64,000 nt of DNA from Flavobacteriales bacterium (GTDB taxonomy: Bacteria; Bacteroidota; Bacteroidia; Flavobacteriales_F; PHOS-HE28), in the NCBI GenBank assembly GCA_013360395.1, contig JABWBQ010000004.1, forward strand, positions 1 through 64,000, in the 5' to 3' direction. Below the pieces are notes generated by a model. The model saw nothing but the letters and a program-made list of their open reading frames with translations. It was not told the DNA's origin and did no database searches. Numbering within the stretch: the first letter of the stretch is position 1; the number at the start of each line of letters is the position of its first letter. Position numbers and translations under genes: made by a program. Positions 1 through 64,000 of the stretch are shown here, in pieces.

Positions 1-1103
1 AGCAGGCCGGGCGCCGGCACCTCGATGCGCAGTCGGTCCCCCGCGCACCAGGCCCGTACCGCGGACGGCGCCATCTCCGGCAGGCCCACCCCGCCCACGG
101 CCACCGTGGCGCTCGCCGTATCGGTGCGGCCGCAGGCATCGGTGACGTGGTGCAGCACGGTGTAGGTGCCGGGAGCCCCGTAGCTGTGGTCGGGATCCGC
201 GGTGGTCGCCGTGCTGCCGTCGCCAAAGGACCAGGTGTGGGCCAGGGCGTTGTCGGCCACGGCATCGAACTGCACCACACCGCCCCCCAGGTCGAAGGTG
301 CTGAAGCCCGCGTCGGGGTCCAGCACGCCGATGTTCCAGGTGGCCAGGCTGTCGAGCACCACGGCGGCGGCGGCTTGTTGCAGCAGGCCCGCGGTGTCCG
401 GGTGCAGGGCGGCCGGGTGGTAGGCGCCCACGGGGCTGCTGCGGAAGAAGGTGGCGTACATGGTGCAGGCCACCAGGTAGCTGCCGGCCACGGAGGGGTG
501 GCTGCCGTCGGAGGCATAGAGGTCGATGCCCGGGTGCTGGTCGCGCACATGCGCCCAGGCCGCACCGGCGGGAGCACAGGCCGCGCTGTTGTCGGTGGCC
601 ATCTGCAGGTAGCGCTCGCGCAGCAACGCCTGCATGCCCGCGTAGGTGCAAACCGGCGGCCAGTTGGCGCAGTTCTGCTGGTCGCCGTTCTCGCGGCCCC
701 ACGTCATGTAGAATACCGGGGTGGTGCAGCTGTCGTGCTGCCGCACCAGGTCCACCAGCTGGGCGGCGTAGGGGAACACGTCGGTGTCCACCTGGCCCTG
801 GGGGAAGCTGGGCAGCTGGCTCTGTTCCTGCAGCACCACGAAGTCCCAGGGCTGGGCGTCGATCAGCGCCAGGCTGGTGCTGTTGGTGCTGTGCTGGGCC
901 AGGGTGTATCCGCCGGGCATGTTGGCGTCCGCCACCACGGTATCACCCAGGCTGGTGGCCACCTGCTCCACCAGGGTCGGCAGGTCGTTCACCCCGGTGT
1001 AGCTGTTGCCCAGGAAGAGGATGCGGGTGGTCTGTGCGGGCGCGGTGAGCGCCGTGGCGAGGGCCAGTGCGCAGGCCGGCGGAAGGATGAGGTGGCGTTG
1101 CAT
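1..1103 (-). CDS. Secreted SGNH-hydrolase-like protein with PKD domain (3' end outside window)
   Basis: The start is an ATG at 1103-1101, followed by a hydrophobic signal peptide ending near ALTAPAQ. The mature part opens with LFLGNSYTG, the block I serine motif of SGNH/GDSL hydrolases. WGREN resembles the block III Asn region, and DGSHPS gives the Asp/His pair of block V. A PKD domain with WSFGDGST follows (roughly residues 270-345). The frame is still open at base 1, so the C-terminus, probably a type IX sorting domain, is not visible. It is likely exported and may be an esterase acting on extracellular substrates; the substrate cannot be inferred. It is the last gene of a minus-strand run. 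Confidence 0.75.
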   Translation of the reverse strand, partial: MQRHLILPPACALALATALTAPAQTTRILFLGNSYTGVNDLPTLVEQVATSLGDTVVADANMPGGYTLAQHSTNSTSLALIDAQPWDFVVLQEQSQLPSFPQGQVDTDVFPYAAQLVDLVRQHDSCTTPVFYMTWGRENGDQQNCANWPPVCTYAGMQALLRERYLQMATDNSAACAPAGAAWAHVRDQHPGIDLYASDGSHPSVAGSYLVACTMYATFFRSSPVGAYHPAALHPDTAGLLQQAAAAVVLDSLATWNIGVLDPDAGFSTFDLGGGVVQFDAVADNALAHTWSFGDGSTATTADPDHSYGAPGTYTVLHHVTDACGRTDTASATVAVGGVGLPEMAPSAVRAWCAGDRLRIEVPAPGL

Positions 1104-1167
1104 GGCTGGTGGACGGGGATGGTCCGGTGCGGGTTGCCCGGGGCGTCGGCGCGGCGGGCGGTGCCGG

Positions 1168-1566
1168 TCAGCGGGCGGCGACCGGTGGTCGTGTGATGCC
1201 GAAGAGGCTGCTCTCGGGGAAGCGGCTGCCGGTGTACTTGATGATCCGGTCGAAGAGCTCCAGGGTCTCCGGCTCCAGCCTGCGGAAGCGCACGCAGGAA
1301 CGCCCGCGGTCGTAAGCCCGCAGGTCCTTGTTGAAGGCGTGGAGCAGGTCGTGGTGCATGATGTACAGCGTCATGAAGGTCTTCTGGTTGCCGATGGCGC
1401 AGAACGCGGTCCCGTCCAGGGAATAGGTGGGCAGGCCCCGGTGCAGGGATTCCTTCACCCGGGGGAAGGCGCGCAGCACCAGGGCGCGCACCTCCAGGAG
1501 CGCCGAGCGGCGCGGCTCGGGCAGGGCGCTGAAATAGGTCTCGCAGGTGTCGGCCTCGATGTGCAT
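1168..1566 (-). CDS. DUF1801 (YdhG-like) domain protein
   Basis: This 132-residue soluble protein starts at the ATG at 1566. It has the DUF1801 pattern: FSALPEPRRSALLEVRALV near the N-terminus, then a hydrophobic strand pair around GTAFCAIGNQKTFMTLYIMH, and a C-terminal helix with SLFGITRPP. DUF1801 folds are small and beta-rich and have been linked to iron-chaperone-like proteins, but the biochemical role is unproven. Two more DUF1801 genes lie at 16.5 and 18.3 kb. It is 71 bp downstream of the methyltransferase gene on the same strand, so co-transcription is possible. The longer open frame upstream has no family support and overlaps the methyltransferase. Confidence 0.8.
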   Translation of the reverse strand: MHIEADTCETYFSALPEPRRSALLEVRALVLRAFPRVKESLHRGLPTYSLDGTAFCAIGNQKTFMTLYIMHHDLLHAFNKDLRAYDRGRSCVRFRRLEPETLELFDRIIKYTGSRFPESSLFGITRPPVAAR

Positions 1567-1637
1567 GGGCCGGTGAAGATCGCTTCTTGGCGGCAAAGGG
1601 GCGTCGAAGGGTTGCGACGGGGTGCGCGGTGCACGCT

Positions 1638-2219
1638 TCAGTCGCGGGGCGCGTCCATCCACAGCTCGCGGCCGCTGCGGGGACCGATGGAGTTGTGGCA
1701 GCGTGCGAAACGGACCCGGGGGAACAGGGGACGGAAGAGCCGTTCGTATTCGGCTTGAGAACCGCCGAACGGAGGGCGGTCCCGGTTCAGCGGATCGTCG
1801 AAGAGCACCCCCACCAGCCGGCCACCGGGCCGCAGCATCCTGTGCATGGCACGCACGTGGTCCGGGCGCAGCGCGGGGTCGATGGCGCAGAAGCAGGTCT
1901 GCTCCACGATGCGGTCGTAGGTCCCCGTGTGCGTGAAGAGGTCGCCCACCAGCAGATGGTCCCTGGGGAAGTCGGGGCATCGCCGCAGCAGGTCCTGCAA
2001 GGGCGCATCGGTGAGGTCGAGCACGAAGACGTTGCGGAACCCGCGCCGGTGGGCGTGCTCGGCCTCGTAGGCGCGCCCGGCCCCGGGGAAGAGGATGCGC
2101 AGGTCGCGGTCCTCCAGCTGGTCGATGTATGCGCGCAGCGGGGTGGACGCACCGCCCACATCCCACGGGGTGTCGCCGCGGTGGTAGCGCTCCTCCCAGA
2201 ACTGGCGGTCCGGCGCCAC
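1638..2219 (-). CDS. SAM-dependent methyltransferase, TPMT-like family
   Basis: This 193-residue cytosolic protein matches the thiopurine S-methyltransferase-like class I methyltransferases. FWEERYHRGDTPWDVGG at residues 7-23 is the usual N-terminal signature and ILFPGAGRAYEAEHAH (about 42-57) is the SAM-binding motif I. VLDLTDAP supplies the acidic residue after strand 2. Family members methylate small thiol, halide or metalloid acceptors, but the substrate here is unknown. It starts 3 bp after the stop of the SIMPL-like gene and is followed by the DUF1801 gene. Confidence 0.85.
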   Translation of the reverse strand: MAPDRQFWEERYHRGDTPWDVGGASTPLRAYIDQLEDRDLRILFPGAGRAYEAEHAHRRGFRNVFVLDLTDAPLQDLLRRCPDFPRDHLLVGDLFTHTGTYDRIVEQTCFCAIDPALRPDHVRAMHRMLRPGGRLVGVLFDDPLNRDRPPFGGSQAEYERLFRPLFPRVRFARCHNSIGPRSGRELWMDAPRD

Positions 2220-2222
2220 GGA

Positions 2223-2915
2223 TCAGTCGGTGAGGGCGAAGCGGAACACCATGCTGCGACGGCGTGCGGCGAGGGTGGCCTGCACGGGGTCGTCGTAGGC
2301 GCGGTCGCGCCCCTCGAGCATCTGGATCAGCTCCACCAGACCGGCCTCCTTGGCGGCGGGCTCATGGGCGGCGAGCAGCTTGCCGAGCTTGCGGCCGGCC
2401 AGGGTGGCGATGGCGCGGGCACGCTGCTCGGCGGTGCTGTACATGGCCTGCAGCACGGCGGTCTGCGCACCTTCGGGCTCGTCGAAGTGCCAGTCGGCCA
2501 CACGGCCGTCAAGCCCCGGGCGCCCGCGCAGGGCCTCCACCATCGGCCGCAGGGCGGCCCGGTCCCGGGCGGTGACGCGCAGCAACGGCTGCGGTGGTTC
2601 GGCATAGAGGGCAAGGGACAGGTCGTCCCCGCCATCCGTGGTGCGCTCCACGGTCAGCCCCATGGCACGCACCTCCTTCTCCACCCGCGTCAGCTCGCGG
2701 TCCGCCCGCTCGGCCATCGCGCGCTGCACCTTCGCCCAGTCGGCATTCTCGTCGTACAGCTGGTCGTAAGGGTCGCTCCAGCGCAGTTCGTACACCAGCG
2801 CGCCCATCTTCAGGGGCACGGTGTCGTGCACGGTGAGCTCGATGTACTGGTCGGTGATGGCCTGCCCGCAGGCGATGGCCGGGGCGAGCAGCAGGGGAAG
2901 CAGGGTGGGGCGCAT
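2223..2915 (-). CDS. Secreted SIMPL-like (DUF541-like) protein
   Basis: The protein has 230 residues. MRPTLLPLLLAPAIACGQ is a signal peptide, and because C16 is followed by GQ it could also be read as a weak lipobox. The mature region is alpha/beta with KMGALVYELRWSDP and many charged helices, and its repeated acidic/helical layout recalls periplasmic SIMPL (DUF541) proteins. That assignment is tentative. The start was placed at the ATG at 2915 because it begins the signal peptide; the much longer frame upstream only reads through rlmD in another phase. It lies between rlmD and the TPMT-like gene with very short gaps, so the three probably share a transcript. Confidence 0.6.
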   Translation of the reverse strand: MRPTLLPLLLAPAIACGQAITDQYIELTVHDTVPLKMGALVYELRWSDPYDQLYDENADWAKVQRAMAERADRELTRVEKEVRAMGLTVERTTDGGDDLSLALYAEPPQPLLRVTARDRAALRPMVEALRGRPGLDGRVADWHFDEPEGAQTAVLQAMYSTAEQRARAIATLAGRKLGKLLAAHEPAAKEAGLVELIQMLEGRDRAYDDPVQATLAARRRSMVFRFALTD

Positions 2916-2926
2916 GGGGGTGGGGG

Positions 2927-4357
2927 TCAGCGGCGGTCCAGGCGGACGACGGTCTCCACGTGGTAGGTGTGGGGGAACATGTCCACGGGATGCACGGCGG
3001 ACACAAGGTACTGGTCGTTCAGCAGGGCGATGTCGCGGGCCTGGGTGGCCGGGTTGCAGCTCACGTACACGATGCGGGGCGGGGCCATCTCGCGCAGGCG
3101 CATCACCACGTCCTCGTGCATGCCGGCGCGCGGCGGGTCGGTGATCACCACGTCGGGCCTCCCATGGCGCGCCACGAAGGCGGCGTCCAGCAGGTGGCGC
3201 AGGTCGCCGGCCTCGAACTGCACGTTGGTGGTGCCGTTGAGGCGGGCGTTGTCGCGGGCGTCGTCCACGGCCTCGGGCACGATCTCGGCGCCCACCACAC
3301 GTTCGGCGCGGCCCGCCACGAACAGGCTGATGGTGCCCGCGCCGCAGTACAGGTCGTACACGCGCTCGGTGCCGGTGAGGCCGGCCAGGTCGCGCGTGAG
3401 GGTGTACATGGCCTGGGCCTGGGCGGGGTTGGTCTGGAAGAAGCTCTTGGGCCCGATGCGGAAGCGCAACGTGCGCCCCGTGGCCCCGTCGGGGAACTCC
3501 TCCACCAGGTGGTCGCGACCCGCGTACGTGTGCACCGCCAGGTCCCAGAGGGTGTCGTTGCGCTTGCCGTTCACCGTCCACAGCACGCTGGTGAGCTGCG
3601 GGAAGGCCTCCACCAGGGCGCCCAGCAGCGCCTCGCGTTCCGCCGGGCGGTCCTCCCCGAAGGCCACCAGCACCATGCACGCGCCGGTGAGCGTGGTGCG
3701 CACCATCACGGTGCGCAGACCGCCGCGGTGCGCGCGCAGGTCGTAGAAGTCCATGCCCAGCGCGGCGGCCCTGGCGCGGATGAAGTTGCGCACGGCATCG
3801 CTGGGGTCGGGCTGCAGATGGCACTCGTCCACCTGCAGCACCCGGTCGAAGCGCTGCGGGATGTGGAAGCCCAGGGCGTTGCGGTCGGTGATCTCGCCCA
3901 GCGTGCGCAGCTCGGCATGGGTGAACCAGCGGTGCGCGCTGGCGGTGAACTCCAGCTTGTTGCGATAGTGCCGCGTGGCGGGCGAGGGCAGGGTGGGGTG
4001 CACCTCCGGCAGGGCCAGCCCCCCCAGCCGCTCCAGGTTGTCGATCACCTGCTGGCGCTTGAACTCGAGCTGCTTCGCGTAGTCCAGGTCCTGCCACTTG
4101 CAGCCACCGCAAATGCCGAAGTGCCGGCAGAAGGGCTGCACCCGGTCGGGGCTCGGGGTGACGATGCGGATGGCCGACGCCTCGGCGAAGCTCTTCTTGC
4201 GGGTGTGGATCCGCAGGTCGGCCGTGTCGCCGGGCACCGCGCCGGTGACGAAGACCACCAGGCCGTCCAGCCGGGCGAGGGCCTTGCCGTTGGCGCCCCA
4301 GCCGGTGATCGGCACGGCGGCCACCTCTTCGGCGGGACGGGAAGCGCGGCGCGGCAT
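2927..4357 (-). CDS. rlmD: 23S rRNA (uracil-5-)-methyltransferase, RumA/RlmD-like
   Basis: A 476-residue class I methyltransferase of the TrmA/RumA family. An N-terminal TRAM domain spans about residues 10-70. A [4Fe-4S] cysteine set is visible at C77, C83 and C86, with a possible fourth ligand further on. SAM-binding YDLYCGAGTISLFVAG and DPPRAGM are present, and the catalytic Cys is C434 in VSCNPATQARDI. Such enzymes methylate C5 of a uridine in 23S rRNA (RlmD, U1939 in E. coli) or related positions in other members, so the exact site is inferred. The ATG at 4357 is chosen; the TTG nine bases further upstream adds only three residues. CATCTTTG on the minus strand (4366-4373) is a plausible -7 box. 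Confidence 0.88.
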   Translation of the reverse strand: MPRRASRPAEEVAAVPITGWGANGKALARLDGLVVFVTGAVPGDTADLRIHTRKKSFAEASAIRIVTPSPDRVQPFCRHFGICGGCKWQDLDYAKQLEFKRQQVIDNLERLGGLALPEVHPTLPSPATRHYRNKLEFTASAHRWFTHAELRTLGEITDRNALGFHIPQRFDRVLQVDECHLQPDPSDAVRNFIRARAAALGMDFYDLRAHRGGLRTVMVRTTLTGACMVLVAFGEDRPAEREALLGALVEAFPQLTSVLWTVNGKRNDTLWDLAVHTYAGRDHLVEEFPDGATGRTLRFRIGPKSFFQTNPAQAQAMYTLTRDLAGLTGTERVYDLYCGAGTISLFVAGRAERVVGAEIVPEAVDDARDNARLNGTTNVQFEAGDLRHLLDAAFVARHGRPDVVITDPPRAGMHEDVVMRLREMAPPRIVYVSCNPATQARDIALLNDQYLVSAVHPVDMFPHTYHVETVVRLDRR

Positions 4358-4386
4358 GGGCGGCAAAGATGGAAGGTTGAGCCGCT

Positions 4387-4394
4387 TATCTTTG
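4387..4394 (+). promoter_or_regulatory. TAnnTTTG -7 box (TATCTTTG) for the RelE-type toxin-antitoxin genes
   Basis: TATCTTTG lies 7 bp before the antitoxin ATG and matches the Bacteroidota -7 consensus TAnnTTTG. No TTG sits at the ideal -33 distance. The opposite strand of the same 44-bp gap carries CATCTTTG for rlmD, so the two promoters would be divergent and close together. Confidence 0.5.
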
Positions 4395-4401
4395 ACAGGC
4401 C

Positions 4402-4608
4402 ATGAAGATCCTCCTTGAAGTACCCACGAGCAAGGCCAAAATGATGATCGAGCTGCTCAGGAGCATCTCTTTCGTCAAGGTCGCTCCGTTGAGCAAGGAT
4501 AAGTCCCGTCGGGTTGACGACCTGATCGAGGCGATGGCGGAGGTCGGCGAGATCAAACGCGGTGCTCGCAGAGGCAAGCCGTTGAAGCAGTTCCTCGATG
4601 AGCTTTGA
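4402..4608 (+). CDS. Antitoxin of a RelE/ParE-type toxin-antitoxin pair
   Basis: This 68-residue protein begins MKILLEVPTSKAKMMIELL and is rich in basic and acidic residues, with a predicted helical body. It resembles the short antitoxins found next to RelE/ParE toxins in Bacteroidota. These neutralise the toxin and usually repress their own promoter. The reading frame overlaps the toxin gene by 11 bp, which fits translational coupling. The family assignment rests mostly on context, because antitoxin sequences diverge quickly. Confidence 0.7.
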   Translation: MKILLEVPTSKAKMMIELLRSISFVKVAPLSKDKSRRVDDLIEAMAEVGEIKRGARRGKPLKQFLDEL

Positions 4609-4927
4609 GGTCATTGCGCTGCGGCCCTTCCAGCGCGACCTGAAACGGCTCTTGAAGAAGTATCCCTCCTTGAAAAAGGACGTCGCAACCTTGGGTGCCG
4701 TCCTGGAGCGTGACCCCTTCATCGGGAAGTCCCTCGGGAAGGACTGTTACAAGGTCCGACTTTCGATCACGTCGAAAGGCCGCGGAAAGAGCGGTGGAGG
4801 CAGGGTGATCACGCATGTTCATGTGGCAGGTGACACGGTGCATCTGCTGGCGCTGTACGACAAGGCGGAGCGCGATACGCTTTCGGACAAGGAGTTGGAA
4901 CAATTGTTGAGCTGGATACCGGCATAG
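4598..4927 (+). CDS. RelE/ParE-family toxin
   Basis: A 109-residue basic protein with a RelE/ParE-like order: N-terminal strand and helix FQRDLKRLLKKYPSLKKDV, then GKSLGKDCYKVRLSI, and a core strand pair GGRVITHVHVAGDTVHLLALYDK followed by a C-terminal helix. The sequence KVRLSITSKGRGKSGGGRVI is the typical basic face. Family members cleave mRNA at the ribosome or poison gyrase; which applies here is not decidable. It begins inside the end of the antitoxin gene. Confidence 0.8.
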   Translation: MSFEVIALRPFQRDLKRLLKKYPSLKKDVATLGAVLERDPFIGKSLGKDCYKVRLSITSKGRGKSGGGRVITHVHVAGDTVHLLALYDKAERDTLSDKELEQLLSWIPA

Positions 4928-4976
4928 GGCATGTCGCATGACTTGAAGGTTCGCTGAACGCACGGCCACGAGGCCC

Positions 4977-4984
4977 TACTTTTG
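4977..4984 (+). promoter_or_regulatory. TAnnTTTG -7 box (TACTTTTG) upstream of rocD
   Basis: TACTTTTG matches TAnnTTTG and lies 33 bp before the rocD start codon. This also argues against a TTG start at 4982, which would fall inside the box. Confidence 0.5.
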
Positions 4985-5017
4985 GCGCCTCCGCGCGAAA
5001 CGCCCGCCCCGCCCGTC

Positions 5018-6289
5018 ATGCCCATCCAGACCAGCATCCGCACCCGCACGCAACAGGCCATCGACCTCGAGGAACGCCACGGCGCCCACAACTACCACCC
5101 GCTGCCGGTGGTGCTGGACAGCGGCAAGGGCGTCTTCGTGTGGGATGTGGAGGGCAAGCGGTACTACGACTTCCTCAGCGCGTACAGCGCCGTGAACCAG
5201 GGGCATTGCCACCCGCGCCTGGTGAAGGTGATGCAGGAGCAGGCCGCCCGCATGACGCTCACCAGCCGCGCCTTCTACAACAGCGTGCTCGGCGAGTACG
5301 CACGCACCGTGTGCACCCGCTTCGGCTACGACCGCATGCTGCCCATGAACACCGGCGCCGAGGCCGTGGAGACCGCCATCAAGATGGCCCGCAAGTGGGG
5401 CTACGAGAAGAAGGGCATCCCGGCGGGAAAGGCCAGGGTGATCGTGTGCGAAGGCAACTTCCACGGGCGCACCATCACCATCGTCAGCATGAGCACCGAC
5501 CCCGACAGCCAGGGCGGCTTCGGGCCCTTCACCCCCGGCTTCGAGGTGATCCCCTACGACGACATCCCCGCGCTGGAGCGGGCGCTGGAGGACCCGAACG
5601 TCTGCGCCTTCCTGGTGGAGCCCATCCAGGGTGAGAAGGGCGTGTACGTGCCGGCCGGGGACTACATCCCGCGGGCCATCGCGGCGTGCAAGGCGCGCAA
5701 CGTGCTGTTCATCGCCGACGAGATCCAGACCGGCATCGCACGCACAGGGCGGTGGCTTTGCAGCGTGCCCGACAGCGAGCGCGACCCCGCCCGGCGCCCC
5801 GACGTGGTGGTGCTGGCCAAGGCCCTCAGCGGCGGCATGTACCCGGTGAGCGCCGTGCTCGCCAACGATGCGGTGATGAACGTCTTCACCCCCGGCACGC
5901 ACGGCAGCACGTACGGCGGCAACCCCATGGGCGCGCGCCTGGCCATCGAGGCGCTGGCCATCGTGGAGGACGAGGACCTCTGCGGCAACGCCGAAAGGCT
6001 GGGGCAGCAGTTCCGCAGCGCGATGCAGCAGCTGGTGGACACCTTCCCCTGGGTGAAGCTGGTGCGCGGCCGTGGCCTGCTCAACGCCCTGGTGATCGAG
6101 CCCCGCACCGCCGCCGACGGCTCCCCCAGGACCGCCTGGGAACTGTGCCTGCTGCTGCGCGACAACGGTCTGCTGGCCAAGCCCACCCACGGCGACATCA
6201 TCCGCTTCGCGCCACCGCTGGTGATCACCGAAGCGCAGCTGCAGGAGTGCGTGAACATCATCAGCACCAGCGTACGCCAGTTCGCATAG
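5018..6289 (+). CDS. rocD: Ornithine--oxo-acid transaminase
   Basis: A 423-residue class III PLP aminotransferase that converts ornithine and 2-oxoglutarate to glutamate semialdehyde and glutamate, linking arginine breakdown to proline and glutamate. [20 protein letters not shown] and [14 protein letters not shown] are ornithine-aminotransferase signatures. [12 protein letters not shown] binds the cofactor phosphate, D234 in FIADEIQTG contacts the pyridine ring, and K268 in [14 protein letters not shown] is the Schiff-base lysine. The length is normal for the family. The ATG at 5018 is preferred over an upstream in-frame TTG that has no family support and overlaps a promoter-like box. The gene is monocistronic. 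Confidence 0.93.
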
Positions 6290-6380
6290 GTACCCCGAAC
6301 GGCTCGTGAGCGGCGCGTGCCGCCTACCCGCGGTGGTCATTCCCGGTTGGACGCTGGCGCGCCGCCTTGGGCGCGATGGC

Positions 6381-6453
6381 GTTCAACGTTTCGGGGCTTG
6401 GCGATGGGCGGGATTTTTAGCACCAAAGTTCATACGAATCACAAATGTTGAAC
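6381..6453 (-). repeat. attC-like imperfect palindrome (integron-type recombination site candidate)
   Basis: On the minus strand the 73-bp site begins GTTCAACATTT and ends AAACGTTGAAC. These arms pair at 10 of 11 positions. The outer heptamers GTTCAAC and GTTGAAC fit the integron attC boxes RYYYAAC (R'') and GTTRRRY (R'). It lies 67 bp past the stop codon of the helicase gene, where an attC lies in a gene cassette. A 10-bp direct repeat CACAAATGTT (6440-6449 and 6458-6467) overlaps its edge. The attC reading is an inference from structure and position. Confidence 0.45.
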
Positions 6454-6500
6454 CTTGCACAAATGTTTCTACGAGGCACGTCCGCCCGCCTTTTGCCAAA

Positions 6501-6513
6501 CCGCTATTAGTGG
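6501..6513. other. Short hairpin just past the helicase stop codon
   Basis: CCGCTATTAGTGG can fold into a five-pair stem (one G-T pair) with an ATT loop, beginning 7 bp after the helicase stop. It may act as a 3' mRNA hairpin or be part of the extended recombination site; there is no T-run. Confidence 0.3.
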
Positions 6514-6519
6514 CTGGCA

Positions 6520-8658
6520 TTACTTCTGTCCAAATAGTTTTTGATACCATTTTAAACTTCTTAGTCGTTCAATTTCTCGTTCGCTGTTTTTTATTGTTGT
6601 TTCCAAATTTGAAATTGCTGCCATATTTCCTTGAATTGTTTTTTCATGTAGCTGTATTGTGCTTTCCGCCTTTGATTTTTCTGTTGTCAAGGTTGAAATA
6701 TCAGATTTTAGTTTTTCACTGTGCTTTTCAAGGTCTTTGGTTTTGTCAAGCAAGAGTTTAATCACCCTGCTTTGGTCGTTGATTTTTGTCTGCTGACTTA
6801 ATTTTTCACTTTCTAATTCTGAAATTGTTATACGGTTCCCTTGAATTGTTTTTTGATGTAGCCGTATTGTGCTTTGTGCCTTTGATTTTTCTGTTGTCAA
6901 GGTTGAAATATCAGATTTTAATTTTTCACTGTGCGTTTCAAGGTCTTTGGTTTTGTCAAGCAAGAGTTTAATCGCCTTGTTTTGGTCGTTTATTTTTGTC
7001 TGCTGACTTAATTTTTCACTTTCTAATTCTGAAATAGAAGCTTGCAATTCTTCATTTTCTTGGGTTTTTGTTACAAGTTCGTTTAATACGTCAGTATGTT
7101 TTTGTCTGAATGCACCAAGTCTATTGCCTGTTGCGACAAAGTATTTCCTGAACAAATCAGTTTCAATATCATTTCTAAATTTGATCGCTTTTATAAAATT
7201 GTCATATGCCTCTGTGAAATTTAATAATTTAATTTCTTCACGAACTTTTTTATAAAAGAAATCTGCTTTACCTGAATTTAATTCTTGAACAATTAAAGTA
7301 CTTGGCGTTTCATTTTGTGCAAATTGCAAAACTTGGGGGTCGGTTTTAATTGCTTTATTCTCAATTTTTGTTTTGAGAACTAACCCGTTAAAAGAAGTGC
7401 ATCTACTTAATGCAACGTAAACCTGTCCCGAAGTAAATGCCGCTCCCAAGTCTGCAATTACTTTTTCAAATGTCAAACCTTGACTTTTGTGAACCGTAAT
7501 TGCCCAAGCAAGTTTTATTGGGAATTGCGTAAAAGTTCCAATTAATTCTTCTTCAATTTTTTTCTCTTTCTCGTTCCAAGTGTATTTAATGTTGTTCCAA
7601 ACTTGCTTCTCAACGGTTATCTCATTGCCTTCTGAAATCTCTGCGGTTATCTGGTTATCTTCTATTTTGCTTATTTTGGCAATCTTTCCGTTGTAATACC
7701 TTTTTGCCTTGTCGTTTTTGATAAACATAATTTGAGCACCTTCCTTTAATTGCAAAACATTATCAGTAGGCATAATGTTTTCTGGAAAAACCCCGCTAAC
7801 AGTTGCTTCAAAAAATTTTAGTTCTGTTGGTAGTTCTGCAAGTTTTGTAAGGTTCGTGCTATCAACTAACTTGTTGTGTGTTGCAAGTGTAATATAATTT
7901 GCGTGTCCGTTTGGCGAAAAATTCGGATTATATTTTGAGTTGAGCAAATTCAGTTCTTTTGCAGAAACTTGGTTTACACGAACTCGGTTTAGTAGGTCAA
8001 TAAATTCTTGTTCATTTTGCCTATAAATCTTTTTCAGTTCAATGTAAACAGGTTTGTTTTGCTCAATTACCTTTGAACTAAAAAAGAATGGACTTTTATA
8101 GTAAGGTTGTAATAAATTCCATTGCTCAAAGTCTGCAATTGGTGGCAGCTGAAATGTGTCACCAATCAAAATTATTTGCACTCCGCCAAATGGTTCACTT
8201 TCCCTACGCCTGAATACTCTTAGCAATCTGTCAACTACGTCAAGCAAGTCGCAACGAACCATTGAAATTTCGTCGATAACGAGAAGTTCCAATTCGTCAA
8301 GTATCTTTCTCCTTTCTGTGTTATACTTAAAATGGTCGTATATAGTGCTTTTGTCTGCATCATCAAATTCTGCCCTTGTCCTTAATCGCTTGTCATTAGG
8401 AACATATACGCTTGGTTTTATAAGAAAAAAAGAATGAATTGTTTGTCCTCCTGCGTTAATTGCGGCTACACCAGTCGGTGCAAGAATTACTGTATTCTTT
8501 GTCGTGGTTTCTCGAAGATATTTTAGAAAGGTTGTCTTACCCGTTCCTGCTTTTCCTGTCAGATAAACAAGTCTATCCGTATGCTTAACAAAGTCTGACG
8601 CATAGTTGAACTCTACGTTTGTTTCGTCTAATGTGATATTGTCTATTACTGTCGCCAT
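6520..8658 (-). CDS. PIF1/RecD-like superfamily 1 DNA helicase with long C-terminal coiled coil
   Basis: A 712-residue protein. Residues 15-450 form an SF1B helicase: Walker A GKAGTGKT (35-42), APTGVAAINAGG (motif Ia), Walker B VIDEIS (127-132), IGDTFQLPP (motif III) and the motif V/VI region AITVHKSQGLTF and VYVALSRC. PIF1-like helicases unwind DNA 5' to 3'. From about residue 520 the protein is a heptad-rich coiled coil that contains two near-identical 70-residue units (543-612 and 613-682). The tail ends WYQKLFGQK. Codon use is AT-rich, unlike all neighbours, so the gene was acquired horizontally. Its role could be element maintenance or defence; nothing here decides. Confidence 0.9.
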   Translation of the reverse strand: MATVIDNITLDETNVEFNYASDFVKHTDRLVYLTGKAGTGKTTFLKYLRETTTKNTVILAPTGVAAINAGGQTIHSFFLIKPSVYVPNDKRLRTRAEFDDADKSTIYDHFKYNTERRKILDELELLVIDEISMVRCDLLDVVDRLLRVFRRRESEPFGGVQIILIGDTFQLPPIADFEQWNLLQPYYKSPFFFSSKVIEQNKPVYIELKKIYRQNEQEFIDLLNRVRVNQVSAKELNLLNSKYNPNFSPNGHANYITLATHNKLVDSTNLTKLAELPTELKFFEATVSGVFPENIMPTDNVLQLKEGAQIMFIKNDKAKRYYNGKIAKISKIEDNQITAEISEGNEITVEKQVWNNIKYTWNEKEKKIEEELIGTFTQFPIKLAWAITVHKSQGLTFEKVIADLGAAFTSGQVYVALSRCTSFNGLVLKTKIENKAIKTDPQVLQFAQNETPSTLIVQELNSGKADFFYKKVREEIKLLNFTEAYDNFIKAIKFRNDIETDLFRKYFVATGNRLGAFRQKHTDVLNELVTKTQENEELQASISELESEKLSQQTKINDQNKAIKLLLDKTKDLETHSEKLKSDISTLTTEKSKAQSTIRLHQKTIQGNRITISELESEKLSQQTKINDQSRVIKLLLDKTKDLEKHSEKLKSDISTLTTEKSKAESTIQLHEKTIQGNMAAISNLETTIKNSEREIERLRSLKWYQKLFGQK
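6613..7032 (-). repeat. Tandem 210-bp duplication inside the helicase gene
   Basis: Two in-frame 210-bp units (6823-7032 and 6613-6822) encode residues 543-612 and 613-682. Both read SELESEKLSQQTKINDQ at the start and share LKSDISTLTTEKSKA further on. The DNA is nearly identical over long stretches, for example around TTGAATTGTTTTTT at 6631 and 6841. The similarity shows a recent duplication that lengthened the coiled coil by 70 residues. Confidence 0.9.
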
Positions 8659-8706
8659 TGTTCAATGTATGCAGGGTGTTGATTTATGCTTGCCGCCAAG
8701 GGTATA

Positions 8707-8718
8707 CGAAGATCTTCG
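8707..8718. other. Perfect 12-bp palindrome CGAAGATCTTCG upstream of the helicase gene
   Basis: CGAAGATCTTCG is self-complementary, and the flanks TATA and CATA extend it to 18 of 20 matching positions. It lies in the 146-bp gap between the helicase start and the recombinase remnant, where an operator or a recombinase core site could be. This gap holds no gene. Confidence 0.4.
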
Positions 8719-8804
8719 CATATCGCCGGAAGTAGCGGTTGGGTGGATCTTCGTGCTAACGGACAATTGGGGGAGGTTTTGCGAACGTTTTGACGGCGAT
8801 CTTG

Positions 8805-9270
8805 TCAAGGTGCGTCCAAGTTATCAATGGGGTTCACGATGCCCTGCGGGTAATGTGTGCTCACATGGGTGTGGATCTCCGCGGCCTTGCTGCGCGAGTG
8901 CCCCAGCAGGGTTTGAAGGTAACGCGATCGGTGCTTTTCTCCAAGAGGTGGGTGGCCAAGGAGTGCCTGAGCGTATGCACGGGGGCCGGTGCTGTGATCC
9001 CAGCCTTTGCCGTGGCCTGTTTGAAGATCGCCTGAACGCTGGTGTCCGAACAGGGGCCGCCGTTCTGGCCTTCGAAGAGGTACGCCTTCGGCCTGTGCTG
9101 CGCGATGTAGGCGTCCAGCTTGGCCAGCACTTTTGGACTTGGGGTCGTGCTCCGGTCCTTTCGACCCTTGCCGCCCCGGATAAGGACCTGCTTGCGTTCG
9201 GGGATGGTGTCCGTACGGTGCAGGCGGATCAACGCTCCCAAGCGCGACCCGGCCGAGCACATGCGCATGG
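8805..9270 (-). pseudogene. Tyrosine recombinase (XerC/D-like) C-terminal remnant, frameshifted and active-site dead
   Basis: Two minus-strand frames together encode the catalytic half of a tyrosine recombinase. The first gives ERKQVLIRGGKGRKDRSTT, KAYLFEGQNGGP and HTLRHSLATHLLEKSTD (the HxLRHxxAT box). The second continues RYLQTLLGHSRSKAAEIHTH and ends GIVNPIDNLDAP. A one-base loss near 8930 (GATCGCGTTAC where an intact frame would need one more base) explains the shift. The nucleophilic Tyr expected before THVS is His here. The N-terminal SAM-like domain is missing; sequence upstream of 9270 shows no homology. It is a decayed integrase next to the foreign helicase. Confidence 0.8.
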
Positions 9271-9348
9271 GGGAAAGGCAAGGAACCAGCGCCCGGCGAC
9301 CGGCAGCGCCTGAAGGCGCGCGCGATGGGGCCTTGAACGGGCGTACGG

Positions 9349-9732
9349 CTACTGCTTGCTGCGGTCCACCTCCTTCACCAGCTTGCCCTTGTCGTAGTGC
9401 AGCTCGCGGTACACCTGGCCGTCGGTGCTGTAGTCGTAATGGATGCCGTGCTCCAGGCCGTTCTCCCAGGTCTCCAGGTATTTGCGGGTGCCGTCCTCGT
9501 AGTAGTAAGACCACTGGCCGTGCTCCACGCCGTTGGCGAAGTGGCCCACGTACTCCAGCTGGCCGTTGGGGTAGTACACCTTTTCCATCACCTTCTCGGC
9601 GTCCTCGCCTTTGCCCTTCATGTAGATCACGACCTCGGGCTTGCCGTTGGGGTGGGTGGAGGCCACGAACTTGTGGGATCCGCAGGCGACCAACAGCATG
9701 GACGCCAGGAGGGGTGTGAGAGCCCGCTTCAT
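9349..9732 (-). CDS. MORN-repeat lipoprotein
   Basis: A 127-residue lipoprotein. MKRALTPLLASMLLVACGSH has a clear lipobox (LVAC), so the mature N-terminus is an acylated Cys. Three to four MORN-type (toxin-antitoxin YwqK-like) repeats follow: YYPNGQLEYVGHFANGVEHG, YYEDGTRKYLETWENGLEHG and YSTDGQVYRELHYDKGKL. These form an extended beta-sheet and are common in Bacteroidota envelope proteins of unknown role. The start at 9732 places the signal peptide first; an earlier in-frame start adds ten residues that would spoil it. Confidence 0.8.
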   Translation of the reverse strand: MKRALTPLLASMLLVACGSHKFVASTHPNGKPEVVIYMKGKGEDAEKVMEKVYYPNGQLEYVGHFANGVEHGQWSYYYEDGTRKYLETWENGLEHGIHYDYSTDGQVYRELHYDKGKLVKEVDRSKQ

Positions 9733-9775
9733 GCACCGGCGAATGTAGTCCATGGCGGCCACCCGGCGGCGCTGG

Positions 9776-12295
9776 TCAGAACCAGGCGATGAGCTTCACG
9801 TTGAGGCGGCGCGGGGTCAGGTTGTCGGGGATGGCGTAGAAACGACCGCTCACGTCCTGCACCCAGGTGTAGTCGATGGTGTTGTTGATGTTGAGCAGGT
9901 TGAAGACCTCGACGCTCACCCACATGTCGTGGATGTGGCGCAGGAAGCCCTTCTTCTCCTGACCGCGGGCGCCGAGCAGCTGCTTGCTGAAGCCGATGTC
10001 CACCCGGCGGTAGAGGCCGGTGCGCAGGGTGTCGCTGTAGCGGTCGTCGTTGGGGGGGCCGAAGGGCAGGCGCGTGCCGAAGACCAGGTTGAGGTGCACC
10101 TTGAAGGTGGGCCAGCGCGGCATCTCGTCCTGGAAGTAGAGGGCGAAGTTCACGCGCTGGTCGGTGGGCTTGGGGATGTAGCCGGGCTCGATGCGCACGG
10201 AGTCCACCGCCACCTGGTCGTAGGTGTACCCGGGGCGGATGGTGTCGCCGGCGGCGTTGAAGCGCAGGTAGTAGAAGTCGTCCAGCAGGTCCTCCTGCAC
10301 GCTCATCACGCTCACGCAGGCCCACGACTCGATGCCGGGGATGAGCTCGCCGTTGAGCTTGAGGTCCAGGCCCATGGCGTAGGCCCTGGCGTTGTTGCGG
10401 CCGTAGTAACGTATGCGCACGTTGTCCACCTCGTAGGGGATCACGTGGTCCATGTGTTTGTAGTAGGCCTCGGTGCTGAGCCGGAAGGGGCGCTGGAAGA
10501 TGCGCAGCTGGCGCTCCCAGCCCAGCAGGAAATGGATGCTGCGCTGGGCGCGGATGTCGGGGTTGAGGCTTCCGTCGAAGCCGCGCAGCTCGCGGTAGAA
10601 GGGGGGCTGGTAGTAGAGCCCGGTGGCGAACCAGAAGCGGTGCTGGCGGTCCACGGTGTCGCCCTTGTGGGTCACGCGTGTCCAGCCCGGGGCGTAGGTG
10701 GCCCGCAGGCGGGGGCTGAAGACGGTCTCGCCATTGTAGCTCCACCAGCTGGCGCGCACCCCGGCGTTGAGGCCCCAGCTGCGCCCCGGGCGCGTCTCCC
10801 AGGTCCAGGCGTTCTGCACGTAGGCACTGGCGCGGTAGTTCTCCAGGTCGGCGCGGGCCTTCAGCACGTAGTTCAGCTCCAGGTCGTCGCCCTCGCCCTG
10901 GGGGATGCTGTAGCCCGCCGAGTCCACCATGGTCCACTCGCTGAGGCGGTCGATGATGCGCTCGCGCCGGCCGTCCACGCCCCATTGCAGGTAGCTGCCG
11001 CGCAGCTGTTTGTAGCCCTTGTGCGCCACGGTGACCACCTGGGCGCTCAGGTCGTTGCGCGCATGGTCGAGGTAGCCGCCCACGCCCAGGTTGCGCAGCA
11101 CCTCGCCGAACTGGTCGCTGCCCAGGTCGCGGTCCAGCTCGTCCAGGTAGTACTCGCCCAGGATGTCGAAGCGCTCGGTCTCGCGGGTGTCGAAGGCGCT
11201 GACGGTGAACTTCAGCAGGGCGTCCTTGGCGGCTTTCCAGTTGAGGTTGAGGGCGCCGGTCCAGGTGTCGAACTCGGTGCGTTCGCGCCCTTCGAAGAAC
11301 ACGGTGAAGCGCAGGGCCTGGTTGAAGTTGCCGAACTCGGTCTGCCGGCTCTGGGGCACCAGGCGGTACTGGTTGCTGGAATACAGGCCCAGGAAGCCGA
11401 GCTCCACGCGGTCGCTCAGGTCGTAGGTCCAGTAGGATTGCAGGTCCAGGTAGCGCGGGTCGTACTCGCCCTTGGTGTCCAGGCTGCGCAGCAGGTAGGC
11501 GTTGGCACGGTAGCGGAAGCCGGTGATCTGCCGCAGGCGCTTGCGGAGCATGGCGCTTTCCAGGTGGACGGCGCCGCCCTGCAGGCTGGCGGTGGCCGAG
11601 CCGGCGAAGGCCTTGGGCCGCTTGTAGGTGATGTCGAGCACGCTGCTCAGCTTGTCGCCGTAGCGGGCCTCGAAGCCGCCGGCGCTGAAGTGGATGCGCT
11701 CGATGAGGTCGGGGTTGGGGAAGCTCAGGCCCTCCTGCTGGCCGGCACGGACCAGGAAGGGGCGGTACACCTCGATGCCGTTGACGTACACCAGGTTCTC
11801 GTCGAAGTTGCCGCCGCGCACGCTGTAGCCCGAGCTCAGTTCGTTGCGCATCACCACGCCCAGCTGCCCGCTCAGCAGGGCCTCCACGCCGCCCATGGGG
11901 CTGGGCATGAAGCGGGTGAGCTTGGCGTCGAGGACGGTGATGCCCGCATCGCGCTCCCGCGCACCGCCCAGCACGTCCACCTCGCCCAGGATGTTCTCCG
12001 CCAGGGCGATGTCCAGGCGCCGCCGCTCCCCGGGGCTCAGCGTCAGGCGCCGCTCCTGGGTGCTGCCCGCGAAGCTGAAGCGCAGCAGCAGCTCACGGCC
12101 GGCGGGCAGGCTCAGGCTGTACAGGCCGGCGTCGTCGGTGGTGGTGCCGTGCGCCCCGTCCACCAGGAACACGTTCACGAACGGCGCGGGCCGCCCGTCC
12201 GGCAGGCGCACGGTGCCGTGCACGGTGGCGTCCCCCTGGGCCAGGCCGACCATGGCATACAGGCACAGCAACAGGAGCGTGATCGGGCGCGACAT
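9776..12295 (-). CDS. TonB-dependent outer-membrane receptor
   Basis: An 839-residue receptor. MSRPITLLLLCLYAMVGLAQ is the signal peptide. A carboxypeptidase-regulatory-like beta-sandwich domain (about 22-100, VHGTVRLPDGRPAPFVNVFL) is followed by a plug domain (about 115-220, GGVEALLSGQLGVVMRNELS, SVRGGNFDENLVYVNGI) and a 22-strand barrel. The chain ends NVKLIAWF, with the terminal aromatic needed for barrel insertion. It would import a large or scarce substrate (siderophore, oligomer) using TonB energy. No SusD partner or substrate enzyme is next to it, so the ligand is unknown. The start at 12295 begins the signal peptide; about 100 bp upstream code for nothing. Confidence 0.9.
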   Translation of the reverse strand: MSRPITLLLLCLYAMVGLAQGDATVHGTVRLPDGRPAPFVNVFLVDGAHGTTTDDAGLYSLSLPAGRELLLRFSFAGSTQERRLTLSPGERRRLDIALAENILGEVDVLGGARERDAGITVLDAKLTRFMPSPMGGVEALLSGQLGVVMRNELSSGYSVRGGNFDENLVYVNGIEVYRPFLVRAGQQEGLSFPNPDLIERIHFSAGGFEARYGDKLSSVLDITYKRPKAFAGSATASLQGGAVHLESAMLRKRLRQITGFRYRANAYLLRSLDTKGEYDPRYLDLQSYWTYDLSDRVELGFLGLYSSNQYRLVPQSRQTEFGNFNQALRFTVFFEGRERTEFDTWTGALNLNWKAAKDALLKFTVSAFDTRETERFDILGEYYLDELDRDLGSDQFGEVLRNLGVGGYLDHARNDLSAQVVTVAHKGYKQLRGSYLQWGVDGRRERIIDRLSEWTMVDSAGYSIPQGEGDDLELNYVLKARADLENYRASAYVQNAWTWETRPGRSWGLNAGVRASWWSYNGETVFSPRLRATYAPGWTRVTHKGDTVDRQHRFWFATGLYYQPPFYRELRGFDGSLNPDIRAQRSIHFLLGWERQLRIFQRPFRLSTEAYYKHMDHVIPYEVDNVRIRYYGRNNARAYAMGLDLKLNGELIPGIESWACVSVMSVQEDLLDDFYYLRFNAAGDTIRPGYTYDQVAVDSVRIEPGYIPKPTDQRVNFALYFQDEMPRWPTFKVHLNLVFGTRLPFGPPNDDRYSDTLRTGLYRRVDIGFSKQLLGARGQEKKGFLRHIHDMWVSVEVFNLLNINNTIDYTWVQDVSGRFYAIPDNLTPRRLNVKLIAWF

Positions 12296-12393
12296 GGGCG
12301 GCAAAGTAACGGCCGGGCCGCGAGGTTGGTATGTGTCGTACGTGCGGGCTGCCACCGGGGCCGGCAGGGTGGGGGTGGGGCGCCGCCCGGCCA

Positions 12394-12759
12394 TCAACCG
12401 TGGTACACCCGCGAGGCGGCGATCCGCCCGTCCCGCAGCTCCAGCACCTCGCCCACGCGCAGCACCGCCTCACCTTCCACATGCCGCAGGTATTCCATGA
12501 ACACGGCGTCCCCTTCCGCGATCATGGACGTGGGTTCATAGCGCAGTGTGGGCAGGCGCACGAACGCATCGGCCCACCAATCGCGCAGCGCGTCCTTGCC
12601 CTGTACCCAGCCCCGGGTCTCGGGGCGGCGGGCCAGCAATTTGGGACTGAAGTGCCGGGCATCCTCGTGGTACAAGGCCAACAAGGCCTCCAGGTCATGG
12701 GCGTTGAAGGCTGCGAACCAGCGTTCGGCCACCTGCCTCGGAGTTGTACCGGTCGTCAT
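12394..12759 (-). CDS. NTF2-like / SnoaL-fold protein
   Basis: A 121-residue protein with the SnoaL-like cone fold pattern: AERWFAAFNAHDLEALLALYHEDARHFSP, then GKDALRDWWADAFVRLPTLRYEP, and a C-terminal sheet GEVLELRDGRIAASRVYHG. Such domains bind small hydrophobic ligands or act as isomerases; the function here is unknown. It sits 12 bp after the AhpD-like gene on the same strand and probably shares its transcript. Confidence 0.8.
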   Translation of the reverse strand: MTTGTTPRQVAERWFAAFNAHDLEALLALYHEDARHFSPKLLARRPETRGWVQGKDALRDWWADAFVRLPTLRYEPTSMIAEGDAVFMEYLRHVEGEAVLRVGEVLELRDGRIAASRVYHG

Positions 12760-12771
12760 GAGGTCGTGCGA

Positions 12772-13230
12772 TCACCGCGGCTTGGGCCGGTAGGTGCCGG
12801 GCGGCACGCGGGCGGCGATGGACAGGCGGTTCCACGCGTTGATGGTGGCCACCACGCAGGTCAGGTCGGCCAGCTCGGTGTCGGTGAAGTGGGGCTTCAC
12901 CGCTTCGAACACGGCATCGGGCACCTGGTCCGCGGCCAGCAGGGTCACCGCCTCGGTCCACGCCAGGGCGGCACGTTCGCGGTCGGTGTACCACGGGCAT
13001 TCGCGCCAGGCGTCGAGGGAATAGAGGCGCTGTTCCTCCTCGCCCAACGCCCGCAGGTCCTTCCAGTGCATGTCGATGCAATAGGCGCATTCGTTCACTT
13101 GCGAGGCCCGCAGCTTCACCAGGTGGATCAGGCGCGGCTCGAGGGAGCATTGGTGCAGGTAGTCCTCCAGCGCGTACATGGCCTGGTGGATGCCGGGGGC
13201 GGCTTGCGCGTAGGCGAACCTCTGTGTCAT
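12772..13230 (-). CDS. Carboxymuconolactone decarboxylase / AhpD-like peroxidase-fold protein
   Basis: A 152-residue all-helical protein of the AhpD-like family. The CxxC-containing block VNECAYCIDMHWKDLRALGE is the alkylhydroperoxidase core motif (Cys pair plus His). RERAALAWTEAVTLL and LADLTCVVATINAWNRLSIA are the family helices. AhpD-type proteins reduce peroxides through the Cys pair. It is transcribed away from the ArsR gene, with a TACCTTCG box (13249-13256, minus strand) 18 bp before the ATG. Confidence 0.85.
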   Translation of the reverse strand: MTQRFAYAQAAPGIHQAMYALEDYLHQCSLEPRLIHLVKLRASQVNECAYCIDMHWKDLRALGEEEQRLYSLDAWRECPWYTDRERAALAWTEAVTLLAADQVPDAVFEAVKPHFTDTELADLTCVVATINAWNRLSIAARVPPGTYRPKPR

Positions 13231-13248
13231 CGGTGGGAAGCGTTGCGG

Positions 13249-13256
13249 CGAAGGTA
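13249..13256 (-). promoter_or_regulatory. TACCTTCG -7-like box for the AhpD-like gene
   Basis: On the minus strand TACCTTCG (TAnnTTYG) lies 18 bp before the AhpD-like start. The ArsR promoter points the other way 71 bp further right. Confidence 0.4.
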
Positions 13257-13326
13257 CCGGTAGGTCGGTGCGCCGGCGACCTGGGCGGTGGATGACCGCA
13301 GGGGTCCGACAATTCCTGCATCGAAC

Positions 13327-13357
13327 TTGTATTTAACCGAATGGTTAATTACGTTTG
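13327..13357 (+). promoter_or_regulatory. ArsR promoter with palindromic operator between -33 and -7
   Basis: TTG at 13327-13329 is followed, after 20 bp, by TACGTTTG at 13350-13357, a textbook Bacteroidota TTG/TAnnTTTG promoter. The spacer contains TTAACCGAATGGTTAA (13333-13348), perfect inverted TTAACC/GGTTAA arms around GAAT. A winged-helix ArsR dimer bound there would block RNA polymerase. The ATG at 13341 lies inside this operator, so it is not the translation start. Confidence 0.75.
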
Positions 13358-13373
13358 TCCCGTCATCTCTGTC

Positions 13374-13751
13374 ATGGACCGTCTCTCGCTCACCTTCTCC
13401 GCACTGGCCGACCCCACCCGTCGGGCCATCCTGGCGCGGCTTTCCAGCGGCCCGGCCTCGGTGAACGAGCTGGCCGCGCCCTTCAGCATGAGCCTGCCGG
13501 CGGTGAGCAAGCACTTGAAGGTGCTGGAGCGGGCGCAGCTGATCGCGCGGGGCCGGGAGGCGCAATGGCGGCCTTGTGAGATCAAAGCGGCACCGCTGAA
13601 GGAGGCCACCGATTGGATGGAGCAGTACCGGCAGTTCTGGGAGGCGCGCTTCGATCGCTTGGAGGAGTACCTGAAGGAACTGCAAGCCCAAGACAAACCC
13701 GCGGCTGGGAAGGTCGCACCCAAACGCAGAAAACATGGAAACAGTAAGTAG
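13374..13751 (+). CDS. ArsR-family transcriptional regulator
   Basis: A 125-residue winged-helix regulator. MDRLSLTFSALADPTRRAIL is the typical start of the ArsR group that partners SRPBCC proteins, the recognition region is NELAAPFSMSLPAVSKHLKVLERAQLI, and the wing is RGREAQWRPCEI. It lacks the paired Cys metal motif of classical ArsR, so its inducer is probably a small molecule. The C-terminal tail is basic (APKRRKHGNSK). The start at 13374 is chosen because 13341 is within the operator. The gene overlaps the following SRPBCC gene by 17 bp. Autorepression is likely. Confidence 0.9.
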   Translation: MDRLSLTFSALADPTRRAILARLSSGPASVNELAAPFSMSLPAVSKHLKVLERAQLIARGREAQWRPCEIKAAPLKEATDWMEQYRQFWEARFDRLEEYLKELQAQDKPAAGKVAPKRRKHGNSK

Positions 13752-14208
13752 CCCCGTCGCCGATCGCGAGATCGTGATCAGCCGCACCATGAAGGCCCCG
13801 CGCGCACTGGCGTGGAAGGCTTGTACCGAAGCGGAGCACCTGGATCGCTGGTGGGGTCCGAACGGCTTCTCCAACAAAACACTGGGTATGGACTTCCGCG
13901 TGGGCGGCCAGTGGAAGTACACCATGACCGGTCCGGACGGCACGGTGTTCCCCAACCTGATCACCTACACGGAGATCTCGCCGATCGACCTGCTCGCCTA
14001 CGATCACGGCGACTGGGACAACCCCAAGTGGTTCCAAGGAAGCATGAGCTTCACCGATGCCGGAGAAGGCACCACGGTGACTATCCGGCTCGTCTTCCCC
14101 ACCAAGGCGGAACGCGACCGAACCGCGGAGCAATACGGCGCCATCGAGGGCGGCAAACAGACCCTCGCGAAACTGGACAACTATCTACGGACCCTCCAAA
14201 CCCCTTGA
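13735..14208 (+). CDS. SRPBCC (AHSA1/CalC-like) ligand-binding protein
   Basis: A 157-residue START-fold protein with the family markers MKAPRALAWKACTEAEHL, RWWGPNGF, FRVGGQWKY and GTTVTIRLVF. The beta-grasp/helix pocket binds hydrophobic ligands. The start overlaps the ArsR stop region by 17 bp, implying coupled translation and shared control. Function within the group is unknown; homologues are frequently regulator-paired. Confidence 0.88.
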   Translation: METVSSPVADREIVISRTMKAPRALAWKACTEAEHLDRWWGPNGFSNKTLGMDFRVGGQWKYTMTGPDGTVFPNLITYTEISPIDLLAYDHGDWDNPKWFQGSMSFTDAGEGTTVTIRLVFPTKAERDRTAEQYGAIEGGKQTLAKLDNYLRTLQTP

Positions 14209-14211
14209 GCC

Positions 14212-14715
14212 ATGACCCAGCCCGCAATTTTCAACTTCATCGTCGCCAAAGACGATCGCACCATCACCGTTGAACGCTCGTTCAGTGCCCCGCAGGATGC
14301 GGTATGGGACGCGTGGACACGTGCAGACATCCTGTGCAAGTGGTGGGCGCCGAAGCCCTATCAATGCGTCATCGACTCGCTCGACTTCCGTCCCGGTGGC
14401 CGCTGGCGCTACAGCATGCAAGGCCCCGAAGGCGACCGCCACCAATGCTTCTTCGACTACGCGGAAGTACGGCCCAAGTCATACTTCTCCGGTCATGACG
14501 GTTTCTGCGATGAGCATGGTGTGGTGAATGCAGCCATGCCCACCATGCAGTGGGAGAACATCTTCAGCGCGAACGATACTGGCACGCTGGTACGGATCAA
14601 GATCCACTTCAAGTCCGCCGCGGATCTGGAGGCCATCATCAAGATGGGCTTCAAGGAGGGCTTCTCGCTGGGCCTTGATCAGCTGGATGAACTGCTCGCA
14701 ACCCGAGTGGCATGA
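14212..14715 (+). CDS. SRPBCC (AHSA1-like) ligand-binding protein
   Basis: A 167-residue protein with VERSFSAPQDAVWDAWTRADIL, KWWAPKPYQ and FRPGGRWRYSMQGPEG, a standard AHSA1-like SRPBCC core. It begins 3 bp after the previous stop, so both are likely on the ArsR transcript. About 55 bp of repeated CAACCCGCAA-like words separate it from the next gene (14716-14770). Confidence 0.87.
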   Translation: MTQPAIFNFIVAKDDRTITVERSFSAPQDAVWDAWTRADILCKWWAPKPYQCVIDSLDFRPGGRWRYSMQGPEGDRHQCFFDYAEVRPKSYFSGHDGFCDEHGVVNAAMPTMQWENIFSANDTGTLVRIKIHFKSAADLEAIIKMGFKEGFSLGLDQLDELLATRVA

Positions 14716-14770
14716 ACCCGCAATCCGTCAACCCGCAACCTGCCAACCCATAACCCGCGCATCTTGCCAC

Positions 14771-15232
14771 ATGATCACCCCACCCGAACTCATCACCACC
14801 CAGGAAGTCGCCACCGCCGTGATCCACCTCGTGATCCCCGGCCGCGACATGCCCAAGTACATGGACCCCGCGATCCAGGAGGTCATCAAGACCATCACCG
14901 GCCAAGGCATCCAGATCGCAGGTCCGATGTTCTCCTACCACCATCGCCGCCCCAGCGACACCTTCGACTTCGAGGTCGGTTTCCCGGTGAACAAGGCGAT
15001 CAAAGAGGAAGGCCGTGTGAAGAACAGCAAGCTTCCCGCCGTGCGGGTGGTGCGCAGCGTGTACCAAGGTCCCTATGAGGGGCTGGCACAGGCCTGGCCC
15101 GCCTTGCAGCAATGGGTGCGCGCCAACGGCCACGGCGAAACCGGGAAGTTCTGGGAGAGCTACTTGAACAACCCGGACGAGGTGAAGGATCCGAACGAAT
15201 ACCGCACGGAGTTGAATTGGATCGTGGGTTGA
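14771..15232 (+). CDS. GyrI-like small-molecule-binding domain protein
   Basis: A 153-residue stand-alone GyrI-like (AraC effector-binding) domain without a DNA-binding part: TAVIHLVIPGRDMPKYM, GPMFSYHHRRPSDTFDFEVGFP, VRSVYQGPYEGLAQAWPAL, and the C-terminal WESYLNNPDEVKDP and YRTELNWIV. Glu residues at about 129 and 147 are in positions where related proteins keep acidic pocket residues. Some stand-alone GyrI-like proteins hydrolyse reactive cyclopropane-containing DNA alkylators, others only bind ligands. Its neighbour is an AlkD-like glycosylase. Confidence 0.82.
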   Translation: MITPPELITTQEVATAVIHLVIPGRDMPKYMDPAIQEVIKTITGQGIQIAGPMFSYHHRRPSDTFDFEVGFPVNKAIKEEGRVKNSKLPAVRVVRSVYQGPYEGLAQAWPALQQWVRANGHGETGKFWESYLNNPDEVKDPNEYRTELNWIVG

Positions 15233-15240
15233 GAGATCCA

Positions 15241-15266
15241 CCACAGAGGCACGGAGGGCACAGAGG
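15241..15266 (+). repeat. Solo copy of the CCACAGAGGCACGGAGG repeat
   Basis: CCACAGAGGCACGGAGGGCA followed by CAGAGG lies in the gap before the alkD-like gene. The same unit occurs as an inverted pair at 17503-17572. Confidence 0.75.
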
Positions 15267-15271
15267 AAGCC

Positions 15272-16018
15272 ATGACCAAGCGGACGTCAACAACAGGGGC
15301 CAGGATAACTGACATGCGGTCGGTGCTGGAAGCGCTGGAAAGCATGGGCAGCAAGCGCGTGCGTGAGGACATGGGCAAGCGCTTCGGCATCCACACGGAC
15401 AAGGCCTGGGGCGTGATGATGAGCGATATGCAGAAGTTGGCCAAGGCGATCGGCACCGATCACGCATTGGCGCAGCAGTTATGGAAGAGCGGCTGGTACG
15501 AAGCGCGCATGGTGGCCACCATGATCGCCGACCCGGCGAAAGTCACGCCGAAGGAGATGGACACCTGGTGCAACGACTTCGATAACTGGGCCATCTGCGA
15601 CACGGCTTGCTTCAAGCTGTGGGACCAGGTGCCGCACGCCTGGGAGAAGGTGCCGGTCTGGGCGCGGAGCGAAAGAGAGTTCGTGAAGCGCGCGGCCTTC
15701 GCCCTGCTGGCCTGCCTGAGCCTTCACCGCAACGATGCGGATCCGAAGGCATTGCGGAAATTCATACCGCTGGTGAAGAAGGCAGCGTGCGACGAACGCA
15801 ACTTCGTGAAGAAAGGCGTGAGCTGGGCCCTGCGTGGCATGGCGGGCACCGGCGTGGACATGCGCGAGGAGGTGCTGGCACTGGCCGAAGAACTGGCCTC
15901 CAGTGCGAATGCCGCTGAGCGTTGGGTGGGCAAGGATGTGTTGCGCGACATCAAACGGCCCATGATCGCGAAGCGGGCAGAGAAACGGGAAACCAAAAGA
16001 GCAGCGAAGAAGAAATGA
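15272..16018 (+). CDS. DNA alkylation repair (AlkD-like) glycosylase
   Basis: A 248-residue HEAT-like repeat protein of the AlkD family, which excises N3- and N7-alkylated purines without base flipping. KRFGIHTDKAWGVMMSDMQKLAK begins the fold, NWAICD carries the Trp-Asp pair (W106, D110) expected in the active cleft, and NFVKKGVSWALRGMA and SEREFVKRAAF are conserved helices. The tail is Lys/Arg-rich. An alternative start at 15314 would remove only the basic leader. It shares a 4-base ATGA overlap with the next SRPBCC gene. Confidence 0.87.
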   Translation: MTKRTSTTGARITDMRSVLEALESMGSKRVREDMGKRFGIHTDKAWGVMMSDMQKLAKAIGTDHALAQQLWKSGWYEARMVATMIADPAKVTPKEMDTWCNDFDNWAICDTACFKLWDQVPHAWEKVPVWARSEREFVKRAAFALLACLSLHRNDADPKALRKFIPLVKKAACDERNFVKKGVSWALRGMAGTGVDMREEVLALAEELASSANAAERWVGKDVLRDIKRPMIAKRAEKRETKRAAKKK

Positions 16019-16491
16019 GCACGGAGATCAAGACCGACATGGATCAGCGCACCCTCGTGCTCACTCGGACCTTCAAGGCACCGCGCGAGCTCGTCTTCGA
16101 AGCATGGACGCACCCCATGCACCTGGTGAAGTGGTGGGGGCCCATGGATTTCACGCTACCCCATTGCGAGCAGGATTTCCGGATGGGCGGTCAATACCGC
16201 TTCTGCATGCGTGCTCCAGATGGCAGCGATCATTGGGTGCGTGGCGAGTACACCTACATCGATCCTCCGTCGCGGCTGGTGTTCACGTGGCTGCGCGAGG
16301 ATGCCGAAGGCGACATCTGGTGCGATACCGTGGTTTCCATCACACTTGAAGAGGTCAAGGGGGGCACCTTGCTCACCCTGGAGCAGACCACCTTCGCCAC
16401 CGTGGCGCATTGCGAGGATCACACCTTTGGCTGGAACCAATGCCTGGACCGGTTGGTGCATTTCGTCATTCAACTTGCTCAGAACGATTGA
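16015..16491 (+). CDS. SRPBCC (AHSA1-like) ligand-binding protein
   Basis: A 158-residue SRPBCC protein: LTRTFKAPRELVFEAWTHPMHLVKWWGP, FRMGGQYRFCMRAPDGSDHW, and GGTLLTLEQTTFAT. The start at 16015 gives an ATGA overlap with the alkD-like stop, showing translational coupling. The upstream extension of the open frame reads the alkD-like gene in another phase. Confidence 0.88.
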   Translation: MSTEIKTDMDQRTLVLTRTFKAPRELVFEAWTHPMHLVKWWGPMDFTLPHCEQDFRMGGQYRFCMRAPDGSDHWVRGEYTYIDPPSRLVFTWLREDAEGDIWCDTVVSITLEEVKGGTLLTLEQTTFATVAHCEDHTFGWNQCLDRLVHFVIQLAQND

Positions 16492-16494
16492 AGC

Positions 16495-16944
16495 ATGGCA
16501 CAGTTGCAACCCGAGCGGAAGAAAGCCAAGGCGATGATCGACGCACACCTGGCCGCCTTGCCGGAACCCAAACGCGCCGACCTGCAAGCCTTGCATCACC
16601 TCCTGACCGGCAAACTGGCGGAGAAGGAACTTTGGTTCTCCGACGGACGGAACGCCGAAGGCCGCGTGGTCACCAACCCCACCATCGGCTACGGTTCGTT
16701 CCTGATGAAGTACGCTGGCGGCAAAACGGCGGAATGGTTCCGCATCGGCACCTGCGCCACCAGCTCGGGGATCTCGGTGTACATCCTCGGGCTGGCGGAC
16801 AAGTCCCACTTGAGCACCGCCTACGGCAAGCGACTGGGCAAAGCGAAGGTCACCGGCTACTGCATCAGCTTCAAGGCCCTGAAGGACATCGACCAGGACG
16901 TGCTGGAAGAGGCGATCTGCTTCGGCCTGGCGCAAAAGGACTGA
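16495..16944 (+). CDS. DUF1801 domain protein
   Basis: A 149-residue protein with LAALPEPKRADLQALHHLL, KELWFSDGRNAEGRVVTNPTIGYG and ISVYILGLADKSHLSTAYGK. This matches DUF1801-like small folds but is more divergent than the copies at 1.2 and 18.3 kb. It begins 3 bp after the SRPBCC stop, so it is on the same transcript. Function unknown. Confidence 0.75.
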   Translation: MAQLQPERKKAKAMIDAHLAALPEPKRADLQALHHLLTGKLAEKELWFSDGRNAEGRVVTNPTIGYGSFLMKYAGGKTAEWFRIGTCATSSGISVYILGLADKSHLSTAYGKRLGKAKVTGYCISFKALKDIDQDVLEEAICFGLAQKD

Positions 16945-16987
16945 TCTTTTCGTAGATCCCTCAAACACTCCAACAACACCCTGAACC

Positions 16988-17485
16988 ATGAAATCCCAAC
17001 GCTTCCAAACCTGCCTGTGGATAGACGGCGACGCCGAGAAGGCCGCCAAGTTCTATCTGGGCATATTCCCCAAGTCGCGCATCGTGGCCCGGATCCCGGT
17101 GACGCCGGAGGTGAGCGCGGCCAACGGCATGCAGGTCGGCTCGACGCTGTGCACGGAGGTCGATCTCGATGGCCAGCGCTTCCTGGTGCTCAGCGGACGC
17201 CCGTCCATGATCATGCCCAGCATGGCCGTGTCGCACATCATCCTGTGCAAGGACCAGATGGAAGTGGACCACTACTGGAAGAAGCTCGGCGCGGGCGGCC
17301 CCAAGGAGATGCAGAACTGCGGCTGGCTGCAAGACAAGTACGGTGTCACCTGGCAGGTGGTGCCCATCCGCCAGATGGAGATGGTGAAGAGCCAGGATCA
17401 CAAGAAGGTGGACCGCATGATGAAGGCCATGATGCCTATGAAGAAGATCAACTTGGCCAAGTTGGAGCAGGCGTTCAAGGGATGA
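16988..17485 (+). CDS. VOC-superfamily (PhnB-like) protein
   Basis: A 165-residue protein with FQTCLWIDGDAEKAAKFYLGIFPKSRI, GQRFLVLSGRPS and DKYGVTWQVVPI, the vicinal-oxygen-chelate (3-dmu-9 3-methyltransferase-like) pattern. Such proteins bind small molecules or metals in a paired beta-alpha-beta-beta-beta fold. Whether the metal ligands are intact is not clear. The following 174 bp hold an inverted repeat and no gene. Confidence 0.85.
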   Translation: MKSQRFQTCLWIDGDAEKAAKFYLGIFPKSRIVARIPVTPEVSAANGMQVGSTLCTEVDLDGQRFLVLSGRPSMIMPSMAVSHIILCKDQMEVDHYWKKLGAGGPKEMQNCGWLQDKYGVTWQVVPIRQMEMVKSQDHKKVDRMMKAMMPMKKINLAKLEQAFKG

Positions 17486-17502
17486 TGAGGGCGGATACTT
17501 TA

Positions 17503-17572
17503 CCACAGAGGCACGGAGGACACTGAGCATTGGATCCAGCGGTTTACCTCTGTGTCCTCTGTGCCTCTGTGG
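17503..17572. repeat. Inverted pair of CCACAGAGG-type repeats
   Basis: The left arm (17503-17528) CCACAGAGGCACGGAGGACA and the right arm (17547-17572) are reverse complements except for a few bases, separated by 18 bp. The transcript could fold into a long hairpin and possibly act as a terminator between the VOC and YdeI-like genes. It matches the solo unit at 15241. Confidence 0.7.
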
Positions 17573-17659
17573 TGAGCTCAATCGACCTGATCGCATGCAA
17601 CTACACTGCAGTTCTCGCCGCCAGTTTCAACTACTGACCCGCATTCCACCCTTCACTGA

Positions 17660-18256
17660 ATGGCAACCAAGAAGAAACCATCAACGAGCGACCCCGTGAT
17701 CCTCAGCTTCGAGACACCTGCGGAATGGGACGCCTGGCTCACCAAGAACCACGCATCCTCCACGGGCATCTTCATCCGCATCGGCAAGAAGGATAGCGGC
17801 ATTCGCTCCATCACGGCGCCGGAGGCTTTGGAAGTGGCGCTTTGTCACGGCTGGATCGACGCCATTCGCAAAGCGGGAGACGAGAAGACCTTCCTTCAAC
17901 GCTACACGCCGCGCGGCCCGCGCAGCATCTGGAGCGAGATCAACAAAAAGAAGGTGCAGGAACTGATGAAGGCCAAGCTGCTGCGGCCGGCCGGCATCGC
18001 CGCCGTGGAGCGCGCCAAGGCCAACGGCCAATGGGCCAATGCCTACGCACCCGCCAGCACGATCACCGTGCCGCCCGATCTGGCGGCCGCGCTGAAGAAG
18101 AACAAGAAGGCCCGCGCCTTCTTCGAAACGCTGAAGGGCAGCAACCGCTATGCTTTCCTGCATCGGCTGGTCACCGCGAAGAAGCCGGAAACGCGCGCCA
18201 GGCGCCTGGAGACCTTCATCGGCATGTTGGAGCGCGGAGAAGTGTTCTATCCGTGA
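17660..18256 (+). CDS. YdeI/OmpD-associated family protein
   Basis: A 198-residue protein matching bacteriocin-protection / YdeI-like proteins: FETPAEWDAWLTKNHASSTGIFIRI, EALEVALCHGWIDAIRKAGDE, RYTPRGPRSIWSEINKKKV and the helical ending RARRLETFIGMLERGEVFYP. Such proteins have been connected with antimicrobial-peptide tolerance, but no mechanism is established. No signal peptide is present. It lies in the small-molecule tolerance island. Confidence 0.85.
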   Translation: MATKKKPSTSDPVILSFETPAEWDAWLTKNHASSTGIFIRIGKKDSGIRSITAPEALEVALCHGWIDAIRKAGDEKTFLQRYTPRGPRSIWSEINKKKVQELMKAKLLRPAGIAAVERAKANGQWANAYAPASTITVPPDLAAALKKNKKARAFFETLKGSNRYAFLHRLVTAKKPETRARRLETFIGMLERGEVFYP

Positions 18257-18276
18257 ATCACTGAACCCACCCGCCC

Positions 18277-18711
18277 ATGGCTTCGCTTCAGAAGAAACCC
18301 GCGAACACCACCGACTACCTGGCCTTTCTGCCCGCGGATCAGCGCAAGGCATTAGAGCGCCTGCGCAAGCAGATCCTGGCCGCAGCACCGGGCGCTGATG
18401 AGCATTTCGGCTACGGTCTGCCTGGATTCAAGTACAACGGACATCCCATGCTGTACATCGGCGCGGCGAAGAACCATTGCGCCTTGTACGGGTCGGTGCC
18501 GGTCGGCTTCAAGGAACGGCTGAAGGACTTTACCGTGAGCAAGGGCGCGATCCAGTTCACACCGGAGAAGCCGTTGCCTCCGGCGCTTGTGAAGGACATC
18601 GTGAAGGCGAAGTGCGCGGAGATCGAGGTGCGGTGGCCTGTGCGGAAGGTGAAGGTGGTGAGAGGGGTGAGAAAGGTGAAGAAGGCCCGGAGCGGCGCGA
18701 AACGGGTTTGA
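18277..18711 (+). CDS. DUF1801 iron-chaperone-like protein
   Basis: A 144-residue DUF1801 protein with TTDYLAFLPADQRKALERLRKQI, ADEHFGYGLPGFKYNGHPMLYIGAAKNHCALYG and KGAIQFTPEKPLP, closest to the frataxin-like (YdhG) type. The C-terminal tail is strongly basic (about 30 residues of K, R and V). It starts 20 bp after the YdeI-like stop. Confidence 0.85.
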   Translation: MASLQKKPANTTDYLAFLPADQRKALERLRKQILAAAPGADEHFGYGLPGFKYNGHPMLYIGAAKNHCALYGSVPVGFKERLKDFTVSKGAIQFTPEKPLPPALVKDIVKAKCAEIEVRWPVRKVKVVRGVRKVKKARSGAKRV

Positions 18712-18715
18712 TCCC

Positions 18716-19183
18716 ATGACCATGGAAGATCGCGAAGTACACACCACACGGACCATCGCTGCACCCAGGGAGCGTGTGTTCACGGCCTGGACCGACCCCG
18801 TGCAACTCGCGCGTTGGTGGGGGCCGAACGGCTTCACCAACACCATCCATCGCTTCGAGCTGAAGCCGGAAGGCGTGTGGGACTTCACCATGCACGGCCC
18901 GAACGGCCAGGACTTCCACAACACCTGTGTCTTCAAACTGATCGAGCCGCCGGGCTACCTGGAGTTCGACCACCTGAAGGAGATACACTTCTACAAGGCC
19001 ATGGTACACTTCATCGAAGTGGATGGCGGCACCCGCATCGAGTGGACCATGCGCTTCGACACGGCGAAGGAGCTCGCACCGATCCGCAGCTTCATCGAGC
19101 GCGCGAACGAGGAGAATATGGATCGCTTGGAGGCGATCCTGTACGGGCGGGAAGTTTCCCGCCCCAACGTATCCAACCCATGA
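18716..19183 (+). CDS. SRPBCC (AHSA1-like) ligand-binding protein
   Basis: A 155-residue SRPBCC protein (TRTIAAPRERVFTAWTDPVQLARWWGPNGF, ELKPEGVWDFTMHGPNG, RIEWTMRFDTAKE). It ends in an ATGA overlap with the DoxX-like gene. A second in-frame Met at 18722 could also be the start. RWWGPNGF is also present in the copy at 13.7 kb, so these two are close paralogues. Confidence 0.88.
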   Translation: MTMEDREVHTTRTIAAPRERVFTAWTDPVQLARWWGPNGFTNTIHRFELKPEGVWDFTMHGPNGQDFHNTCVFKLIEPPGYLEFDHLKEIHFYKAMVHFIEVDGGTRIEWTMRFDTAKELAPIRSFIERANEENMDRLEAILYGREVSRPNVSNP

Positions 19184-19557
19184 AACGCACCAACATTACC
19201 TACTGGATCATCACCGCGCTCTTCAGCGCCTTCATGATCTTTTCCAGCCTCGGAGGCATCGTACTTGATGAACAGACCGTGGCCATGCTCCACGACCACT
19301 TGGGCTATCCACTTTACTTCATCCGGCTGATCTCCGTGGCCAAGATCATCGGGGCCATCGCCATCCTGTTGCCGTTCGTGCCGGCCCGTGTGAAGGAATG
19401 GGCCTACTTCGGCTTCTTCATCGACCTAGTGACCGCCGCATATTCCTTCCGGGCCGTGGGCGATCCGGTGAGCGGCTGGGCGCCCATGTTCCTGTTCATC
19501 GGCGTGCTCATCACCGCTTACCTTATGCACCACAAACGGCTCGCCGCCAAGGCCTGA
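19180..19557 (+). CDS. DoxX-like small membrane protein
   Basis: A 125-residue protein with four hydrophobic helices: ITYWIITALFSAFMIFSSLG, YFIRLISVAKIIGAIAILLP, EWAYFGFFIDLVTAAYSF and MFLFIGVLITAYLM. This is the DoxX-like (DUF4870/DoxX superfamily) layout. It starts in an ATGA overlap with the preceding SRPBCC gene, so the two are translated together and may function together. The frame that runs further upstream belongs to the SRPBCC gene in another phase. Confidence 0.82.
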   Translation: MKRTNITYWIITALFSAFMIFSSLGGIVLDEQTVAMLHDHLGYPLYFIRLISVAKIIGAIAILLPFVPARVKEWAYFGFFIDLVTAAYSFRAVGDPVSGWAPMFLFIGVLITAYLMHHKRLAAKA

Positions 19558-19581
19558 GCATCACCAACGCCTGAACCGACC

Positions 19582-20103
19582 ATGATGTACCTACTCCTCG
19601 GCCTGCTGGCCATCATCGCCCTGGTGCTCATCGCGGCCGCCATGAAGCCCAACACCGTCCACTACGAGCGGAGCACCGTGATCAACGCAGCACCGGAGCG
19701 CATCCTGCCGCATGTGGCCGATTTCCACAAGTGGTCCGCCTGGAGCCCATGGGACAAACTGGACCCGGATATGAAGCGTAGCTTCAGTGGCGCGGAGAGC
19801 GGTGTGGGCGCGCGCTATGCCTGGGTCGGTAATAAAAAGGTGGGCGAAGGCACCATGGAGGTACTGGAGGCCGGGCCGCAAGGGGTGAAGGTGGACCTGC
19901 GCTTCCTGAAGCCGTGGAAGTCAGAGTGCATCACGCACATCCGTTTCGTTCCGCAGGCCGGCGGCACGCAGGTGCGCTGGGAGATGGACGGCCCCAACCT
20001 GTTCATGGGCAAGGTCTTCAGCCTGTTCGTGAACATGGACAAGATGATCGGCAAGGACTTCGAGACGGGTCTGGCGGGGTTGAAAGCGGTGGCGGAGCGT
20101 TGA
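19582..20103 (+). CDS. Membrane-anchored SRPBCC (polyketide-cyclase-like) protein
   Basis: A 173-residue protein with an N-terminal membrane helix (MMYLLLGLLAIIALVLIAAA) followed by an SRPBCC domain: YERSTVINAAPERILPHVADFHKWSAWSPWDKLD and GTQVRWEMDGPN. It is the only anchored SRPBCC protein here, with the domain presumably on the cytoplasmic or periplasmic face depending on topology. It follows the DoxX-like gene by 24 bp and ends the array. Confidence 0.85.
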   Translation: MMYLLLGLLAIIALVLIAAAMKPNTVHYERSTVINAAPERILPHVADFHKWSAWSPWDKLDPDMKRSFSGAESGVGARYAWVGNKKVGEGTMEVLEAGPQGVKVDLRFLKPWKSECITHIRFVPQAGGTQVRWEMDGPNLFMGKVFSLFVNMDKMIGKDFETGLAGLKAVAER

Positions 20104-20134
20104 TCCCGATGCAGGGTCGGCAACCTCGTTGGGG

Positions 20135-20557
20135 TCAGCGTTTCACCGCGTACTTCAACAGAAAGGCCATGGGATCCAGGACCGCCATGTCCGCAAAATG
20201 CCAGTCCCGCTTGTCGTAGGTCACGATCGCGCTGCATCCCGCATCCGCCGCAGAGAAATACTGGAAGCCGTCCTCTATGTCGGTGATGCGCGGATCGGCG
20301 AAGGTGCGCTCGACCGCCTTCGGACCCATGGTGGTCACCTTCAGCTTTTCGGCAAGCAGGGCCACTTTCTTTCGAGCCGCCTTGCGCCCGTTCTTCTTCT
20401 CGGCGAAATAGGCGCCGATGGCCAGGCAGAGCGGTGAGGTGTACACCTCGAAACGCTTGTCGTCGGCCAGGCTGAGCACCCGGGCGCAGGCACCGAAGCG
20501 CGGGTATTCGTTGCAGAGCACCGTGACCAGGATATTGGCGTCGAGGAAGATGCGCAT
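20135..20557 (-). CDS. PIN-domain toxin (VapC-like)
   Basis: A 140-residue PIN-fold RNase: MRIFLDANILVTVLCNEYP carries the first catalytic Asp (D6), TDIEDGFQYFSAADAGCSAIVTYDKRDWH supplies the later acidic cluster. PIN toxins cleave tRNA or rRNA when the antitoxin is lost. The gene lies 92 bp downstream of a ribbon-helix-helix-like antitoxin gene, with a purine-rich inverted stretch between. Confidence 0.87.
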   Translation of the reverse strand: MRIFLDANILVTVLCNEYPRFGACARVLSLADDKRFEVYTSPLCLAIGAYFAEKKNGRKAARKKVALLAEKLKVTTMGPKAVERTFADPRITDIEDGFQYFSAADAGCSAIVTYDKRDWHFADMAVLDPMAFLLKYAVKR

Positions 20558-20649
20558 GGAATGCGTAAGCAGGGGAAAAAGAGAGAAGGTGAGAAAGAGA
20601 GAAGGTGAAAAGGCTGCTCAGTTCCTTACTTTATCACCTGTTCACTTCT
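20558..20649. repeat. Purine/pyrimidine-rich imperfect inverted stretch between PIN toxin and antitoxin
   Basis: GAGAAGGTGAGAAAGAGAGA (left) faces CACTTCTTCACCTCCTTC (right), which is largely complementary. The RNA could form an imperfect hairpin that lowers toxin translation relative to antitoxin. No open reading frame fits. Confidence 0.4.
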
Positions 20650-20910
20650 TCACCTCCTTCTACTTTTCAGGTAATCCTTTTTCAGGTTCCGATCCGCGGC
20701 GTTCTTGCGTACGTAGGTGGCCTCGCCTTCCGCCACCTGGCTGATCCAATCGCTCACGGGCAGTTCATCCAGGCTGCGATAGCGCTTGTCGGTCACCTTG
20801 CTCAGCATGAACTCGATGAGCCGCGACAGGCTGATGTTGTTCGCTTCGGCGAAGGCCTTGGCCCGCTCGGCCACGTCTGCATCGAAGCTGAGGGTGAGCT
20901 TGGTGTCCAT
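20650..20910 (-). CDS. Antitoxin for the PIN toxin (DUF6364-like)
   Basis: An 86-residue protein with MDTKLTLSFDADVAERAKAF and ANNISLSRLIEFMLSKV, a ribbon-helix-helix-type N-terminus with an alternating beta strand, and a flexible charged C-terminus (DRNLKKDYLKSRRR) that would wrap the toxin. It resembles DUF6364 antitoxins. Autorepression at the palindrome in its promoter is expected. Confidence 0.8.
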   Translation of the reverse strand: MDTKLTLSFDADVAERAKAFAEANNISLSRLIEFMLSKVTDKRYRSLDELPVSDWISQVAEGEATYVRKNAADRNLKKDYLKSRRR

Positions 20911-20928
20911 GGCAGATCATTTACACGG

Positions 20929-20958
20929 CAAAAGTACTACATAAATACGTATAAACAA
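20929..20958 (-). promoter_or_regulatory. Toxin-antitoxin promoter with central palindrome
   Basis: On the minus strand TTG (20956-20958), a 19-bp spacer and TACTTTTG (20929-20936) form a canonical TTG/TAnnTTTG promoter, 18 bp before the antitoxin start. The spacer contains the 8-bp palindrome ATACGTAT (20945-20952), a candidate operator for the antitoxin. Confidence 0.7.
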
Positions 20959-21074
20959 GCACCGCCGGGATGGCCGGATCGGCGTGGCCGATGGAGGGAC
21001 CTGCGCCACCGTTCGGGATCCACCCCAGCATGGTCGTCGCCGTTGTGGCGGTGGAAGGCACCGCCCCCGCCCGA

Positions 21075-21082
21075 TACCTTTG
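21075..21082 (+). promoter_or_regulatory. TAnnTTTG -7 box (TACCTTTG) for the 21 kb SRPBCC gene
   Basis: TACCTTTG is 6 bp before the ATG at 21089, giving a very short leader. It supports that ATG over the upstream part of the open frame. Confidence 0.5.
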
Positions 21083-21088
21083 CTGTCC

Positions 21089-21592
21089 ATGGGAACCCTC
21101 ACCGACCAACGCACCCGCAACAACGTCCACACACCCGCACCGGACGAGATCCGGATCACGCGGGTCTTCAACGCGCCACGCGAGCTGGTGTGGCAGGCCT
21201 GGACCACGCCCGCCATGCTGGTGCATTGGTTCGGCTGCGCGGCCTTCAGCATCATCGATGCCGTGGCGGATGTGCGCGTGGGCGGCCGCTGGCGCGTGGT
21301 GATGCGCGCACCGGACGGCGTGGACTATCCCGCCTACGGCGAGTACACCACCGTGCGGCCCGTGGAGCACCTGGCCTTCACGCACCAATGGGAGAAGCAG
21401 GTGGTGGAGGTGAATCCGGCCAACCACCGCACGCAAGTGACGGTGGACCTGCATGACGAGGGCCAACATACGCGCATGGAGTTCCGGCAGACGGGCTTGG
21501 CCACGGAGGCCTCGCGCGACAGCCACATCGGCGGGTGGTGCGATAGCATGGATGCGCTGGGCGCGGCACTGGGAGCGCGCTTCAGAACATGA
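21089..21592 (+). CDS. SRPBCC (AHSA1-like) ligand-binding protein
   Basis: A 167-residue SRPBCC protein (ITRVFNAPRELVWQAWTTPAMLVHWFGC, VRVGGRWRVVMRAPDGVDYP, TRMEFRQTGLATEASRDSHIGGW). The sixth SRPBCC in the region, but it has its own promoter box and is separated by the PIN pair. The C-terminal segment with SRDSHIGGWCDSMDALG is typical of the AHSA1 group. Confidence 0.87.
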   Translation: MGTLTDQRTRNNVHTPAPDEIRITRVFNAPRELVWQAWTTPAMLVHWFGCAAFSIIDAVADVRVGGRWRVVMRAPDGVDYPAYGEYTTVRPVEHLAFTHQWEKQVVEVNPANHRTQVTVDLHDEGQHTRMEFRQTGLATEASRDSHIGGWCDSMDALGAALGARFRT

Positions 21593-21661
21593 TCCCGATG
21601 CTGGGGGCATCGGACAAAGGCTGGCGGGGCCGGTGCCTCCTGCCCAAGGCGCTTCAGCGCC

Positions 21662-22303
21662 TCAGTATTTGAGCAGCTTGAAGGCGTGCGTCCACTGGTT
21701 CCGGATGAACCCCGGGATACACCAGAGCATGCACAGCGGCTCGATGGCGCGCGCTGCCTCCACGCCGCCCATGTCCTCGGCCTCCCAGCCGAAGTCGGTC
21801 AGGATCGCCGCCACTTGCGCCTTGGCCGCCGCGTTGTTGCCGCAAATGAACATGGTGGGGCGGACGCCTTTGAAATCAGGGTCCACCATGTACGCATTGC
21901 CCACGCTGTTGAAGGCCTTGACCAGGTTCGCCCGGGGTGATGCGCGCTGCAGGCGCTCCATCAGACTTTCGTCCAGGCTGGTGAAAAAGCGCAGCACCCC
22001 GTTGTCCGGCGGCGCGTCGGCGATGGGGTTGGTGGTGTCGATCACCGTCTTGCCCGCCAGGTCATCGGCATCGCACAGTCCCAGCGCGGCCTCGGCGGCC
22101 GTTCCCTTGCTGCTCAGCACGATGATGTCCGCCCAGCTCCCCACCTCCTTGTGGGAGCCCACGCGTCCGTCCGGGTTCTTGTCCAGCCAATCGGCCACCT
22201 TCGCCGGGGTGCGGGTGGCGATGGTCACTTCATGGCCGTGCTTCAGAAAACCCGTGGCGAGCACTTGGCCCACCATGCCTGTGCCGAGGATGCCGATCTT
22301 CAT
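21662..22303 (-). CDS. NAD(P)-binding F420-type oxidoreductase (NADPH-dependent reductase-like)
   Basis: A 213-residue Rossmann protein: MKIGILGTGMVGQVLATGFL is the dinucleotide-binding motif (GxGxxG), ATRTP suggests NADP specificity, and VIDTTNPIADAP and FNSVGNAYMVDP are typical of the F420-dependent NADP reductase superfamily. In bacteria without F420 such proteins reduce other small molecules. A TACCTTCG box is 22 bp upstream (22326-22333, minus strand). The gene is divergent from mazG. Confidence 0.85.
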   Translation of the reverse strand: MKIGILGTGMVGQVLATGFLKHGHEVTIATRTPAKVADWLDKNPDGRVGSHKEVGSWADIIVLSSKGTAAEAALGLCDADDLAGKTVIDTTNPIADAPPDNGVLRFFTSLDESLMERLQRASPRANLVKAFNSVGNAYMVDPDFKGVRPTMFICGNNAAAKAQVAAILTDFGWEAEDMGGVEAARAIEPLCMLWCIPGFIRNQWTHAFKLLKY

Positions 22304-22356
22304 GGATGTGCGAAGGATTGGTCCCCGAAGGTAGGACGCAGAAGGCCCGCATACAG

Positions 22357-22364
22357 CACCTTTG
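22357..22364 (+). promoter_or_regulatory. CACCTTTG -7-like box for mazG
   Basis: CACCTTTG (CAnnTTTG variant) is 4 bp before the mazG ATG, suggesting a nearly leaderless mRNA. The same octamer precedes the glutathione peroxidase gene. Confidence 0.35.
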
Positions 22365-22368
22365 CGCC

Positions 22369-23166
22369 ATGAACGGCAACGACCCCCGCGCGGTGGCCTT
22401 CCTCCGCCTGCTGGCGATCATGGACGATCTGCGTACCAAGTGCCCCTGGGACCGCAAGCAGACCCTGGAGACGCTGCGACCGCTGACCATCGAGGAGACC
22501 TACGAACTGGGCGACGCCATCCTGGAGAACGACCTGGAGGCGGTGCGCAAGGAGCTCGGCGACCTGCTGCTGCACATGGTGTTCTACGCCAGGATCGGGT
22601 CCGAGCAGGGGGCCTTCGACATCACCGATGTGCTGAACGGCATCTGCGACAAGCTGATCCACCGGCATCCGCACATCTACGGCGACGTGCAGGTGCGGGA
22701 CGAGGAGGAGGTGAAGGCCAACTGGGAACGGATCAAACTTGCCGAGAAGGGCGCGGACGGTGCCGCGGCCGAGCGCAGTGTGCTGGAGGGTGTGCCCAAG
22801 GGCCTGCCTTCCCTGGTGAAGGCCATGCGCATCCAGGACAAGGCCCGCGGCGTCGGATTCGACTGGGAACACCGGGACCAGGTGTGGGACAAGGTGCATG
22901 AGGAGCTCGCCGAACTGCGGCGCGAAGTGGACGCCGGAAGCGACCGGCGGGTGGACGAGATGGGCGACGTGCTCTTCAGCGTGGTGAACTACGCACGCTT
23001 CATCGGCGTCGATCCCGACGAGGCGCTGGAGCGCACCAACCGCAAGTTCATCCGGCGCTTCCGTTTCCTGGAGCGTGAGAGCCGCAAGGACGGACGCAGG
23101 CTGGGCGAGATGACCCTGGCCGAGATGGACGCCTACTGGGACCGGGCCAAGGAGGAGGAGCGCTGA
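22369..23166 (+). CDS. mazG: Nucleoside triphosphate pyrophosphohydrolase MazG
   Basis: A 265-residue MazG with two all-helical MazG domains. The first (about 20-110) contains CPWDRKQTLETL, IEETYELGDAI and KELGDLLLHMVFYA, the metal-binding EExxE/ExxD arrangement. The second (about 160-245) has VWDKVHEELAELRREVD and EMGDVLFSVVNYARF. It hydrolyses non-canonical or excess (d)NTPs to monophosphates. The ATG at 22369 is immediately after the promoter-like box. Confidence 0.92.
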   Translation: MNGNDPRAVAFLRLLAIMDDLRTKCPWDRKQTLETLRPLTIEETYELGDAILENDLEAVRKELGDLLLHMVFYARIGSEQGAFDITDVLNGICDKLIHRHPHIYGDVQVRDEEEVKANWERIKLAEKGADGAAAERSVLEGVPKGLPSLVKAMRIQDKARGVGFDWEHRDQVWDKVHEELAELRREVDAGSDRRVDEMGDVLFSVVNYARFIGVDPDEALERTNRKFIRRFRFLERESRKDGRRLGEMTLAEMDAYWDRAKEEER

Positions 23167-23291
23167 ACCCGGCCCTCCCGGTCGACGGTCGTCGAAACAA
23201 GCCTTGGGATGATCGCGTGTGCGGTCCCCTTGGCCGAGATCCGCTGGCGCACACGGCGTGGCAAGGCCACCTTGGGCCGAAACACACGACG

Positions 23292-25175
23292 ATGCGACAC
23301 CTGCTCTTCGGCCTGCTGGCACACGCTGCGTTCATCGGTGATCTTCGCGCACAGAGCGTCCAGTTGCAGGCGCTCGGCATCCCCTTCGACGAGCCGGTGG
23401 CGGTGACGCACGCAGGCGATGGCCGCCTCTTCGTGGTGGAGCGCCCGGGGCGCATCCGCATCGTGGGACCGGATGGTGTTGCGAACGCCCAGCCTTTCCT
23501 GGACATCACCGCGCAGGTGCTGGACGACGGCAACGAACAGGGGCTGCTCGGTCTCGCGTTCCACCCCAACTATCCGCAGAACGGCTATTTCTACGTGCAC
23601 TACACGGCGGGGACCGGCAACGGCGTCACCCGGATCTCCCGCTTCAACGTGAGCGCCGACCCGGACATCGCCAACCCCGCGAGCGAAGTGGTGGTCTTCA
23701 GCGTGGCCCAACCCTACACGAACCACAACGGCGGCGACCTGCACTTCGGCCCCGACGGCCACCTGTGGTTCGCCCTCGGCGATGGCGGCAGCGCGGGTGA
23801 CCCGGGCGACCGGGCGCAGAACATGTCCGTTCCCTTCGGCAAGGTGCTCCGCATTGCCGTGGGGGCCGGCGCCGGTTACAGCATCCCGGCGGACAACCCC
23901 TTCGCCACGGCGAACCCCGCCGACACCATGCCGGAGATCTGGGCGAGCGGCCTGCGCAACCCGTGGCGCTTCGCCTTCGACCCGGCCAACGGCGATGTGT
24001 GGATCGGTGACGTGGGCCAGGGCGCCTGGGAGGAAGTGGACCACGTGGGCATCGGCACGGGTGGCGGTTCCAACTTCGGCTGGCGCTGCTACGAAGGCCA
24101 TGTGAGCTACAACCTGGCCGATTGCGATCCGCCCACGGCCTACGCACCCCCGGTGCAGGTGCTGGCCCACACCGACGGCCATTGCTCCGTGATCGGCGGC
24201 AGGGTGTACCGGGGCACCACCTATCCCGCCCTGCAAGGCCGCTACATCTACACCGACTATTGCCAGGGGCAGTTCCGTGCGCTCGTGCCTGATGGACAGG
24301 GCGGTTGGACACCGGAGGTGCTGCTGGCCAACGGCATGGCGGGCACCACGGCCATCGGCACCAATGTGGTGGGCGACCTGTTCGCGTGCAACAACTTCAC
24401 GGGCCAGGTGTACCGCATTGTGGACCCGACCGCCGTGGTGCGCCTGTCCCCCAAGGCCATGCTTGAAGGGCCGTTCAACACGAACACCCTGCTGATGAAC
24501 GATGCCCTGCGCACCGCCGGTCCGGTCCCCCTCACCGAGCCGTACACGGGGAGCGGATGGGCGCCGGTGGCCGGTGGGACCGGCGAGACCACCACGTCGG
24601 CCGTGCTCGCCGTCAACGGCCCGAACGCCGTCGTCGATTGGGTGCGCCTGGAGCTGCGGAGCGCCGCCGACCCCACCGTCATCGTGGCCACACGCCATGG
24701 TCTGCTCCAACGGGACGGCGACATTGTGGCGCATGACGGCACCTCGTCCCTGACCTTCAACGTAGGCAGCGGCAGCTACCACGTGGCCATCCGCCACCGG
24801 AACCACCTCGGCGTGATGACCGCCGCGCCCATGACCCTTTCGCCGACCGCGACCACGCTGGACATGAAGCTCCCGGGCACGGCCACCTACGGCACCGATG
24901 CACGCAAGGAGATCGCGGGTGTCCGGGTGCTGCGAACGGGCAACGTGCAGCGCGACGACCGCTTGAAGTACGCCGGTGCGGGCAACGACCGCGACCCCGT
25001 GCTGACGGCCGTGGGCGGCAGCGTGCCCACCGCGGTCGCCACGGGCTACCACGCGGCCGACATCAACCTGGACGGTGTGGTCAAGTACGCCGGCTCCGCG
25101 AACGACCGCGACCCGATCCTGGTGAACATCGGTGGCTCCGTGCCGACCGCCGTACGTGCGGAGCAGTTGCCGTGA
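23292..25175 (+). CDS. Secreted PQQ-type sugar dehydrogenase with C-terminal LKYAG-NDRDP module
   Basis: A 627-residue secreted protein. A signal peptide (MRHLLFGLLAHAAFIGDLRAQ) is followed by a six-bladed beta-propeller of the soluble aldose/glucose dehydrogenase (PQQ-dependent GSDH-like) family, about 25-370: GDGRLFVVERPGRIRIVG, LLGLAFHPNYPQNGYFYVHY, NHNGGDLHFGPDGHLWFALGDG, GLRNPWRFAFDP and NFGWRCYEGHV. The C-terminal ~240 residues (about 388-627) form a module shared with the protein at 47.4 kb, including LLQRDGDIV, HRNHLGVMTA, TYGTDAR and two LKYAG/VKYAG-NDRDP units. DINLDGVVKYAG resembles dockerin-type Ca loops. PQQ use is inferred from the fold. Confidence 0.85.
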   Translation: MRHLLFGLLAHAAFIGDLRAQSVQLQALGIPFDEPVAVTHAGDGRLFVVERPGRIRIVGPDGVANAQPFLDITAQVLDDGNEQGLLGLAFHPNYPQNGYFYVHYTAGTGNGVTRISRFNVSADPDIANPASEVVVFSVAQPYTNHNGGDLHFGPDGHLWFALGDGGSAGDPGDRAQNMSVPFGKVLRIAVGAGAGYSIPADNPFATANPADTMPEIWASGLRNPWRFAFDPANGDVWIGDVGQGAWEEVDHVGIGTGGGSNFGWRCYEGHVSYNLADCDPPTAYAPPVQVLAHTDGHCSVIGGRVYRGTTYPALQGRYIYTDYCQGQFRALVPDGQGGWTPEVLLANGMAGTTAIGTNVVGDLFACNNFTGQVYRIVDPTAVVRLSPKAMLEGPFNTNTLLMNDALRTAGPVPLTEPYTGSGWAPVAGGTGETTTSAVLAVNGPNAVVDWVRLELRSAADPTVIVATRHGLLQRDGDIVAHDGTSSLTFNVGSGSYHVAIRHRNHLGVMTAAPMTLSPTATTLDMKLPGTATYGTDARKEIAGVRVLRTGNVQRDDRLKYAGAGNDRDPVLTAVGGSVPTAVATGYHAADINLDGVVKYAGSANDRDPILVNIGGSVPTAVRAEQLP

Positions 25176-25208
25176 CCGTCCCTCCGGGCGCCGTTCGGCG
25201 TACCGTCC

Positions 25209-25216
25209 TACTTTCG
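25209..25216 (+). promoter_or_regulatory. TACTTTCG -7-like box for the 25.2 kb outer-membrane protein
   Basis: TACTTTCG (TAnnTTYG) is 30 bp before the start at 25247. It overlaps the space after the previous gene's stop. Confidence 0.35.
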
Positions 25217-25246
25217 CCGCGCCGGATGCCAGGACGCATCCGCTCC

Positions 25247-26086
25247 ATGCGCGACGCGATCCTCCTCACCCTGCTGCTGGTCGCGGCACCGCAGGCGCTC
25301 CAGGCCCAGCGGCCACCGGTGGCCGAGCACCGCGGCGACATCTTCCTGTACTGGGGCTACAACCGCGCCGGATACAGCCGGAGCGACATCCACTTCAAGG
25401 GGCCTGGCTACGCATTCACGCTGCACCACGTGGAAGCCCGGGACCGGCCCAGCCCCTTCAACGCCAGCCTCTATTTCGACCCGGCCACCATCACCCTGCC
25501 GCAGTACAACTACCGGCTGGGATGGTTCTTCCGCGATCGGTGGAGCCTGTCGCTGGGCATGGACCATATGAAGTACGTGATGGTGAGCGGTCAGCAGGTG
25601 CGCATGGACGGCCATGTGGATGCCCAGCGGTCGGCACAATACGCTATGGAGGACGGCTCGCGTGAGGTGGTGCTGGATCCGGGCCTGTTGACCTACGAGC
25701 ATAGCGATGGCCTCAATCTGCTCAGCCTGGACGTGGACCGCTACGACGCCCTGTGGAAAAGCCGGAACGGCCGGCATGCGCTGCATTTCTTCGAGGGCCT
25801 TCATGCCGGGCCGGTGATCCCACGCACCGATGTGCGGCTGTTCGGCGAGGGCATCAACAACAAGTTCCACGTGGCCGGCTTCGGGATCGGTGCGCAGGCG
25901 GGCCTCCACCTGGACCTGTTCCGCCATGTCTTCCTCCGCGCGACCGGCAAGGCGGGCTGGGTGGACATGCCCGACGTGCTCACCACGGGAACTTCGGCCG
26001 ACAGGGCCCGCCAACACTTCTGGTTCTGGCAATACGCCGTGGTGGTGGGCGGTCAGTTCCGGCTGTACCGGTGCGCCGACCGATAG
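25247..26086 (+). CDS. Putative outer-membrane beta-barrel protein
   Basis: A 279-residue protein with a signal peptide (MRDAILLTLLLVAAPQALQAQ) and alternating amphipathic strands rich in aromatic residues: DIFLYWGYNRAGYSRSDIHF, YNYRLGWFFRDRWSLSLGMDHMKYV, FGIGAQAGLHLDLFRHVFLRA, ending HFWFWQYAVVVGGQFRLY. This fits a small barrel of about ten to twelve strands. No specific family was recognised. The ATG at 25226 would give a charged leader before the signal sequence, so 25247 is preferred. Confidence 0.65.
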   Translation: MRDAILLTLLLVAAPQALQAQRPPVAEHRGDIFLYWGYNRAGYSRSDIHFKGPGYAFTLHHVEARDRPSPFNASLYFDPATITLPQYNYRLGWFFRDRWSLSLGMDHMKYVMVSGQQVRMDGHVDAQRSAQYAMEDGSREVVLDPGLLTYEHSDGLNLLSLDVDRYDALWKSRNGRHALHFFEGLHAGPVIPRTDVRLFGEGINNKFHVAGFGIGAQAGLHLDLFRHVFLRATGKAGWVDMPDVLTTGTSADRARQHFWFWQYAVVVGGQFRLYRCADR

Positions 26087-26132
26087 GCGGGACCGAAAGC
26101 GCGAACTTCGCGTTGCGAGAAGCGATCTCCCG

Positions 26133-28265
26133 GTGCGCAGCCCCTTCCTCCGAGCCATCGCCCTGCCGCTGCTGCTGGTGTGCGGTGGCGCTGTGCGGGC
26201 GCAGTGCGTCACCCCGATCAGCGTCTTCCCCTACACCGAAGGGTTCGAGAACGGACCGCAGTGGACCGCGGGCGGCATCGGCAGTGATTGGGCCTGGGGC
26301 ACCCCGGCGCATCCTGCGATCAACTCGGCCGGTGGCGGGGTGCGCAGCTGGTGCGTCGGCGGCCTCACCGGCACCTTCTACAACTACGGCCAGCTGAGCT
26401 ACCTGGAGAGCCCCTGCTTCGACATGAGCGCACTGGACCACCCCTGGATATCCTTCAAACTCTATTGGGAGTGCGAACGGCAGTATGACGGCATGACGTT
26501 CCAGGTGTCGCTGAACGGTGGCCAGAGCTGGAACAACGTGGGCAGCTGGGGCGACCCGGTGGATTGCCTCAACGACAACTGGTTCAACGCGGGCAACATC
26601 ACCAACCTCACCTCGGCCAGCCCCAAGCACGGTTGGAGCGGGCGCAGCGGTGCCACCGGCGGCAGCTGCCAGGGCGGCTTCGGCAGCGGCGGATGGGTCA
26701 CGGCCCGACATTGCGTGCCGGCCGCGGCCAACCAGCCGCAGGTCATGTTCCGCTTCCTCTTCGGGGCCGGCACGCAGTGCAACGGCTACGATGGGATCGC
26801 CATCGACGACATCCTGATCCAGGAGGCCGAAGGCACCCCGACCGATTTCGCATGGACCTGCGCCGGCGCCTCGGCCACGTTCGCACCGGCCCCGGGCGGA
26901 TGCCCCACGGCCTGGAACTGGGATTTCGGCGATCCGGCAAGCGGGACGCTGAACAGCACTTCGGTCCAGACGCCAGTGCACACCTTCTCCGGCCCCGGCA
27001 CCTACACCGTGACCCTCACCACGGTGGGCCCCTGCACCGGCCCGGTGAGCATCGCCCACACCGTGGTGGTGCCGGCGGTGACCGTCAGCGTGGTCGACGC
27101 GGATTGCTCCGGAGGTCCGGGCGCGGCCACGGCCGTGGTGACCACGGACACCACCGGCATCGCGTATGCCTGGACACCGGGCGGTGGCAGCGGCGCATCG
27201 ATCGGCGGGCTTGCGCCGGGCACCTACACCGTGACGGTGACCGATGCCGGCGGATGTTCCTCCACGGCCACCGGGGTGGTGAACGCACCCGCCACCGTGC
27301 AGGTCCAGGCCATGGCCGACACCACCGTGTGCGAGGGCACCGCGCTGCTGCTCACCGCCACCGGCAACGGCGGCACCGGCGCCCTGCAATTCACCTGGAC
27401 ACCCACCGGCCCCTTGCTGAACCCCGCGGTGGCCGGCACCTACAGCGTGGTGGCCACCGATGCTTCGGGCTGCGTCAGCGCCGCGGACGATGTGACCGTG
27501 GCGGTGATCGCCACGCCAACGCCTGTGGTGGAGGCCGACCTCGTGGCCGGGTGCGCCCCCCTCTGCGTCATGCTCACCGGGCCGGGAGGCGGTGCGGGCA
27601 CGTACACCTGGGATCCCGGCGACGGGGCCACGGCCACGGGGGCCAGCGTGCAACATTGTTATGCCCAGGCCGGGACCTACGTTCCCACCGTGCTACAGGA
27701 AGTGCCGCCGGGATGCACGGGAACGGCCACGGGCCCATCGATCGTGGTGTTCGCCCCACCGGTGGCGGCCTTCACCGTGCCGTCCGTGGTGCAGGATGGG
27801 ACCGGCCCGGTGCCCATCACGGACGCTTCGCTCGATGCCGTGCAATGGTCCTGGGACCTGGGGGACGGCACCACGGCCACGGGAGCTCCGCCGCAGCACC
27901 TCTACGGGGATCCTTCCTGCTATCCGATCACTTTGGTGGTGACCGATGCCGAGGGCTGCACCGATACCGCCACGGCGGAGGTGTGCGTGGAGGGCGACTA
28001 TGCCTTCCATGCGCCCAACGCGTTCACCCCCGATGGCGACGGCATCAACGAACTGTTCCTGCCGGTCAGCACGGTCCAGCGCCCGCTGGGTTACGAGCTG
28101 CGCATCTTCGACCGCTGGGGGGTGCAACGGTTCCTGTCCAACGACCTCCTGCAGGGCTGGTCCGGAGAGGGAGCGTCGCCGGGCGTGTACGCGTGGACGG
28201 TGATGTTGCGCGACGGCTTCGGCAGGCGCCACCTGCACCGCGGGCACGTGTCGCTGTTGCGCTGA
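26133..28265 (+). CDS. Secreted PKD / SprB-repeat protein with type B (CHU_C) sorting domain
   Basis: A 710-residue protein that uses a GTG start (no ATG fits) followed by a signal peptide (RSPFLRAIALPLLLVCGGAVRAQ). Residues about 25-230 form a MAM/lectin-like sandwich (ISFKLYWECERQYDGMTFQV, IAIDDILIQEAEG). A PKD domain (WNWDFGD), a SprB-like repeat (YTVTVTDAGGCSSTATG), a further Ig-like repeat and two more PKD units (TWDPGDG, WSWDLGDG) follow. The last ~85 residues (FHAPNAFTPDGDGINELFLPV ... GVYAWTVMLRDGFGRRH) are the gliding-motility/CHU_C-type tail that sends proteins through the type IX secretion system. Confidence 0.85.
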   Translation: MRSPFLRAIALPLLLVCGGAVRAQCVTPISVFPYTEGFENGPQWTAGGIGSDWAWGTPAHPAINSAGGGVRSWCVGGLTGTFYNYGQLSYLESPCFDMSALDHPWISFKLYWECERQYDGMTFQVSLNGGQSWNNVGSWGDPVDCLNDNWFNAGNITNLTSASPKHGWSGRSGATGGSCQGGFGSGGWVTARHCVPAAANQPQVMFRFLFGAGTQCNGYDGIAIDDILIQEAEGTPTDFAWTCAGASATFAPAPGGCPTAWNWDFGDPASGTLNSTSVQTPVHTFSGPGTYTVTLTTVGPCTGPVSIAHTVVVPAVTVSVVDADCSGGPGAATAVVTTDTTGIAYAWTPGGGSGASIGGLAPGTYTVTVTDAGGCSSTATGVVNAPATVQVQAMADTTVCEGTALLLTATGNGGTGALQFTWTPTGPLLNPAVAGTYSVVATDASGCVSAADDVTVAVIATPTPVVEADLVAGCAPLCVMLTGPGGGAGTYTWDPGDGATATGASVQHCYAQAGTYVPTVLQEVPPGCTGTATGPSIVVFAPPVAAFTVPSVVQDGTGPVPITDASLDAVQWSWDLGDGTTATGAPPQHLYGDPSCYPITLVVTDAEGCTDTATAEVCVEGDYAFHAPNAFTPDGDGINELFLPVSTVQRPLGYELRIFDRWGVQRFLSNDLLQGWSGEGASPGVYAWTVMLRDGFGRRHLHRGHVSLLR

Positions 28266-28280
28266 CCGCCGGTGCACCGC

Positions 28281-29024
28281 TCAGGTGCGCGGATCGACAG
28301 GGGCGGGGATCACCGTACCCCGGTTGCGTTCACGGCCTGCGTGCATGCCCCAGTTCAGGGTGAGCTGGAGCAGGTTGGTCCGGAGCCCGGTATACGGCAG
28401 GCGTTCCACGCCGTCCACCACTTCGCGGAAACCGGTGTCGTGGAAAGGGGTGAAGGTGTACTTCACGGTCACGTTGATGCCGTATGGGGCCTGCACCCCG
28501 ACCATCACGCTGTGGAAGAGGCGCGGTGTGCGAACGCTGAACCATTCGCCCGTGCGGTCCACCCGCTTCCGGTCCACAAAGCGCTTCTCTTGGTAGTGGA
28601 AGGGCAGGTCCAGGTCGTAGCCGAAGAACGCGAGCACGTTGTGCATGCGGCCCAACTTGATGCCTGCGGGGATGCTCAGGGTGTAAGCGCGGTACTTGCG
28701 GCGTTCGTTCCGGCCGGGGTCGTCGAGGATGAAGCCCAGGTTGCGGATGCCCAGGCCGCTGAAGAAACCCACGTGGTCCGAGGCGTCCCAATGGACGAGC
28801 GCCCGCGGGTTGAAGAAGGGCGCAAAACGCACCACGCCGTTCCGACCACCCTGCACGCTATCGTCCGAGGCATGCAGCAGCGGGAAGGAGAAGAGCCATT
28901 CGGTGCCGTTGGTGACGTAGAACGTGCGCGCTTCCGGCCGTTCGGGCGGCGTGAAGGGGGAGACCTGCGCACGGAGGTCGACCGCCAGCAGCAGTACGAT
29001 CGCGAGCAGGGTGGGCGCTCTCAT
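28281..29024 (-). CDS. Putative outer-membrane beta-barrel protein, last gene of the ccm-maf operon
   Basis: A 247-residue protein with a signal peptide (MRAPTLLAIVLLLAVDLRAQ) and barrel-like strands: ARTFYVTNGTEWLFSFPLLH, VHWDASDHVGFFSGLGIRNLGF, YTLSIPAGIKLGRM, HNVLAFFGYDLDLPFHYQEKRF and LLQLTLNWGMHAG. Its start overlaps the maf stop by 4 bp, so it is co-translated with maf. Function unknown; it converges on the PKD protein gene with only 15 bp between. Confidence 0.7.
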   Translation of the reverse strand: MRAPTLLAIVLLLAVDLRAQVSPFTPPERPEARTFYVTNGTEWLFSFPLLHASDDSVQGGRNGVVRFAPFFNPRALVHWDASDHVGFFSGLGIRNLGFILDDPGRNERRKYRAYTLSIPAGIKLGRMHNVLAFFGYDLDLPFHYQEKRFVDRKRVDRTGEWFSVRTPRLFHSVMVGVQAPYGINVTVKYTFTPFHDTGFREVVDGVERLPYTGLRTNLLQLTLNWGMHAGRERNRGTVIPAPVDPRT

Positions 29025-29638
29025 GGTCGGGGTGGGGAAAGGTCGCGCAGCGCCAGGTAGAGCCGGTGCATCGGCAGCCCCATCACGGTGTAGAAGCTGC
29101 CCTCGATGCGGGCCACCGCCGTGTAGCCGATCCAGTCCTGCACCCCGTAGGCGCCCGCCTTGTCCAACGGCCGGTGACGTTCCACGTAGTACGCGATCTC
29201 CGCTTCATCCAGCGCCCTGAAGGTCACGTGCGCGACATCGCTGAAATGCACCGTCCTCCCGGCCGTACGCAGGCACACGCCGGTGACCACGCGGTGGGTG
29301 CGGCCGCTCAGGAGGGCGAGCATGCGCCGCGCGTCGGCGGCGTCCACGGGCTTGTTCAGCAGGAGCGCGGCCCCGCTGCCGCCGGGGTCTTCCAGCAGCA
29401 CGGTGGTATCCGCCGCCACAAGCACCTCGTCCGCGGCGAGCGGCGCCGTGTAGGCCATGGCCTTGCGCACGGCCAGGTGCTCGGCCACGTCCTGCGGGGC
29501 GAGCCCCTCGGGCGGCGATTCGTCCACGTCCAGCGGCACGGTGCGCAGGGGCAGGTCAAGGCCTTCCAGCAACTGGCGGCGGCGGGGTGAGGCCGAGGCC
29601 AGGACGATCCGCCAGGAGGGCAGGGGAGGCGCGTTCAT
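29021..29638 (-). CDS. maf: Maf-family nucleotide pyrophosphatase
   Basis: A 205-residue Maf/HAM1-like protein. VLASASPRRRQLLEGL is the substrate loop, DVDESPPEG and LVAADTTVLL carry the acidic catalytic residues, and SGRTHRVVTGVCL, DKAGAYGVQDW are conserved. Such enzymes hydrolyse dTTP/UTP or modified NTPs and influence division in some bacteria. The start overlaps the ubiA stop by 4 bp (ATGA) and its stop overlaps the outer-membrane protein start. Confidence 0.92.
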   Translation of the reverse strand: MNAPPLPSWRIVLASASPRRRQLLEGLDLPLRTVPLDVDESPPEGLAPQDVAEHLAVRKAMAYTAPLAADEVLVAADTTVLLEDPGGSGAALLLNKPVDAADARRMLALLSGRTHRVVTGVCLRTAGRTVHFSDVAHVTFRALDEAEIAYYVERHRPLDKAGAYGVQDWIGYTAVARIEGSFYTVMGLPMHRLYLALRDLSPPRP

Positions 29639-30600
29639 GGCATGTCCAGCAGCAGGGGCACCAGCAGGCCGTAGCCCACGGCCAGCACCATGGCCACCTT
29701 CATCACCAGACCGGCGCGCACGTGGCCGGCACGGTCGCGCGCGCTCCACGTGAGGCCGGCGGCGATCAGCAGGGTGAGGATCAGCGCGGCGATGTACCAG
29801 TAGGAGAGCCGGTCGTCGAGGAAGGCGCGGCGCAACAACAGCAGGGCGGTCACCAGCACCAGCGTGTGCACCACCACCAGGACGCGTGCGGCACCCATGC
29901 CCCACACGATGGGGATGGTGCGGCAGCCCAGGGCCCGGTCACCGGGCACATCGGCCATGTCCTTCTGCAGCTCGCGCACCAGGGTGGCCAGGAAGGCGAA
30001 GGCGGTGAAGGCGAAGACCCAGTACCAGAGGACACGGAAGTAGAACCTCACGGCGGCTTCGTCCTGGAAGGCGGCCATCAGTTCGGCGCCATGCAGGCGC
30101 TGGGCCAGCGGGATCTCGTACAGGCCCACCGTAAGGGGCACCAGCGCGGTGAGGGTGGCCACCAGGCCGTTGCCGATGATCAGCTGCCGCTTGAAGGTGG
30201 TGCTGTAGGTCCAGAGGGCGCCGACGGCAAAGGGGGGGATCACCGCCAGCCGCCACAGCCCGGTGTGCACCACCACCGCCCAGCCCAGGAGCAGGCCCGC
30301 ACCACTGAGCACCAGGTGGGCCATCATGGCCGTGCGCCGGGGCACGGTGCGCCCCACGATCAGTGCGTCGGGTTTGTTGATGCGGTCGATCCGCGTGTCG
30401 AAGTAGTCGTTGATGACATTGCCCCCGGCCGCGATGAGCACCGTGCTGAGCACGAGCACCACGAACCAGGCTTCGCCCAGGCCAAGGGACCATCCGCTCG
30501 CGCCGAGCAGACCGCCCACCACACCATGGCGCACCACCACCATCGTGCCCGCGATGATCAGCAGGTTCACGGGTCGGGTGAGGCGGAGGAGGTCGCGCAT
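29635..30600 (-). CDS. UbiA-family prenyltransferase
   Basis: A 321-residue membrane protein with about nine helices. The first Asp-rich motif NDYFDTRIDR (residues 64-73) and the second DMADVPGDRALGCRTIPI bind Mg-prenyl diphosphate. Relatives in Bacteroidota are annotated as geranylgeranylglycerol-phosphate geranylgeranyltransferase-like or menaquinone-related enzymes; the acceptor here cannot be set from sequence. It starts 4 bp after the kdsC-like stop and overlaps maf. NKPDALIVGR after the first motif is conserved in the group. Confidence 0.88.
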   Translation of the reverse strand: MRDLLRLTRPVNLLIIAGTMVVVRHGVVGGLLGASGWSLGLGEAWFVVLVLSTVLIAAGGNVINDYFDTRIDRINKPDALIVGRTVPRRTAMMAHLVLSGAGLLLGWAVVVHTGLWRLAVIPPFAVGALWTYSTTFKRQLIIGNGLVATLTALVPLTVGLYEIPLAQRLHGAELMAAFQDEAAVRFYFRVLWYWVFAFTAFAFLATLVRELQKDMADVPGDRALGCRTIPIVWGMGAARVLVVVHTLVLVTALLLLRRAFLDDRLSYWYIAALILTLLIAAGLTWSARDRAGHVRAGLVMKVAMVLAVGYGLLVPLLLDMP

Positions 30601-30604
30601 GGGA

Positions 30605-31135
30605 TCACCAGGTGTGCGCCCCGTCGGTCAGCCAGCGGCCCTGCACCTTGAGCGCCTGTTCCAGCAGGTCGCGCACGCAGCCGCCGCCGCCGGGGGCCCG
30701 GCTCACGAAATGGCTGATGGCCTTCACCTCTTCGGCCGCATCGCCGGGGCAGCAGGCCAGGGCCACGCGCTGCATCACGCGCAGGTCGGGGATGTCGTCG
30801 CCCATGTAGGCCGTGCGGGTGGGGTCGAGGCGCTGCGCGGCGATCAGGCCTTCCACAAGCTCCAGCTTGTCGCGGGTGCGCGTATGCACTTCCGCCACCC
30901 CCAGGCGCTCGAAGGTCTGCACCACGCCGTCGCTGTGCCCGCCGGTGATGATCACGATCCGCAGGCCCTCCCGCACGGCATGTTGCACGGCGTAGGCATC
31001 GCGGGAGTGGAAGATGCGCACCGGGTCCAGGCCGGGCATCAGCAGCACCCGGTTGTCGGTGAACACGCCGTCCACGTCGAACAGGAAGGTGTCGATCGCG
31101 GCGAGGCGCTCTTTGTAGGTGGGCTCAGTGGGCAT
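30605..31135 (-). CDS. KdsC-type HAD phosphatase
   Basis: A 176-residue HAD C0 phosphatase: FLFDVDGVFTDNRVLL provides D20 and D22, IVIITGG the Ser/Thr motif, and AYMGDDIPDLRVM the acidic motif. KdsC dephosphorylates 3-deoxy-D-manno-octulosonate 8-phosphate for lipopolysaccharide core synthesis. Several relatives in Bacteroidota act on other sugars. It overlaps the DUF2520 gene by 11 bp. Confidence 0.87.
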   Translation of the reverse strand: MPTEPTYKERLAAIDTFLFDVDGVFTDNRVLLMPGLDPVRIFHSRDAYAVQHAVREGLRIVIITGGHSDGVVQTFERLGVAEVHTRTRDKLELVEGLIAAQRLDPTRTAYMGDDIPDLRVMQRVALACCPGDAAEEVKAISHFVSRAPGGGGCVRDLLEQALKVQGRWLTDGAHTW

Positions 31136-31913
31136 CGGCCTGCGCGGTGTGCCTGGTGGCGATCAGTTCGGAGAGTGAACGGTAGAGGTGCTGCAGTCGG
31201 GGGTCGTTGGCGAGCATGGCCTGGTGGCGCTCCAGGGTGCCGCGGTCGCCACGGCGTGCGGGGCCGGTGAGGGCCGCCTCGGGACCGGCCGTGGCGGCCT
31301 TGGCGGCGGTGCTGGTCCACAGCGGCGTGAGCAGGTCGGGACCGATGGCATGCCGGTGCAGCAGGGCCCGGGCCTCGGCGAACAGGGCCACGGGGAAGTT
31401 GGCGGTGAGCACGGCCGCCAGATGCACCAGCCTGCGCTGGTCGGTGGTCAGTTCCACGACATGACCGCTCAGCCCTTGGGCCAGCGCGAGCAGGGCCTCG
31501 CGGGCCGGCGCTCCGTTGGCATCCACCACCAGCGGCACGGTGCGCAGGTCCAGGGGATCGCCGGGGCTCAGGCTCATCACAGGCCAGAGCGCACCGCGGT
31601 GCGCATGGGGAAGCAGGCGGTCGAGGTCGGTGGCGCCGGAGAGGTGGGCCACCGTACCGTTGCGCGCTCCGAGCCGGGATGCGACGGCCGCGATGGCATC
31701 ATCGCTCACGGCGAGCAGGGTGAGGGAGGCTTCCGGCAGGGCATCGTCCAGCGCGAAGGCGGCGGTGCCCAGGGACCTTGCGAGGGCATCGGTGGCGGCC
31801 GCCGTGCGTCCCGCCACCCCCACCAGCTTCCGGCCGCTGTTGACGATGGCATGGCCCAGGTGGTGGGCCGCACGGCCCGTACCCACCAGCAGGATGCCCG
31901 TATGCAAGGCCAT
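31125..31913 (-). CDS. DUF2520 Rossmann-fold protein
   Basis: A 262-residue protein with an N-terminal Rossmann domain (ILLVGTGRAAHHLGHAIVNSG) and a C-terminal helical DUF2520 domain (VHLAAVLTANFPVALFAEARALL). It belongs to the 6-phosphogluconate dehydrogenase-like superfamily but lacks a clear catalytic set, so an oxidoreductase role is uncertain. It begins 2 bp after ccmF stops. The DUF2520-kdsC-ubiA-maf order is typical of Bacteroidota. Confidence 0.85.
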   Translation of the reverse strand: MALHTGILLVGTGRAAHHLGHAIVNSGRKLVGVAGRTAAATDALARSLGTAAFALDDALPEASLTLLAVSDDAIAAVASRLGARNGTVAHLSGATDLDRLLPHAHRGALWPVMSLSPGDPLDLRTVPLVVDANGAPAREALLALAQGLSGHVVELTTDQRRLVHLAAVLTANFPVALFAEARALLHRHAIGPDLLTPLWTSTAAKAATAGPEAALTGPARRGDRGTLERHQAMLANDPRLQHLYRSLSELIATRHTAQADAH

Positions 31914-31915
31914 GG

Positions 31916-34705
31916 TCAGGAGGTGCCGGTCCGGTTCCGCAGACGCCGCCGCACGGCCATGAGCGTGCCCACGAACATCAGGATGCACCCGGCCCACAGG
32001 ATGTTGATGCCCGGGAACACGATGGCCTGCATGACCACGAACTCACGCTCGAACACGTTGAGGCCCACGCGGTCGCCGGCCACCGTGGCCAGTTCGAACT
32101 TCACGCGCAGCGGGGCCACCTCGAAGCCCTTGCCCGCCACGGGCGCGCCGTCGCGGTAGATGATCACGGGGCTGGCCTCGAACCAGCGCTCACGGTCGTA
32201 CAGGTCGCGCACCCGCATGCGCAGGGCGTACACCAGGTAGTCCGGGCCCAGCATGCGCAGGGTCACACTGTCGCGCACGGTGCGCAAACTGTCGATCAGG
32301 ATCAGGCAGGCCGGGGTGACGATGGTGTCGCCGAGGTTCTTCTCGTAGAGGCGGGGCGGCATGTAGTGCACACCGGCGCTGTCCTCGGCCTCGTCGGCCG
32401 CCAGGTCGGCGTAGCGCACGTGGGTGTACAGGTCGCGATGGGCCCAGTGCTTGGTGCTGGGCTCGGCCACGTTGCCGAAGCGCGGGTTCAGCTGCACGAA
32501 GGGCTCCAGGGTGAAGAGGTGCTCGCCGGGCTTGGCGGCGGACCACGGCCTGGCCCGCCATAGTGCCCGCCGGGGGAAGTCCTCGATCGGGGTCCAACGC
32601 GCGGGTTGGTCCTCCAGGAAGGTGGTGGAGGCCGTGTGTGCGGCGTGGCAGCGGAAGAGCATCTCGCCCACCTTCACCGTGTCGCCGGGTGCGTAGGTCG
32701 CCGGCACCGGGCGGAAGTATTCGGTGACGTACTTGAGGTTCACACCCTCGGGACGCTTGGCCGCGTAGTGCACGAAGAACTCGCCCATGCGCACCGTGTC
32801 GCCGCGGTAGAGCAGGATGTCCGTGCTGTTGCTGAACTCCTGGTTCAGGAAGCGCAGGTCCATGCCCTGGGTGTTGCGGCTCATCTCGTTCTGCCGGCTG
32901 GTGCTCACCAGGGCGCCCAGCAGCACCAGGGCGAAGCCCACGTGGGCCACCGACGGACCTGCGTTGGCCAAACGGCCCTTGAAGGCCGTGCGGATCAGGT
33001 CCAGGTTGGCCGCGGCCGAGAAGGTGGTGGCGAAGAGCACCAGGATGAGGTTGAGCTCGGAGGCGCGGTACTTCAACAGCACGGTGCCCAGGGCGGTGAG
33101 CACCAACGCCACCACGAAGGAGAGGGCGATGGCGCGGCGGAAGCGCCGCATGTCCGTGGAGCGGTAACGCAGGTACTGGACGAAGCCGCTCAGCAGGCTG
33201 ATGAGGAACGCGAACGGGAGCTGCCACTTGTTGAAGTGCGCGATCGCGTCGGTGGGCGGGGCCAGGCGGGCACGGGCCGCGCGGCGCAGCAGGTCGCTGT
33301 CCAGCGCATCGGCGAGGTTGGACAGCGGACCTTGGAAGGGCTCCAGCAGCAGGTTGAGCACGGGCACCGAGGTGCTGAAGGTGATCTGCGCCGCACTGAG
33401 CAGGAGCAGCAGGGCTCCGATGAAGAGCCAGAACTCGCGGCTCCACAACGCCTCCTCCTTCTCCGGTTGGGGGAAGGCCTTGCGCTGGGCGATGAAGGTC
33501 CACACGGCGCTCACCACCAGGAAGAGCAGGATGGCCGGCACGGGCTGGTCCAGCGCAACACCGATGGCCAGCAGGGCCACGGCCACCAGGGTGTAGAAAC
33601 GGCGCTGGCCGCGTTCGTTGTGCAGCATCACCACCGCCAGCCAGAGGAAGAACAGCATGAACAGGGTCAGCCCCGGCATCATACCGTCGCCCGTGAAGCT
33701 GTGCACGCTGGTGTCGCCCAGCACGCCGCTGCGGGTGAGGAAGGTGCTGTACAGCACCAGGTGGAAGGTGAGCAGGGTGAGCAGCAGGGTGGTGAACAGG
33801 GAGGTGGGGCGGTTGCGGTTCACCAGCATCAGGTGGCCGGCGGCCACCAAAGTGAGCCAGGGCACGAGCGAGGCGTTCTCCACGGGGTCCCAGGCCCAGA
33901 ACCCCCCGAAGCTCAAGGCCTCGTAGGCCCAGGCCCCGCCCATGAGGATGCCGGTGCCCAGCACCATCACCCCGAAGAAGGTCCAGGGCAGGGCAGGGGC
34001 GATCCAAGCCTGGGGCTCGCGCCGCCACAGGCCCGCGATGGCATGCGCGAAGGGCACGAGCGTGGCCGCGAAGCCCAGGAAGAGGGTGGGCGGATGCAGC
34101 ACCATCCAGTAGTTCTGCAGCAGGGGGTTCAGGCCCCGGCCGTCGGCGAACTGCGGGATGCGGGAGAGGTAGTCCTCCAGGCGGGTCCAGGGCAGGCCGA
34201 TGTTCTCGGGCAGCTCGCGCACCAGCAGGAAGGGGCTGCTGCCGATGCGTACGTCGCCGACATGCACCCCCAGGAGCATGCTGGCCAGGAACACCTGCAC
34301 CAGGGCCACCACGGTCATCACCGGGGCCTCCCACGTCCCACCGCGCCGGATCAGCACCAGACCGATGCACACGTGCCAGAAGGTCCACAGCAGGAAGCTG
34401 CCCTCCTGGCCCTCCCAGAAGCAGCTCAGGATGTAGCGCAGGGGCATCTGCAGGTTGCTGTGCTTCCACACGTAGTCGTACTCGAACCAGTGGTTGAACA
34501 GCATGGTGAAGAGCACCGTGACGATGCCCACCACGGAGGCGGCATGAAGCATGAAGCCCGTGCGCCCCACGCCGCGCCACCGCCCGTCGTCGCGGCGTGC
34601 GGCCAGGCCGAAACCCGCGGCGGCCAGCAGGGCGCCGGTGAAGGAGAGCACCGTGAGCAGGTGGCCGAGCTGGCCCGCCCAGGTGTGTTCGCCGTGATAG
34701 GTCAT
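31916..34705 (-). CDS. ccmF: Cytochrome c heme lyase subunit CcmF/CcsA-like
   Basis: A 929-residue polytopic protein of the heme-handling family. The tryptophan-rich WWD-type motif is GGAWAYEALSFGGFWAWDPV at about residues 255-275. Periplasmic His residues, the large loop around residues 640-890 and about 14 helices match CcmF, which attaches heme to apocytochromes c. LHPPTLFLGF precedes the WWD region as usual. It sits after ccmE by 25 bp and 2 bp before DUF2520. A translation start at 34705 is supported by the short leader MTYHGEHTWAGQLGH. Confidence 0.9.
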   Translation of the reverse strand: MTYHGEHTWAGQLGHLLTVLSFTGALLAAAGFGLAARRDDGRWRGVGRTGFMLHAASVVGIVTVLFTMLFNHWFEYDYVWKHSNLQMPLRYILSCFWEGQEGSFLLWTFWHVCIGLVLIRRGGTWEAPVMTVVALVQVFLASMLLGVHVGDVRIGSSPFLLVRELPENIGLPWTRLEDYLSRIPQFADGRGLNPLLQNYWMVLHPPTLFLGFAATLVPFAHAIAGLWRREPQAWIAPALPWTFFGVMVLGTGILMGGAWAYEALSFGGFWAWDPVENASLVPWLTLVAAGHLMLVNRNRPTSLFTTLLLTLLTFHLVLYSTFLTRSGVLGDTSVHSFTGDGMMPGLTLFMLFFLWLAVVMLHNERGQRRFYTLVAVALLAIGVALDQPVPAILLFLVVSAVWTFIAQRKAFPQPEKEEALWSREFWLFIGALLLLLSAAQITFSTSVPVLNLLLEPFQGPLSNLADALDSDLLRRAARARLAPPTDAIAHFNKWQLPFAFLISLLSGFVQYLRYRSTDMRRFRRAIALSFVVALVLTALGTVLLKYRASELNLILVLFATTFSAAANLDLIRTAFKGRLANAGPSVAHVGFALVLLGALVSTSRQNEMSRNTQGMDLRFLNQEFSNSTDILLYRGDTVRMGEFFVHYAAKRPEGVNLKYVTEYFRPVPATYAPGDTVKVGEMLFRCHAAHTASTTFLEDQPARWTPIEDFPRRALWRARPWSAAKPGEHLFTLEPFVQLNPRFGNVAEPSTKHWAHRDLYTHVRYADLAADEAEDSAGVHYMPPRLYEKNLGDTIVTPACLILIDSLRTVRDSVTLRMLGPDYLVYALRMRVRDLYDRERWFEASPVIIYRDGAPVAGKGFEVAPLRVKFELATVAGDRVGLNVFEREFVVMQAIVFPGINILWAGCILMFVGTLMAVRRRLRNRTGTS

Positions 34706-34730
34706 CGAGGTGCCTCCCGCTCCCGATGGG

Positions 34731-35120
34731 CTACACGCCCACCTGGTTCTGTTCGTTGTACTTGCTGGGGCACTTCATGAGCATGTCGGTGGCATGGAAC
34801 TCGCCGCCCTCGGTGGCCTCGCCGATCAGCACCAGCCTTTCGCTGCGCTCGAAGTCCTGCGGCTTGGCCTTGGCCAGCTTCACGCGGCAGCGGCGGCCCT
34901 GCAGGTCCTGCATGGTGAACTCGGTGAGGCTGGCGTTCACGCTGGGCTCGTACACGATGTCCTGGCTGCGGTCCAGCACCCCCACCACGTGGTATTCCCG
35001 GCCGGGGTTGGCCAGGGCCTCGTCGAGGTCGGCGTAAGTGCTGCTGTCGCTCAGCGAGCCGATCAGGGCCGCGATGGCCACGGCGATGATGGCGATGGCG
35101 ATGATGTGGCTGCGTTTCAT
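34731..35120 (-). CDS. ccmE: Heme chaperone CcmE (Cys-type)
   Basis: A 129-residue membrane-anchored OB-fold protein: one N-terminal helix (SHIIAIAIIAVAIAALIG), then a beta-barrel. The heme-binding site reads MKCPSKY, with Cys (C117) and Tyr (Y121) instead of the His-Tyr of proteobacterial CcmE, as in the CxxxY class described in archaea and some other bacteria. It carries heme from CcmC to CcmF. It overlaps ccmD by 4 bp. Confidence 0.87.
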   Translation of the reverse strand: MKRSHIIAIAIIAVAIAALIGSLSDSSTYADLDEALANPGREYHVVGVLDRSQDIVYEPSVNASLTEFTMQDLQGRRCRVKLAKAKPQDFERSERLVLIGEATEGGEFHATDMLMKCPSKYNEQNQVGV

Positions 35121-35353
35121 GCGTTCCGGTCGGTGTCACGGTGGTGGCGCTCCAGGCGGGAAAGGCGGCGGTCGAAGGCGGCCATCCAGGCCGCCAGGCC
35201 CAGCAACACCACGGCCACCACGGCGATCACGGCGTACATGCGCCCCGATGCGTACAGGGTGTCGGCCAGCCAGGAGGGTGCTTCCACGGCCGCAAAGGTA
35301 CCCAGGGGGGCCAGCACGGCGACGAAAAGCAGCGTAAGACGACGGTCAGGCAT
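35117..35353 (-). CDS. ccmD: CcmD-like small membrane protein
   Basis: A 78-residue protein with an N-terminal signal-like helix (LTLLFVAVLAPLGTFA) and a second helix followed by basic residues (GRMYAVIAVVAVVLLGLAAW then FDRRLSRLERHH). CcmD-like proteins stabilise CcmC with CcmE. Identified mainly by size, topology and position between ccmC and ccmE. Confidence 0.65.
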   Translation of the reverse strand: MPDRRLTLLFVAVLAPLGTFAAVEAPSWLADTLYASGRMYAVIAVVAVVLLGLAAWMAAFDRRLSRLERHHRDTDRNA

Positions 35354-36362
35354 GTTCGTGCATGCGTTGGAGGCGGTCCAGCCGGCGGGCCAGGGTCCAG
35401 GCCCAGGTGCCCAGCAGCATCCAGCCCAGCACGGCGGGATAGAACACCAGGCGCAGGCGGTCGTCCAGGTCGTACTGGTTGAAGGCGGGGTTGCCGCCGT
35501 TGCCCGGGTGCAGCGAGTCGCTCAGGCGCGGCAGCACCATCAGGAACACCAGCATGAGCACATAGGCGAAGATGTTGTACACGGCGGCGAGGCGCGCGGC
35601 CTTGCGGGGATCGCTCACCGAGCCGCGCAGCACCAGGTAGGCGGCGTACACCAGGGCTGTCACCGCCGCGCCGTTGAGCTTGGTGTCGCTGGTCCACCAG
35701 CCGCCCCAGGTCACCCGTGCCCAGATGCTGCCGGTCACCAGGCCCAGCACGGCGAACAGCAGGCCCGTGCGCACGGCGGCCAGCGCGGCGCCGTCGTCGT
35801 CCATCGAGCCGGTGCGCAAGTGGCGCATGCTCATCACCACCGAGATGGTCATCAGCAGCATCATGGTGAACCACATGGGCACGTGGAAGAACAGGTTGCG
35901 GATGCTCTCGGTGAGCAGGCTCCGGTTGGGGAAACGGAAGGGGGCGGCCTGGGCCGGGGTGCCGTCGGTCCCGCAGGCGCTGTCGGCGATGCCGGTGCCC
36001 CGGCCCTCGGTCCAGAAGGCGTCGAGCAGGGCAAGGGTGTCGCCGCCCGGCGGAAGCACCACCAGGTGGGTCAGCTCGGCGCGCAGGCCGGCGGGCACGT
36101 CCACCGTGGCGTGCAGGTGCGTGGCGTCCACCACCTCCACGGAGCTGGCGCACACGCGCTGGTCGTCGTTGCTGAGCCAGACGAAGGGTGGCCGGTCGGG
36201 GCGCAGGTCGGTGCGGTAGGTGGTGAGGTGCAGCTCCACCGGCCCCGGGGCGATCCGGTCACGGTCCACATGCACCAGGGCCGGGGCCAGGCCGACCCCC
36301 AGGCCGACGCACACCACGCCCAGCAGCAGCGCGATGGCCAGGGCCTTCCACCAATGCCTCAT
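35346..36362 (-). CDS. ccmC: Heme-handling protein CcmC
   Basis: A 338-residue polytopic protein. After a periplasmic beta-rich insert (about 30-150), the core has FFHVPMWFTMMLLMTISVVMS, the tryptophan motif WARVTWGGWWTSDTKL and the downstream helices with AVYNIFAYVLML. The insert is larger than in E. coli CcmC. CcmC loads heme onto CcmE. It starts at 36362, one base overlapping the ccmB stop; the open frame upstream belongs to ccmB in another phase. Confidence 0.85.
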   Translation of the reverse strand: MRHWWKALAIALLLGVVCVGLGVGLAPALVHVDRDRIAPGPVELHLTTYRTDLRPDRPPFVWLSNDDQRVCASSVEVVDATHLHATVDVPAGLRAELTHLVVLPPGGDTLALLDAFWTEGRGTGIADSACGTDGTPAQAAPFRFPNRSLLTESIRNLFFHVPMWFTMMLLMTISVVMSMRHLRTGSMDDDGAALAAVRTGLLFAVLGLVTGSIWARVTWGGWWTSDTKLNGAAVTALVYAAYLVLRGSVSDPRKAARLAAVYNIFAYVLMLVFLMVLPRLSDSLHPGNGGNPAFNQYDLDDRLRLVFYPAVLGWMLLGTWAWTLARRLDRLQRMHEHA

Positions 36363-37030
36363 CAGTCGCGCCAAAGGTAGGGGAACAACAGGTAGGCCAG
36401 GGCCACGGTGAGCACGTCGATCAGCACCAGCCACAGCAGGTAGGTGCCGGTGGCGTTGAGGCCGATGCCATCGAGGGCGAGCTTGCTGGCACGCAGCGCG
36501 CTCAGCAACAGGGGCAGCACCAGCGGCAGGCCGAGCACGGCGGTGAGGCCCACCCCGTTGCCGGCGCGGGCGGCGATGGCCGAGATCAGGGTGAGGACGG
36601 CGGCGAAACCGGTGCCGCCCAGCGCCACCGTCAGCAGGAACAGGCCCACCTCGGCCTCACGCAGCGCATGCCCGCCCAGCAGCACGATGTACACGGCCAC
36701 GGTGACCAAAGCCAGGACCAGCATCAGACCCATGCTGTACAGCGTGCGGGCCACCACCACGCTGTGCGGATCGGCCAGGGTGTGCAGGTAGAGCTGCCGC
36801 CCCGCATCCTCGCGTTGGAAGGCACGGGTCAGGGTGTTGAAGGCGGCGAAGAGCAGGATGATCCAGAGCAGGGCATTCCACACGGGCGTGGCCGCGCCGC
36901 TGCGAAGGGCCAGGAAACCGATGTAGCAGGCGCCCACCGAGTAGAGCAGCAAGCCTGCCCAGGCGGCGCGCTGCCGCAGGTCCAGGGCCAGCTCCAGACG
37001 GATCAGGGCGACGATCTCGGCAGGACGCAT
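36362..37030 (-). CDS. ccmB: Heme exporter / cytochrome maturation subunit CcmB
   Basis: A 222-residue membrane protein with six helices. LALDLRQRAAWAGLLLYSVG, WIILLFAAFNTLTRAFQREDAGRQLYLHTLAD and LVLPLLLSALRASK match CcmB. The ATPase partner ccmA is not in this window. It is the first gene of the ten-gene operon, preceded by TAGCTTTG (37038-37045 on the minus strand). Confidence 0.87.
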   Translation of the reverse strand: MRPAEIVALIRLELALDLRQRAAWAGLLLYSVGACYIGFLALRSGAATPVWNALLWIILLFAAFNTLTRAFQREDAGRQLYLHTLADPHSVVVARTLYSMGLMLVLALVTVAVYIVLLGGHALREAEVGLFLLTVALGGTGFAAVLTLISAIAARAGNGVGLTAVLGLPLVLPLLLSALRASKLALDGIGLNATGTYLLWLVLIDVLTVALAYLLFPYLWRD

Positions 37031-37037
37031 GCGGGGC

Positions 37038-37045
37038 CAAAGCTA
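37038..37045 (-). promoter_or_regulatory. TAGCTTTG -7 box for the ccmB-ccmF-maf operon
   Basis: On the minus strand TAGCTTTG (TAnnTTTG) lies 7 bp before the ccmB ATG, so the ten-gene operon would have a very short leader. No good TTG is at the -33 distance. Confidence 0.5.
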
Positions 37046-37061
37046 CCCCGCGGCCGGGGCA

Positions 37062-37892
37062 TCACTTGCGGCGCTTGCTCTTCACCGCCACGGCGCTCTT
37101 GGCGTACACCAGGTAGATGTCCACGTAGGGCCGCATGAGCTTGGGCATCCGCTTGTTCTTCTCCACGGGCACGATCAGCACCACCTTGTCGTCCCAGGTG
37201 GCCCCCACATAGGCCTTGTACCTGGCGAAGGAACTGATGAGCTTGGTGCGCTCCTCGAAACTGTCGATGCCGTCGGGCCAGTTGCGTTCATGGCTGCGGA
37301 AGGCCACGGCTTCGATCTCCGGCACGCTCATGCCGGCATCGGCCAATGCCTGCCGGGCCACCGCATCGGCCCCCAGGTCGTAGGTGGCATACACGTCGGC
37401 GGGGGTCAGGATGGTGGCCTGCGGCAGGTCCTTCCAGCGCGGCCCCCGACTGATCTCCGGTCGCTGCCGCGCCGGGGCGGCGTCGGCCAGACCGCTGTCC
37501 ACCACGGCAATGAACAGGTCCGCCGTGGGGCGCAGGTCCTCCGGCATGTGGATGTTGTCCTTGGCCGGAAGCATCACCACGGTGAAGGGCACGGTGTCCT
37601 CATGAAAGCTGAACACCCGGTAGGCCGCATAGTTGGCCAGGTAGGGTGCGTTGGCCTGTCGCGCGCTGTCGTTGCGCAGGGAGGCCGGCAGGAGTTCCGG
37701 GGTGCTGTTGGAGAGCACCAGGGCCTGCTGCTCCTCGGGCATTCCGGTGGCCTGCAGGGCGGCCTTGGCGGCGCGCCCCTTGATCAGTGCATTGTCGGCG
37801 CGGATGGCATCCCAACGCGTGATGCGCACCTGCTGCTGGGCGTGCAGCGCGATCAGGCAGCACACCGAGGTCAGGGTGAAGAGGGTCCTCAT
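37062..37892 (-). CDS. Secreted protein of unknown function
   Basis: A 276-residue protein with a signal peptide (MRTLFTLTSVCCLIALHAQQ). The mature chain mixes helices with short strands (RVFSFHEDTVPFTVVMLPAK, YKAYVGATWDDKVVLIVPVEK) and ends in basic residues (VKSKRRK). The sequence gives no recognised family. It is upstream of the ccm operon on the same strand but 31 bp away from it. Confidence 0.65.
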   Translation of the reverse strand: MRTLFTLTSVCCLIALHAQQQVRITRWDAIRADNALIKGRAAKAALQATGMPEEQQALVLSNSTPELLPASLRNDSARQANAPYLANYAAYRVFSFHEDTVPFTVVMLPAKDNIHMPEDLRPTADLFIAVVDSGLADAAPARQRPEISRGPRWKDLPQATILTPADVYATYDLGADAVARQALADAGMSVPEIEAVAFRSHERNWPDGIDSFEERTKLISSFARYKAYVGATWDDKVVLIVPVEKNKRMPKLMRPYVDIYLVYAKSAVAVKSKRRK

Positions 37893-38035
37893 GGGTGTCG
37901 TTCGGCACCTTCCTACGGGGAAAGCCGCCGGAAAGGTACCTCCCCGCCGAACGGCCGGTCCCCGGCGGGAACCCCGGGGCAGGGTGGCACGGGGCATTCC
38001 CCCGGCACGGCAGCCTGCAACGGCCGGGCTTTCCG

Positions 38036-38043
38036 CACCTTTG
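38036..38043 (+). promoter_or_regulatory. CACCTTTG -7-like box for glutathione peroxidase
   Basis: CACCTTTG is 18 bp before the ATG at 38062, the same octamer as in front of mazG. Confidence 0.35.
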
Positions 38044-38061
38044 CAGGGACCCCAGCACACC

Positions 38062-38634
38062 ATGCTCCGAACCCTGCTCTCCGGCATGTCCCTGCTCTCG
38101 TTCCTCGGCTGCGGCCGTGCCCAAGGCCCCATCAACCCCGTGCCCCCCGTGGCTCCCTTCCATGCGCTCCAGGCCGTGGGCATCGCCGGGGATACCGTGC
38201 ACTTCGCGGCGTTCAAGGGCCACACCGTGCTCCTCGTGAACACCGCCAGCCGGTGCGGCTACACACCCCAGTACGCACGCCTGCAGGAGCTCCACCAGCG
38301 CTACAAGGACCAGGGGCTTGTGGTGCTCGGCTTCCCCAGCAACGATTTCCTGGGCCAGGAACCGGGCAGCAACGAGGAGATCGCCGGCTTCTGCAAGGAG
38401 AACTACGGGGTCACCTTCCCCATGATGGCCAAGGTGCGGGTGAAGGGCGGAGGTCGCGACCCGGTGTACGAATGGCTGACGCGCAAGGACCTCAACGGGG
38501 CGATGGACAGCAAGGTGAAGTGGAACTTCCAGAAGTACGTGGTGGACGGGGAGGGCCGGCTGATCGGCGTCTTCAGCCCCGCCACCGACCCGCTGGACCC
38601 GGCCATCACCGGGCTGTTCGGCGGTGGCAAGTGA
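38062..38634 (+). CDS. Glutathione peroxidase-family thiol peroxidase (exported)
   Basis: A 190-residue peroxidase. The resolving core is intact: C65 in NTASRCGYTPQYARLQELH, Q99 in FPSNDFLGQEPGSN and W154-N155 in KWNFQKYVVD. The short hydrophobic leader ending FLGCGRAQ could be a signal peptide or weak lipobox, so the enzyme likely acts outside the cytoplasm. Bacterial family members are thioredoxin-dependent and remove hydroperoxides. The next gene starts 88 bp on. Confidence 0.88.
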   Translation: MLRTLLSGMSLLSFLGCGRAQGPINPVPPVAPFHALQAVGIAGDTVHFAAFKGHTVLLVNTASRCGYTPQYARLQELHQRYKDQGLVVLGFPSNDFLGQEPGSNEEIAGFCKENYGVTFPMMAKVRVKGGGRDPVYEWLTRKDLNGAMDSKVKWNFQKYVVDGEGRLIGVFSPATDPLDPAITGLFGGGK

Positions 38635-38707
38635 TCGTGTCGGCACGGGCCGATCGCGGCACAGCACCGCACCTTGGGGTCCCCACCGGCCCTTGATCCC
38701 TCACGAT

Positions 38708-38715
38708 CATCTTTG
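38708..38715 (+). promoter_or_regulatory. CATCTTTG -7-like box for the BshB1 gene
   Basis: CATCTTTG is 7 bp before the ATG at 38723 and gives a short leader, as for other genes here. Confidence 0.35.
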
Positions 38716-38722
38716 CAGCGGC

Positions 38723-39448
38723 ATGCAAGGCGGCCCGGTCGATATCCTCTGCATCACGGCGCATCCCGACGATGTGGAGATCTCGTGCGCAGGCACCCTG
38801 ATGCGCCACATCGCGCAGGGGCGCACCGTGGGCCTGGTGGAATTGACGGCCGGTGAGCTGGGCACCCGCGGCAGTGCCGCCCTGCGGCGTCAGGAGGCCG
38901 AGGCCGCACGGCGTGTCATCGGGGCCGGGTTCCGCTACGACCTCGGGCTACCCGACGGCTTCTTCCGGGCCGAGCGCGATGCGCTGTTGCAGGTCGTCAC
39001 CGCCCTGCGGCTGCACCGCCCCCGCGTGCTGATCACCAATGCCGTGCGCGACCGCCATCCGGACCACGGACGGGCCGCGGCGCTGGTGGGCGAGGCGGCC
39101 TTCCTGAGCGGGCTGCGCCGGATCGGGACCGACTTCGAGGGCAGGGCCCAGGAACCCTGGCGACCGACGACCGTGCTGTATTGCGTGCAGGACAACTGGA
39201 TCGAACCGGACCTCGTGGTGGACATCACCGCCCACTGGGAGCGCAAGATGGAAGCGCTTCGCTGCTTCCGTTCACAGTTCCACGACCCGGCGAGCACCGA
39301 GCCCGAGAGCCCCATCGCCACCCCCGAGTTCATGCCCTTCCTCGAGGGCCGGCACCGGGCCATGGGGCGCATCATCCAGGCGGCTTTCGGCGAAGGGTTC
39401 ACGGTGCAACGTCCGCCGGGCGTGGGCGACGTGACGCAACTGGTGTGA
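38723..39448 (+). CDS. bshB1: Bacillithiol biosynthesis deacetylase BshB1-like
   Basis: A 241-residue LmbE/PIG-L deacetylase. Zinc ligands are in CITAHPDDVEISCAGTLM and DRHPDHGRAAALV; DLGLPDGFF and VQDNWIEPDLVVDIT are typical of the BshB1 group. BshB1 removes acetyl from GlcNAc-malate during bacillithiol synthesis, a redox thiol used instead of glutathione in this phylum. The glutathione peroxidase-family gene just upstream is likely thioredoxin- or bacillithiol-linked. The start was set by the promoter box and family length; the upstream part of the open frame is unsupported. Confidence 0.87.
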   Translation: MQGGPVDILCITAHPDDVEISCAGTLMRHIAQGRTVGLVELTAGELGTRGSAALRRQEAEAARRVIGAGFRYDLGLPDGFFRAERDALLQVVTALRLHRPRVLITNAVRDRHPDHGRAAALVGEAAFLSGLRRIGTDFEGRAQEPWRPTTVLYCVQDNWIEPDLVVDITAHWERKMEALRCFRSQFHDPASTEPESPIATPEFMPFLEGRHRAMGRIIQAAFGEGFTVQRPPGVGDVTQLV

Positions 39449-39449
39449 A

Positions 39450-39670
39450 GGGTGCCTCGAAGAACCTCGGGCGAATGGCGCGCGCCGCGCTCATTCGTCC
39501 GGACGAGGCGCTCCGAAGAGCGGATACTGGATCGAAGTTTCCGACTGAGGAGCTACAGCTCATGGACGAATGAGGGCAAGGGATGACCGCTGTGCTCCTT
39601 GCTCATGAACGCCGCGCGCCGTCGCTGAAGCTATGGCTCAAGCGCCGGAACGAGGTTCTTCGAGGTACCC
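39450..39670. repeat. 221-bp intergenic element bounded by 20-bp inverted repeats
   Basis: GGGTGCCTCGAAGAACCTCG (39450-39469) and CGAGGTTCTTCGAGGTACCC (39651-39670) are reverse complements at 19 of 20 bases. Inside are nested palindromes (GAGCTACAGCTC; GGCGCGCGCC) and a second inverted pair GCTCATTCGTCC/GGACGAATGAGG. It holds no credible gene. It resembles a miniature inverted-repeat element or large REP unit between bshB1 and the flippase. Confidence 0.65.
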
Positions 39671-39680
39671 GTGAGGACTG

Positions 39681-40934
39681 TCAAAGCCGCAGCAGCCGCC
39701 GCAACCGGTCGAGGTCGGCCCGGTCGGGCCAGTGGTCCTGCACCCGCGCCCCGCTGATCGTCATGAACCGCCAGCCCTGGTAGAGCGCGTTCACCAGGTA
39801 GGCCAGCGAGGCGGTGAGGGCCGCACCCATCGCGCCCCAGGCCACCACCAGCAGCAGGCCCGCGCCGATGGTCACCACCAGCCCCAGCGCCGAGCCGATG
39901 GTGTTGTGCACGTTGCGGCCCACCCCGCTGAAGTAGTGGCTGTACGCCTGCGACGCGGCCATGGCCACGATGCCGGGGGCCAGGCAGGCCAGCAACGGGC
40001 GCACCCCGCGCACCTCGGGGCCGAACAGCAAGGCGTACACCGCGTCGGGCAGCAGCAAGGCAAGCAGCAGCGCCCCGGAGGCGGCCAGCACCGAGGTCTT
40101 GAAGGTGGTGAGGGTGAGGGCCCGCTGGCGCCCGGCCAGGGGTTCGTTGCTCACCGTGCTGTACAGCACCATGCCCAGGCTGCGCGGCACCAGCCAGGCC
40201 CCTTCGGCCAGCTGCGTGGCCACCGAGTACACGCCCAGTGCGGCCAGGCCCAGGTAGTGCTCGATCAGGTAGTAGGCGAACCGGTAGTTCAGCAGCTGCA
40301 TGGCGTTGGCGCCCTGCACGTGCAGGCCCTGCAGCACCATCCGCCGCAGCAGCCCGTCCACCGCCGGCACCGCCGGGACCGACGCACGCCGCGCCAGGGC
40401 CCACGCGCTCAGGGCCAGCGTGGTGGCGAAGGCCGCGTAGCAGGCTTGCACGTACGCGCCCACCGTGGCGCCGCCCGGCCTGCGCACCAGCACCACGAAA
40501 ACGGACAGCATCACCAGGCCGTGCAGCGCCGTGATGCGGTTGTAGGCCGCGATGCGCTGCCGCCCCAGCAGCACGTTCAGGTGGATGGTGTAGAGCGATT
40601 GCAGCAGGGCGAGGGCCGCCACATGGCCGGAGAGCCCACGGGGCACCAGCGGCACCAGCAGCAGCACGGCGAAGGCGGCCAGCGCGGTGAACAGGGCCCA
40701 GGCATAGGCCGGCCGCAGCAGGGCCGCCAGCGGCGCCCGCGGCACCAGGTGCACCAGCGCACCGCCGCCCACCACGTTGTTGAGCAGTTGCACCAGCGTG
40801 ATGGCCAGCACCACCAAGCTGATGGTGCCCAGTCCCGAGGCGCCCAGCAGGTGGCCGGCCACCATCACCACCAGCAGGTTCGCCAGCGTGGTCCACGCAC
40901 GGGCGATCACCGAACCGATGGCGGGGCGGATCAT
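39681..40934 (-). CDS. Polysaccharide flippase (Wzx-like)
   Basis: A 417-residue membrane protein with twelve or so helices and a small basic cytoplasmic end. The N-terminal half (GTISLVVLAITLVQLLNNVV, LHGLVMLSVFVVLV) and C-terminal half (RSLGMVLYSTVSNEPLAGR) match oligosaccharide-flippase/MATE-like proteins of O-antigen clusters. It would flip undecaprenyl-linked glycan across the inner membrane. It overlaps the formyltransferase gene by 4 bp, forming a three-gene unit with it and the glycosyltransferase. Confidence 0.82.
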   Translation of the reverse strand: MIRPAIGSVIARAWTTLANLLVVMVAGHLLGASGLGTISLVVLAITLVQLLNNVVGGGALVHLVPRAPLAALLRPAYAWALFTALAAFAVLLLVPLVPRGLSGHVAALALLQSLYTIHLNVLLGRQRIAAYNRITALHGLVMLSVFVVLVRRPGGATVGAYVQACYAAFATTLALSAWALARRASVPAVPAVDGLLRRMVLQGLHVQGANAMQLLNYRFAYYLIEHYLGLAALGVYSVATQLAEGAWLVPRSLGMVLYSTVSNEPLAGRQRALTLTTFKTSVLAASGALLLALLLPDAVYALLFGPEVRGVRPLLACLAPGIVAMAASQAYSHYFSGVGRNVHNTIGSALGLVVTIGAGLLLVVAWGAMGAALTASLAYLVNALYQGWRFMTISGARVQDHWPDRADLDRLRRLLRL

Positions 40935-42628
40935 GGGCGCAGGCGTTCGAGCAGGGTGCCGAGCTTCCGCTTGCGCTCCCGCACGGCCTGGTCCTGCACC
41001 CGCAGGAAACGCTTGCCGTCCACGAGCGTCACATCGCCCACGGCGCTCACCGTGTGCAGGCCCTTGCCGTAGGCGCTGTTGCCGATGGGGCCCACGGTGC
41101 GCACCGCCTCTTCGCGAAAGGCCGTCGGGCCCAGTTCCAGCACACGGTGCAGCACCACGCGCCCGCCGTAGGTGAGGCTGCTGTCCTGGCCGGGTCGGTA
41201 CAGCACCCCGTCATGCACGAAGGGGGTGCCCGCCGGGCGGGCCGAACGCACATCGGTCTTCACCGGGTTCAGCGCATGGGGCACGAAGGGGCCGGTGAGG
41301 GTGGGCGCATGGTAGAGGAAGAGCTCGGCGTTGGTGAGCGGCGCCTTGGTGCCGAACAGCCACCAGCGCCCCTGCCAGTGCACGGGGGTGGGGTCGAAGA
41401 GCGGCTCCTCGAGCAGCGTGGCCACCGGGTCCATGCGCGTCAGCGCCGCGTCCAGGGCGTACAGCTGCACCCTGCCCGTGGCGGCCTGTTCCGGGATCAC
41501 GCAGGTGCGCCCCTCGTGCTGCAGCACGAAGGGGTAGGAGAGGTGCTGCGGCAGGTCCAGCAGGGTGCGCGAACGCTTGAGCACGTTGTCGCGCTTGGGG
41601 CGCAACCGGGCGATCTCGCCCTTGGCCTGCGCGTGGTCGTACTTCTCGTAGAGCACGTGCAACTGCCCCTCGCCATCCACGAAACCGAAGGGATCGGCGC
41701 GGAAGGTGCCGCGGGCCGGGGCCGGAAGCCAGCGCACGTTCATGCTGGGTTTCTCCTCCAGCAGACGGTGGATCGGCTGGTACAGTACCCCGATGTTCCA
41801 CTCCTCGTGCTCGTTCAGCCCCGCCCGGTGGAAGCGCATCTTGTTGCGCATCTGCACCAGCAGGAAACGCAGGAAGGTGAGGTTGCCGGGGTAGCGCAGG
41901 ATGGGGGCCGTGGTGGTGCTCTGCCGGCCCTGGAAGGCCTCCTGGTCCCCGGCCAGGAAGCGGCGCATCACCAGGGCCGGCCAAACGGCGCTGTGGCGCA
42001 GCGCGGTGTCCACCGTCTCGCACAGGGAATGGTCCACCACACGGAACCAGCCCTTGTACAGGATGCGCCCGCCGTCCAGCTTGTCGGTGAGGCGTTGGAG
42101 CACCGCTCCCATCACCGGCTCGCCGCGCAGGAGCTCCCACAGGCCCGGTGGCCCGCCGCGATAGTGCTCCTCGTCGCCGTGGTGGAAGCTCCACACCCCG
42201 TGGGGGGCCACTTCCAGCACCGCGCCGCGCAGGATGTTGAAGCCGAACCGCAGCAGCACGTCGGGCCGGTGCGCCCGGATGCGGTCGAGGTCCGCTGCGC
42301 TGAAATACTGCCCGTGGCCGCGTCGCTCCACGGCACATTCGAGCTCCGGCAGCCCCTGCAGCAGGGCGCTCACGTCCTCGGGTTCCATGGCCGCAGGCCG
42401 GAAATGGCGGCGGCGGTAATGCAGGTACAGGGCCATGCGCCAGGGGTGCCGGCGCAGGCGTTGCCAGAGGCCCGGCCGCCGGCGGACAGGCGGTGCGGGG
42501 CGCACCACCAGCACGGGCGTCACGCCTTCCACGGCCAGCACCTGCCGCAGGCATTCGGCCTGCCAGCGCTGCAGCACCGGGCCGTTGCACAGCACGCCCA
42601 CGCGGAGCCGGGGTTGGTTGGCGCTCAT
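40931..42628 (-). CDS. Formyltransferase fused to a GIPC-transferase-like domain
   Basis: A 565-residue protein. Residues 1-200 form a formyltransferase-type domain with the N-H-D triad: N131 in FGFNIL, H149/H150 in WSFHHGDEEHYRGG and D185 in TDKLDGGRIL. Residues about 285-545 resemble the five-bladed-propeller domain found in glucosamine inositolphosphorylceramide transferases (GINT1 N-terminal-like), with FRADPFGFVDGEGQLHVLYEKYD, YPFVLQHEGRTCVIPE, WWLFGTKAPLTNAELFLYHA. The pair suggests N-formylation and glycan modification or glycan-binding within the same pathway. It is coupled to the flippase and glycosyltransferase genes by 4-bp overlaps. Confidence 0.75.
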   Translation of the reverse strand: MSANQPRLRVGVLCNGPVLQRWQAECLRQVLAVEGVTPVLVVRPAPPVRRRPGLWQRLRRHPWRMALYLHYRRRHFRPAAMEPEDVSALLQGLPELECAVERRGHGQYFSAADLDRIRAHRPDVLLRFGFNILRGAVLEVAPHGVWSFHHGDEEHYRGGPPGLWELLRGEPVMGAVLQRLTDKLDGGRILYKGWFRVVDHSLCETVDTALRHSAVWPALVMRRFLAGDQEAFQGRQSTTTAPILRYPGNLTFLRFLLVQMRNKMRFHRAGLNEHEEWNIGVLYQPIHRLLEEKPSMNVRWLPAPARGTFRADPFGFVDGEGQLHVLYEKYDHAQAKGEIARLRPKRDNVLKRSRTLLDLPQHLSYPFVLQHEGRTCVIPEQAATGRVQLYALDAALTRMDPVATLLEEPLFDPTPVHWQGRWWLFGTKAPLTNAELFLYHAPTLTGPFVPHALNPVKTDVRSARPAGTPFVHDGVLYRPGQDSSLTYGGRVVLHRVLELGPTAFREEAVRTVGPIGNSAYGKGLHTVSAVGDVTLVDGKRFLRVQDQAVRERKRKLGTLLERLRP

Positions 42629-43767
42629 CGGGCTTGTTCCAGGGTCCGCAGCAGCGTGCGGCCCACCGCATCGGGGCCGTACCGTTCGTTCACGCCGGCG
42701 CGGATGGCCTCGGGCCGGTAGCGCCCGGCGTCGCGCGTCAGCCGCAGCATCGCCTCGGTGAGGGCGTCGTCGTCGTCCACGGGGATCAGCAACCCGTTCA
42801 TCGGGGTGATGAACGCTTCCGGGCCGCCGCAGCGTGTGGCGATCACCGGCCGTCCCTGGGCCAGCGCCTCGCCGGTCACCACGCTGAAGGTCTCCACGCG
42901 GCTGTTCACCACCACGGCGAAGGCTTGCGCCATGTGGTCGAGCACGGCGCTGTTGGGCAGGCGGCCCAGGAAACGCACGTGGTCGGCCAGGCCCAGGGTG
43001 CGGGTCAGGGCCTCCAGCGCGGACCGGTCGGGCCCGTCACCGATCACCGTCAACTGCAACGCGGCCTCCTGTTGTCGGGCCCGTGCCAGGGCGCGGAGCA
43101 CGCCGCTCACGCACTTGATGCGGTCCACCAGGTCGGCCACCATCAGGAACCGGCCGGCAGGACCGGCGGGCGGCAGGGGCCGGTCGAGCCCCGGGATGGT
43201 GTTGGGCACCACGCGGGCCTCGACGCACAGCCCGTGCTGCACCAAGGCCCGCGCCAGGTGGGGGCTCACCGCGATGAAGGCCCGCGCACGCCGGGCCACG
43301 GCACGCACGAAGGCATGGTGCAGCGCGCTCTTGCGGGCATAGGTGCCATCCAGGTATTCGCTGCTCTGCTCGGCCAGTACGAAGGGGATGCCGCGCCGCC
43401 GCAGCCGCAGCGCCACCAGCGCCGGGCGCACCAGGATGTAGGCCAGTGTGAGGTCCACCGGCGGGCGGTGCTGCGCCAGCACCTGCAGGGCCCGCGAGGT
43501 GGCGCGCCAATGCCGCCACAGGTTGAGCGCCTTGCGCAGTGGTGCCGGTGTCGCCGTACTGGCGCGGTAGGTGGCACGCAGCTCCCAGAGCCCTTCGGTG
43601 GTGCCGGCCTCCAGGGTCAGGGGTGCGGTGGCGGCGGGGTCGCCCTGCAGCACCAGCACGCTCACGGGTGTGTGGCGGGCCAGCGCCAGGGCCTGCTTGC
43701 GGATGAAGTCGCCCAACTGCGGATCACGCGGACCGGGGTACCACTTGGGGATCAGGAGCACGTGCAT
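42625..43767 (-). CDS. Family 4 glycosyltransferase
   Basis: A 380-residue GT-B glycosyltransferase. KWYPGPRDPQLGDFIRKQALAL is the acceptor-side start, and the C-terminal nucleotide-sugar domain has FLMVADLVDRIKCVSGVLRALAR, LTVIGDGPDRSALEAL and GEALAQGRPVIATRCGGPEAF (the E-x7-E region). The donor is unknown. The start at 43767 is chosen over an upstream Met inside unrelated sequence. It leads the glycan module. Confidence 0.87.
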   Translation of the reverse strand: MHVLLIPKWYPGPRDPQLGDFIRKQALALARHTPVSVLVLQGDPAATAPLTLEAGTTEGLWELRATYRASTATPAPLRKALNLWRHWRATSRALQVLAQHRPPVDLTLAYILVRPALVALRLRRRGIPFVLAEQSSEYLDGTYARKSALHHAFVRAVARRARAFIAVSPHLARALVQHGLCVEARVVPNTIPGLDRPLPPAGPAGRFLMVADLVDRIKCVSGVLRALARARQQEAALQLTVIGDGPDRSALEALTRTLGLADHVRFLGRLPNSAVLDHMAQAFAVVVNSRVETFSVVTGEALAQGRPVIATRCGGPEAFITPMNGLLIPVDDDDALTEAMLRLTRDAGRYRPEAIRAGVNERYGPDAVGRTLLRTLEQAR

Positions 43768-43825
43768 GGCCCGGCGCAAGGTAGGCAGCGCGGGTGGGCG
43801 CTCCGGGGTGCATGCTGGCAACGCT

Positions 43826-43833
43826 TATATTTG
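43826..43833 (+). promoter_or_regulatory. TATATTTG -7 box for tRNA-His
   Basis: TATATTTG (TAnnTTTG) is 30 bp upstream of the tRNA. Confidence 0.5.
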
Positions 43834-43863
43834 CGGCCCCGCTGCCCGTGCGGCGGGGTCATG

Positions 43864-43937
43864 GTGGATGTAGCTCAGTTGGTCAGAGCGTCGGATTGTG
43901 GTTCCGAAGGTCGCCGGTTCGAGCCCGGTCTTCCACC
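43864..43937 (+). tRNA. tRNA-His (anticodon GTG)
   Basis: The four-leaf fold is complete: acceptor GTGGATG pairs with CTTCCAC (one T-T mismatch), D-stem GCTC/GAGC, anticodon stem TCGGA/TCCGA with loop TTGTGGT (GTG), T-stem GCCGG/CCGGT. A G lies at position -1 (43863) opposite C73, the histidine identity feature. The CCA tail is not encoded. Confidence 0.95.
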
Positions 43938-43944
43938 CGGAAAA

Positions 43945-43966
43945 GAAGCGCCCCTCGGGGCGCTTC
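43945..43966 (+). terminator. Hairpin terminator after tRNA-His
   Basis: GAAGCGCCCCTCGGGGCGCT plus TC forms a perfect 10-bp stem with a two-base loop, 7 bp after the tRNA. There is no long T-run, as is common in this phylum. Confidence 0.6.
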
Positions 43967-44036
43967 CGCGTTCCTGGCCGCTGCGTTCGCACGTTCCACG
44001 TCAGGACCCGGCATGCGGCACGACCCCGCGGTCCCG

Positions 44037-44348
44037 TCACCGCGACCGCCGCCCCAGCAACCGGCCGAAGAACCGCTTCTCGAACTCCCAGAAGAAGCGG
44101 AACTGGCCCAGCAGCGCGCCGTAAACCAGCAGCACCAGGTTGTAGAAGGGGAGGATGAGGACGTAGTACAGCACCGAGAACCACACCCCGGGTTCCCCCT
44201 CGCCGGTGGCCCAGGCCACCACGGGGCGCTTCAGGAACATCACCGTGAAGCCCGTGCAGGCGAACACCAGCAGGATGATGAACACCCGGGAAGGGCTCAC
44301 GTTCCAGCGTGCCGCCAGCCTGTCGATCCAACCCCTGCGCGCGCCCAT
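44037..44348 (-). CDS. Small membrane protein (DUF6787-like)
   Basis: A 103-residue protein with two membrane helices (VFIILLVFACTGFTVMFL; WFSVLYYVLILPFYNLVLLVYGALLG) followed by GQFRFFWEFEKRFFGRLLGRR. This layout is shared by small Bacteroidota proteins often mislabelled as diacylglyceryl transferases. Function unknown. Confidence 0.7.
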   Translation of the reverse strand: MGARRGWIDRLAARWNVSPSRVFIILLVFACTGFTVMFLKRPVVAWATGEGEPGVWFSVLYYVLILPFYNLVLLVYGALLGQFRFFWEFEKRFFGRLLGRRSR

Positions 44349-44395
44349 GCCTCCGGTGCGAAGATCGCACGGATCGCGCCGTCACGCACCCGCGC

Positions 44396-45508
44396 TCACT
44401 CCTGCCACTCGGCCAGGAAGAGGTTGGTGTCGTGCGTGCCGCCGTTGTTGCGGTTGCTGCTGAACACGAGGTGCTTGCCGTCCTTGGTGAACACCGGGAA
44501 GGCGTCGAACGTGTCGCTGGTGGTGAGGCGCTCCAGCCCGCTGCCGTCCACATTGATCATGTACAGGCTGAAGGGGAAGCCGCGCTCCGAGAGGTGGTTG
44601 CTGGCGAAGATGATCCGCTCGCCCGAGGGATGCCAGTAGGGCGCCCAGTTGGCCTTGCCCAGGGAGGTGATCTGCTTGGCCTCGCTGCCGTCGGCATTGG
44701 CCACGAAAAGCTCCATGTTGGTGGGCTGCACCAGACCGCGTTCCAGCAGGTCCTTGTATTCCTTGGCCGCTTCGGGGGTCTTGGGCCGGCTGGCCCGCCA
44801 GAGCAACTTGCTGCCGTCCGGGCTGAAGAAGGCCCCGCCATCGTAACCGAGCTCGGTGGTCACCCGCTTCACATCGCTGCCGTCGATGGCCATGGTGTAC
44901 AGGTCCAGGTCGCCGTCGCGCATGCTGGTGAACACGATGCGGTCGCCCTTGGGGCTCACGGTGCCCTCGGCGTCGTACCCCGGGGTGTTGGTGAGCTTGC
45001 GCCGGATGCGGCCTTGGAGGTCGCTCACGTAGATGTCGAAGCTGTCGTACAGGGGCCACACGTACGCTCCGCCCGGCTGCCGCTCGGGCACCGGCGGGCA
45101 GGCGGCGCCCCCTTCATGGGTGCTGGCGAACAGCACCAGGCTGTCGCCCGGCAGGAAATAGCTGCACGTGGTGCGCCCTCCGTTCACGCTCACCTTGGTG
45201 GGCGCCCCGGCCTTCAGGTCGTCGGTGAAGGGGTTGAACCAGCGGATCTGGTCGCAGCTGTCGCCCCAGGCCTTGTTGGTCACCTGGAACACCAGCCGGT
45301 CGTTCGCGAAGCTCCAGTAGGCCTCGGCGTTGTCCCCGCCGAAGGTGAGCTGTTTGAGGCTCTTGAAATGCTTCTCGCCGGGCAGGATCAGCGCGGTGTC
45401 CGGCGCGGCGACCACGGTGTCCGCAGCGGGCGCGGCCTGTTGTTGTTCGGTGGAGGCGGTGCCGCAGCCCAGGGCCATCAGCGGGGCAAGCAAAAGAATG
45501 TGCTTCAT
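44396..45508 (-). CDS. PD40/TolB-like beta-propeller lipoprotein
   Basis: A 370-residue lipoprotein: MKHILLLAPLMALGCGTAS has a lipobox (ALGC). The mature chain contains WD40-like PD40 blades: DAEGTVSPKGDRIVFTSMRDG, DGGAFFSPDGSKLLWRASRP, NWAPYWHPSGERIIFASN, FPVFTKDGKHLVFSSN. Such blades mediate protein contacts in the envelope. TAATTTCG (45531-45538, minus strand) is 22 bp before the start. A role in sensing or scaffolding is inferred. Confidence 0.82.
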   Translation of the reverse strand: MKHILLLAPLMALGCGTASTEQQQAAPAADTVVAAPDTALILPGEKHFKSLKQLTFGGDNAEAYWSFANDRLVFQVTNKAWGDSCDQIRWFNPFTDDLKAGAPTKVSVNGGRTTCSYFLPGDSLVLFASTHEGGAACPPVPERQPGGAYVWPLYDSFDIYVSDLQGRIRRKLTNTPGYDAEGTVSPKGDRIVFTSMRDGDLDLYTMAIDGSDVKRVTTELGYDGGAFFSPDGSKLLWRASRPKTPEAAKEYKDLLERGLVQPTNMELFVANADGSEAKQITSLGKANWAPYWHPSGERIIFASNHLSERGFPFSLYMINVDGSGLERLTTSDTFDAFPVFTKDGKHLVFSSNRNNGGTHDTNLFLAEWQE

Positions 45509-45530
45509 GAAGGTCGGTTCGATCGGGGCG

Positions 45531-45538
45531 CGAAATTA
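45531..45538 (-). promoter_or_regulatory. TAATTTCG -7-like box for the PD40 lipoprotein gene
   Basis: On the minus strand TAATTTCG (TAnnTTYG) lies 22 bp before the ATG at 45508. Confidence 0.35.
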
Positions 45539-45743
45539 GACGGGGTGGACCGTGGGTCGTGTCATGGGACGGTCTGTTCCGCTCGGTAGAGGCTATCTCA
45601 ATAACATTGGTGTCCGTTGAACAACCGTGCATCGGGATAATTGAAAGGGGGGCGAAGCCCCCGAACGTGGATCAGGTTCCGGGGATCTGGCAACCGGACA
45701 TGACCATAGGAGCGGATCTGGGCTGTTTGCCGGACAGCCGGTG
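45539..45743. other. Intergenic region without a credible gene; contains one GC hairpin
   Basis: The region is somewhat more AT-rich than its neighbours. Short open frames on both strands have no support. GGGGGCGAAGCCCCC (45648-45662) is a 6-bp stem with a GAA loop, possibly a terminator for whatever once stood here. It borders the transposase stub. Confidence 0.5.
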
Positions 45744-45857
45744 ATGAGCCAACGGCTGTCGTTGATCCCCAAGAGGCTGATCAAGGAGCTCGCCGAGAAG
45801 CACCGAGCCGATCGCTATTAAAAGCGGTTCTTCGCCCACGTCTTTCCGGAGCCTGCC
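45744..45857 (+). pseudogene. IS4-like transposase N-terminal stub
   Basis: MSQRLSLIPKRLIKELAEKH followed by RADRY resembles the start of IS4-family transposases (DUF4372 domain: IPK..I..LA.KH.ADRYYK.F). A TAA at 45819 interrupts the frame, and the same frame continues KRFFAHVFPEPAR beyond it. The rest of the gene, with the DDE domain, is absent. Remnant of an insertion sequence. Confidence 0.6.
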
Positions 45858-45954
45858 CGGACCCGTGGTGGGCAGCGCTCAGGACAGCACGGCATCTCCT
45901 TCCTCACGAGTGGCCCGTGTCACCCTTCGGCAAGGCCCATTACCTTCTCACCCG

Positions 45955-47061
45955 ATGGATGACGGGAAGGTCGTCAAGGGCCGAGGCGCGGACCGCCAGG
46001 TGGCCAACCGCTTCCTGCGGCACCACTATGGTGTGGCGGACTGGAGCGGCATCGACGAGCCCGAGCTGGGGGTGGACCAGGCCACGCAGGTGCTGCCCAC
46101 CTTCCCCCGCACCATCCTGAACCGGGTGGACAGCCCGGACCTGCCCTTCACCTGGAGCCTGAACCCGTACCAGGGCTGCGAGCACGGCTGCAGCTATTGC
46201 TATGCGCGGCCCACCCATGAGTACTGGGGCTACAGCGCAGGCTTGGACTTCGAACGCGTGATCCTCGTGAAGCGCGAGGCTCCGGTGCTGCTGGAGAAGG
46301 CGCTGCGCACCTCCGCGTGGAAGGCCGAGCCCATCATGCTCTCCGGGGCCACGGATCCCTATCAGCCGGTGGAGCGGCAGGAGCGGCTGACGCGGGCCTG
46401 TCTGGAGCTGTGCCTGCGCTTCGGGCAGCCCGTGAGCGTGATCACGAAGAACGCGCTCGTGCTGCGCGACATCGACCTGCTGGCCGAAATGGCCCGTGAG
46501 CGCCGGGCGGCCGTTGCCATCAGCCTCACCACCCTGAACGAGGACCTGCGCCGCGTGCTGGAACCCCGCACGAGCACCGCGGCGAACCGGTTGAAAGCCA
46601 TGGAGCTGCTCGCTGCGGCCGGGGTCCCGGTGTACGCCATGATCGCGCCGGTGATCCCGACGCTGAACGGACCGGAGATCCCCGCGTTGCTGCGGGCCGC
46701 GCGGGATGCGGGCGCCAGCGGGGCCGGCTACACCGTCCTGCGCACCAACGGCCCGGTGGGACCCATCTTCCGCGCCTGGCTGCAGCATCACTTCCCCGAG
46801 CGTGCCGCCAAGGTGATCGCGCAGACCAGCGCCTTGCACGGCGGACGCATGGACGATGTGCGCTCCGGTGTCCGCATGCGCGGCGAAGGCCCGTTCGCGC
46901 TGCAGATCCACCGCCTGTTCACCGTGATGCGTCGGCGCATCTTCGGGCAGGGCGGCTTTCCCGCGCTGGACGGGTCCGGGTTCAGGCCTCCGCCGCAGGG
47001 GCAGCTGGATCTGTTCGCCGAAAGCCCTAACGGACCACCGCAAAACCCGCCTGCCCGATGA
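45955..47061 (+). CDS. PA0069-like radical SAM protein
   Basis: A 368-residue radical SAM protein. The cluster motif CxxxCxxC is C75, C79 and C82 in GCEHGCSYCYARPTHEYW. Upstream TWSLNPYQ and downstream SGATDPYQPVERQE and VPVYAMIAPVIPTLNGPEIP are typical of the family named after PA0069, whose substrate is unknown; relation to spore photoproduct lyase-like folds is distant. The start at 45955 precedes conserved sequence. Its 3' end overlaps the opposing acylphosphatase gene by 35 bp. Confidence 0.87.
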   Translation: MDDGKVVKGRGADRQVANRFLRHHYGVADWSGIDEPELGVDQATQVLPTFPRTILNRVDSPDLPFTWSLNPYQGCEHGCSYCYARPTHEYWGYSAGLDFERVILVKREAPVLLEKALRTSAWKAEPIMLSGATDPYQPVERQERLTRACLELCLRFGQPVSVITKNALVLRDIDLLAEMARERRAAVAISLTTLNEDLRRVLEPRTSTAANRLKAMELLAAAGVPVYAMIAPVIPTLNGPEIPALLRAARDAGASGAGYTVLRTNGPVGPIFRAWLQHHFPERAAKVIAQTSALHGGRMDDVRSGVRMRGEGPFALQIHRLFTVMRRRIFGQGGFPALDGSGFRPPPQGQLDLFAESPNGPPQNPPAR

Positions 47062-47305
47062 CGGGTCGGGGCGAGACCTGCACCTGCTGCACGCGGGCCA
47101 GGGGAGGTCCCTTGCCGCACCACTGCACGAAACGGTCCACCGCATCGGGTTCGCCTTCGGCCTCGGCCTCCACGCTGCCGTCGGGCAGGTTCCGCACGTA
47201 GCCCGCCAGGCCCGACCGCCGGGCCTCTTCCGCCGCGTGCTTGCGGTACCACACCCCCTGCACCAGGCCGTGGATGATCAGATGGACGCGGACCGTTCGG
47301 GCCAT
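47027..47305 (-). CDS. Acylphosphatase
   Basis: A 92-residue acylphosphatase with GLVQGVWYRKHAAEEARRSG (R21 catalytic; Trp in place of the common Phe), GYVRNLPDGSVEAEAEG (N39 catalytic). It hydrolyses acyl phosphates such as carbamoyl phosphate. The ATG at 47305 is preferred over one three residues upstream. The C-terminus overlaps the radical SAM gene tail to tail. Confidence 0.88.
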   Translation of the reverse strand: MARTVRVHLIIHGLVQGVWYRKHAAEEARRSGLAGYVRNLPDGSVEAEAEGEPDAVDRFVQWCGKGPPLARVQQVQVSPRPVIGQAGFAVVR

Positions 47306-47344
47306 GTTCCGCAAAGGTCACTTGACAGCCGTGGAGCCACCGGG

Positions 47345-47352
47345 TAAATTCG
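47345..47352 (+). promoter_or_regulatory. TAAATTCG -7-like box for the large dehydrogenase/PKD gene
   Basis: TAAATTCG (TAnnTTYG) is 44 bp upstream of the ATG at 47397. Confidence 0.3.
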
Positions 47353-47396
47353 TCGGCAATTTCGCCACATTGGTCGAAAGAAATCCATCCGAGCCC

Positions 47397-50300
47397 ATGT
47401 CCAAGTTCAACGCCCTCCGCCGTCAGGTACTGGCCCTCCTGTTCCTTGTTCCCGCCCTGGTGCCGAGCGCCCGCGCACAATCGGTCCCGGCAGGTTTCGC
47501 GGACGTGCTGGTGATGGGGGGCTGGGTGGCCCCGCAGGGGGCGGTGTGGGATGCCAACGACCGCATGTACGTGTGGGAGAAGGCCGGCAAGGTGTGGATC
47601 GTGGAGAACGGCGTGCGGCTGCCCAGCCCGTTGATCGACATCAGCCCCGAGGTGGGCGACTGGCGCGACCACGGGTTCCTGGGTTTCGCCCTGGACCCGA
47701 ACTTCCTGACCAACGGATACATCTACATGCTGTACGCGGTGGACCGCCACCACCTGATGAATTACGGCACGCCCAACTACAACGCCGCCACCAACGAGTA
47801 CTACAGCGCCACGATCATGCGGCTTACGCGCTACACGGCGGTGGGCCCCACCTTCAACACGGTGGATCCCGGCAGCCGGCTGGTGCTGCTGGGTGAGAGC
47901 CCGTCCACCGGCGTGCCCCTGTTGCACGAATCGCACAGCACGGGCACGGTGCTCTTCGGTACGGACGGCACGTTGCTGGTGACGGTGGGCGACGGCGCCA
48001 GCTATTCCAGCACCGACGTGGGCAGTGCGTCCGAGACCTACTATGCGCAGGCGTTGGCCGACGGCATCATCCGTCCGGCCGAGAACGTGGGGGCGTTCCG
48101 CTCGCAGATGGTGAACAGCTTCAACGGCAAGCTGCTGCGCCTGGACCCGGCCACCGGCGACGGGCTGCCGTCGAACCCCTTCTGGAACCCCGCGGAACCC
48201 CGTTCGGCGCAGAGCCGGGTGTGGGCGCTGGGCCTGCGCAACGCCTACCGCTGCACGCTGCGCCCGGGGACGGGCAGCGTGGACCCCGCGGCCGGCGACC
48301 CGGGCACCATCTACATCGGCGACGTGCAGTGGAACACCTGGGAGGACATGAACGTGTGCATCGAGGCCGGGATGAACTTCGGCTGGCCGCTGTTCGAGGG
48401 CATGGACCCGATGAACAGCTACATGAACACGCCGACGTACAACATGGACGCCCCCAACCCGCTGTACGACGGCATCAACTGCACCATCCCGTACTTCCGT
48501 TTCCAGGACCTGTGCAAGCAGGACACGGAGAACCCGCTGAACATCCATCCGAACCCGTGCAACCCGTCGGTGCAGATCCCCGGCAACATCCGCAAGTTCA
48601 TCCATGCGCGTCCGGCGATCGACTGGCGCCACGGCCAGAACTCGGCCCGCACGGCCACCTTCAACAACGGCGTGGCGACGGCCACCTACCTCAACGATCC
48701 CGGTTCGCCGGTGCCGGGTCCCATGTTCGGCGGCTATGCCTCCATCGGCGGCACCTGGATCAGCGGTAACGGCTGGCCCGCCGGCTACCAGAACGTGTAT
48801 TTCCATGCGGACTATCCCGGTGCGTGGATCAAGCGGTTCGTGTTCGACGGCCAGGACAAGCCGCAGAGCGCGCACGACTTCGCCTCCTCGCTGGGCGCCA
48901 TCGTGTGGGTGGGCGAGGGCCCCGACGGCTGCCTGTACTACTCGAACTACGCCACCAACGCCATCCGGCGCATCTGCTACACACAGGCCGTGAACCTGCC
49001 GCCGGTGGCCGTGGCCTCGCAGGACCTGCAATACGGCCCGGGCCCGCTCAACGTGCAGTTCAACGGCAGCGGCTCCTACGACCCGGAATCGGGCCCGTTG
49101 ACCTACCTGTGGAACTTCGGGGACGGACAGACCAGCACCCAGGCCAACCCGGCCCACACCTTCACCGCCCCGCCCAACACGCCCACGAGCTTCACGGTGA
49201 CCCTGACGGTGACCGACAACAACAGCCAGACCAACCAGGCCACCCTGTTGGTGAGCGTGAACAACACGCCGCCCACGGTGGACATCAACAGCTTCATCGA
49301 CGGCAGCACCTTCCCGGTGGGCGTGGACACCACCTACCTGCTGGAGGCGGCGGTGACCGACAACGAGCATGGCCCGGGGCAGCTCACGTACGCCTGGCGC
49401 ACCATCCTGCACCACAACACGCACACGCACCCCGAGCCGGTGGACCCGGCGCCGGTGACCAGCACGATCATCAGTGGTGTGGGCTGCGATGGCGAATCGT
49501 ACTACTATGAGATCGTGCTCACCGTGACCGATGCGGCGGGCCTCAGCACCACGGACACGCAGTGGTTGTACCCGCGCTGCAGCGCCATCGCGCCCACGGC
49601 CGTCATCGCCGCGAACGTCACCGTGGGCACCGGGCCGCTCAACGTGCAGTTCAACGGGGCCGCCTCGCACGACCCCGGCACCATCGTGAGCTACTTCTGG
49701 GATTTCGGCGACGGGGCCACCTCCACGCAGATGAACCCCTCGCACACGTTCACCGACACGGGCGACCGGCCGGTGACCCTGACGGTGACGGACAACGACG
49801 GGCTGACGGGCCAGGCGACCGTGACCATCAGCGTGATCACGTTGGACCCGCCGCAGTGCATCGGCGCCTCGGGCAGTGTGCTGCGCCAGTACTGGAGCGG
49901 TGTCTCCGGTAGCACGGTGGCCTCGCTGCTGGCCAGCCCCAACTATCCGGACAACCCCAATTCAACGACGTATCCCACCTCGTTCACCCATTCCTCGAAC
50001 ATCGGCAACAACTACGGCACCCGCATGCGGGGCTACATCCTGGCGCCCACCACCGGCACCTATGTCTTCACGGCCGTGTCCGATGATGAATCGATCGTGT
50101 ACCTGAGCCCCAACGCCGACCCTCGTTACAAGCAGGCGATCTGCTCGGTGCCCGGCTGGACCAACCCGGGTGAGTTCACCAAGTACGCGCAACAGACCAG
50201 CGCGGGGATCACCCTGCAGGCCGGGGTGTACTACTACGTGGAGATGCTGCACAAGGAAAGCTCCGGCGGCGACCACCTGGCCCTCTACTGGCAGACCCCG

Positions 50301-51101
50301 GGGAACGGCACGCGCACCATCATCCCCGGCAGCGTGCTGTGGCGCTGGCTCGATTGCCCGCCCAGCGTGAACCTGCGGGTGATGCTGCAGGGTGCGTTCG
50401 ACACCCAGGCCAACCTGATGCGTGATGCGCTGCGCTCGGGCGGTCTCATCCCCGCCACGGAGCCCTTCACGGCGCTCGGCTTCACCCACGCCGGTGGCGG
50501 CGGTGGTGAGACCGTGGGCGGCGGCATCCTCGCCGTCACCGGTGCGAACGCCGTGGTGGACTGGGTGCTCGTGGAGCTTCGCAACAAGAACAACGCATCC
50601 CAGGTGCTGGCCACGCGCAGCGCCCTGCTGCAGCGCGATGGCGACATCGTGGGGACCAACGGCCTGCCGCGCCTGTTGTTCAACGTGGCCACGGACAACT
50701 ACTTCATCGCCGTGCGGCACCGCAACCACCTGGGCGTGATGACCGCCACCAGCACGCTGCTCAACAAGGACCAGAAGCTCGTGGACCTCACCCTGGGGAG
50801 CACGGCCACGTATGGGACCGATGCCCGGGCCGTGCTGGCCAACGGCAAACGGGCGATGTGGTCAGGCAACGTGGTGCGGGACGCCGTGTTGAAATATGCC
50901 GGTGGCTCCAACGACCGCGACCCGATCCTGGTGCGCATCGGCGGCACGGTGCCCACGGCCACCACCACCGGTTACTGGGGCGAGGACGTGAACCTGGACG
51001 GCGTTGTGAAGTACGCCGGTGGCTCCAACGACCGCGACCCGATCCTGTTGAACATCGGCGGCACCTTGCCCACCGCGATCCGCCAGCAACAGCTGCCCTG
51101 A
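47397..51101 (+). CDS. Large secreted dehydrogenase-like propeller / PKD / PA14 protein with shared C-terminal module
   Basis: A 1234-residue protein with a signal peptide (LALLFLVPALVPSARAQ). Residues about 30-530 form a sugar-dehydrogenase-like beta-propeller (VWDANDRMYVWEKAGKVWIV, DHGFLGFALDPNFLTNGYIY, SHSTGTVLFGTDGTLLVTVG, IGDVQWNTWEDMN, NFGWPLFEG). PKD domains follow (about 540-620 YLWNFGDG; about 730-815 YFWDFGDG), a PA14-like domain (about 830-990, RMRGYILAPTTGTYVFTAVSD, YYYVEMLHKESSGGDHLALYW), and the last ~240 residues are the module shared with the protein at 23.3 kb. It is likely type IX-exported or surface-attached. Confidence 0.85.
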   Translation: MSKFNALRRQVLALLFLVPALVPSARAQSVPAGFADVLVMGGWVAPQGAVWDANDRMYVWEKAGKVWIVENGVRLPSPLIDISPEVGDWRDHGFLGFALDPNFLTNGYIYMLYAVDRHHLMNYGTPNYNAATNEYYSATIMRLTRYTAVGPTFNTVDPGSRLVLLGESPSTGVPLLHESHSTGTVLFGTDGTLLVTVGDGASYSSTDVGSASETYYAQALADGIIRPAENVGAFRSQMVNSFNGKLLRLDPATGDGLPSNPFWNPAEPRSAQSRVWALGLRNAYRCTLRPGTGSVDPAAGDPGTIYIGDVQWNTWEDMNVCIEAGMNFGWPLFEGMDPMNSYMNTPTYNMDAPNPLYDGINCTIPYFRFQDLCKQDTENPLNIHPNPCNPSVQIPGNIRKFIHARPAIDWRHGQNSARTATFNNGVATATYLNDPGSPVPGPMFGGYASIGGTWISGNGWPAGYQNVYFHADYPGAWIKRFVFDGQDKPQSAHDFASSLGAIVWVGEGPDGCLYYSNYATNAIRRICYTQAVNLPPVAVASQDLQYGPGPLNVQFNGSGSYDPESGPLTYLWNFGDGQTSTQANPAHTFTAPPNTPTSFTVTLTVTDNNSQTNQATLLVSVNNTPPTVDINSFIDGSTFPVGVDTTYLLEAAVTDNEHGPGQLTYAWRTILHHNTHTHPEPVDPAPVTSTIISGVGCDGESYYYEIVLTVTDAAGLSTTDTQWLYPRCSAIAPTAVIAANVTVGTGPLNVQFNGAASHDPGTIVSYFWDFGDGATSTQMNPSHTFTDTGDRPVTLTVTDNDGLTGQATVTISVITLDPPQCIGASGSVLRQYWSGVSGSTVASLLASPNYPDNPNSTTYPTSFTHSSNIGNNYGTRMRGYILAPTTGTYVFTAVSDDESIVYLSPNADPRYKQAICSVPGWTNPGEFTKYAQQTSAGITLQAGVYYYVEMLHKESSGGDHLALYWQTPGNGTRTIIPGSVLWRWLDCPPSVNLRVMLQGAFDTQANLMRDALRSGGLIPATEPFTALGFTHAGGGGGETVGGGILAVTGANAVVDWVLVELRNKNNASQVLATRSALLQRDGDIVGTNGLPRLLFNVATDNYFIAVRHRNHLGVMTATSTLLNKDQKLVDLTLGSTATYGTDARAVLANGKRAMWSGNVVRDAVLKYAGGSNDRDPILVRIGGTVPTATTTGYWGEDVNLDGVVKYAGGSNDRDPILLNIGGTLPTAIRQQQLP

Positions 51102-51103
51102 CC

Positions 51104-51277
51104 TCAGCGCGACGCGTCCTTGCCGCGCGCACCCATGGCCAGGAGATAGGCTTCCAGCCGCTGGCCGCGCTGTTCGTGGCGAACACGGTCCAATACGGCG
51201 CGGGTGCGCTGGTCGAGGATGCGGCGCACCGTGCGGTCCCCGGTGCGGTCGGTGTATCGTTTGCCGGTGGTGGGCAT
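51104..51277 (-). CDS. Small basic hypothetical protein
   Basis: If real, the 57-residue product is MPTTGKRYTDRTGDRTVRRI and a helical, Arg-rich remainder. The frame is open and has a plausible ATG, but no homology and no promoter box support it. It lies between two convergent secreted-protein genes. Confidence 0.3.
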   Translation of the reverse strand: MPTTGKRYTDRTGDRTVRRILDQRTRAVLDRVRHEQRGQRLEAYLLAMGARGKDASR

Positions 51278-51382
51278 GGGTCGGGGCTTTGGGCCGAAGA
51301 TGACCGCAGGCCTCCGGCAGGTCCAATACCGTGATCGGGGTAGGGGCGTCACGGATGACCCATCCATGACGATCGCGGTGGA

Positions 51383-52528
51383 TCAAAGCCCCTGGCCGTT
51401 CTTGCGGAGCACCAGCATCCGCAGGCCCGACCCGTCGAAGGTGCGGCCCGTGGCCCGGAACCCGGTAGCATCGGCATGGATGTGCGTCAGCCGTTCCTCC
51501 TGGCCAAGGTCGTAGCGTCGTTCCCACACGGCGGCACCAAGCGCCGACCGCCGGAGCACCAGCGCGTCGGTGTTGTGGTCGAGGCCCGCGCCGCCCGCCA
51601 CCAGGAGGTCCCCGTTCGGAGCCTCCGCGACCGCATGGCCCCAACGGCCTTCCAACGTATCGCCGATGGTCCGCGTCCACAACGTGTCGCCGTCGCTCTC
51701 CAGGGCCATCAGCCACACGCTTGCACGCCGCAAGCCCTGTTGGTCCACCGGCCCGTAGCTCGCCGTGGTCCCGGCCATCACATAGGTGCCGTTCGAGCGG
51801 CGGACAAGGGCGTTGCCCACCTCGTCGGCCACGCCGCCCCAGCTGGAGGACCACAGCACCGTGCCCATGGCGTCCACGGCGAAGAACAGCGCATCGCTTT
51901 CCCCGCTGAAGTTCATCTGCCGACCTGTGACCAGCGCTCCGTTGGCATCCCCGGCGACGGCCAGACCCTCCTCGTCGAGGGGACCGCCCACGACCGCGGT
52001 CCACTGCAGGGTGCCGCTGCTGCTCACACGGCCCACCAGCGCATCGTGCGAGCCGCTGCTGTTGTCCGTTCCGGCGATGTGAAGCCCCGCGCTCCCGGCT
52101 TCCGCAGCCGCAAGCACGTGCTGGTCGTTCGCCATGGCCGGGGTCAGGGTCCACAGCACACCGCCTTGCGCGTCGATGCGCATCACCAGAAGGTCATGGT
52201 CCAAGGCGCCGTCGGCGATGATGCTGCCCACCACGTAGCCGCCACCTCCGGCAGCCGGAACGAAGGCCTGTCCGAACACGCGCCCGTTCACCGGGAGGGC
52301 TGTCTCGGACAGCACCTGGCCCGTGGCGTTCAAGGCGACGAGCACCGTGCCGCGCGCACCGGCGGGCTGGAGCGCCGAGGCCGCGACGAGCGTGCCCGTG
52401 GCCTGCGGAACGCTGCCCAGGCCCAGGGAACCTGCGCCCCCCCAGCGCAGTTCGAACGATGATTGGGCCACGACCGGCGGTGCCCACGACACGACGATCA
52501 CCGCGAGGACCTTCAGCAGGGTACGCAT
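51383..52528 (-). CDS. Secreted beta-propeller-like repeat protein
   Basis: A 381-residue protein with a signal peptide (MRTLLKVLAVIVVSWAPPVVAQ). Seven or so blade-like repeats are visible: LLVMRIDAQGGVLWTLTPAM, ALVGRVSSSGTLQWTAVVGG, LFFAVDAMGTVLWSSSWGG, VWLMALESDGDTLWTRTIGD, ALVLRRSALGAAVWERRYDLG. This is the W-containing pattern seen in Bacteroidota proteins of unknown role. It ends MLVLRKNGQGL without a sorting tail, which is unusual for a secreted repeat protein here. The start at 52528 opens the signal peptide. Confidence 0.75.
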   Translation of the reverse strand: MRTLLKVLAVIVVSWAPPVVAQSSFELRWGGAGSLGLGSVPQATGTLVAASALQPAGARGTVLVALNATGQVLSETALPVNGRVFGQAFVPAAGGGGYVVGSIIADGALDHDLLVMRIDAQGGVLWTLTPAMANDQHVLAAAEAGSAGLHIAGTDNSSGSHDALVGRVSSSGTLQWTAVVGGPLDEEGLAVAGDANGALVTGRQMNFSGESDALFFAVDAMGTVLWSSSWGGVADEVGNALVRRSNGTYVMAGTTASYGPVDQQGLRRASVWLMALESDGDTLWTRTIGDTLEGRWGHAVAEAPNGDLLVAGGAGLDHNTDALVLRRSALGAAVWERRYDLGQEERLTHIHADATGFRATGRTFDGSGLRMLVLRKNGQGL

Positions 52529-52557
52529 GCGGTGCAAAGTACAGCGGCGCACGCGGT

Positions 52558-52565
52558 TAGTTTTG
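52558..52565 (+). promoter_or_regulatory. TAGTTTTG -7 box for the PAP2 gene
   Basis: TAGTTTTG (TAnnTTTG) is 4 bp before the ATG at 52570. The secreted-propeller gene starts divergently 29 bp to the left. Confidence 0.5.
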
Positions 52566-52569
52566 GCGC

Positions 52570-53226
52570 ATGGACCGTCGTCGCAACCTCGCGGCCTTTG
52601 TCGTCACGGCGCTCGTCCTGGCCCTGCCCGCCGCCACCGCGGTGTGGAGGACAGAGCAAGTGGCCTTGCACGCCTGGGTGAACCGGTGGCATGCGCCGTG
52701 GAGCGACGCCCTGTTGAGCAAAGCCACGCACCTGGCCGATGGCCTGGTGCCCACCGTGATCGCCGCAGGATCGCTTTTCGTGGGCACCTGGCGGACATTC
52801 CTCCTGCTGGGGCTGAGCACCGGGTTGAGCGCCATCGTGGTGCAAGTGCTCAAGCGGCAGGTCTTCGCGGATCACGACCGGCCGGTGATGTTCGCGCAGG
52901 ACATGCCCGGCCTGCATCTGGTGGATGGCGTGACGATGAACCACCACTTCAGCTTTCCCTCGGGCCACGCCACGTGCGCCTTCGCCATGTGCCTTGCGTT
53001 CGCGGTGATGGGGCGGCGTGCTGCGCTCGCACCGGCATGGGCCGTGGTCGCCGCACTGCTGGCCTTCTCACGGGTGTACCTGTCGCAGCACTTCACCGAG
53101 GACGTGCTGGCCGGTGCCCTGACCGGAACGCTCACGGGCACCCTGGTGTGGGCCGCATTGTACCGTTCGTCGTGGTCGCGCTCGGCGTGGCTGGACCGCC
53201 GGCCCTGGCCGGTAGGGAGGCGCTGA
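52570..53226 (+). CDS. PAP2-family lipid phosphatase
   Basis: A 218-residue membrane protein with six helices. The three PAP2 motifs are visible: KRQVFADHDRP (motif 1), FPSGHATCAF (motif 2) and SRVYLSQHFTEDVLAG (motif 3, with the catalytic His/Asp). It may hydrolyse undecaprenyl diphosphate or phosphatidic-acid-like lipids at the outer face of the inner membrane; the substrate is unclear. It converges with the sorbosone dehydrogenase-like gene, 12 bp apart. Confidence 0.9.
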   Translation: MDRRRNLAAFVVTALVLALPAATAVWRTEQVALHAWVNRWHAPWSDALLSKATHLADGLVPTVIAAGSLFVGTWRTFLLLGLSTGLSAIVVQVLKRQVFADHDRPVMFAQDMPGLHLVDGVTMNHHFSFPSGHATCAFAMCLAFAVMGRRAALAPAWAVVAALLAFSRVYLSQHFTEDVLAGALTGTLTGTLVWAALYRSSWSRSAWLDRRPWPVGRR

Positions 53227-53238
53227 AGCACCGGGCTG

Positions 53239-54378
53239 TTACGGCGTGCCGGGTCCGGTGTACTGCACACGGTAGATCATGTCGGCCGCGTCGTCGCTGA
53301 TCAGCACGCTGCCGTCCGGGGCTTCGAGCACATCCACCGGCCGTCCCCATGCGCTGTTGCCCTTCAACCAGCCATCGGCGAAGACCTCCGTCCGTGCGGT
53401 CCCATCGGGCTGCGGAAAGGCCACGACCACGCGGTATCCCACCGGTGTGGTACGGTTCCAGCTGCCGTGCTCGGCGATCAGGATGGCCCCGCGGTATCTC
53501 GCCGGGAAGGAGCGGTTCCGCAGGAAGCGCATGCCGAGGGGGGCCACGTGGGCGCCGAGCAGTGCGGCCGGCGCGGTGAAGGTGCTGCAAGGTCTTTGTG
53601 CACCGAACTCGGGATCGGGGACATCCCTGCCGTGGCAATAGGGGAAGCCGAAGTGCATGCCGCGTGCGCCGAGGCGGTCCAGTTCACAATCGGGCACGTC
53701 ATCGCCCATGAGGTCGCGTCCGTTGTCGGTGAACCACAAGGTGCCGCTGCCCGGCTGCCAGTCGAAACCCACCGTGTTGCGCACCCCATGGGCCTCGATG
53801 CGGAGGTCCCGGCCGTCGGGCGTCATGCTGGTGATGGTGGCGGCGAGGCTGTCGTCGCCCAGGCAGTTGTTGCACGGTGCGCCCACGGGCACGTAAAGGC
53901 GGTCGTCCGGGCCGAAGGCGATGAACTTCCAGCCGTGGTGGTCCTCATCGGGGAACCGTTGCGGCAGGGTCACCGGTGCCGGCGGATCCTCCAGCCGGTC
54001 CTCGATGGCGTCGAAGCGAAGGATGCGGTCCACGGCCGAGACGTAGAGCGCGCCCCGGCGGAAGGCGACACCTGCGGGCATGCGCAGGTCCTGTGCGATG
54101 ATGTGGTGCCTGTCGGCGCGGCCATCGCGATCGGTGTCCTGCAAGGCGTGCACGACGCCTTCGCCCCGTGTGCCCACGAACAGCGTCCCGCGCTCGCCCC
54201 AGCACATCGCCCTCGCGTTGGCGACGTTCGCTGCGAAGACCGAGATGGTGAATCCATCGGGCAGCTTGATGGCGCCGAGCTGTGGCGTGCCCGGGTGCAG
54301 TGCCGGCATGCACACGCCGCCCAGGAGCAGCCAACCGGCACAGACCAGCGCGATCCCTTGACGGCTGCGCGTGCTCAT
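53239..54378 (-). CDS. Sorbosone/aldose dehydrogenase-like (PQQ-type) beta-propeller protein
   Basis: A 379-residue secreted or periplasmic protein with an N-terminal hydrophobic segment (ALVCAGWLLLGGVCMPAL). Propeller sequences include LPDGFTISVFAANVANARAM, TLFVGTRGEGVVHALQDTD, GVRNTVGFDWQPGSGTLWFTDNGRDLMGDDVP and EHGSWNRTTPVGYRVV, which are characteristic of the PQQ-dependent sorbosone/sugar dehydrogenase group. A metal or PQQ is expected but not proven. It overlaps the universal stress protein gene by 4 bp. Confidence 0.82.
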   Translation of the reverse strand: MSTRSRQGIALVCAGWLLLGGVCMPALHPGTPQLGAIKLPDGFTISVFAANVANARAMCWGERGTLFVGTRGEGVVHALQDTDRDGRADRHHIIAQDLRMPAGVAFRRGALYVSAVDRILRFDAIEDRLEDPPAPVTLPQRFPDEDHHGWKFIAFGPDDRLYVPVGAPCNNCLGDDSLAATITSMTPDGRDLRIEAHGVRNTVGFDWQPGSGTLWFTDNGRDLMGDDVPDCELDRLGARGMHFGFPYCHGRDVPDPEFGAQRPCSTFTAPAALLGAHVAPLGMRFLRNRSFPARYRGAILIAEHGSWNRTTPVGYRVVVAFPQPDGTARTEVFADGWLKGNSAWGRPVDVLEAPDGSVLISDDAADMIYRVQYTGPGTP

Positions 54379-54818
54379 GGTGCGGACTTCGCGGGCACGA
54401 TGAGCAGGGGGAACCGTGCCGCGGCCAGTACCTGCTGGCAGACGCTGCCCACGAAGAGCCGGTGGAGCGCACCACGGCCGTGGGTGCCCAGCACCACCAG
54501 GTCCGCCTGGAGCCGCACGGCCTCCTCCAGGATGGTGGCCACCGTGGGGCCCTGCACCAGGAGCGCGCGGGCGTCGATGCCCGTCAAGGCGAGGTCGGCG
54601 GCGTACTGCTGCAACTCGAGGTGCTCATCGCGCAGCTCCTGCGCACGATGGTCGCGGATGTGCTGCGGGCCGGGTTCGAAGCCGACGAGGTCGGGGTCAG
54701 GTGCGGCCACATGGACCACCCACAAGGTGGCTTTGTGCGGAGCGGCCTGCGCCCCGGCCATCCGGAGCACCTCGTGGGTGATGGGGGAGAGGTCGACGGC
54801 GGCGAGGATGTTCTTCAT
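54375..54818 (-). CDS. Universal stress protein (UspA family)
   Basis: A 147-residue cytosolic protein. The nucleotide-binding signature is GTHGRGALHRLFVGSVCQQV near the C-terminus (G-2x-G-9x-G-S), and the N-terminal strand MKNILAAVDLSP is typical. Such ATP-binding proteins respond to starvation or redox stress. It overlaps the sorbosone dehydrogenase gene, so the two are coupled. TACCTTCG is 8 bp upstream (54827-54834, minus strand). Confidence 0.9.
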   Translation of the reverse strand: MKNILAAVDLSPITHEVLRMAGAQAAPHKATLWVVHVAAPDPDLVGFEPGPQHIRDHRAQELRDEHLELQQYAADLALTGIDARALLVQGPTVATILEEAVRLQADLVVLGTHGRGALHRLFVGSVCQQVLAAARFPLLIVPAKSAP

Positions 54819-54826
54819 GGCCCTGT

Positions 54827-54834
54827 CGAAGGTA
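54827..54834 (-). promoter_or_regulatory. TACCTTCG -7-like box for the universal stress protein gene
   Basis: TACCTTCG on the minus strand is 8 bp before the start at 54818. The same box precedes the AhpD-like gene and the F420-type oxidoreductase gene. Confidence 0.35.
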
Positions 54835-54877
54835 GTTCAGGGCACGGTCAAAGCAGCGGGAGGCACATTCCTTATGA

Positions 54878-54905
54878 CGAAGGGCGGCCCGCAGACCGCC
54901 CTTCG
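54878..54905 (-). terminator. Hairpin terminator after the histone-like gene
   Basis: CGAAGGGCGG (54878-54887) pairs with CCGCCCTTCG (54896-54905) around an 8-base loop. It lies 20 bp after the stop of the minus-strand gene and before the universal stress gene. Confidence 0.55.
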
Positions 54906-54925
54906 CCGGGATCGTTCGGATCGGT

Positions 54926-55468
54926 TCAGCGCTCGATCACGAGCTTGTCGAGGTGCGCGGGGCGCAGTTTGCCGGTGCTCTTGAAGAACCAGTCCTTCAG
55001 ACCGTAATGGTACCCGCGCTGGAGACCGGTGCGGTAGGTGCCCAGCATGCCCCGGCGTCCGCTGAGCTTCTGCAGGGCGCGCGTGAGCTTGGCCTCCACC
55101 TCGGCGGCCGTGGTCTTGGGTTCGTTCTTGGCAGCCCATTTCTTGGTGACGTCGAGCAATTGCTGTTTCGTCATCATGCGGTTGGCCCCCTTCACGGCGT
55201 TCATCACCGCATCGTCCCATCCGCTGAGCCGGTATCCGCCCGGGGCCACGCGCTTTTTCCTGGGGCCCGACTTGCGCTTGGGTGCAGCGGCCCGCTTCTT
55301 CGTCGCAGCGGTCTTCTCCGTCGGGGCCGCCGCGCCGGTGCCCATGGCCCGGAGTTCCCGAATGGCCTTCTTGACGCCTTCCAGCTGGAAGACGAGACGA
55401 CGTCGTTCGCCACGATAATGCTGCAGGAGTTGCTGGATGTCCTTTTCCGTGAACTTCTTTTTGGCCAT
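54926..55468 (-). CDS. Basic histone-like / DNA-binding protein
   Basis: A 180-residue cytosolic protein. Residues 1-45 form a charged helix (FTEKDIQQLLQHYRGERRRL), residues 46-82 an Ala/Lys/Arg/Pro-rich disordered linker similar to the tails of histone H1-like bacterial proteins, and residues 83-180 a helical/winged-like domain with ends basic (RRGMLGTYRTGLQRGYHYGL, KSTGKLRPAHLDKLVIER). The combination suggests nucleoid or DNA binding, but no named family was recognised. Its promoter TATGTTTG and the leader palindrome suggest regulation. Confidence 0.6.
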   Translation of the reverse strand: MAKKKFTEKDIQQLLQHYRGERRRLVFQLEGVKKAIRELRAMGTGAAAPTEKTAATKKRAAAPKRKSGPRKKRVAPGGYRLSGWDDAVMNAVKGANRMMTKQQLLDVTKKWAAKNEPKTTAAEVEAKLTRALQKLSGRRGMLGTYRTGLQRGYHYGLKDWFFKSTGKLRPAHLDKLVIER

Positions 55469-55483
55469 TTCAGGTGTTTTTTC

Positions 55484-55498
55484 CGGTGATGATCACCG
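55484..55498. promoter_or_regulatory. Palindrome CGGTGATGATCACCG in the leader of the histone-like gene
   Basis: CGGTGA and TCACCG are inverted arms around TGA, starting 16 bp before the ATG at 55468, so the palindrome lies in the untranslated leader. It could be a protein-binding site or an mRNA hairpin. Confidence 0.4.
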
Positions 55499-55511
55499 TA
55501 TTTTTCCGTGG

Positions 55512-55519
55512 CAAACATA
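55512..55519 (-). promoter_or_regulatory. TATGTTTG -7 box for the histone-like gene
   Basis: TATGTTTG on the minus strand matches TAnnTTTG, 43 bp before the start, leaving a leader that includes the palindrome. Confidence 0.5.
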
Positions 55520-55565
55520 AGGTCGATCCACGCAGGATCACCTGTTCTCCATGCACATTCGTCGA

Positions 55566-56621
55566 TCAGCGGATGAGGATCGACGGCGGTCCCTGCCCGA
55601 AAACACCCACTTGTGCCGCGTTGGTACGGCTGCGTTCCAGGATCTGCCGGACCTCCTCAAGCGTGTCGGGTGACACGGCGATGAGCAGGCCGCCGTTGGT
55701 TTGCGGATCGGCGGCGAGGATCATCCGCTCCATGCTGTCCGCACCGGTCACGTGGGCCTGCACTGCGCGCCAGTTGCGCATGCCGCCATCGGTGTAGACG
55801 GTCTGCGCGACCAGTTCGGCCGCACCATCCATCCGCGGCACGCACGTCCAGTCGATCACGGCGGAGCAGCCCGAGCCCTCGCACATCTCCCACAGGTGGC
55901 CCAGCAGGCCGAAGCCGGTCACATCGGTCATGGCATGCACGCCCGCCACGGGTCCGAGCGCGGCTCCGGCACGGTTCAAGGTGCATAGCTGCGCGGACAG
56001 GGCCGCCGTGCGGGCCTCATCGAGCACGCCACGTTTCAAGGCGGTGGAGAGCACGCCCGTACCGACCGGTTTGGTGAGCAGGAGCACATCGCCCGGTTGA
56101 GCGCCATCGTTGCGTTTGATGTGGGCCTTGCGGGCGTTGCCGGTGACGGCCAGGCCGAAGAAGGGTTCCGGCGCATCGATGCTGTGCCCGCCGGCGAGCG
56201 CGATGCCCGCTTCCCGGCACATGTCCCGGCCACCTTCCACCACTTGCGCGGCGAGTTCCGGCGGCAGTTTGCCGGCCGGCCATCCCAGCACGGCGATGGC
56301 GAAGAGCGGCGATCCGCCCATGGCGTACACGTCGCTCAGCGCATTGGCTGCGGCGATGCGTCCGAAGGTGCGTGCATCGTCCACGATGGGGGTGAAGAAG
56401 TCCACCGTGCTGATGAGGACCGTGTCGCCATCCATGGCGTACACCGCTGCATCATCCTTGGTGGCGGGCCCCACCAGCAGGCGGGGATCCGTGGCATGCG
56501 CATGCGGGCCGCCCAGGATGCGGTCCAGCAGGTCGGGAGCCAGTTTGCAGCCGCAACCGGCGCCGTGGCTGAAGGTGGTGAGGCGGACCGGGGCGTCAGG
56601 GGTGCTGGACGGCGTGGGCAT
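55566..56621 (-). CDS. selD: Selenophosphate synthase
   Basis: A 351-residue SelD. The catalytic core is GAGCGCKLAPDLL, with C23 in place of selenocysteine and K26. The ATP and Mg region has DDAAVYAMDGD, TVDFFTPIVDDARTFGRIAAANALSDVYAMGG, and LLLTKPVGTGVL. It makes selenophosphate from selenide and ATP for selenium incorporation. It starts within the end of mnmH (26-bp overlap). No selA or selB is in view, so tRNA 2-selenouridine is the only selenium use seen here. Confidence 0.92.
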   Translation of the reverse strand: MPTPSSTPDAPVRLTTFSHGAGCGCKLAPDLLDRILGGPHAHATDPRLLVGPATKDDAAVYAMDGDTVLISTVDFFTPIVDDARTFGRIAAANALSDVYAMGGSPLFAIAVLGWPAGKLPPELAAQVVEGGRDMCREAGIALAGGHSIDAPEPFFGLAVTGNARKAHIKRNDGAQPGDVLLLTKPVGTGVLSTALKRGVLDEARTAALSAQLCTLNRAGAALGPVAGVHAMTDVTGFGLLGHLWEMCEGSGCSAVIDWTCVPRMDGAAELVAQTVYTDGGMRNWRAVQAHVTGADSMERMILAADPQTNGGLLIAVSPDTLEEVRQILERSRTNAAQVGVFGQGPPSILIR

Positions 56622-57633
56622 GGTCGACGAGGCGTTGGGCCAGGCCGCGAAGATCGGACGCACGGCCCGGAACGGTGCGGGTGCGGGCCGGGTCGCGCAT
56701 GGAAGCTCCGCGCAGGTAGGCCTTGTCGTAGTAGCGCAGGGTGGCGCGCGCCACCTCCGCCAGGTCGCCCCGGTCGAGCGCTTCCAGTGCCGCCTTGCAG
56801 TGCTGCGGCCCCAACCGTTTGCCGATGCGGCGCACGGCGTCCTTCAAGCCCTCTACGGCGACGGAGCCATAGTCCGCCACCAGCCGTTGCACCCGGTCCT
56901 CCAGCGGCATGTCCACGAAGAACAGCGTCGTTGAGCGCATGCGTGCGAAGAAGGGATCCGGGATCGGCACACGGCCGATGAGCAGGCTTTCGTCCTCCAC
57001 CCACACGGGCCTTTGCAGGTCCAGGGTCCGCAGGGCCTGCCAAAGCAGGTTGCCGAAGTGCTCCGCGCTGGGCTGGGGAGGCTGGCCCAGTCCGCCGAAG
57101 GCCGAGCCTTTGTGGTTGGCCAGGTCCTCGAGGTCCACCGTTTGCTCGCCCAGCGCGCGCAGCAGCCCCAGCAGCTCGGTCTTGCCGCTGCCGGTGTATC
57201 CGCCCAGCACGCGCAGGTCCCACGGCAGTGCGAAGCTTTCGGCGGCGTGCCGGCGGAAGGCCTTGTAGCCCCCGCGCAGTGTGCTCACCTCGGCGAAGCC
57301 GGCCTTGTCCAGCAGCCACGCCACGCTGGCGCTGCGTTCGCCACCACGCCAGCAATGCACGGCGATGCGCCCGTGCGGCGCGATGGCGCGGGCACGTTCC
57401 ACCATGTCGCCCAGGCGCGGCCCCACCAGCCGCAGGCCGAGCAGCACGGCGGCATCGCGTCCCTGCTGTTTGTAGCAGGTGCCCACTTCGGCGCGTTCCC
57501 GATCGGTGAAGAGCGGCACGTTGATGCTCCCCGGGATGTGGCCGTGCACATGTTCGGCAGGCGACCGCACGTCGAGCAGCGGGGGCGTGTCCGCAGTGCC
57601 CAGGAGCTCAGCGGGCGGCAGGGAGCGGATCAT
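56596..57633 (-). CDS. mnmH: tRNA 2-selenouridine synthase
   Basis: A 345-residue protein with an N-terminal rhodanese domain (catalytic C94 in VHCWRGGERS) and a C-terminal P-loop domain with GGYTGSGKT at residues 144-152. It converts 5-substituted 2-thiouridine in tRNA wobble positions to 2-selenouridine using selenophosphate. The genes mnmH and selD are adjacent and overlap, so supply and use are coupled. It starts inside the end of the SGNH gene. Confidence 0.92.
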   Translation of the reverse strand: MIRSLPPAELLGTADTPPLLDVRSPAEHVHGHIPGSINVPLFTDRERAEVGTCYKQQGRDAAVLLGLRLVGPRLGDMVERARAIAPHGRIAVHCWRGGERSASVAWLLDKAGFAEVSTLRGGYKAFRRHAAESFALPWDLRVLGGYTGSGKTELLGLLRALGEQTVDLEDLANHKGSAFGGLGQPPQPSAEHFGNLLWQALRTLDLQRPVWVEDESLLIGRVPIPDPFFARMRSTTLFFVDMPLEDRVQRLVADYGSVAVEGLKDAVRRIGKRLGPQHCKAALEALDRGDLAEVARATLRYYDKAYLRGASMRDPARTRTVPGRASDLRGLAQRLVDHAHAVQHP

Positions 57634-58498
57634 GGCCGAAGGTATGCGCGGGCACCAGGGTGGGCAGCACCCCGGCCAGCAGGAGCGCCAGCGTGGCCTG
57701 CCCGCGGTCGTTGAGGTGGATGCGGTCGGTGTACATGGTGCTGTCCATGCGATCGAGCGACCGCAGCACAGGCACGTGCCACGCGGACAGGGAATCGAGG
57801 ATGCGCGTGCCGCGGTCGTCGTAGCGCCCCATGGCCAGCTCGCCAAGTTCGGGGTGGAGCAGCACCATCAACGGGATGCCGCGTGCGGCGGCGGTGTCGC
57901 GCAGCGCCCGCCAGCCCTCGGCGAACCGGCGCGGACTTGGGACGGCGGGCCGGTGGCGCCAGCGGTCGATCACGGTGGAAAGAGCCAGCAGCGGGCGTTC
58001 GGCCGGATAGGAGGGATGAACACCCACCACGGGTGCGAAGGTCATGCGGTCGTAGGCGTCATGGCTGCTGAGCACGACCACGAGGGCATCGGCGTCCAGC
58101 AGGCCGTGCGCCCTGATCCAGGCCATGGCGTTGTCCGTGCCCCAACTGCCGGCACTGAGGTTGACGAGCTCGATGCCGGTGGCACGGGCGGCCTTTTCGG
58201 TGGCCAGGCTGTCCTGCGTGGTCTGCTGTCCGCCGTTGATCACCGAGTCGCCGATGATCAGCACGCGACGGCCCCGCTTGGCGCCCACGGGAGGGGAGCG
58301 CAGGCCCAGCGCATTGGTGCGGTACCGGATCCGTCCATAGTGCGCATCCTGGTCGGGCAGCATGAGGTACTCGTACCTGGCGTCGGCACGGAACAGGGGA
58401 TGGTCACGCCGACCCAGGACGCGCAACCACAGCTCGGCGCACAGGAGCGCGGCCAGGAGCACGGCAAGACCACGGACGATGCCACGACGGAGGCGCAC
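57608..58498 (-). CDS. Membrane-anchored SGNH-hydrolase-like protein
   Basis: A 296-residue protein with an N-terminal membrane or signal helix (GLAVLLAALLCAELWLRVLG). VLIIGDSVINGG is the SGNH Ser motif (GDS), SAGSWGTDNAMAW has the Gly and Asn blocks, and TDRIHLNDRGQATLALLLAG has the catalytic Asp/His. It is the first gene of the selenium unit and overlaps mnmH by 26 bp, which is unexpected for an envelope esterase. Function unknown. Confidence 0.8.
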   Translation of the reverse strand: MRLRRGIVRGLAVLLAALLCAELWLRVLGRRDHPLFRADARYEYLMLPDQDAHYGRIRYRTNALGLRSPPVGAKRGRRVLIIGDSVINGGQQTTQDSLATEKAARATGIELVNLSAGSWGTDNAMAWIRAHGLLDADALVVVLSSHDAYDRMTFAPVVGVHPSYPAERPLLALSTVIDRWRHRPAVPSPRRFAEGWRALRDTAAARGIPLMVLLHPELGELAMGRYDDRGTRILDSLSAWHVPVLRSLDRMDSTMYTDRIHLNDRGQATLALLLAGVLPTLVPAHTFGHDPLPAAR

Positions 58499-58541
58499 CG
58501 GGCGAAGTTCGCAACGGCCGGGATGCGCGGACCCGGAACGG

Positions 58542-59291
58542 TCACAACTGCTGGATGACCGTGAGCAGGCGGCTCATGTAGGTACGGCCGATGGGGATGC
58601 GTTTCCCGGACTCGAGCACCACGTCGCCGTCATCGATGCTCTGGATGCGGTCCAGGCGGATGATGTGGGAGCGGTGGATGCGCAGGAAATCACCCGCGGG
58701 GAGCATGGCCTCGAAATCCTGCATGGTGCCGTGCACCACGTAGCGCCGGTCCTTCAGATGGAAGGAGGCGTAATCCTTCAGGGCCTCCACATGCTCGATC
58801 TCGCGGAAGGCGATCCGCACGGCGCGGCCTTTGTGCTTGATGAAGATGTGGTCATCGTCCTGCCCCTTGCTCACCGAGCGCAACAGGCGGTCCCGTTCCA
58901 TGCGCAACTTGGCCTCCTCGCCGCCTTTGAAGAGGGCGATCTCGATGTTGGAGCGCAGGGCCGCCTCGGTGAAGGGCTTCACGATGTAGCCCAGGGGCTC
59001 GGCCACTTTGGCCTCGCTGAGGGTGCTGTCCTCCGAGAAGGCGGTGAGGAAGACCACCGGAATGCCGGTGCTGGTGCGGATCACCTTGGCCGCCTCGATG
59101 CCGGTCATGGCACTGCGCAGCCGGATGTCCATGAGCACCATGTCCGGCCTTTGTTCCATGGCCAGGCTCACGGCTTCGTGGCCGTCGCCCGTGCTGCCGG
59201 CCACATCGTAGCCCAGCAACGTCAGGCTGCGTTCGATATCCTTGCGGATGAGGGCTTCGTCCTCGACGACCAGGATGCGGGGGTGGTTCAT
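58542..59291 (-). CDS. LytTR-family response regulator
   Basis: A 249-residue two-domain regulator. The receiver domain (2-120) has D10-E... acidic pocket (VVEDEALI), phosphoacceptor D55 in MVLMDIRLR, and K105 in GYIVKPF. The LytTR domain (150-249) has HIFIKHKGRAVRIAFREIEHVEALKDYASF and FLRIHRSHIIRLDRIQSI. No histidine kinase is adjacent. It probably controls envelope or stress genes elsewhere. It follows the SGNH gene in the same direction. Confidence 0.9.
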   Translation of the reverse strand: MNHPRILVVEDEALIRKDIERSLTLLGYDVAGSTGDGHEAVSLAMEQRPDMVLMDIRLRSAMTGIEAAKVIRTSTGIPVVFLTAFSEDSTLSEAKVAEPLGYIVKPFTEAALRSNIEIALFKGGEEAKLRMERDRLLRSVSKGQDDDHIFIKHKGRAVRIAFREIEHVEALKDYASFHLKDRRYVVHGTMQDFEAMLPAGDFLRIHRSHIIRLDRIQSIDDGDVVLESGKRIPIGRTYMSRLLTVIQQL

Positions 59292-59495
59292 GGGGTGTTC
59301 GGACCGGGGCCTGTCCGGCGCACACAACGATACGGCCAGGGGGCAGGGAAGTTGCCGGGATCTCGACCAAGCGTTGCGGAAGGGCGATGGAGCAGCGTTC
59401 TGTGACGAGCGATGCCGGTCCTCCGTCGCTGGCGGTCCTTCCACGCGTCAGGCGCCGCCCCTCCGGCCGACGGCACGGGCAAGTGCTTCGCCGCT

Positions 59496-59503
59496 TAGCT
59501 TCG
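59496..59503 (+). promoter_or_regulatory. TAGCTTCG -7-like box for the secreted M1 peptidase
   Basis: TAGCTTCG is 22 bp before the ATG at 59526 and is identical to the box in front of the next gene (62001). Confidence 0.4.
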
Positions 59504-59525
59504 TGCGGAACGAACCCCGCCCCGG

Positions 59526-61952
59526 ATGCGCCTCCTTCTCCTTGCTTCCGCATCGCTCCTGGCCATCGCCGCCCAGGCCCAGCCCTTCCGCATGGGCTGC
59601 CGCATCCTGCACGAGCCCTATCGCCCCGGGCCGGAACTGACCGCCACGCAGCGCACGCAGATCGACGAGACCATCGCGCGCAGCGACACCTTCGACATCC
59701 AGCACTACGACATCAGCCTGGACGTGACCCGGGTGCAGGACCAGTGGATCGCGGGGGCATGCGCGGTGACCTTCAGCGCACGCATGGCCGGGCAGACGGC
59801 CATCCGGTTCGACCTGTTGGACCTGGCGGTGGACTCGGTGACGAGCCCGTTGGGCCAGCATCCGTACACCTACGACGGGGCGTTCCTGACCGTGGACCTG
59901 CTGGGGGCGCCGTTGGTGGGCGAACAACGCACGCTGACGGTGCACTACCAGGGCAGCCCGCAACGCGATCCGGACTGGGGCGGCTTCTACTTCGAGAGCG
60001 GCTACATCTACAACCTGGGGATCGGCATCAGCACCATCCCGCCCAACTTCGGCAAGGTGTGGTACCCCTGCTTCGATTCCTTCGTGGAACGCGCCACGTA
60101 CACCTACCACGTGAAGAGCGCCGGCACCTACCGGCTCCGCGGCCAGGGCGACTTCCTGGGCGAGGTGCAGTTGGGCGGCGACACCGTGGTGCGGTCCTAC
60201 ACCATCGGCAGGGCGCTGCCCACGCACGTCTCGGCCGTGGCCGTCTCCGGCTACGTGGACAGCACCTACGTGCATGCCGGGGCCTACGGGAACATCCCGG
60301 TGACCCTGAGCGCCAAGCCCGCGCACCTGGCCGGCATGGTGTCCCGTTTCGGCGACCTGGGCGGTGCCATCGATGCCTGCGAGCATTGGTACGGGCCGTA
60401 CGGCTGGGGGCGCGTGGGCTACGTGCTCACCACCGACGGCGCCTTGGAGATCCCCACCAACATCGCCTATCCGCAGTTCATGACCGGGCAGCCCGTTCCG
60501 GACAACCGCCAGCTGCTGAGCCACGAGCTGGGCCACCACTGGTGGGGCGATATCGTGACCCCGTACATCCACAACGACATGTGGCTGAAGGAAGGCCCGG
60601 CCGAGTACACCGGCCACCTGGTCGATGAATGGGTGTATGGCCGCGACCAGTTCATCACCACCGTGCTGAACAACCAGTTCGATGTGCTGAAGAACAGCCA
60701 CCTGCAGGACGGCGGGTTCCAGCCCTTGTCGCCCATGCCCGATCCGTACATCTACGGCCACCACACCTATTACAAGGGTGCCTCGGTGATGCACAACCTG
60801 CGGGGCTACCTGGGCGACACGCTCTTCCGGCAGGCCATGCATGGCGTGCAACTGGCGTACGCCGACACGGCTTTGGACGCCGCCGGGTTCCGCGACGCGC
60901 TGGAGCAGGCCACCGGCGCCGACCTCGACCCCTTTTTCGATGCGTGGGTGTTCGCACCCGGCTTCAGCGTGTTCGTGGTGGAGGCCCTGAGCGCGGTGCA
61001 GCAAGGCGGCGGCTGGGCGGTGGACCTCACCCTGCGGCAGCGCCTGCGCGGCACCACGGCCTTCCACCACCAGGTGCCGCTGGACGTCACCCTGATCGGC
61101 GCGAACTGGCAACGCAGCGAGCATCAGGTGATGGCCGACGGCGAGCTCACCGTGGTGGACCTCACCGCGCCGTTCGAGCCCGTGATGGCGGTGGTGAACG
61201 GGCATCGCCGATTGAACCAGGCAAGGATGGACCACGAGTTCACCATCCGGCCGGGTGAGAGCTTCAGTTCCACCCTGCCGCGCGTGGACTTCCGCTTGTT
61301 CCCGGAGAACGTGCCCGACTCGGCGCTGTTCCGCGTGGACCACATCTGGGCCGGTCCGGAGGCGGCGCAGACCACCGCGGAAGTGGAGGCCGTGAGCGGA
61401 ACGCACTACTGGGTGGTGGATGGCCTCTGGCCCGCAGGCACCCACCTGTCCGCGCGCATCAACTACTACGGTGCCTCGGACGCCCAACTGGACTTCGACC
61501 TGTACGACGTCACCGAGGCCGGGGCCGCCGTGCTCTATCGCGCGCATCCCGGCGAACCGTGGACCACCTACCCGCATCAGGTGGTGGTGGCCGGCTCGCT
61601 CACCAACGGCACCGGCTACATGGAACTGGACACCCTGCTGCAAGGGGAGTACACCTTGGGCCGGAGCGGGGCGATCGCCGCCGTCCACGGTCCCGATGCC
61701 TGGACCGACGGAGAGCTGAACGTGTACCCGGTGCCTGCCGTGGACCGGCTGCTGGTGGAGCTCCCCGACGGCTTCACCCCGATGGAACTGGCGCTCGTTT
61801 CCTCCGATGGCCGTGCCTGGTGGAGGCAGCGGGCCACGCGCGAACCGGTGCAGGTCCTGTCGGTGGCGGCCGTGCCCGCCGGGGCCTATGTGGTGGAACT
61901 GCGGGGACAGGACGGGACCGTGCGTCGCCGACCGGTGCTCGTGGGCCGCTGA
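59526..61952 (+). CDS. Secreted M1-family metallopeptidase with type IX sorting domain
   Basis: An 808-residue protein. A signal peptide (MRLLLLASASLLAIAAQAQ) precedes the M1 N-terminal beta domain. The zinc site is HELGH at residues 333-337 with E356 in WLKEGPAEY (HEXXH-x18-E). The substrate loop reads GALEI (305-309) where the family usually has GAMEN. Further domains end in a type A sorting tail, about 731-808, LNVYPVPAVDRLLVELPDGF ... GAYVVELRGQDGTVRRRPVLVGR. The Asn change may shift specificity; it is likely an extracellular aminopeptidase. Confidence 0.9.
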   Translation: MRLLLLASASLLAIAAQAQPFRMGCRILHEPYRPGPELTATQRTQIDETIARSDTFDIQHYDISLDVTRVQDQWIAGACAVTFSARMAGQTAIRFDLLDLAVDSVTSPLGQHPYTYDGAFLTVDLLGAPLVGEQRTLTVHYQGSPQRDPDWGGFYFESGYIYNLGIGISTIPPNFGKVWYPCFDSFVERATYTYHVKSAGTYRLRGQGDFLGEVQLGGDTVVRSYTIGRALPTHVSAVAVSGYVDSTYVHAGAYGNIPVTLSAKPAHLAGMVSRFGDLGGAIDACEHWYGPYGWGRVGYVLTTDGALEIPTNIAYPQFMTGQPVPDNRQLLSHELGHHWWGDIVTPYIHNDMWLKEGPAEYTGHLVDEWVYGRDQFITTVLNNQFDVLKNSHLQDGGFQPLSPMPDPYIYGHHTYYKGASVMHNLRGYLGDTLFRQAMHGVQLAYADTALDAAGFRDALEQATGADLDPFFDAWVFAPGFSVFVVEALSAVQQGGGWAVDLTLRQRLRGTTAFHHQVPLDVTLIGANWQRSEHQVMADGELTVVDLTAPFEPVMAVVNGHRRLNQARMDHEFTIRPGESFSSTLPRVDFRLFPENVPDSALFRVDHIWAGPEAAQTTAEVEAVSGTHYWVVDGLWPAGTHLSARINYYGASDAQLDFDLYDVTEAGAAVLYRAHPGEPWTTYPHQVVVAGSLTNGTGYMELDTLLQGEYTLGRSGAIAAVHGPDAWTDGELNVYPVPAVDRLLVELPDGFTPMELALVSSDGRAWWRQRATREPVQVLSVAAVPAGAYVVELRGQDGTVRRRPVLVGR

Positions 61953-62000
61953 CGATCGTCGAAAAGGAACCCGCCCGTGGAATGGCGGGTGCCGGGCCGT

Positions 62001-62008
62001 TAGCTTCG
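62001..62008 (+). promoter_or_regulatory. TAGCTTCG -7-like box for the large repeat protein
   Basis: TAGCTTCG is 13 bp before the ATG at 62022. Confidence 0.4.
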
Positions 62009-62021
62009 GCACCACAAATCC

Positions 62022-64000
62022 ATGGACATGATCGGAAACTACGCAATGCGCATGGCGGTGGTCGCCCTGGCCCTGGCGGCCACGGAAGCTCCGGCCCAGC
62101 ACACCAAGCAGGACATCACACGGACCCCGACCGCGCGCCAGGACGGGCATCAACGCACGTTCACACCCGGACAGCTGTCGGGCAGCGAGGCCCCCCGGGC
62201 CAAGTCGCACAGATCCACGAACCCAAGCCTGTTCCGCGGCGGCGCCCCGGTGAATGACAATTGCGCGGGCGCCATCACCATCCCGGTGGGGACCAGCTGC
62301 GTGCCGGTGGCGGGCAGCACGGCCGGTGCCACCAGCAGCCTGCCGGCGATCACCTGCAACAGCTACACCGGCACCGCGGACGATGACGTGTGGTTCAAAT
62401 TCGTGGCCACGGCCCCTGCGATCACCGTGCTGGTGGACGGTTCCGCCCAGTTCGACGCCGTGGTGGACGTGCGCAGCGGTGCATGCAATGGCGCGAACAT
62501 CGCCTGTGCCGACCAGGTGGTCGACGACGGCACCGAGATGGTGTCCCTGACCGGCCTCACCGTCGGTGCCACCTACCTGGTGCGGGTCTACGACTATTAC
62601 AACGGCCCGGCGCCCACCACCGACCTGACCATCTGCGCCTTCATCACCCCGCCGCCTCCGGCGAACGATCAGTGCGCCAACGTGGCGGGGCAGAACCTCG
62701 CCATTGGCGGATCGCTCACGTTCACGGGCAGCACTGCCGGTGCGACCACCACCAACGACGCGGCGGTCGGCAGCGCCTTCGAGGGAGCGGTGCCCACGGT
62801 GTGGCACCGTTTCACCACGACCGCCTGCGCGAACGTGACGCTGGACTACTGCGGCACCGCGCCCGCCTTCGACGAGGTGTACATCGTCCTGACCCCGGAT
62901 TGTCCGGCGGATTCGGCCATCCTCGGTACGTACGATTTCACCACCTGCCCCGACGGCAACGGCACGGTGGTCTTCAACCAGCTGCCGGCGGGCAGCTACT
63001 ATGTGCCCGTGGGCCTTTTCGGCGCCGGTTCGCTGGGGGCCTACACCATCCACCTGAACGCCTCTGCCTGCGGGGTCGCTCCGCCGAACGACCAGTGCCA
63101 GAACATCGTTCCACAGGCCCTGAACGTGGGCGGTTCGCTCAGCTTCACAGGCACCACGGTCGGCGCCACCGCCACCAATGATGCCGTACCCCTTTCCGAC
63201 ATGGACGACAGCGTGCCCAAGGTCTGGCATGCCTTCACCCTTTCGAGCTGCGCCAACGTGCAGGTGAGCTACTGCGGCACCACCCCGGTGTACGACCAGA
63301 TCTACATCGTGCTGACGGCATGCCCCGCGAGCACCTTCGAGCTGGGCACCTACGACTTCACCACCTGCGCCGACGGCAACGGCACGGTGTACTTCAGCGC
63401 CCTGCCGGCCGGCACGTACTACCTGCCCGTCGGTCAGTTCGGCGCGGGTACGACCGGGCCGTACACCCTGGAAGTGAGCGCCACGGCCTGCGCGGGTCTG
63501 CCGGCCAACGACGAATGCGGCGGGTCCACGATGCTCACCGCGGGCACCCTCTGCCAGTACGTGACCGGCGATGTGGCCAACGCCACCGGATCGCTGCCGG
63601 CCATCAACTGCAACGGGTTCACCGGTGATGCGAACGACGATGTGTGGTTCAGCTTCGTGGCCACGGCCGCCGCGCTGACCGTGGAGGTGGCAGGCTCCGA
63701 TTCGCTGGACGCGGTGGTGGAACTGTTGTCCGGCGGTTGCGCGAACCCGACGAGCATCGGTTGTGCGGACGCCACCTTGGAGGGTGGCACGGAGGTGATC
63801 CAGGCCGCCGGCCTCACCGTGGGGCAGACCTACCACGTACGGCTGTACCACTACTACACGGACATCCCGGCCACCACCACCTTCGACATCTGTGTGTACG
63901 GCGGTGGCGCGGCACCGGGGAACGACAACTGCGCCGATGTGGTGTCGCAGCCGCTGGCGATCGGCGGCAACCTGAGCTTCACGGGAACCACGGTGGGCGC
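62022..64000 (+). CDS. Large secreted repeat protein (3' end outside window)
   Basis: At least 659 residues. After a signal-type segment (MAVVALALAATEAPAQ) there are Asn/Asp-rich beta-sandwich repeats in two types. Type A (about 70-205 and 495-625) has DDDVWFKFVATAPAITV or DDVWFSFVATAAALTV plus a GA/TIGCAD segment. Type B (about 215-350 and 352-490, and starting again near 625) has VPTVWHRFTTTACANVTLDY, DEVYIVLT, GTYDFTTCPDGNGTV and AGSYYVPVGLFGAG. The repeat order is A-B-B-A-B. Units begin PVNDNCAG or PANDQC. The frame runs off the window, where a sorting tail is expected. The start could be the Met two codons on. Confidence 0.8.
   Translation, partial: MDMIGNYAMRMAVVALALAATEAPAQHTKQDITRTPTARQDGHQRTFTPGQLSGSEAPRAKSHRSTNPSLFRGGAPVNDNCAGAITIPVGTSCVPVAGSTAGATSSLPAITCNSYTGTADDDVWFKFVATAPAITVLVDGSAQFDAVVDVRSGACNGANIACADQVVDDGTEMVSLTGLTVGATYLVRVYDYYNGPAPTTDLTICAFITPPPPANDQCANVAGQNLAIGGSLTFTGSTAGATTTNDAAVGSAFEGAVPTVWHRFTTTACANVTLDYCGTAPAFDEVYIVLTPDCPADSAILGTYDFTTCPDGNGTVVFNQLPAGSYYVPVGLFGAGSLGAYTIHLNASACGVAPPNDQCQNIVPQALNVGGSLSFTGTTVGATATNDAVPLSDMDDSVPKVWHAFTLSSCANVQVSYCGTTPVYDQIYIVLTACPASTFELGTYDFTTCADGNGTVYFSALPAGTYYLPVGQFGAGTTGPYTLEVSATACAGLPANDECGGSTMLTAGTLCQYVTGDVANATGSLPAINCNGFTGDANDDVWFSFVATAAALTVEVAGSDSLDAVVELLSGGCANPTSIGCADATLEGGTEVIQAAGLTVGQTYHVRLYHYYTDIPATTTFDICVYGGGAAPGNDNCADVVSQPLAIGGNLSFTGTTVG

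Follow-up and report, generated by a model that had tools for sequence, protein, structure and literature searches.

A MITE with IS5-family ends beside bshB1 carries a strand-specific folded core that recurs in MITEs with unrelated ends

What is the short stretch that separates bshB1 from a flippase-like gene in the 64-kb window (the whole stretch of DNA analysed here, 64,000 nucleotides), and does it contain anything beyond the ends of a mobile element? The gene bshB1 (PIG-L family, plus strand) ends at 39448, immediately 5' of the stretch; the flippase-like ORF runs towards it on the minus strand to an end at 39681, so that the two genes converge on the stretch. An earlier note, made from the letters alone, had described a gene-free element of 221 bp in this place, with 20-bp terminal inverted repeats and symmetrical inner palindromes, and had likened it to a MITE or a compound REP sequence. 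Its anatomical description held. The element lies at 39450–39670 and interrupts no gene, and its outer arms, at 39450–39469 (GGGTGCCTCGAAGAACCTCG, plus strand) and 39651–39670 (GGGTACCTCGAAGAACCTCG in the minus-strand reading), match inversely at 19 of 20 bases (95%). Of the inner palindromes, one pair on the plus strand, with its 5' arm at 39487–39500 and its 3' arm at 39564–39577, matches at 93% and makes up the inner stem of a conserved folded core at 39486–39578 (plus strand; 80.9 bits with the model R2, described below). The element is bordered by GTGA at 39445–39448, which contains the bshB1 stop codon, and by GTGA at 39671–39674, and we presume these to be the two copies of a 4-bp target duplication; an unmatched A (39449) stands between the left copy and the element, leaving the duplication offset by one base. 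There is no transposase gene, the ORFs here being those of the neighbours and mechanical overlaps only. When the 221 nt are folded as RNA, they reach −120.4 kcal/mol (z = −7.65), and 0 of 200 dinucleotide shuffles were equally stable. We orient the element by this stable fold, whose sense strand is the plus strand in the window copy.

The earlier note had proposed a BLASTN-type search for further copies with flanking duplications. Multiple dispersed copies were indeed found, both in the element's own genome and in its genus. In the own genome, an assembly of 3.68 Mb in 139 contigs, five copies are full or nearly so (on C38, C2, C97, C7 and C113) and two are partial (on C30 and C34); the other full or nearly full copies are 87–89% identical to the window copy. 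In a set of 58 genomes comprising relatives and the own genome, DNA matches were found in 18, all of one genus. The ends occur at up to one mismatch in 24 of 45 genus genomes, where a reversed control gave one match overall, and at up to three mismatches in 35 of the 45, a threshold at which the reversed control also gave one or two matches in many genomes. The exact end sequence is found mostly in metagenome-assembled records titled 'Flavobacteriales bacterium', and a scan of viral contigs for it gave none. Exact end repeats were also seen in one locus each from Rhodanobacteraceae UBA703 (L119) and Saprospiraceae mag.7 (L123), which could be misbinned contigs or chance.

To characterise the insertions, we collected 66 loci, recovered end pairs in 58, and removed three weak pairs (L219, L223 and L224), which left 55 copies; setting aside three that were orthologous or duplicate (L015, L183 and L211) left 52 independent ones. 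Exact 4-bp direct repeats flank 25 of these 52, and the remaining 27 have no exact repeat. As a null we set left flanks against the right flanks of other copies, which gave 1.0 on average and never more than 3. The preferred target is a palindrome of the approximate form GNC-TTAT-GNC. In all four relatives examined (G026, G008, G033 and G025), the orthologous bshB1/flippase junction is present and the MITE is not. The dispersed copies, the 4-bp duplications, the empty orthologous sites and the IS5-family terminal repeats described below support the MITE half of the earlier reading, and the compound REP half is no longer needed. REP sequences are characterised in the abstract of PMC3733652 as palindromic units of 20–40 bp, and what we found is a single unit with fixed ends, mostly 175–310 bp long. 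Two cases may record further movement around the MITE. In G008, the MITE occurs between identical flanks in two copies of an integrase-like gene, on C46 and C35 (L210 501–691 and L211 501–691), as if the mobile element of that gene had moved after the MITE inserted. On C2 of the own genome, a copy with an exact 4-bp duplication (L002 1501–1722, with 1719–1809) seems to have inserted into another core-bearing element, the latter having GGCTATCTCAA-type ends.

We next consider what could move such an element. Of 44 genus genomes searched for PF01609 transposases, 20 gave matches; the window's own genome was not among them. Ten PF01609 loci that we fetched contain insertion sequences (ISs) of 1229–1246 bp with ends such as GGGTAGTTCGAAGAACC, and a 17-bp end, GGGTRSYTCGAAGAACC, is common to these ISs and the MITE, where it forms the first 17 bp of the left terminal repeat. 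Exact 4-bp duplications flank six of the ten ISs (TCAA, CACA, CGGT, ATTG, CTAA and TTCA), and of the four others, one is at the edge of a contig. The encoded transposase is a member of the IS5 family (NF033581, 273.9 bits against a cut-off of 140). This 1.23–1.25 kb IS5-family element of the relatives is therefore the likely autonomous partner of the MITE, judging from shared ends and duplications. The partner was traced solely via PF01609: by end pattern alone, a list of the 45 genomes read by eye held no pair at IS distance with up to one mismatch, and the 104 loose long-distance pairs were mostly single MITE ends paired by chance, ten being kept as transposase loci with good ends. Compared by eye, the likeness between MITE and IS stops about 18 bp in from the end, and the core model has no match in the partner IS loci. 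The MITE thus seems not to be an internal-deletion derivative of the IS, since it has the ends of the IS around an interior of another kind. The anatomy speaks strongly for mobility by way of an IS5-type transposase, with transposition itself as the inferred step.

If the interior is not a remnant of the IS, is it a structure in its own right? To assess its conservation, we used A1, an alignment of 27 of the 55 copies (short forms, chosen for structure). RNAalifold predicts 50 pairs for A1, almost wholly in nested stems, with two-sided compensatory changes at 26 of the 50. In this alignment 93.5% of cells pair. The covariation score is 0.302, compared with 0.150 in shuffles, of which none in 500 scored as high; slid structures did not exceed 0.080. 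The fold is strongly strand-specific: the consensus reaches −49.97 kcal/mol on the sense and −16.25 kcal/mol on the antisense strand, and 26 of the 27 single copies fold lower on the sense strand. After correction by dinucleotide shuffling, the sense strand was the more extreme in 14 of the 15 copies tested out of the 55, with no G+T excess. The internal-loop bases of the core, AGGCG and AAC, are near-invariant. Rfam 15 gave no family over its gathering cut-off in the window at 39000–40000 (best E 4.4) and no match in seven core-bearing loci. We considered a likeness of the internal loop to sheared-GA or hammerhead-type cores and dropped it, there being no third strand and no Rfam match. Some copies (L173–L177 in G031; L218 and L222 in G016) have an extra palindrome of about 20 bp, of the CCTGCCTTCCGGCAGGCAGG type, at a fixed internal site that corresponds to columns 23–42 of A1. 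Altogether, comparison of the copies gives good support to the view that the core of this MITE is a conserved, strand-specific structure.

The core is not confined to this MITE family. A model built from the family, R1, found full-length relatives in G284, which belongs to another family of the host's class, and in G039 and G267 it found core-only matches bounded by quite different ends (GAGCCTGTTYAA). R2, a model of the core from the alignment A2, in which matches of the G039/G267 type are included, detected the core in G661, G480 and G407 and, between other ends, in the own genome too. With strict filters, the multi-genome searches gave at least 12 of 295 genomes for R1 and at least 4 of 395 for R2, both being lower bounds. 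R2 has 21 matches in the own genome (E up to 0.001), and within the 64 kb of the window it matches nothing, at E up to 1, but the core at 39486–39578. Among 37 genomes of the G267 relatives set, seven have matches: 61 in G267, 20 in G152, 16 in G183, 10 in G212, 5 in G037, 4 in G039 and 1 in G069.

A second MITE family in the window's genus provides an independent view of the core. It has ends of the type GAAGCCATCTCAAAATA and an apparent TA duplication, and DNA matches to it occur in 25 of 45 genomes, some being the ends of its partner IS only; that partner is likely another IS5-family element, on the basis of a 21-bp end match. R2, which was not trained on this family, matches 24 of the 25 loci tested (out of 30; the core tests used selected loci rather than all). 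For the fold, 26 of the 30 loci were used, two at contig edges (L316 and L324) and two partial ones (L320 and L321) being left out and L306 kept despite a left end unlike the others. Of these 26 copies, 24 fold better on the sense strand; shuffle correction was applied to ten of them, and nine showed this preference.

Around this one core we counted about ten kinds of end in 51 loci, of which nine have no terminal repeat and several others a pair at chance level only. In an alignment of 43 distinct core rows, fitted to the model and thereby favouring its structure, two-sided changes occur at 19 of 20 pairs; 0 of 500 shuffles reach this, and in slid structures at most 43% of cells pair. The unpaired loop bases, A-GGCG and AA-C, stand at 0.98–1.00, and the long stem has a mean of 0.66. 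The core module thus recurs between unrelated MITE ends, both across several families of the host's class and in genomes outside that class. The inner palindromes of the earlier note are real, and they turn out to be part of something it had not foreseen, a conserved strand-specific fold common to MITEs with other ends.

Some core-bearing elements have unusual architectures or locations. The elements of G661 (L260, L262, L264 and L257) are 265 bp long with two opposite cores, the main core having at least seven copies; strand preference is lost in them because the core is present twice in opposite orientation. One element of G480 (L254 1501–1853) contains a direct tandem of three cores, spaced at about 121 bp. 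Four core-bearing elements, L233 1501–1688 and L243 1501–1685 (G010), L242 1501–1689 (G016) and L247 1501–1685 (G023), lie inside a mutase-like frame, which we take to be that of an IcmF-like methylmalonyl-CoA mutase; cation-efflux genes adjoin, and the frames on both sides of the element are still open. We considered a self-splicing or bypassed insert at these four loci and rejected it, since there are in-frame stops or frame shifts, and we read them as hits in a decaying fragment. Other genes lie upstream, and therefore apparently just a C-terminal mutase-like fragment is present.

We also asked where the insertions lie relative to genes, using gene calls made with a home-made codon score and no annotation. 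For this MITE family, 32 insertions were classed, omitting L015, L183, L210, L211, L233, L242, L243 and L247 and the copies that had no called gene on both sides. Fifteen of the 32 lie between convergent genes (background 16 of 134; Fisher p = 3e-5) and one between divergent genes (background 26 of 134; Fisher p = 0.03). At tandem sites the orientation of the MITE relative to its neighbours is unbiased (9 versus 7), and there is therefore no sign of preferential transcription of the sense strand. The core copies of G267 have no gene-end preference: of the 38 that could be classed out of 42, four are convergent and seven divergent, versus 37 and 36 of 229 in the background. G267 thus lends no support to the idea that the core in general prefers gene ends, and the convergent placement is therefore a matter of this MITE family's target choice or selection and not of the core. 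When strands were compared with the local GC skew, the sense strand was the G-rich one in 12 of 42 cases in G267 (42 of its 61 copies, in 40 regions), and in 7 of 18 in G152, 9 of 15 in G183 and 5 of 20 in G000. The last three, in which a motif check held for 49 of 53 cores, pool to 21 of 53 (p = 0.17, not significant), so that a tendency of the sense strand toward the C-rich strand is a tentative hint.

How might these observations be explained? We consider it rather probable that the MITE is mobilised in trans by an IS5-family transposase and that its separate core acts, most likely, as an RNA serving the element. A DDE transposase of the IS5 family (NF033581 type) would act on the GGGTRCCTCGAAGAACC ends and duplicate 4 bp of target. 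The interior would be a separate module, one strand of which folds into a long hairpin broken by near-invariant internal loops. Read-through transcripts would fold in this way, and the loop may present a putative protein-binding platform serving the element itself, e.g. by shielding the transcript or by securing access to transposase produced elsewhere. From these comparisons we infer both that the core works as RNA and that it serves the element, not the host. The window insertion lies at the stop codon of bshB1, with its neighbouring genes converging on it; it is probably harmless, and it is probably immobile at present because no PF01609 transposase was detected in the own genome. That same result counts against trans mobilisation, as do the 27 copies that have no exact 4-bp repeat and the one-base offset in the window; the RNA role, for its part, has to contend with the loss of strand preference in the two-core elements of G661. 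More tentatively, and at somewhat less than even chances, a single RNA module outside Rfam could be the real unit of inheritance, wearing the ends of many IS5-like transposases; such a module would occur across several families of this class and in further classes of the phylum, with its near-invariant loop as a putative binding site that aids mobilisation in trans.

The most serious rivals to an RNA role are a role as single-stranded DNA and the upkeep of palindromes by template switching. A strand-specific fold could act as single-stranded DNA, for example when exposed in replication, with a transposase or host factor recognising the hairpin. A large one-strand folding advantage is equally expected of single DNA strands, and the orientation leans against the GC skew. 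However, the ends and short target duplications indicate ordinary double-strand DDE transposition, and pooling the three later genomes gives no significant lean. The lagging-strand template is, as a usual rule, the G-rich one, and if so the lean is in the wrong direction for folding there; on balance we think this role unlikely. Bacterial palindromes can also be corrected by template switching, which places matching changes on both arms, and the structure consists almost entirely of nested stems, such that a plain, functionless MITE could keep its pairing by correction of quasi-palindromes in the absence of selection. Such correction, however, would favour neither strand, and it leaves unexplained how unpaired loop bases stay near invariance across MITEs with unrelated ends; of the possibilities discussed here we give it the least credence. 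It also seems quite improbable, if a shade less so, that the MITE is kept as an mRNA element useful to neighbouring genes, either a terminator or a 3'-end stabiliser. The window copy adjoins the bshB1 stop, and insertions of the family favour convergent gene ends and avoid divergent ones. Nonetheless, this placement rests on home-made gene calls and has no counterpart in G267, tandem sites show no orientation bias, and the window copy is missing from all four relatives. A conserved filler between changing ends would, if this view is right, mean that small bacterial transposons carry a widespread function at the level of RNA or strand. The loop bases indicate targets for mutation, genomes with 16–61 copies are natural material for such work, and the core model detects these elements where searches based on ends fail.

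How does this MITE compare with known systems? Within its own genus, it resembles the NF033581 (IS5_4) ISs (L272, L289, L297, L290, L291, L282 and others) in its 17-bp ends and 4-bp duplication; those ISs encode a transposase of about 350 aa and have no core, and the MITE is the reverse. Porphyromonas, like the host, belongs to the phylum Bacteroidota. The BrickBuilt and MITE464/PgRS elements of Porphyromonas gingivalis are, in the sections of PMC4596501 that describe them, MITEs with IS5-family ends, and the window MITE is similarly short, has no transposase and has ends of this family. According to the same sections, BrickBuilt and MITE464 have GAGACC-type ends and the interior of BrickBuilt consists of 23-nt tandem repeats (PMC4596501), whereas the filler of the window MITE is a conserved covarying fold, a distinction drawn from descriptions. 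ERIC, Correia/NEMIS and RUP elements are likewise about 100–200 bp long with terminal repeats and a target duplication, their transcripts fold into long stem-loops, and for RUP the use of an IS transposase has been proposed, as outlined in parts of PMC2229807. Most of these and similar small repeats have TA at their ends (PMC2229807), whereas the window family has 4-bp duplications with no fixed TA and, as far as descriptions allow comparison, shares its core with MITEs that have other ends. MITECca01 of Cardinium is also a MITE of about 240 bp with the ends of a resident IS; it differs in having IS982 ends and in retaining, within its left end, a short piece of the parent IS, and the portions of PMC9769881 on this element mention no RNA fold. 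Stable stem-loops in MITE transcripts are themselves familiar from reviews (in the relevant passages of PMC10969869 and PMC2229807). Our literature search found no account of one folded core common to MITEs with different ends, and a search for four core and end strings gave no relevant paper. By its mobility, then, this is an ordinary MITE, and a folded core belonging to many MITE families is apparently undescribed. The usual view of a MITE is of two ends plus filler; here it is the filler that is conserved and the ends that vary.
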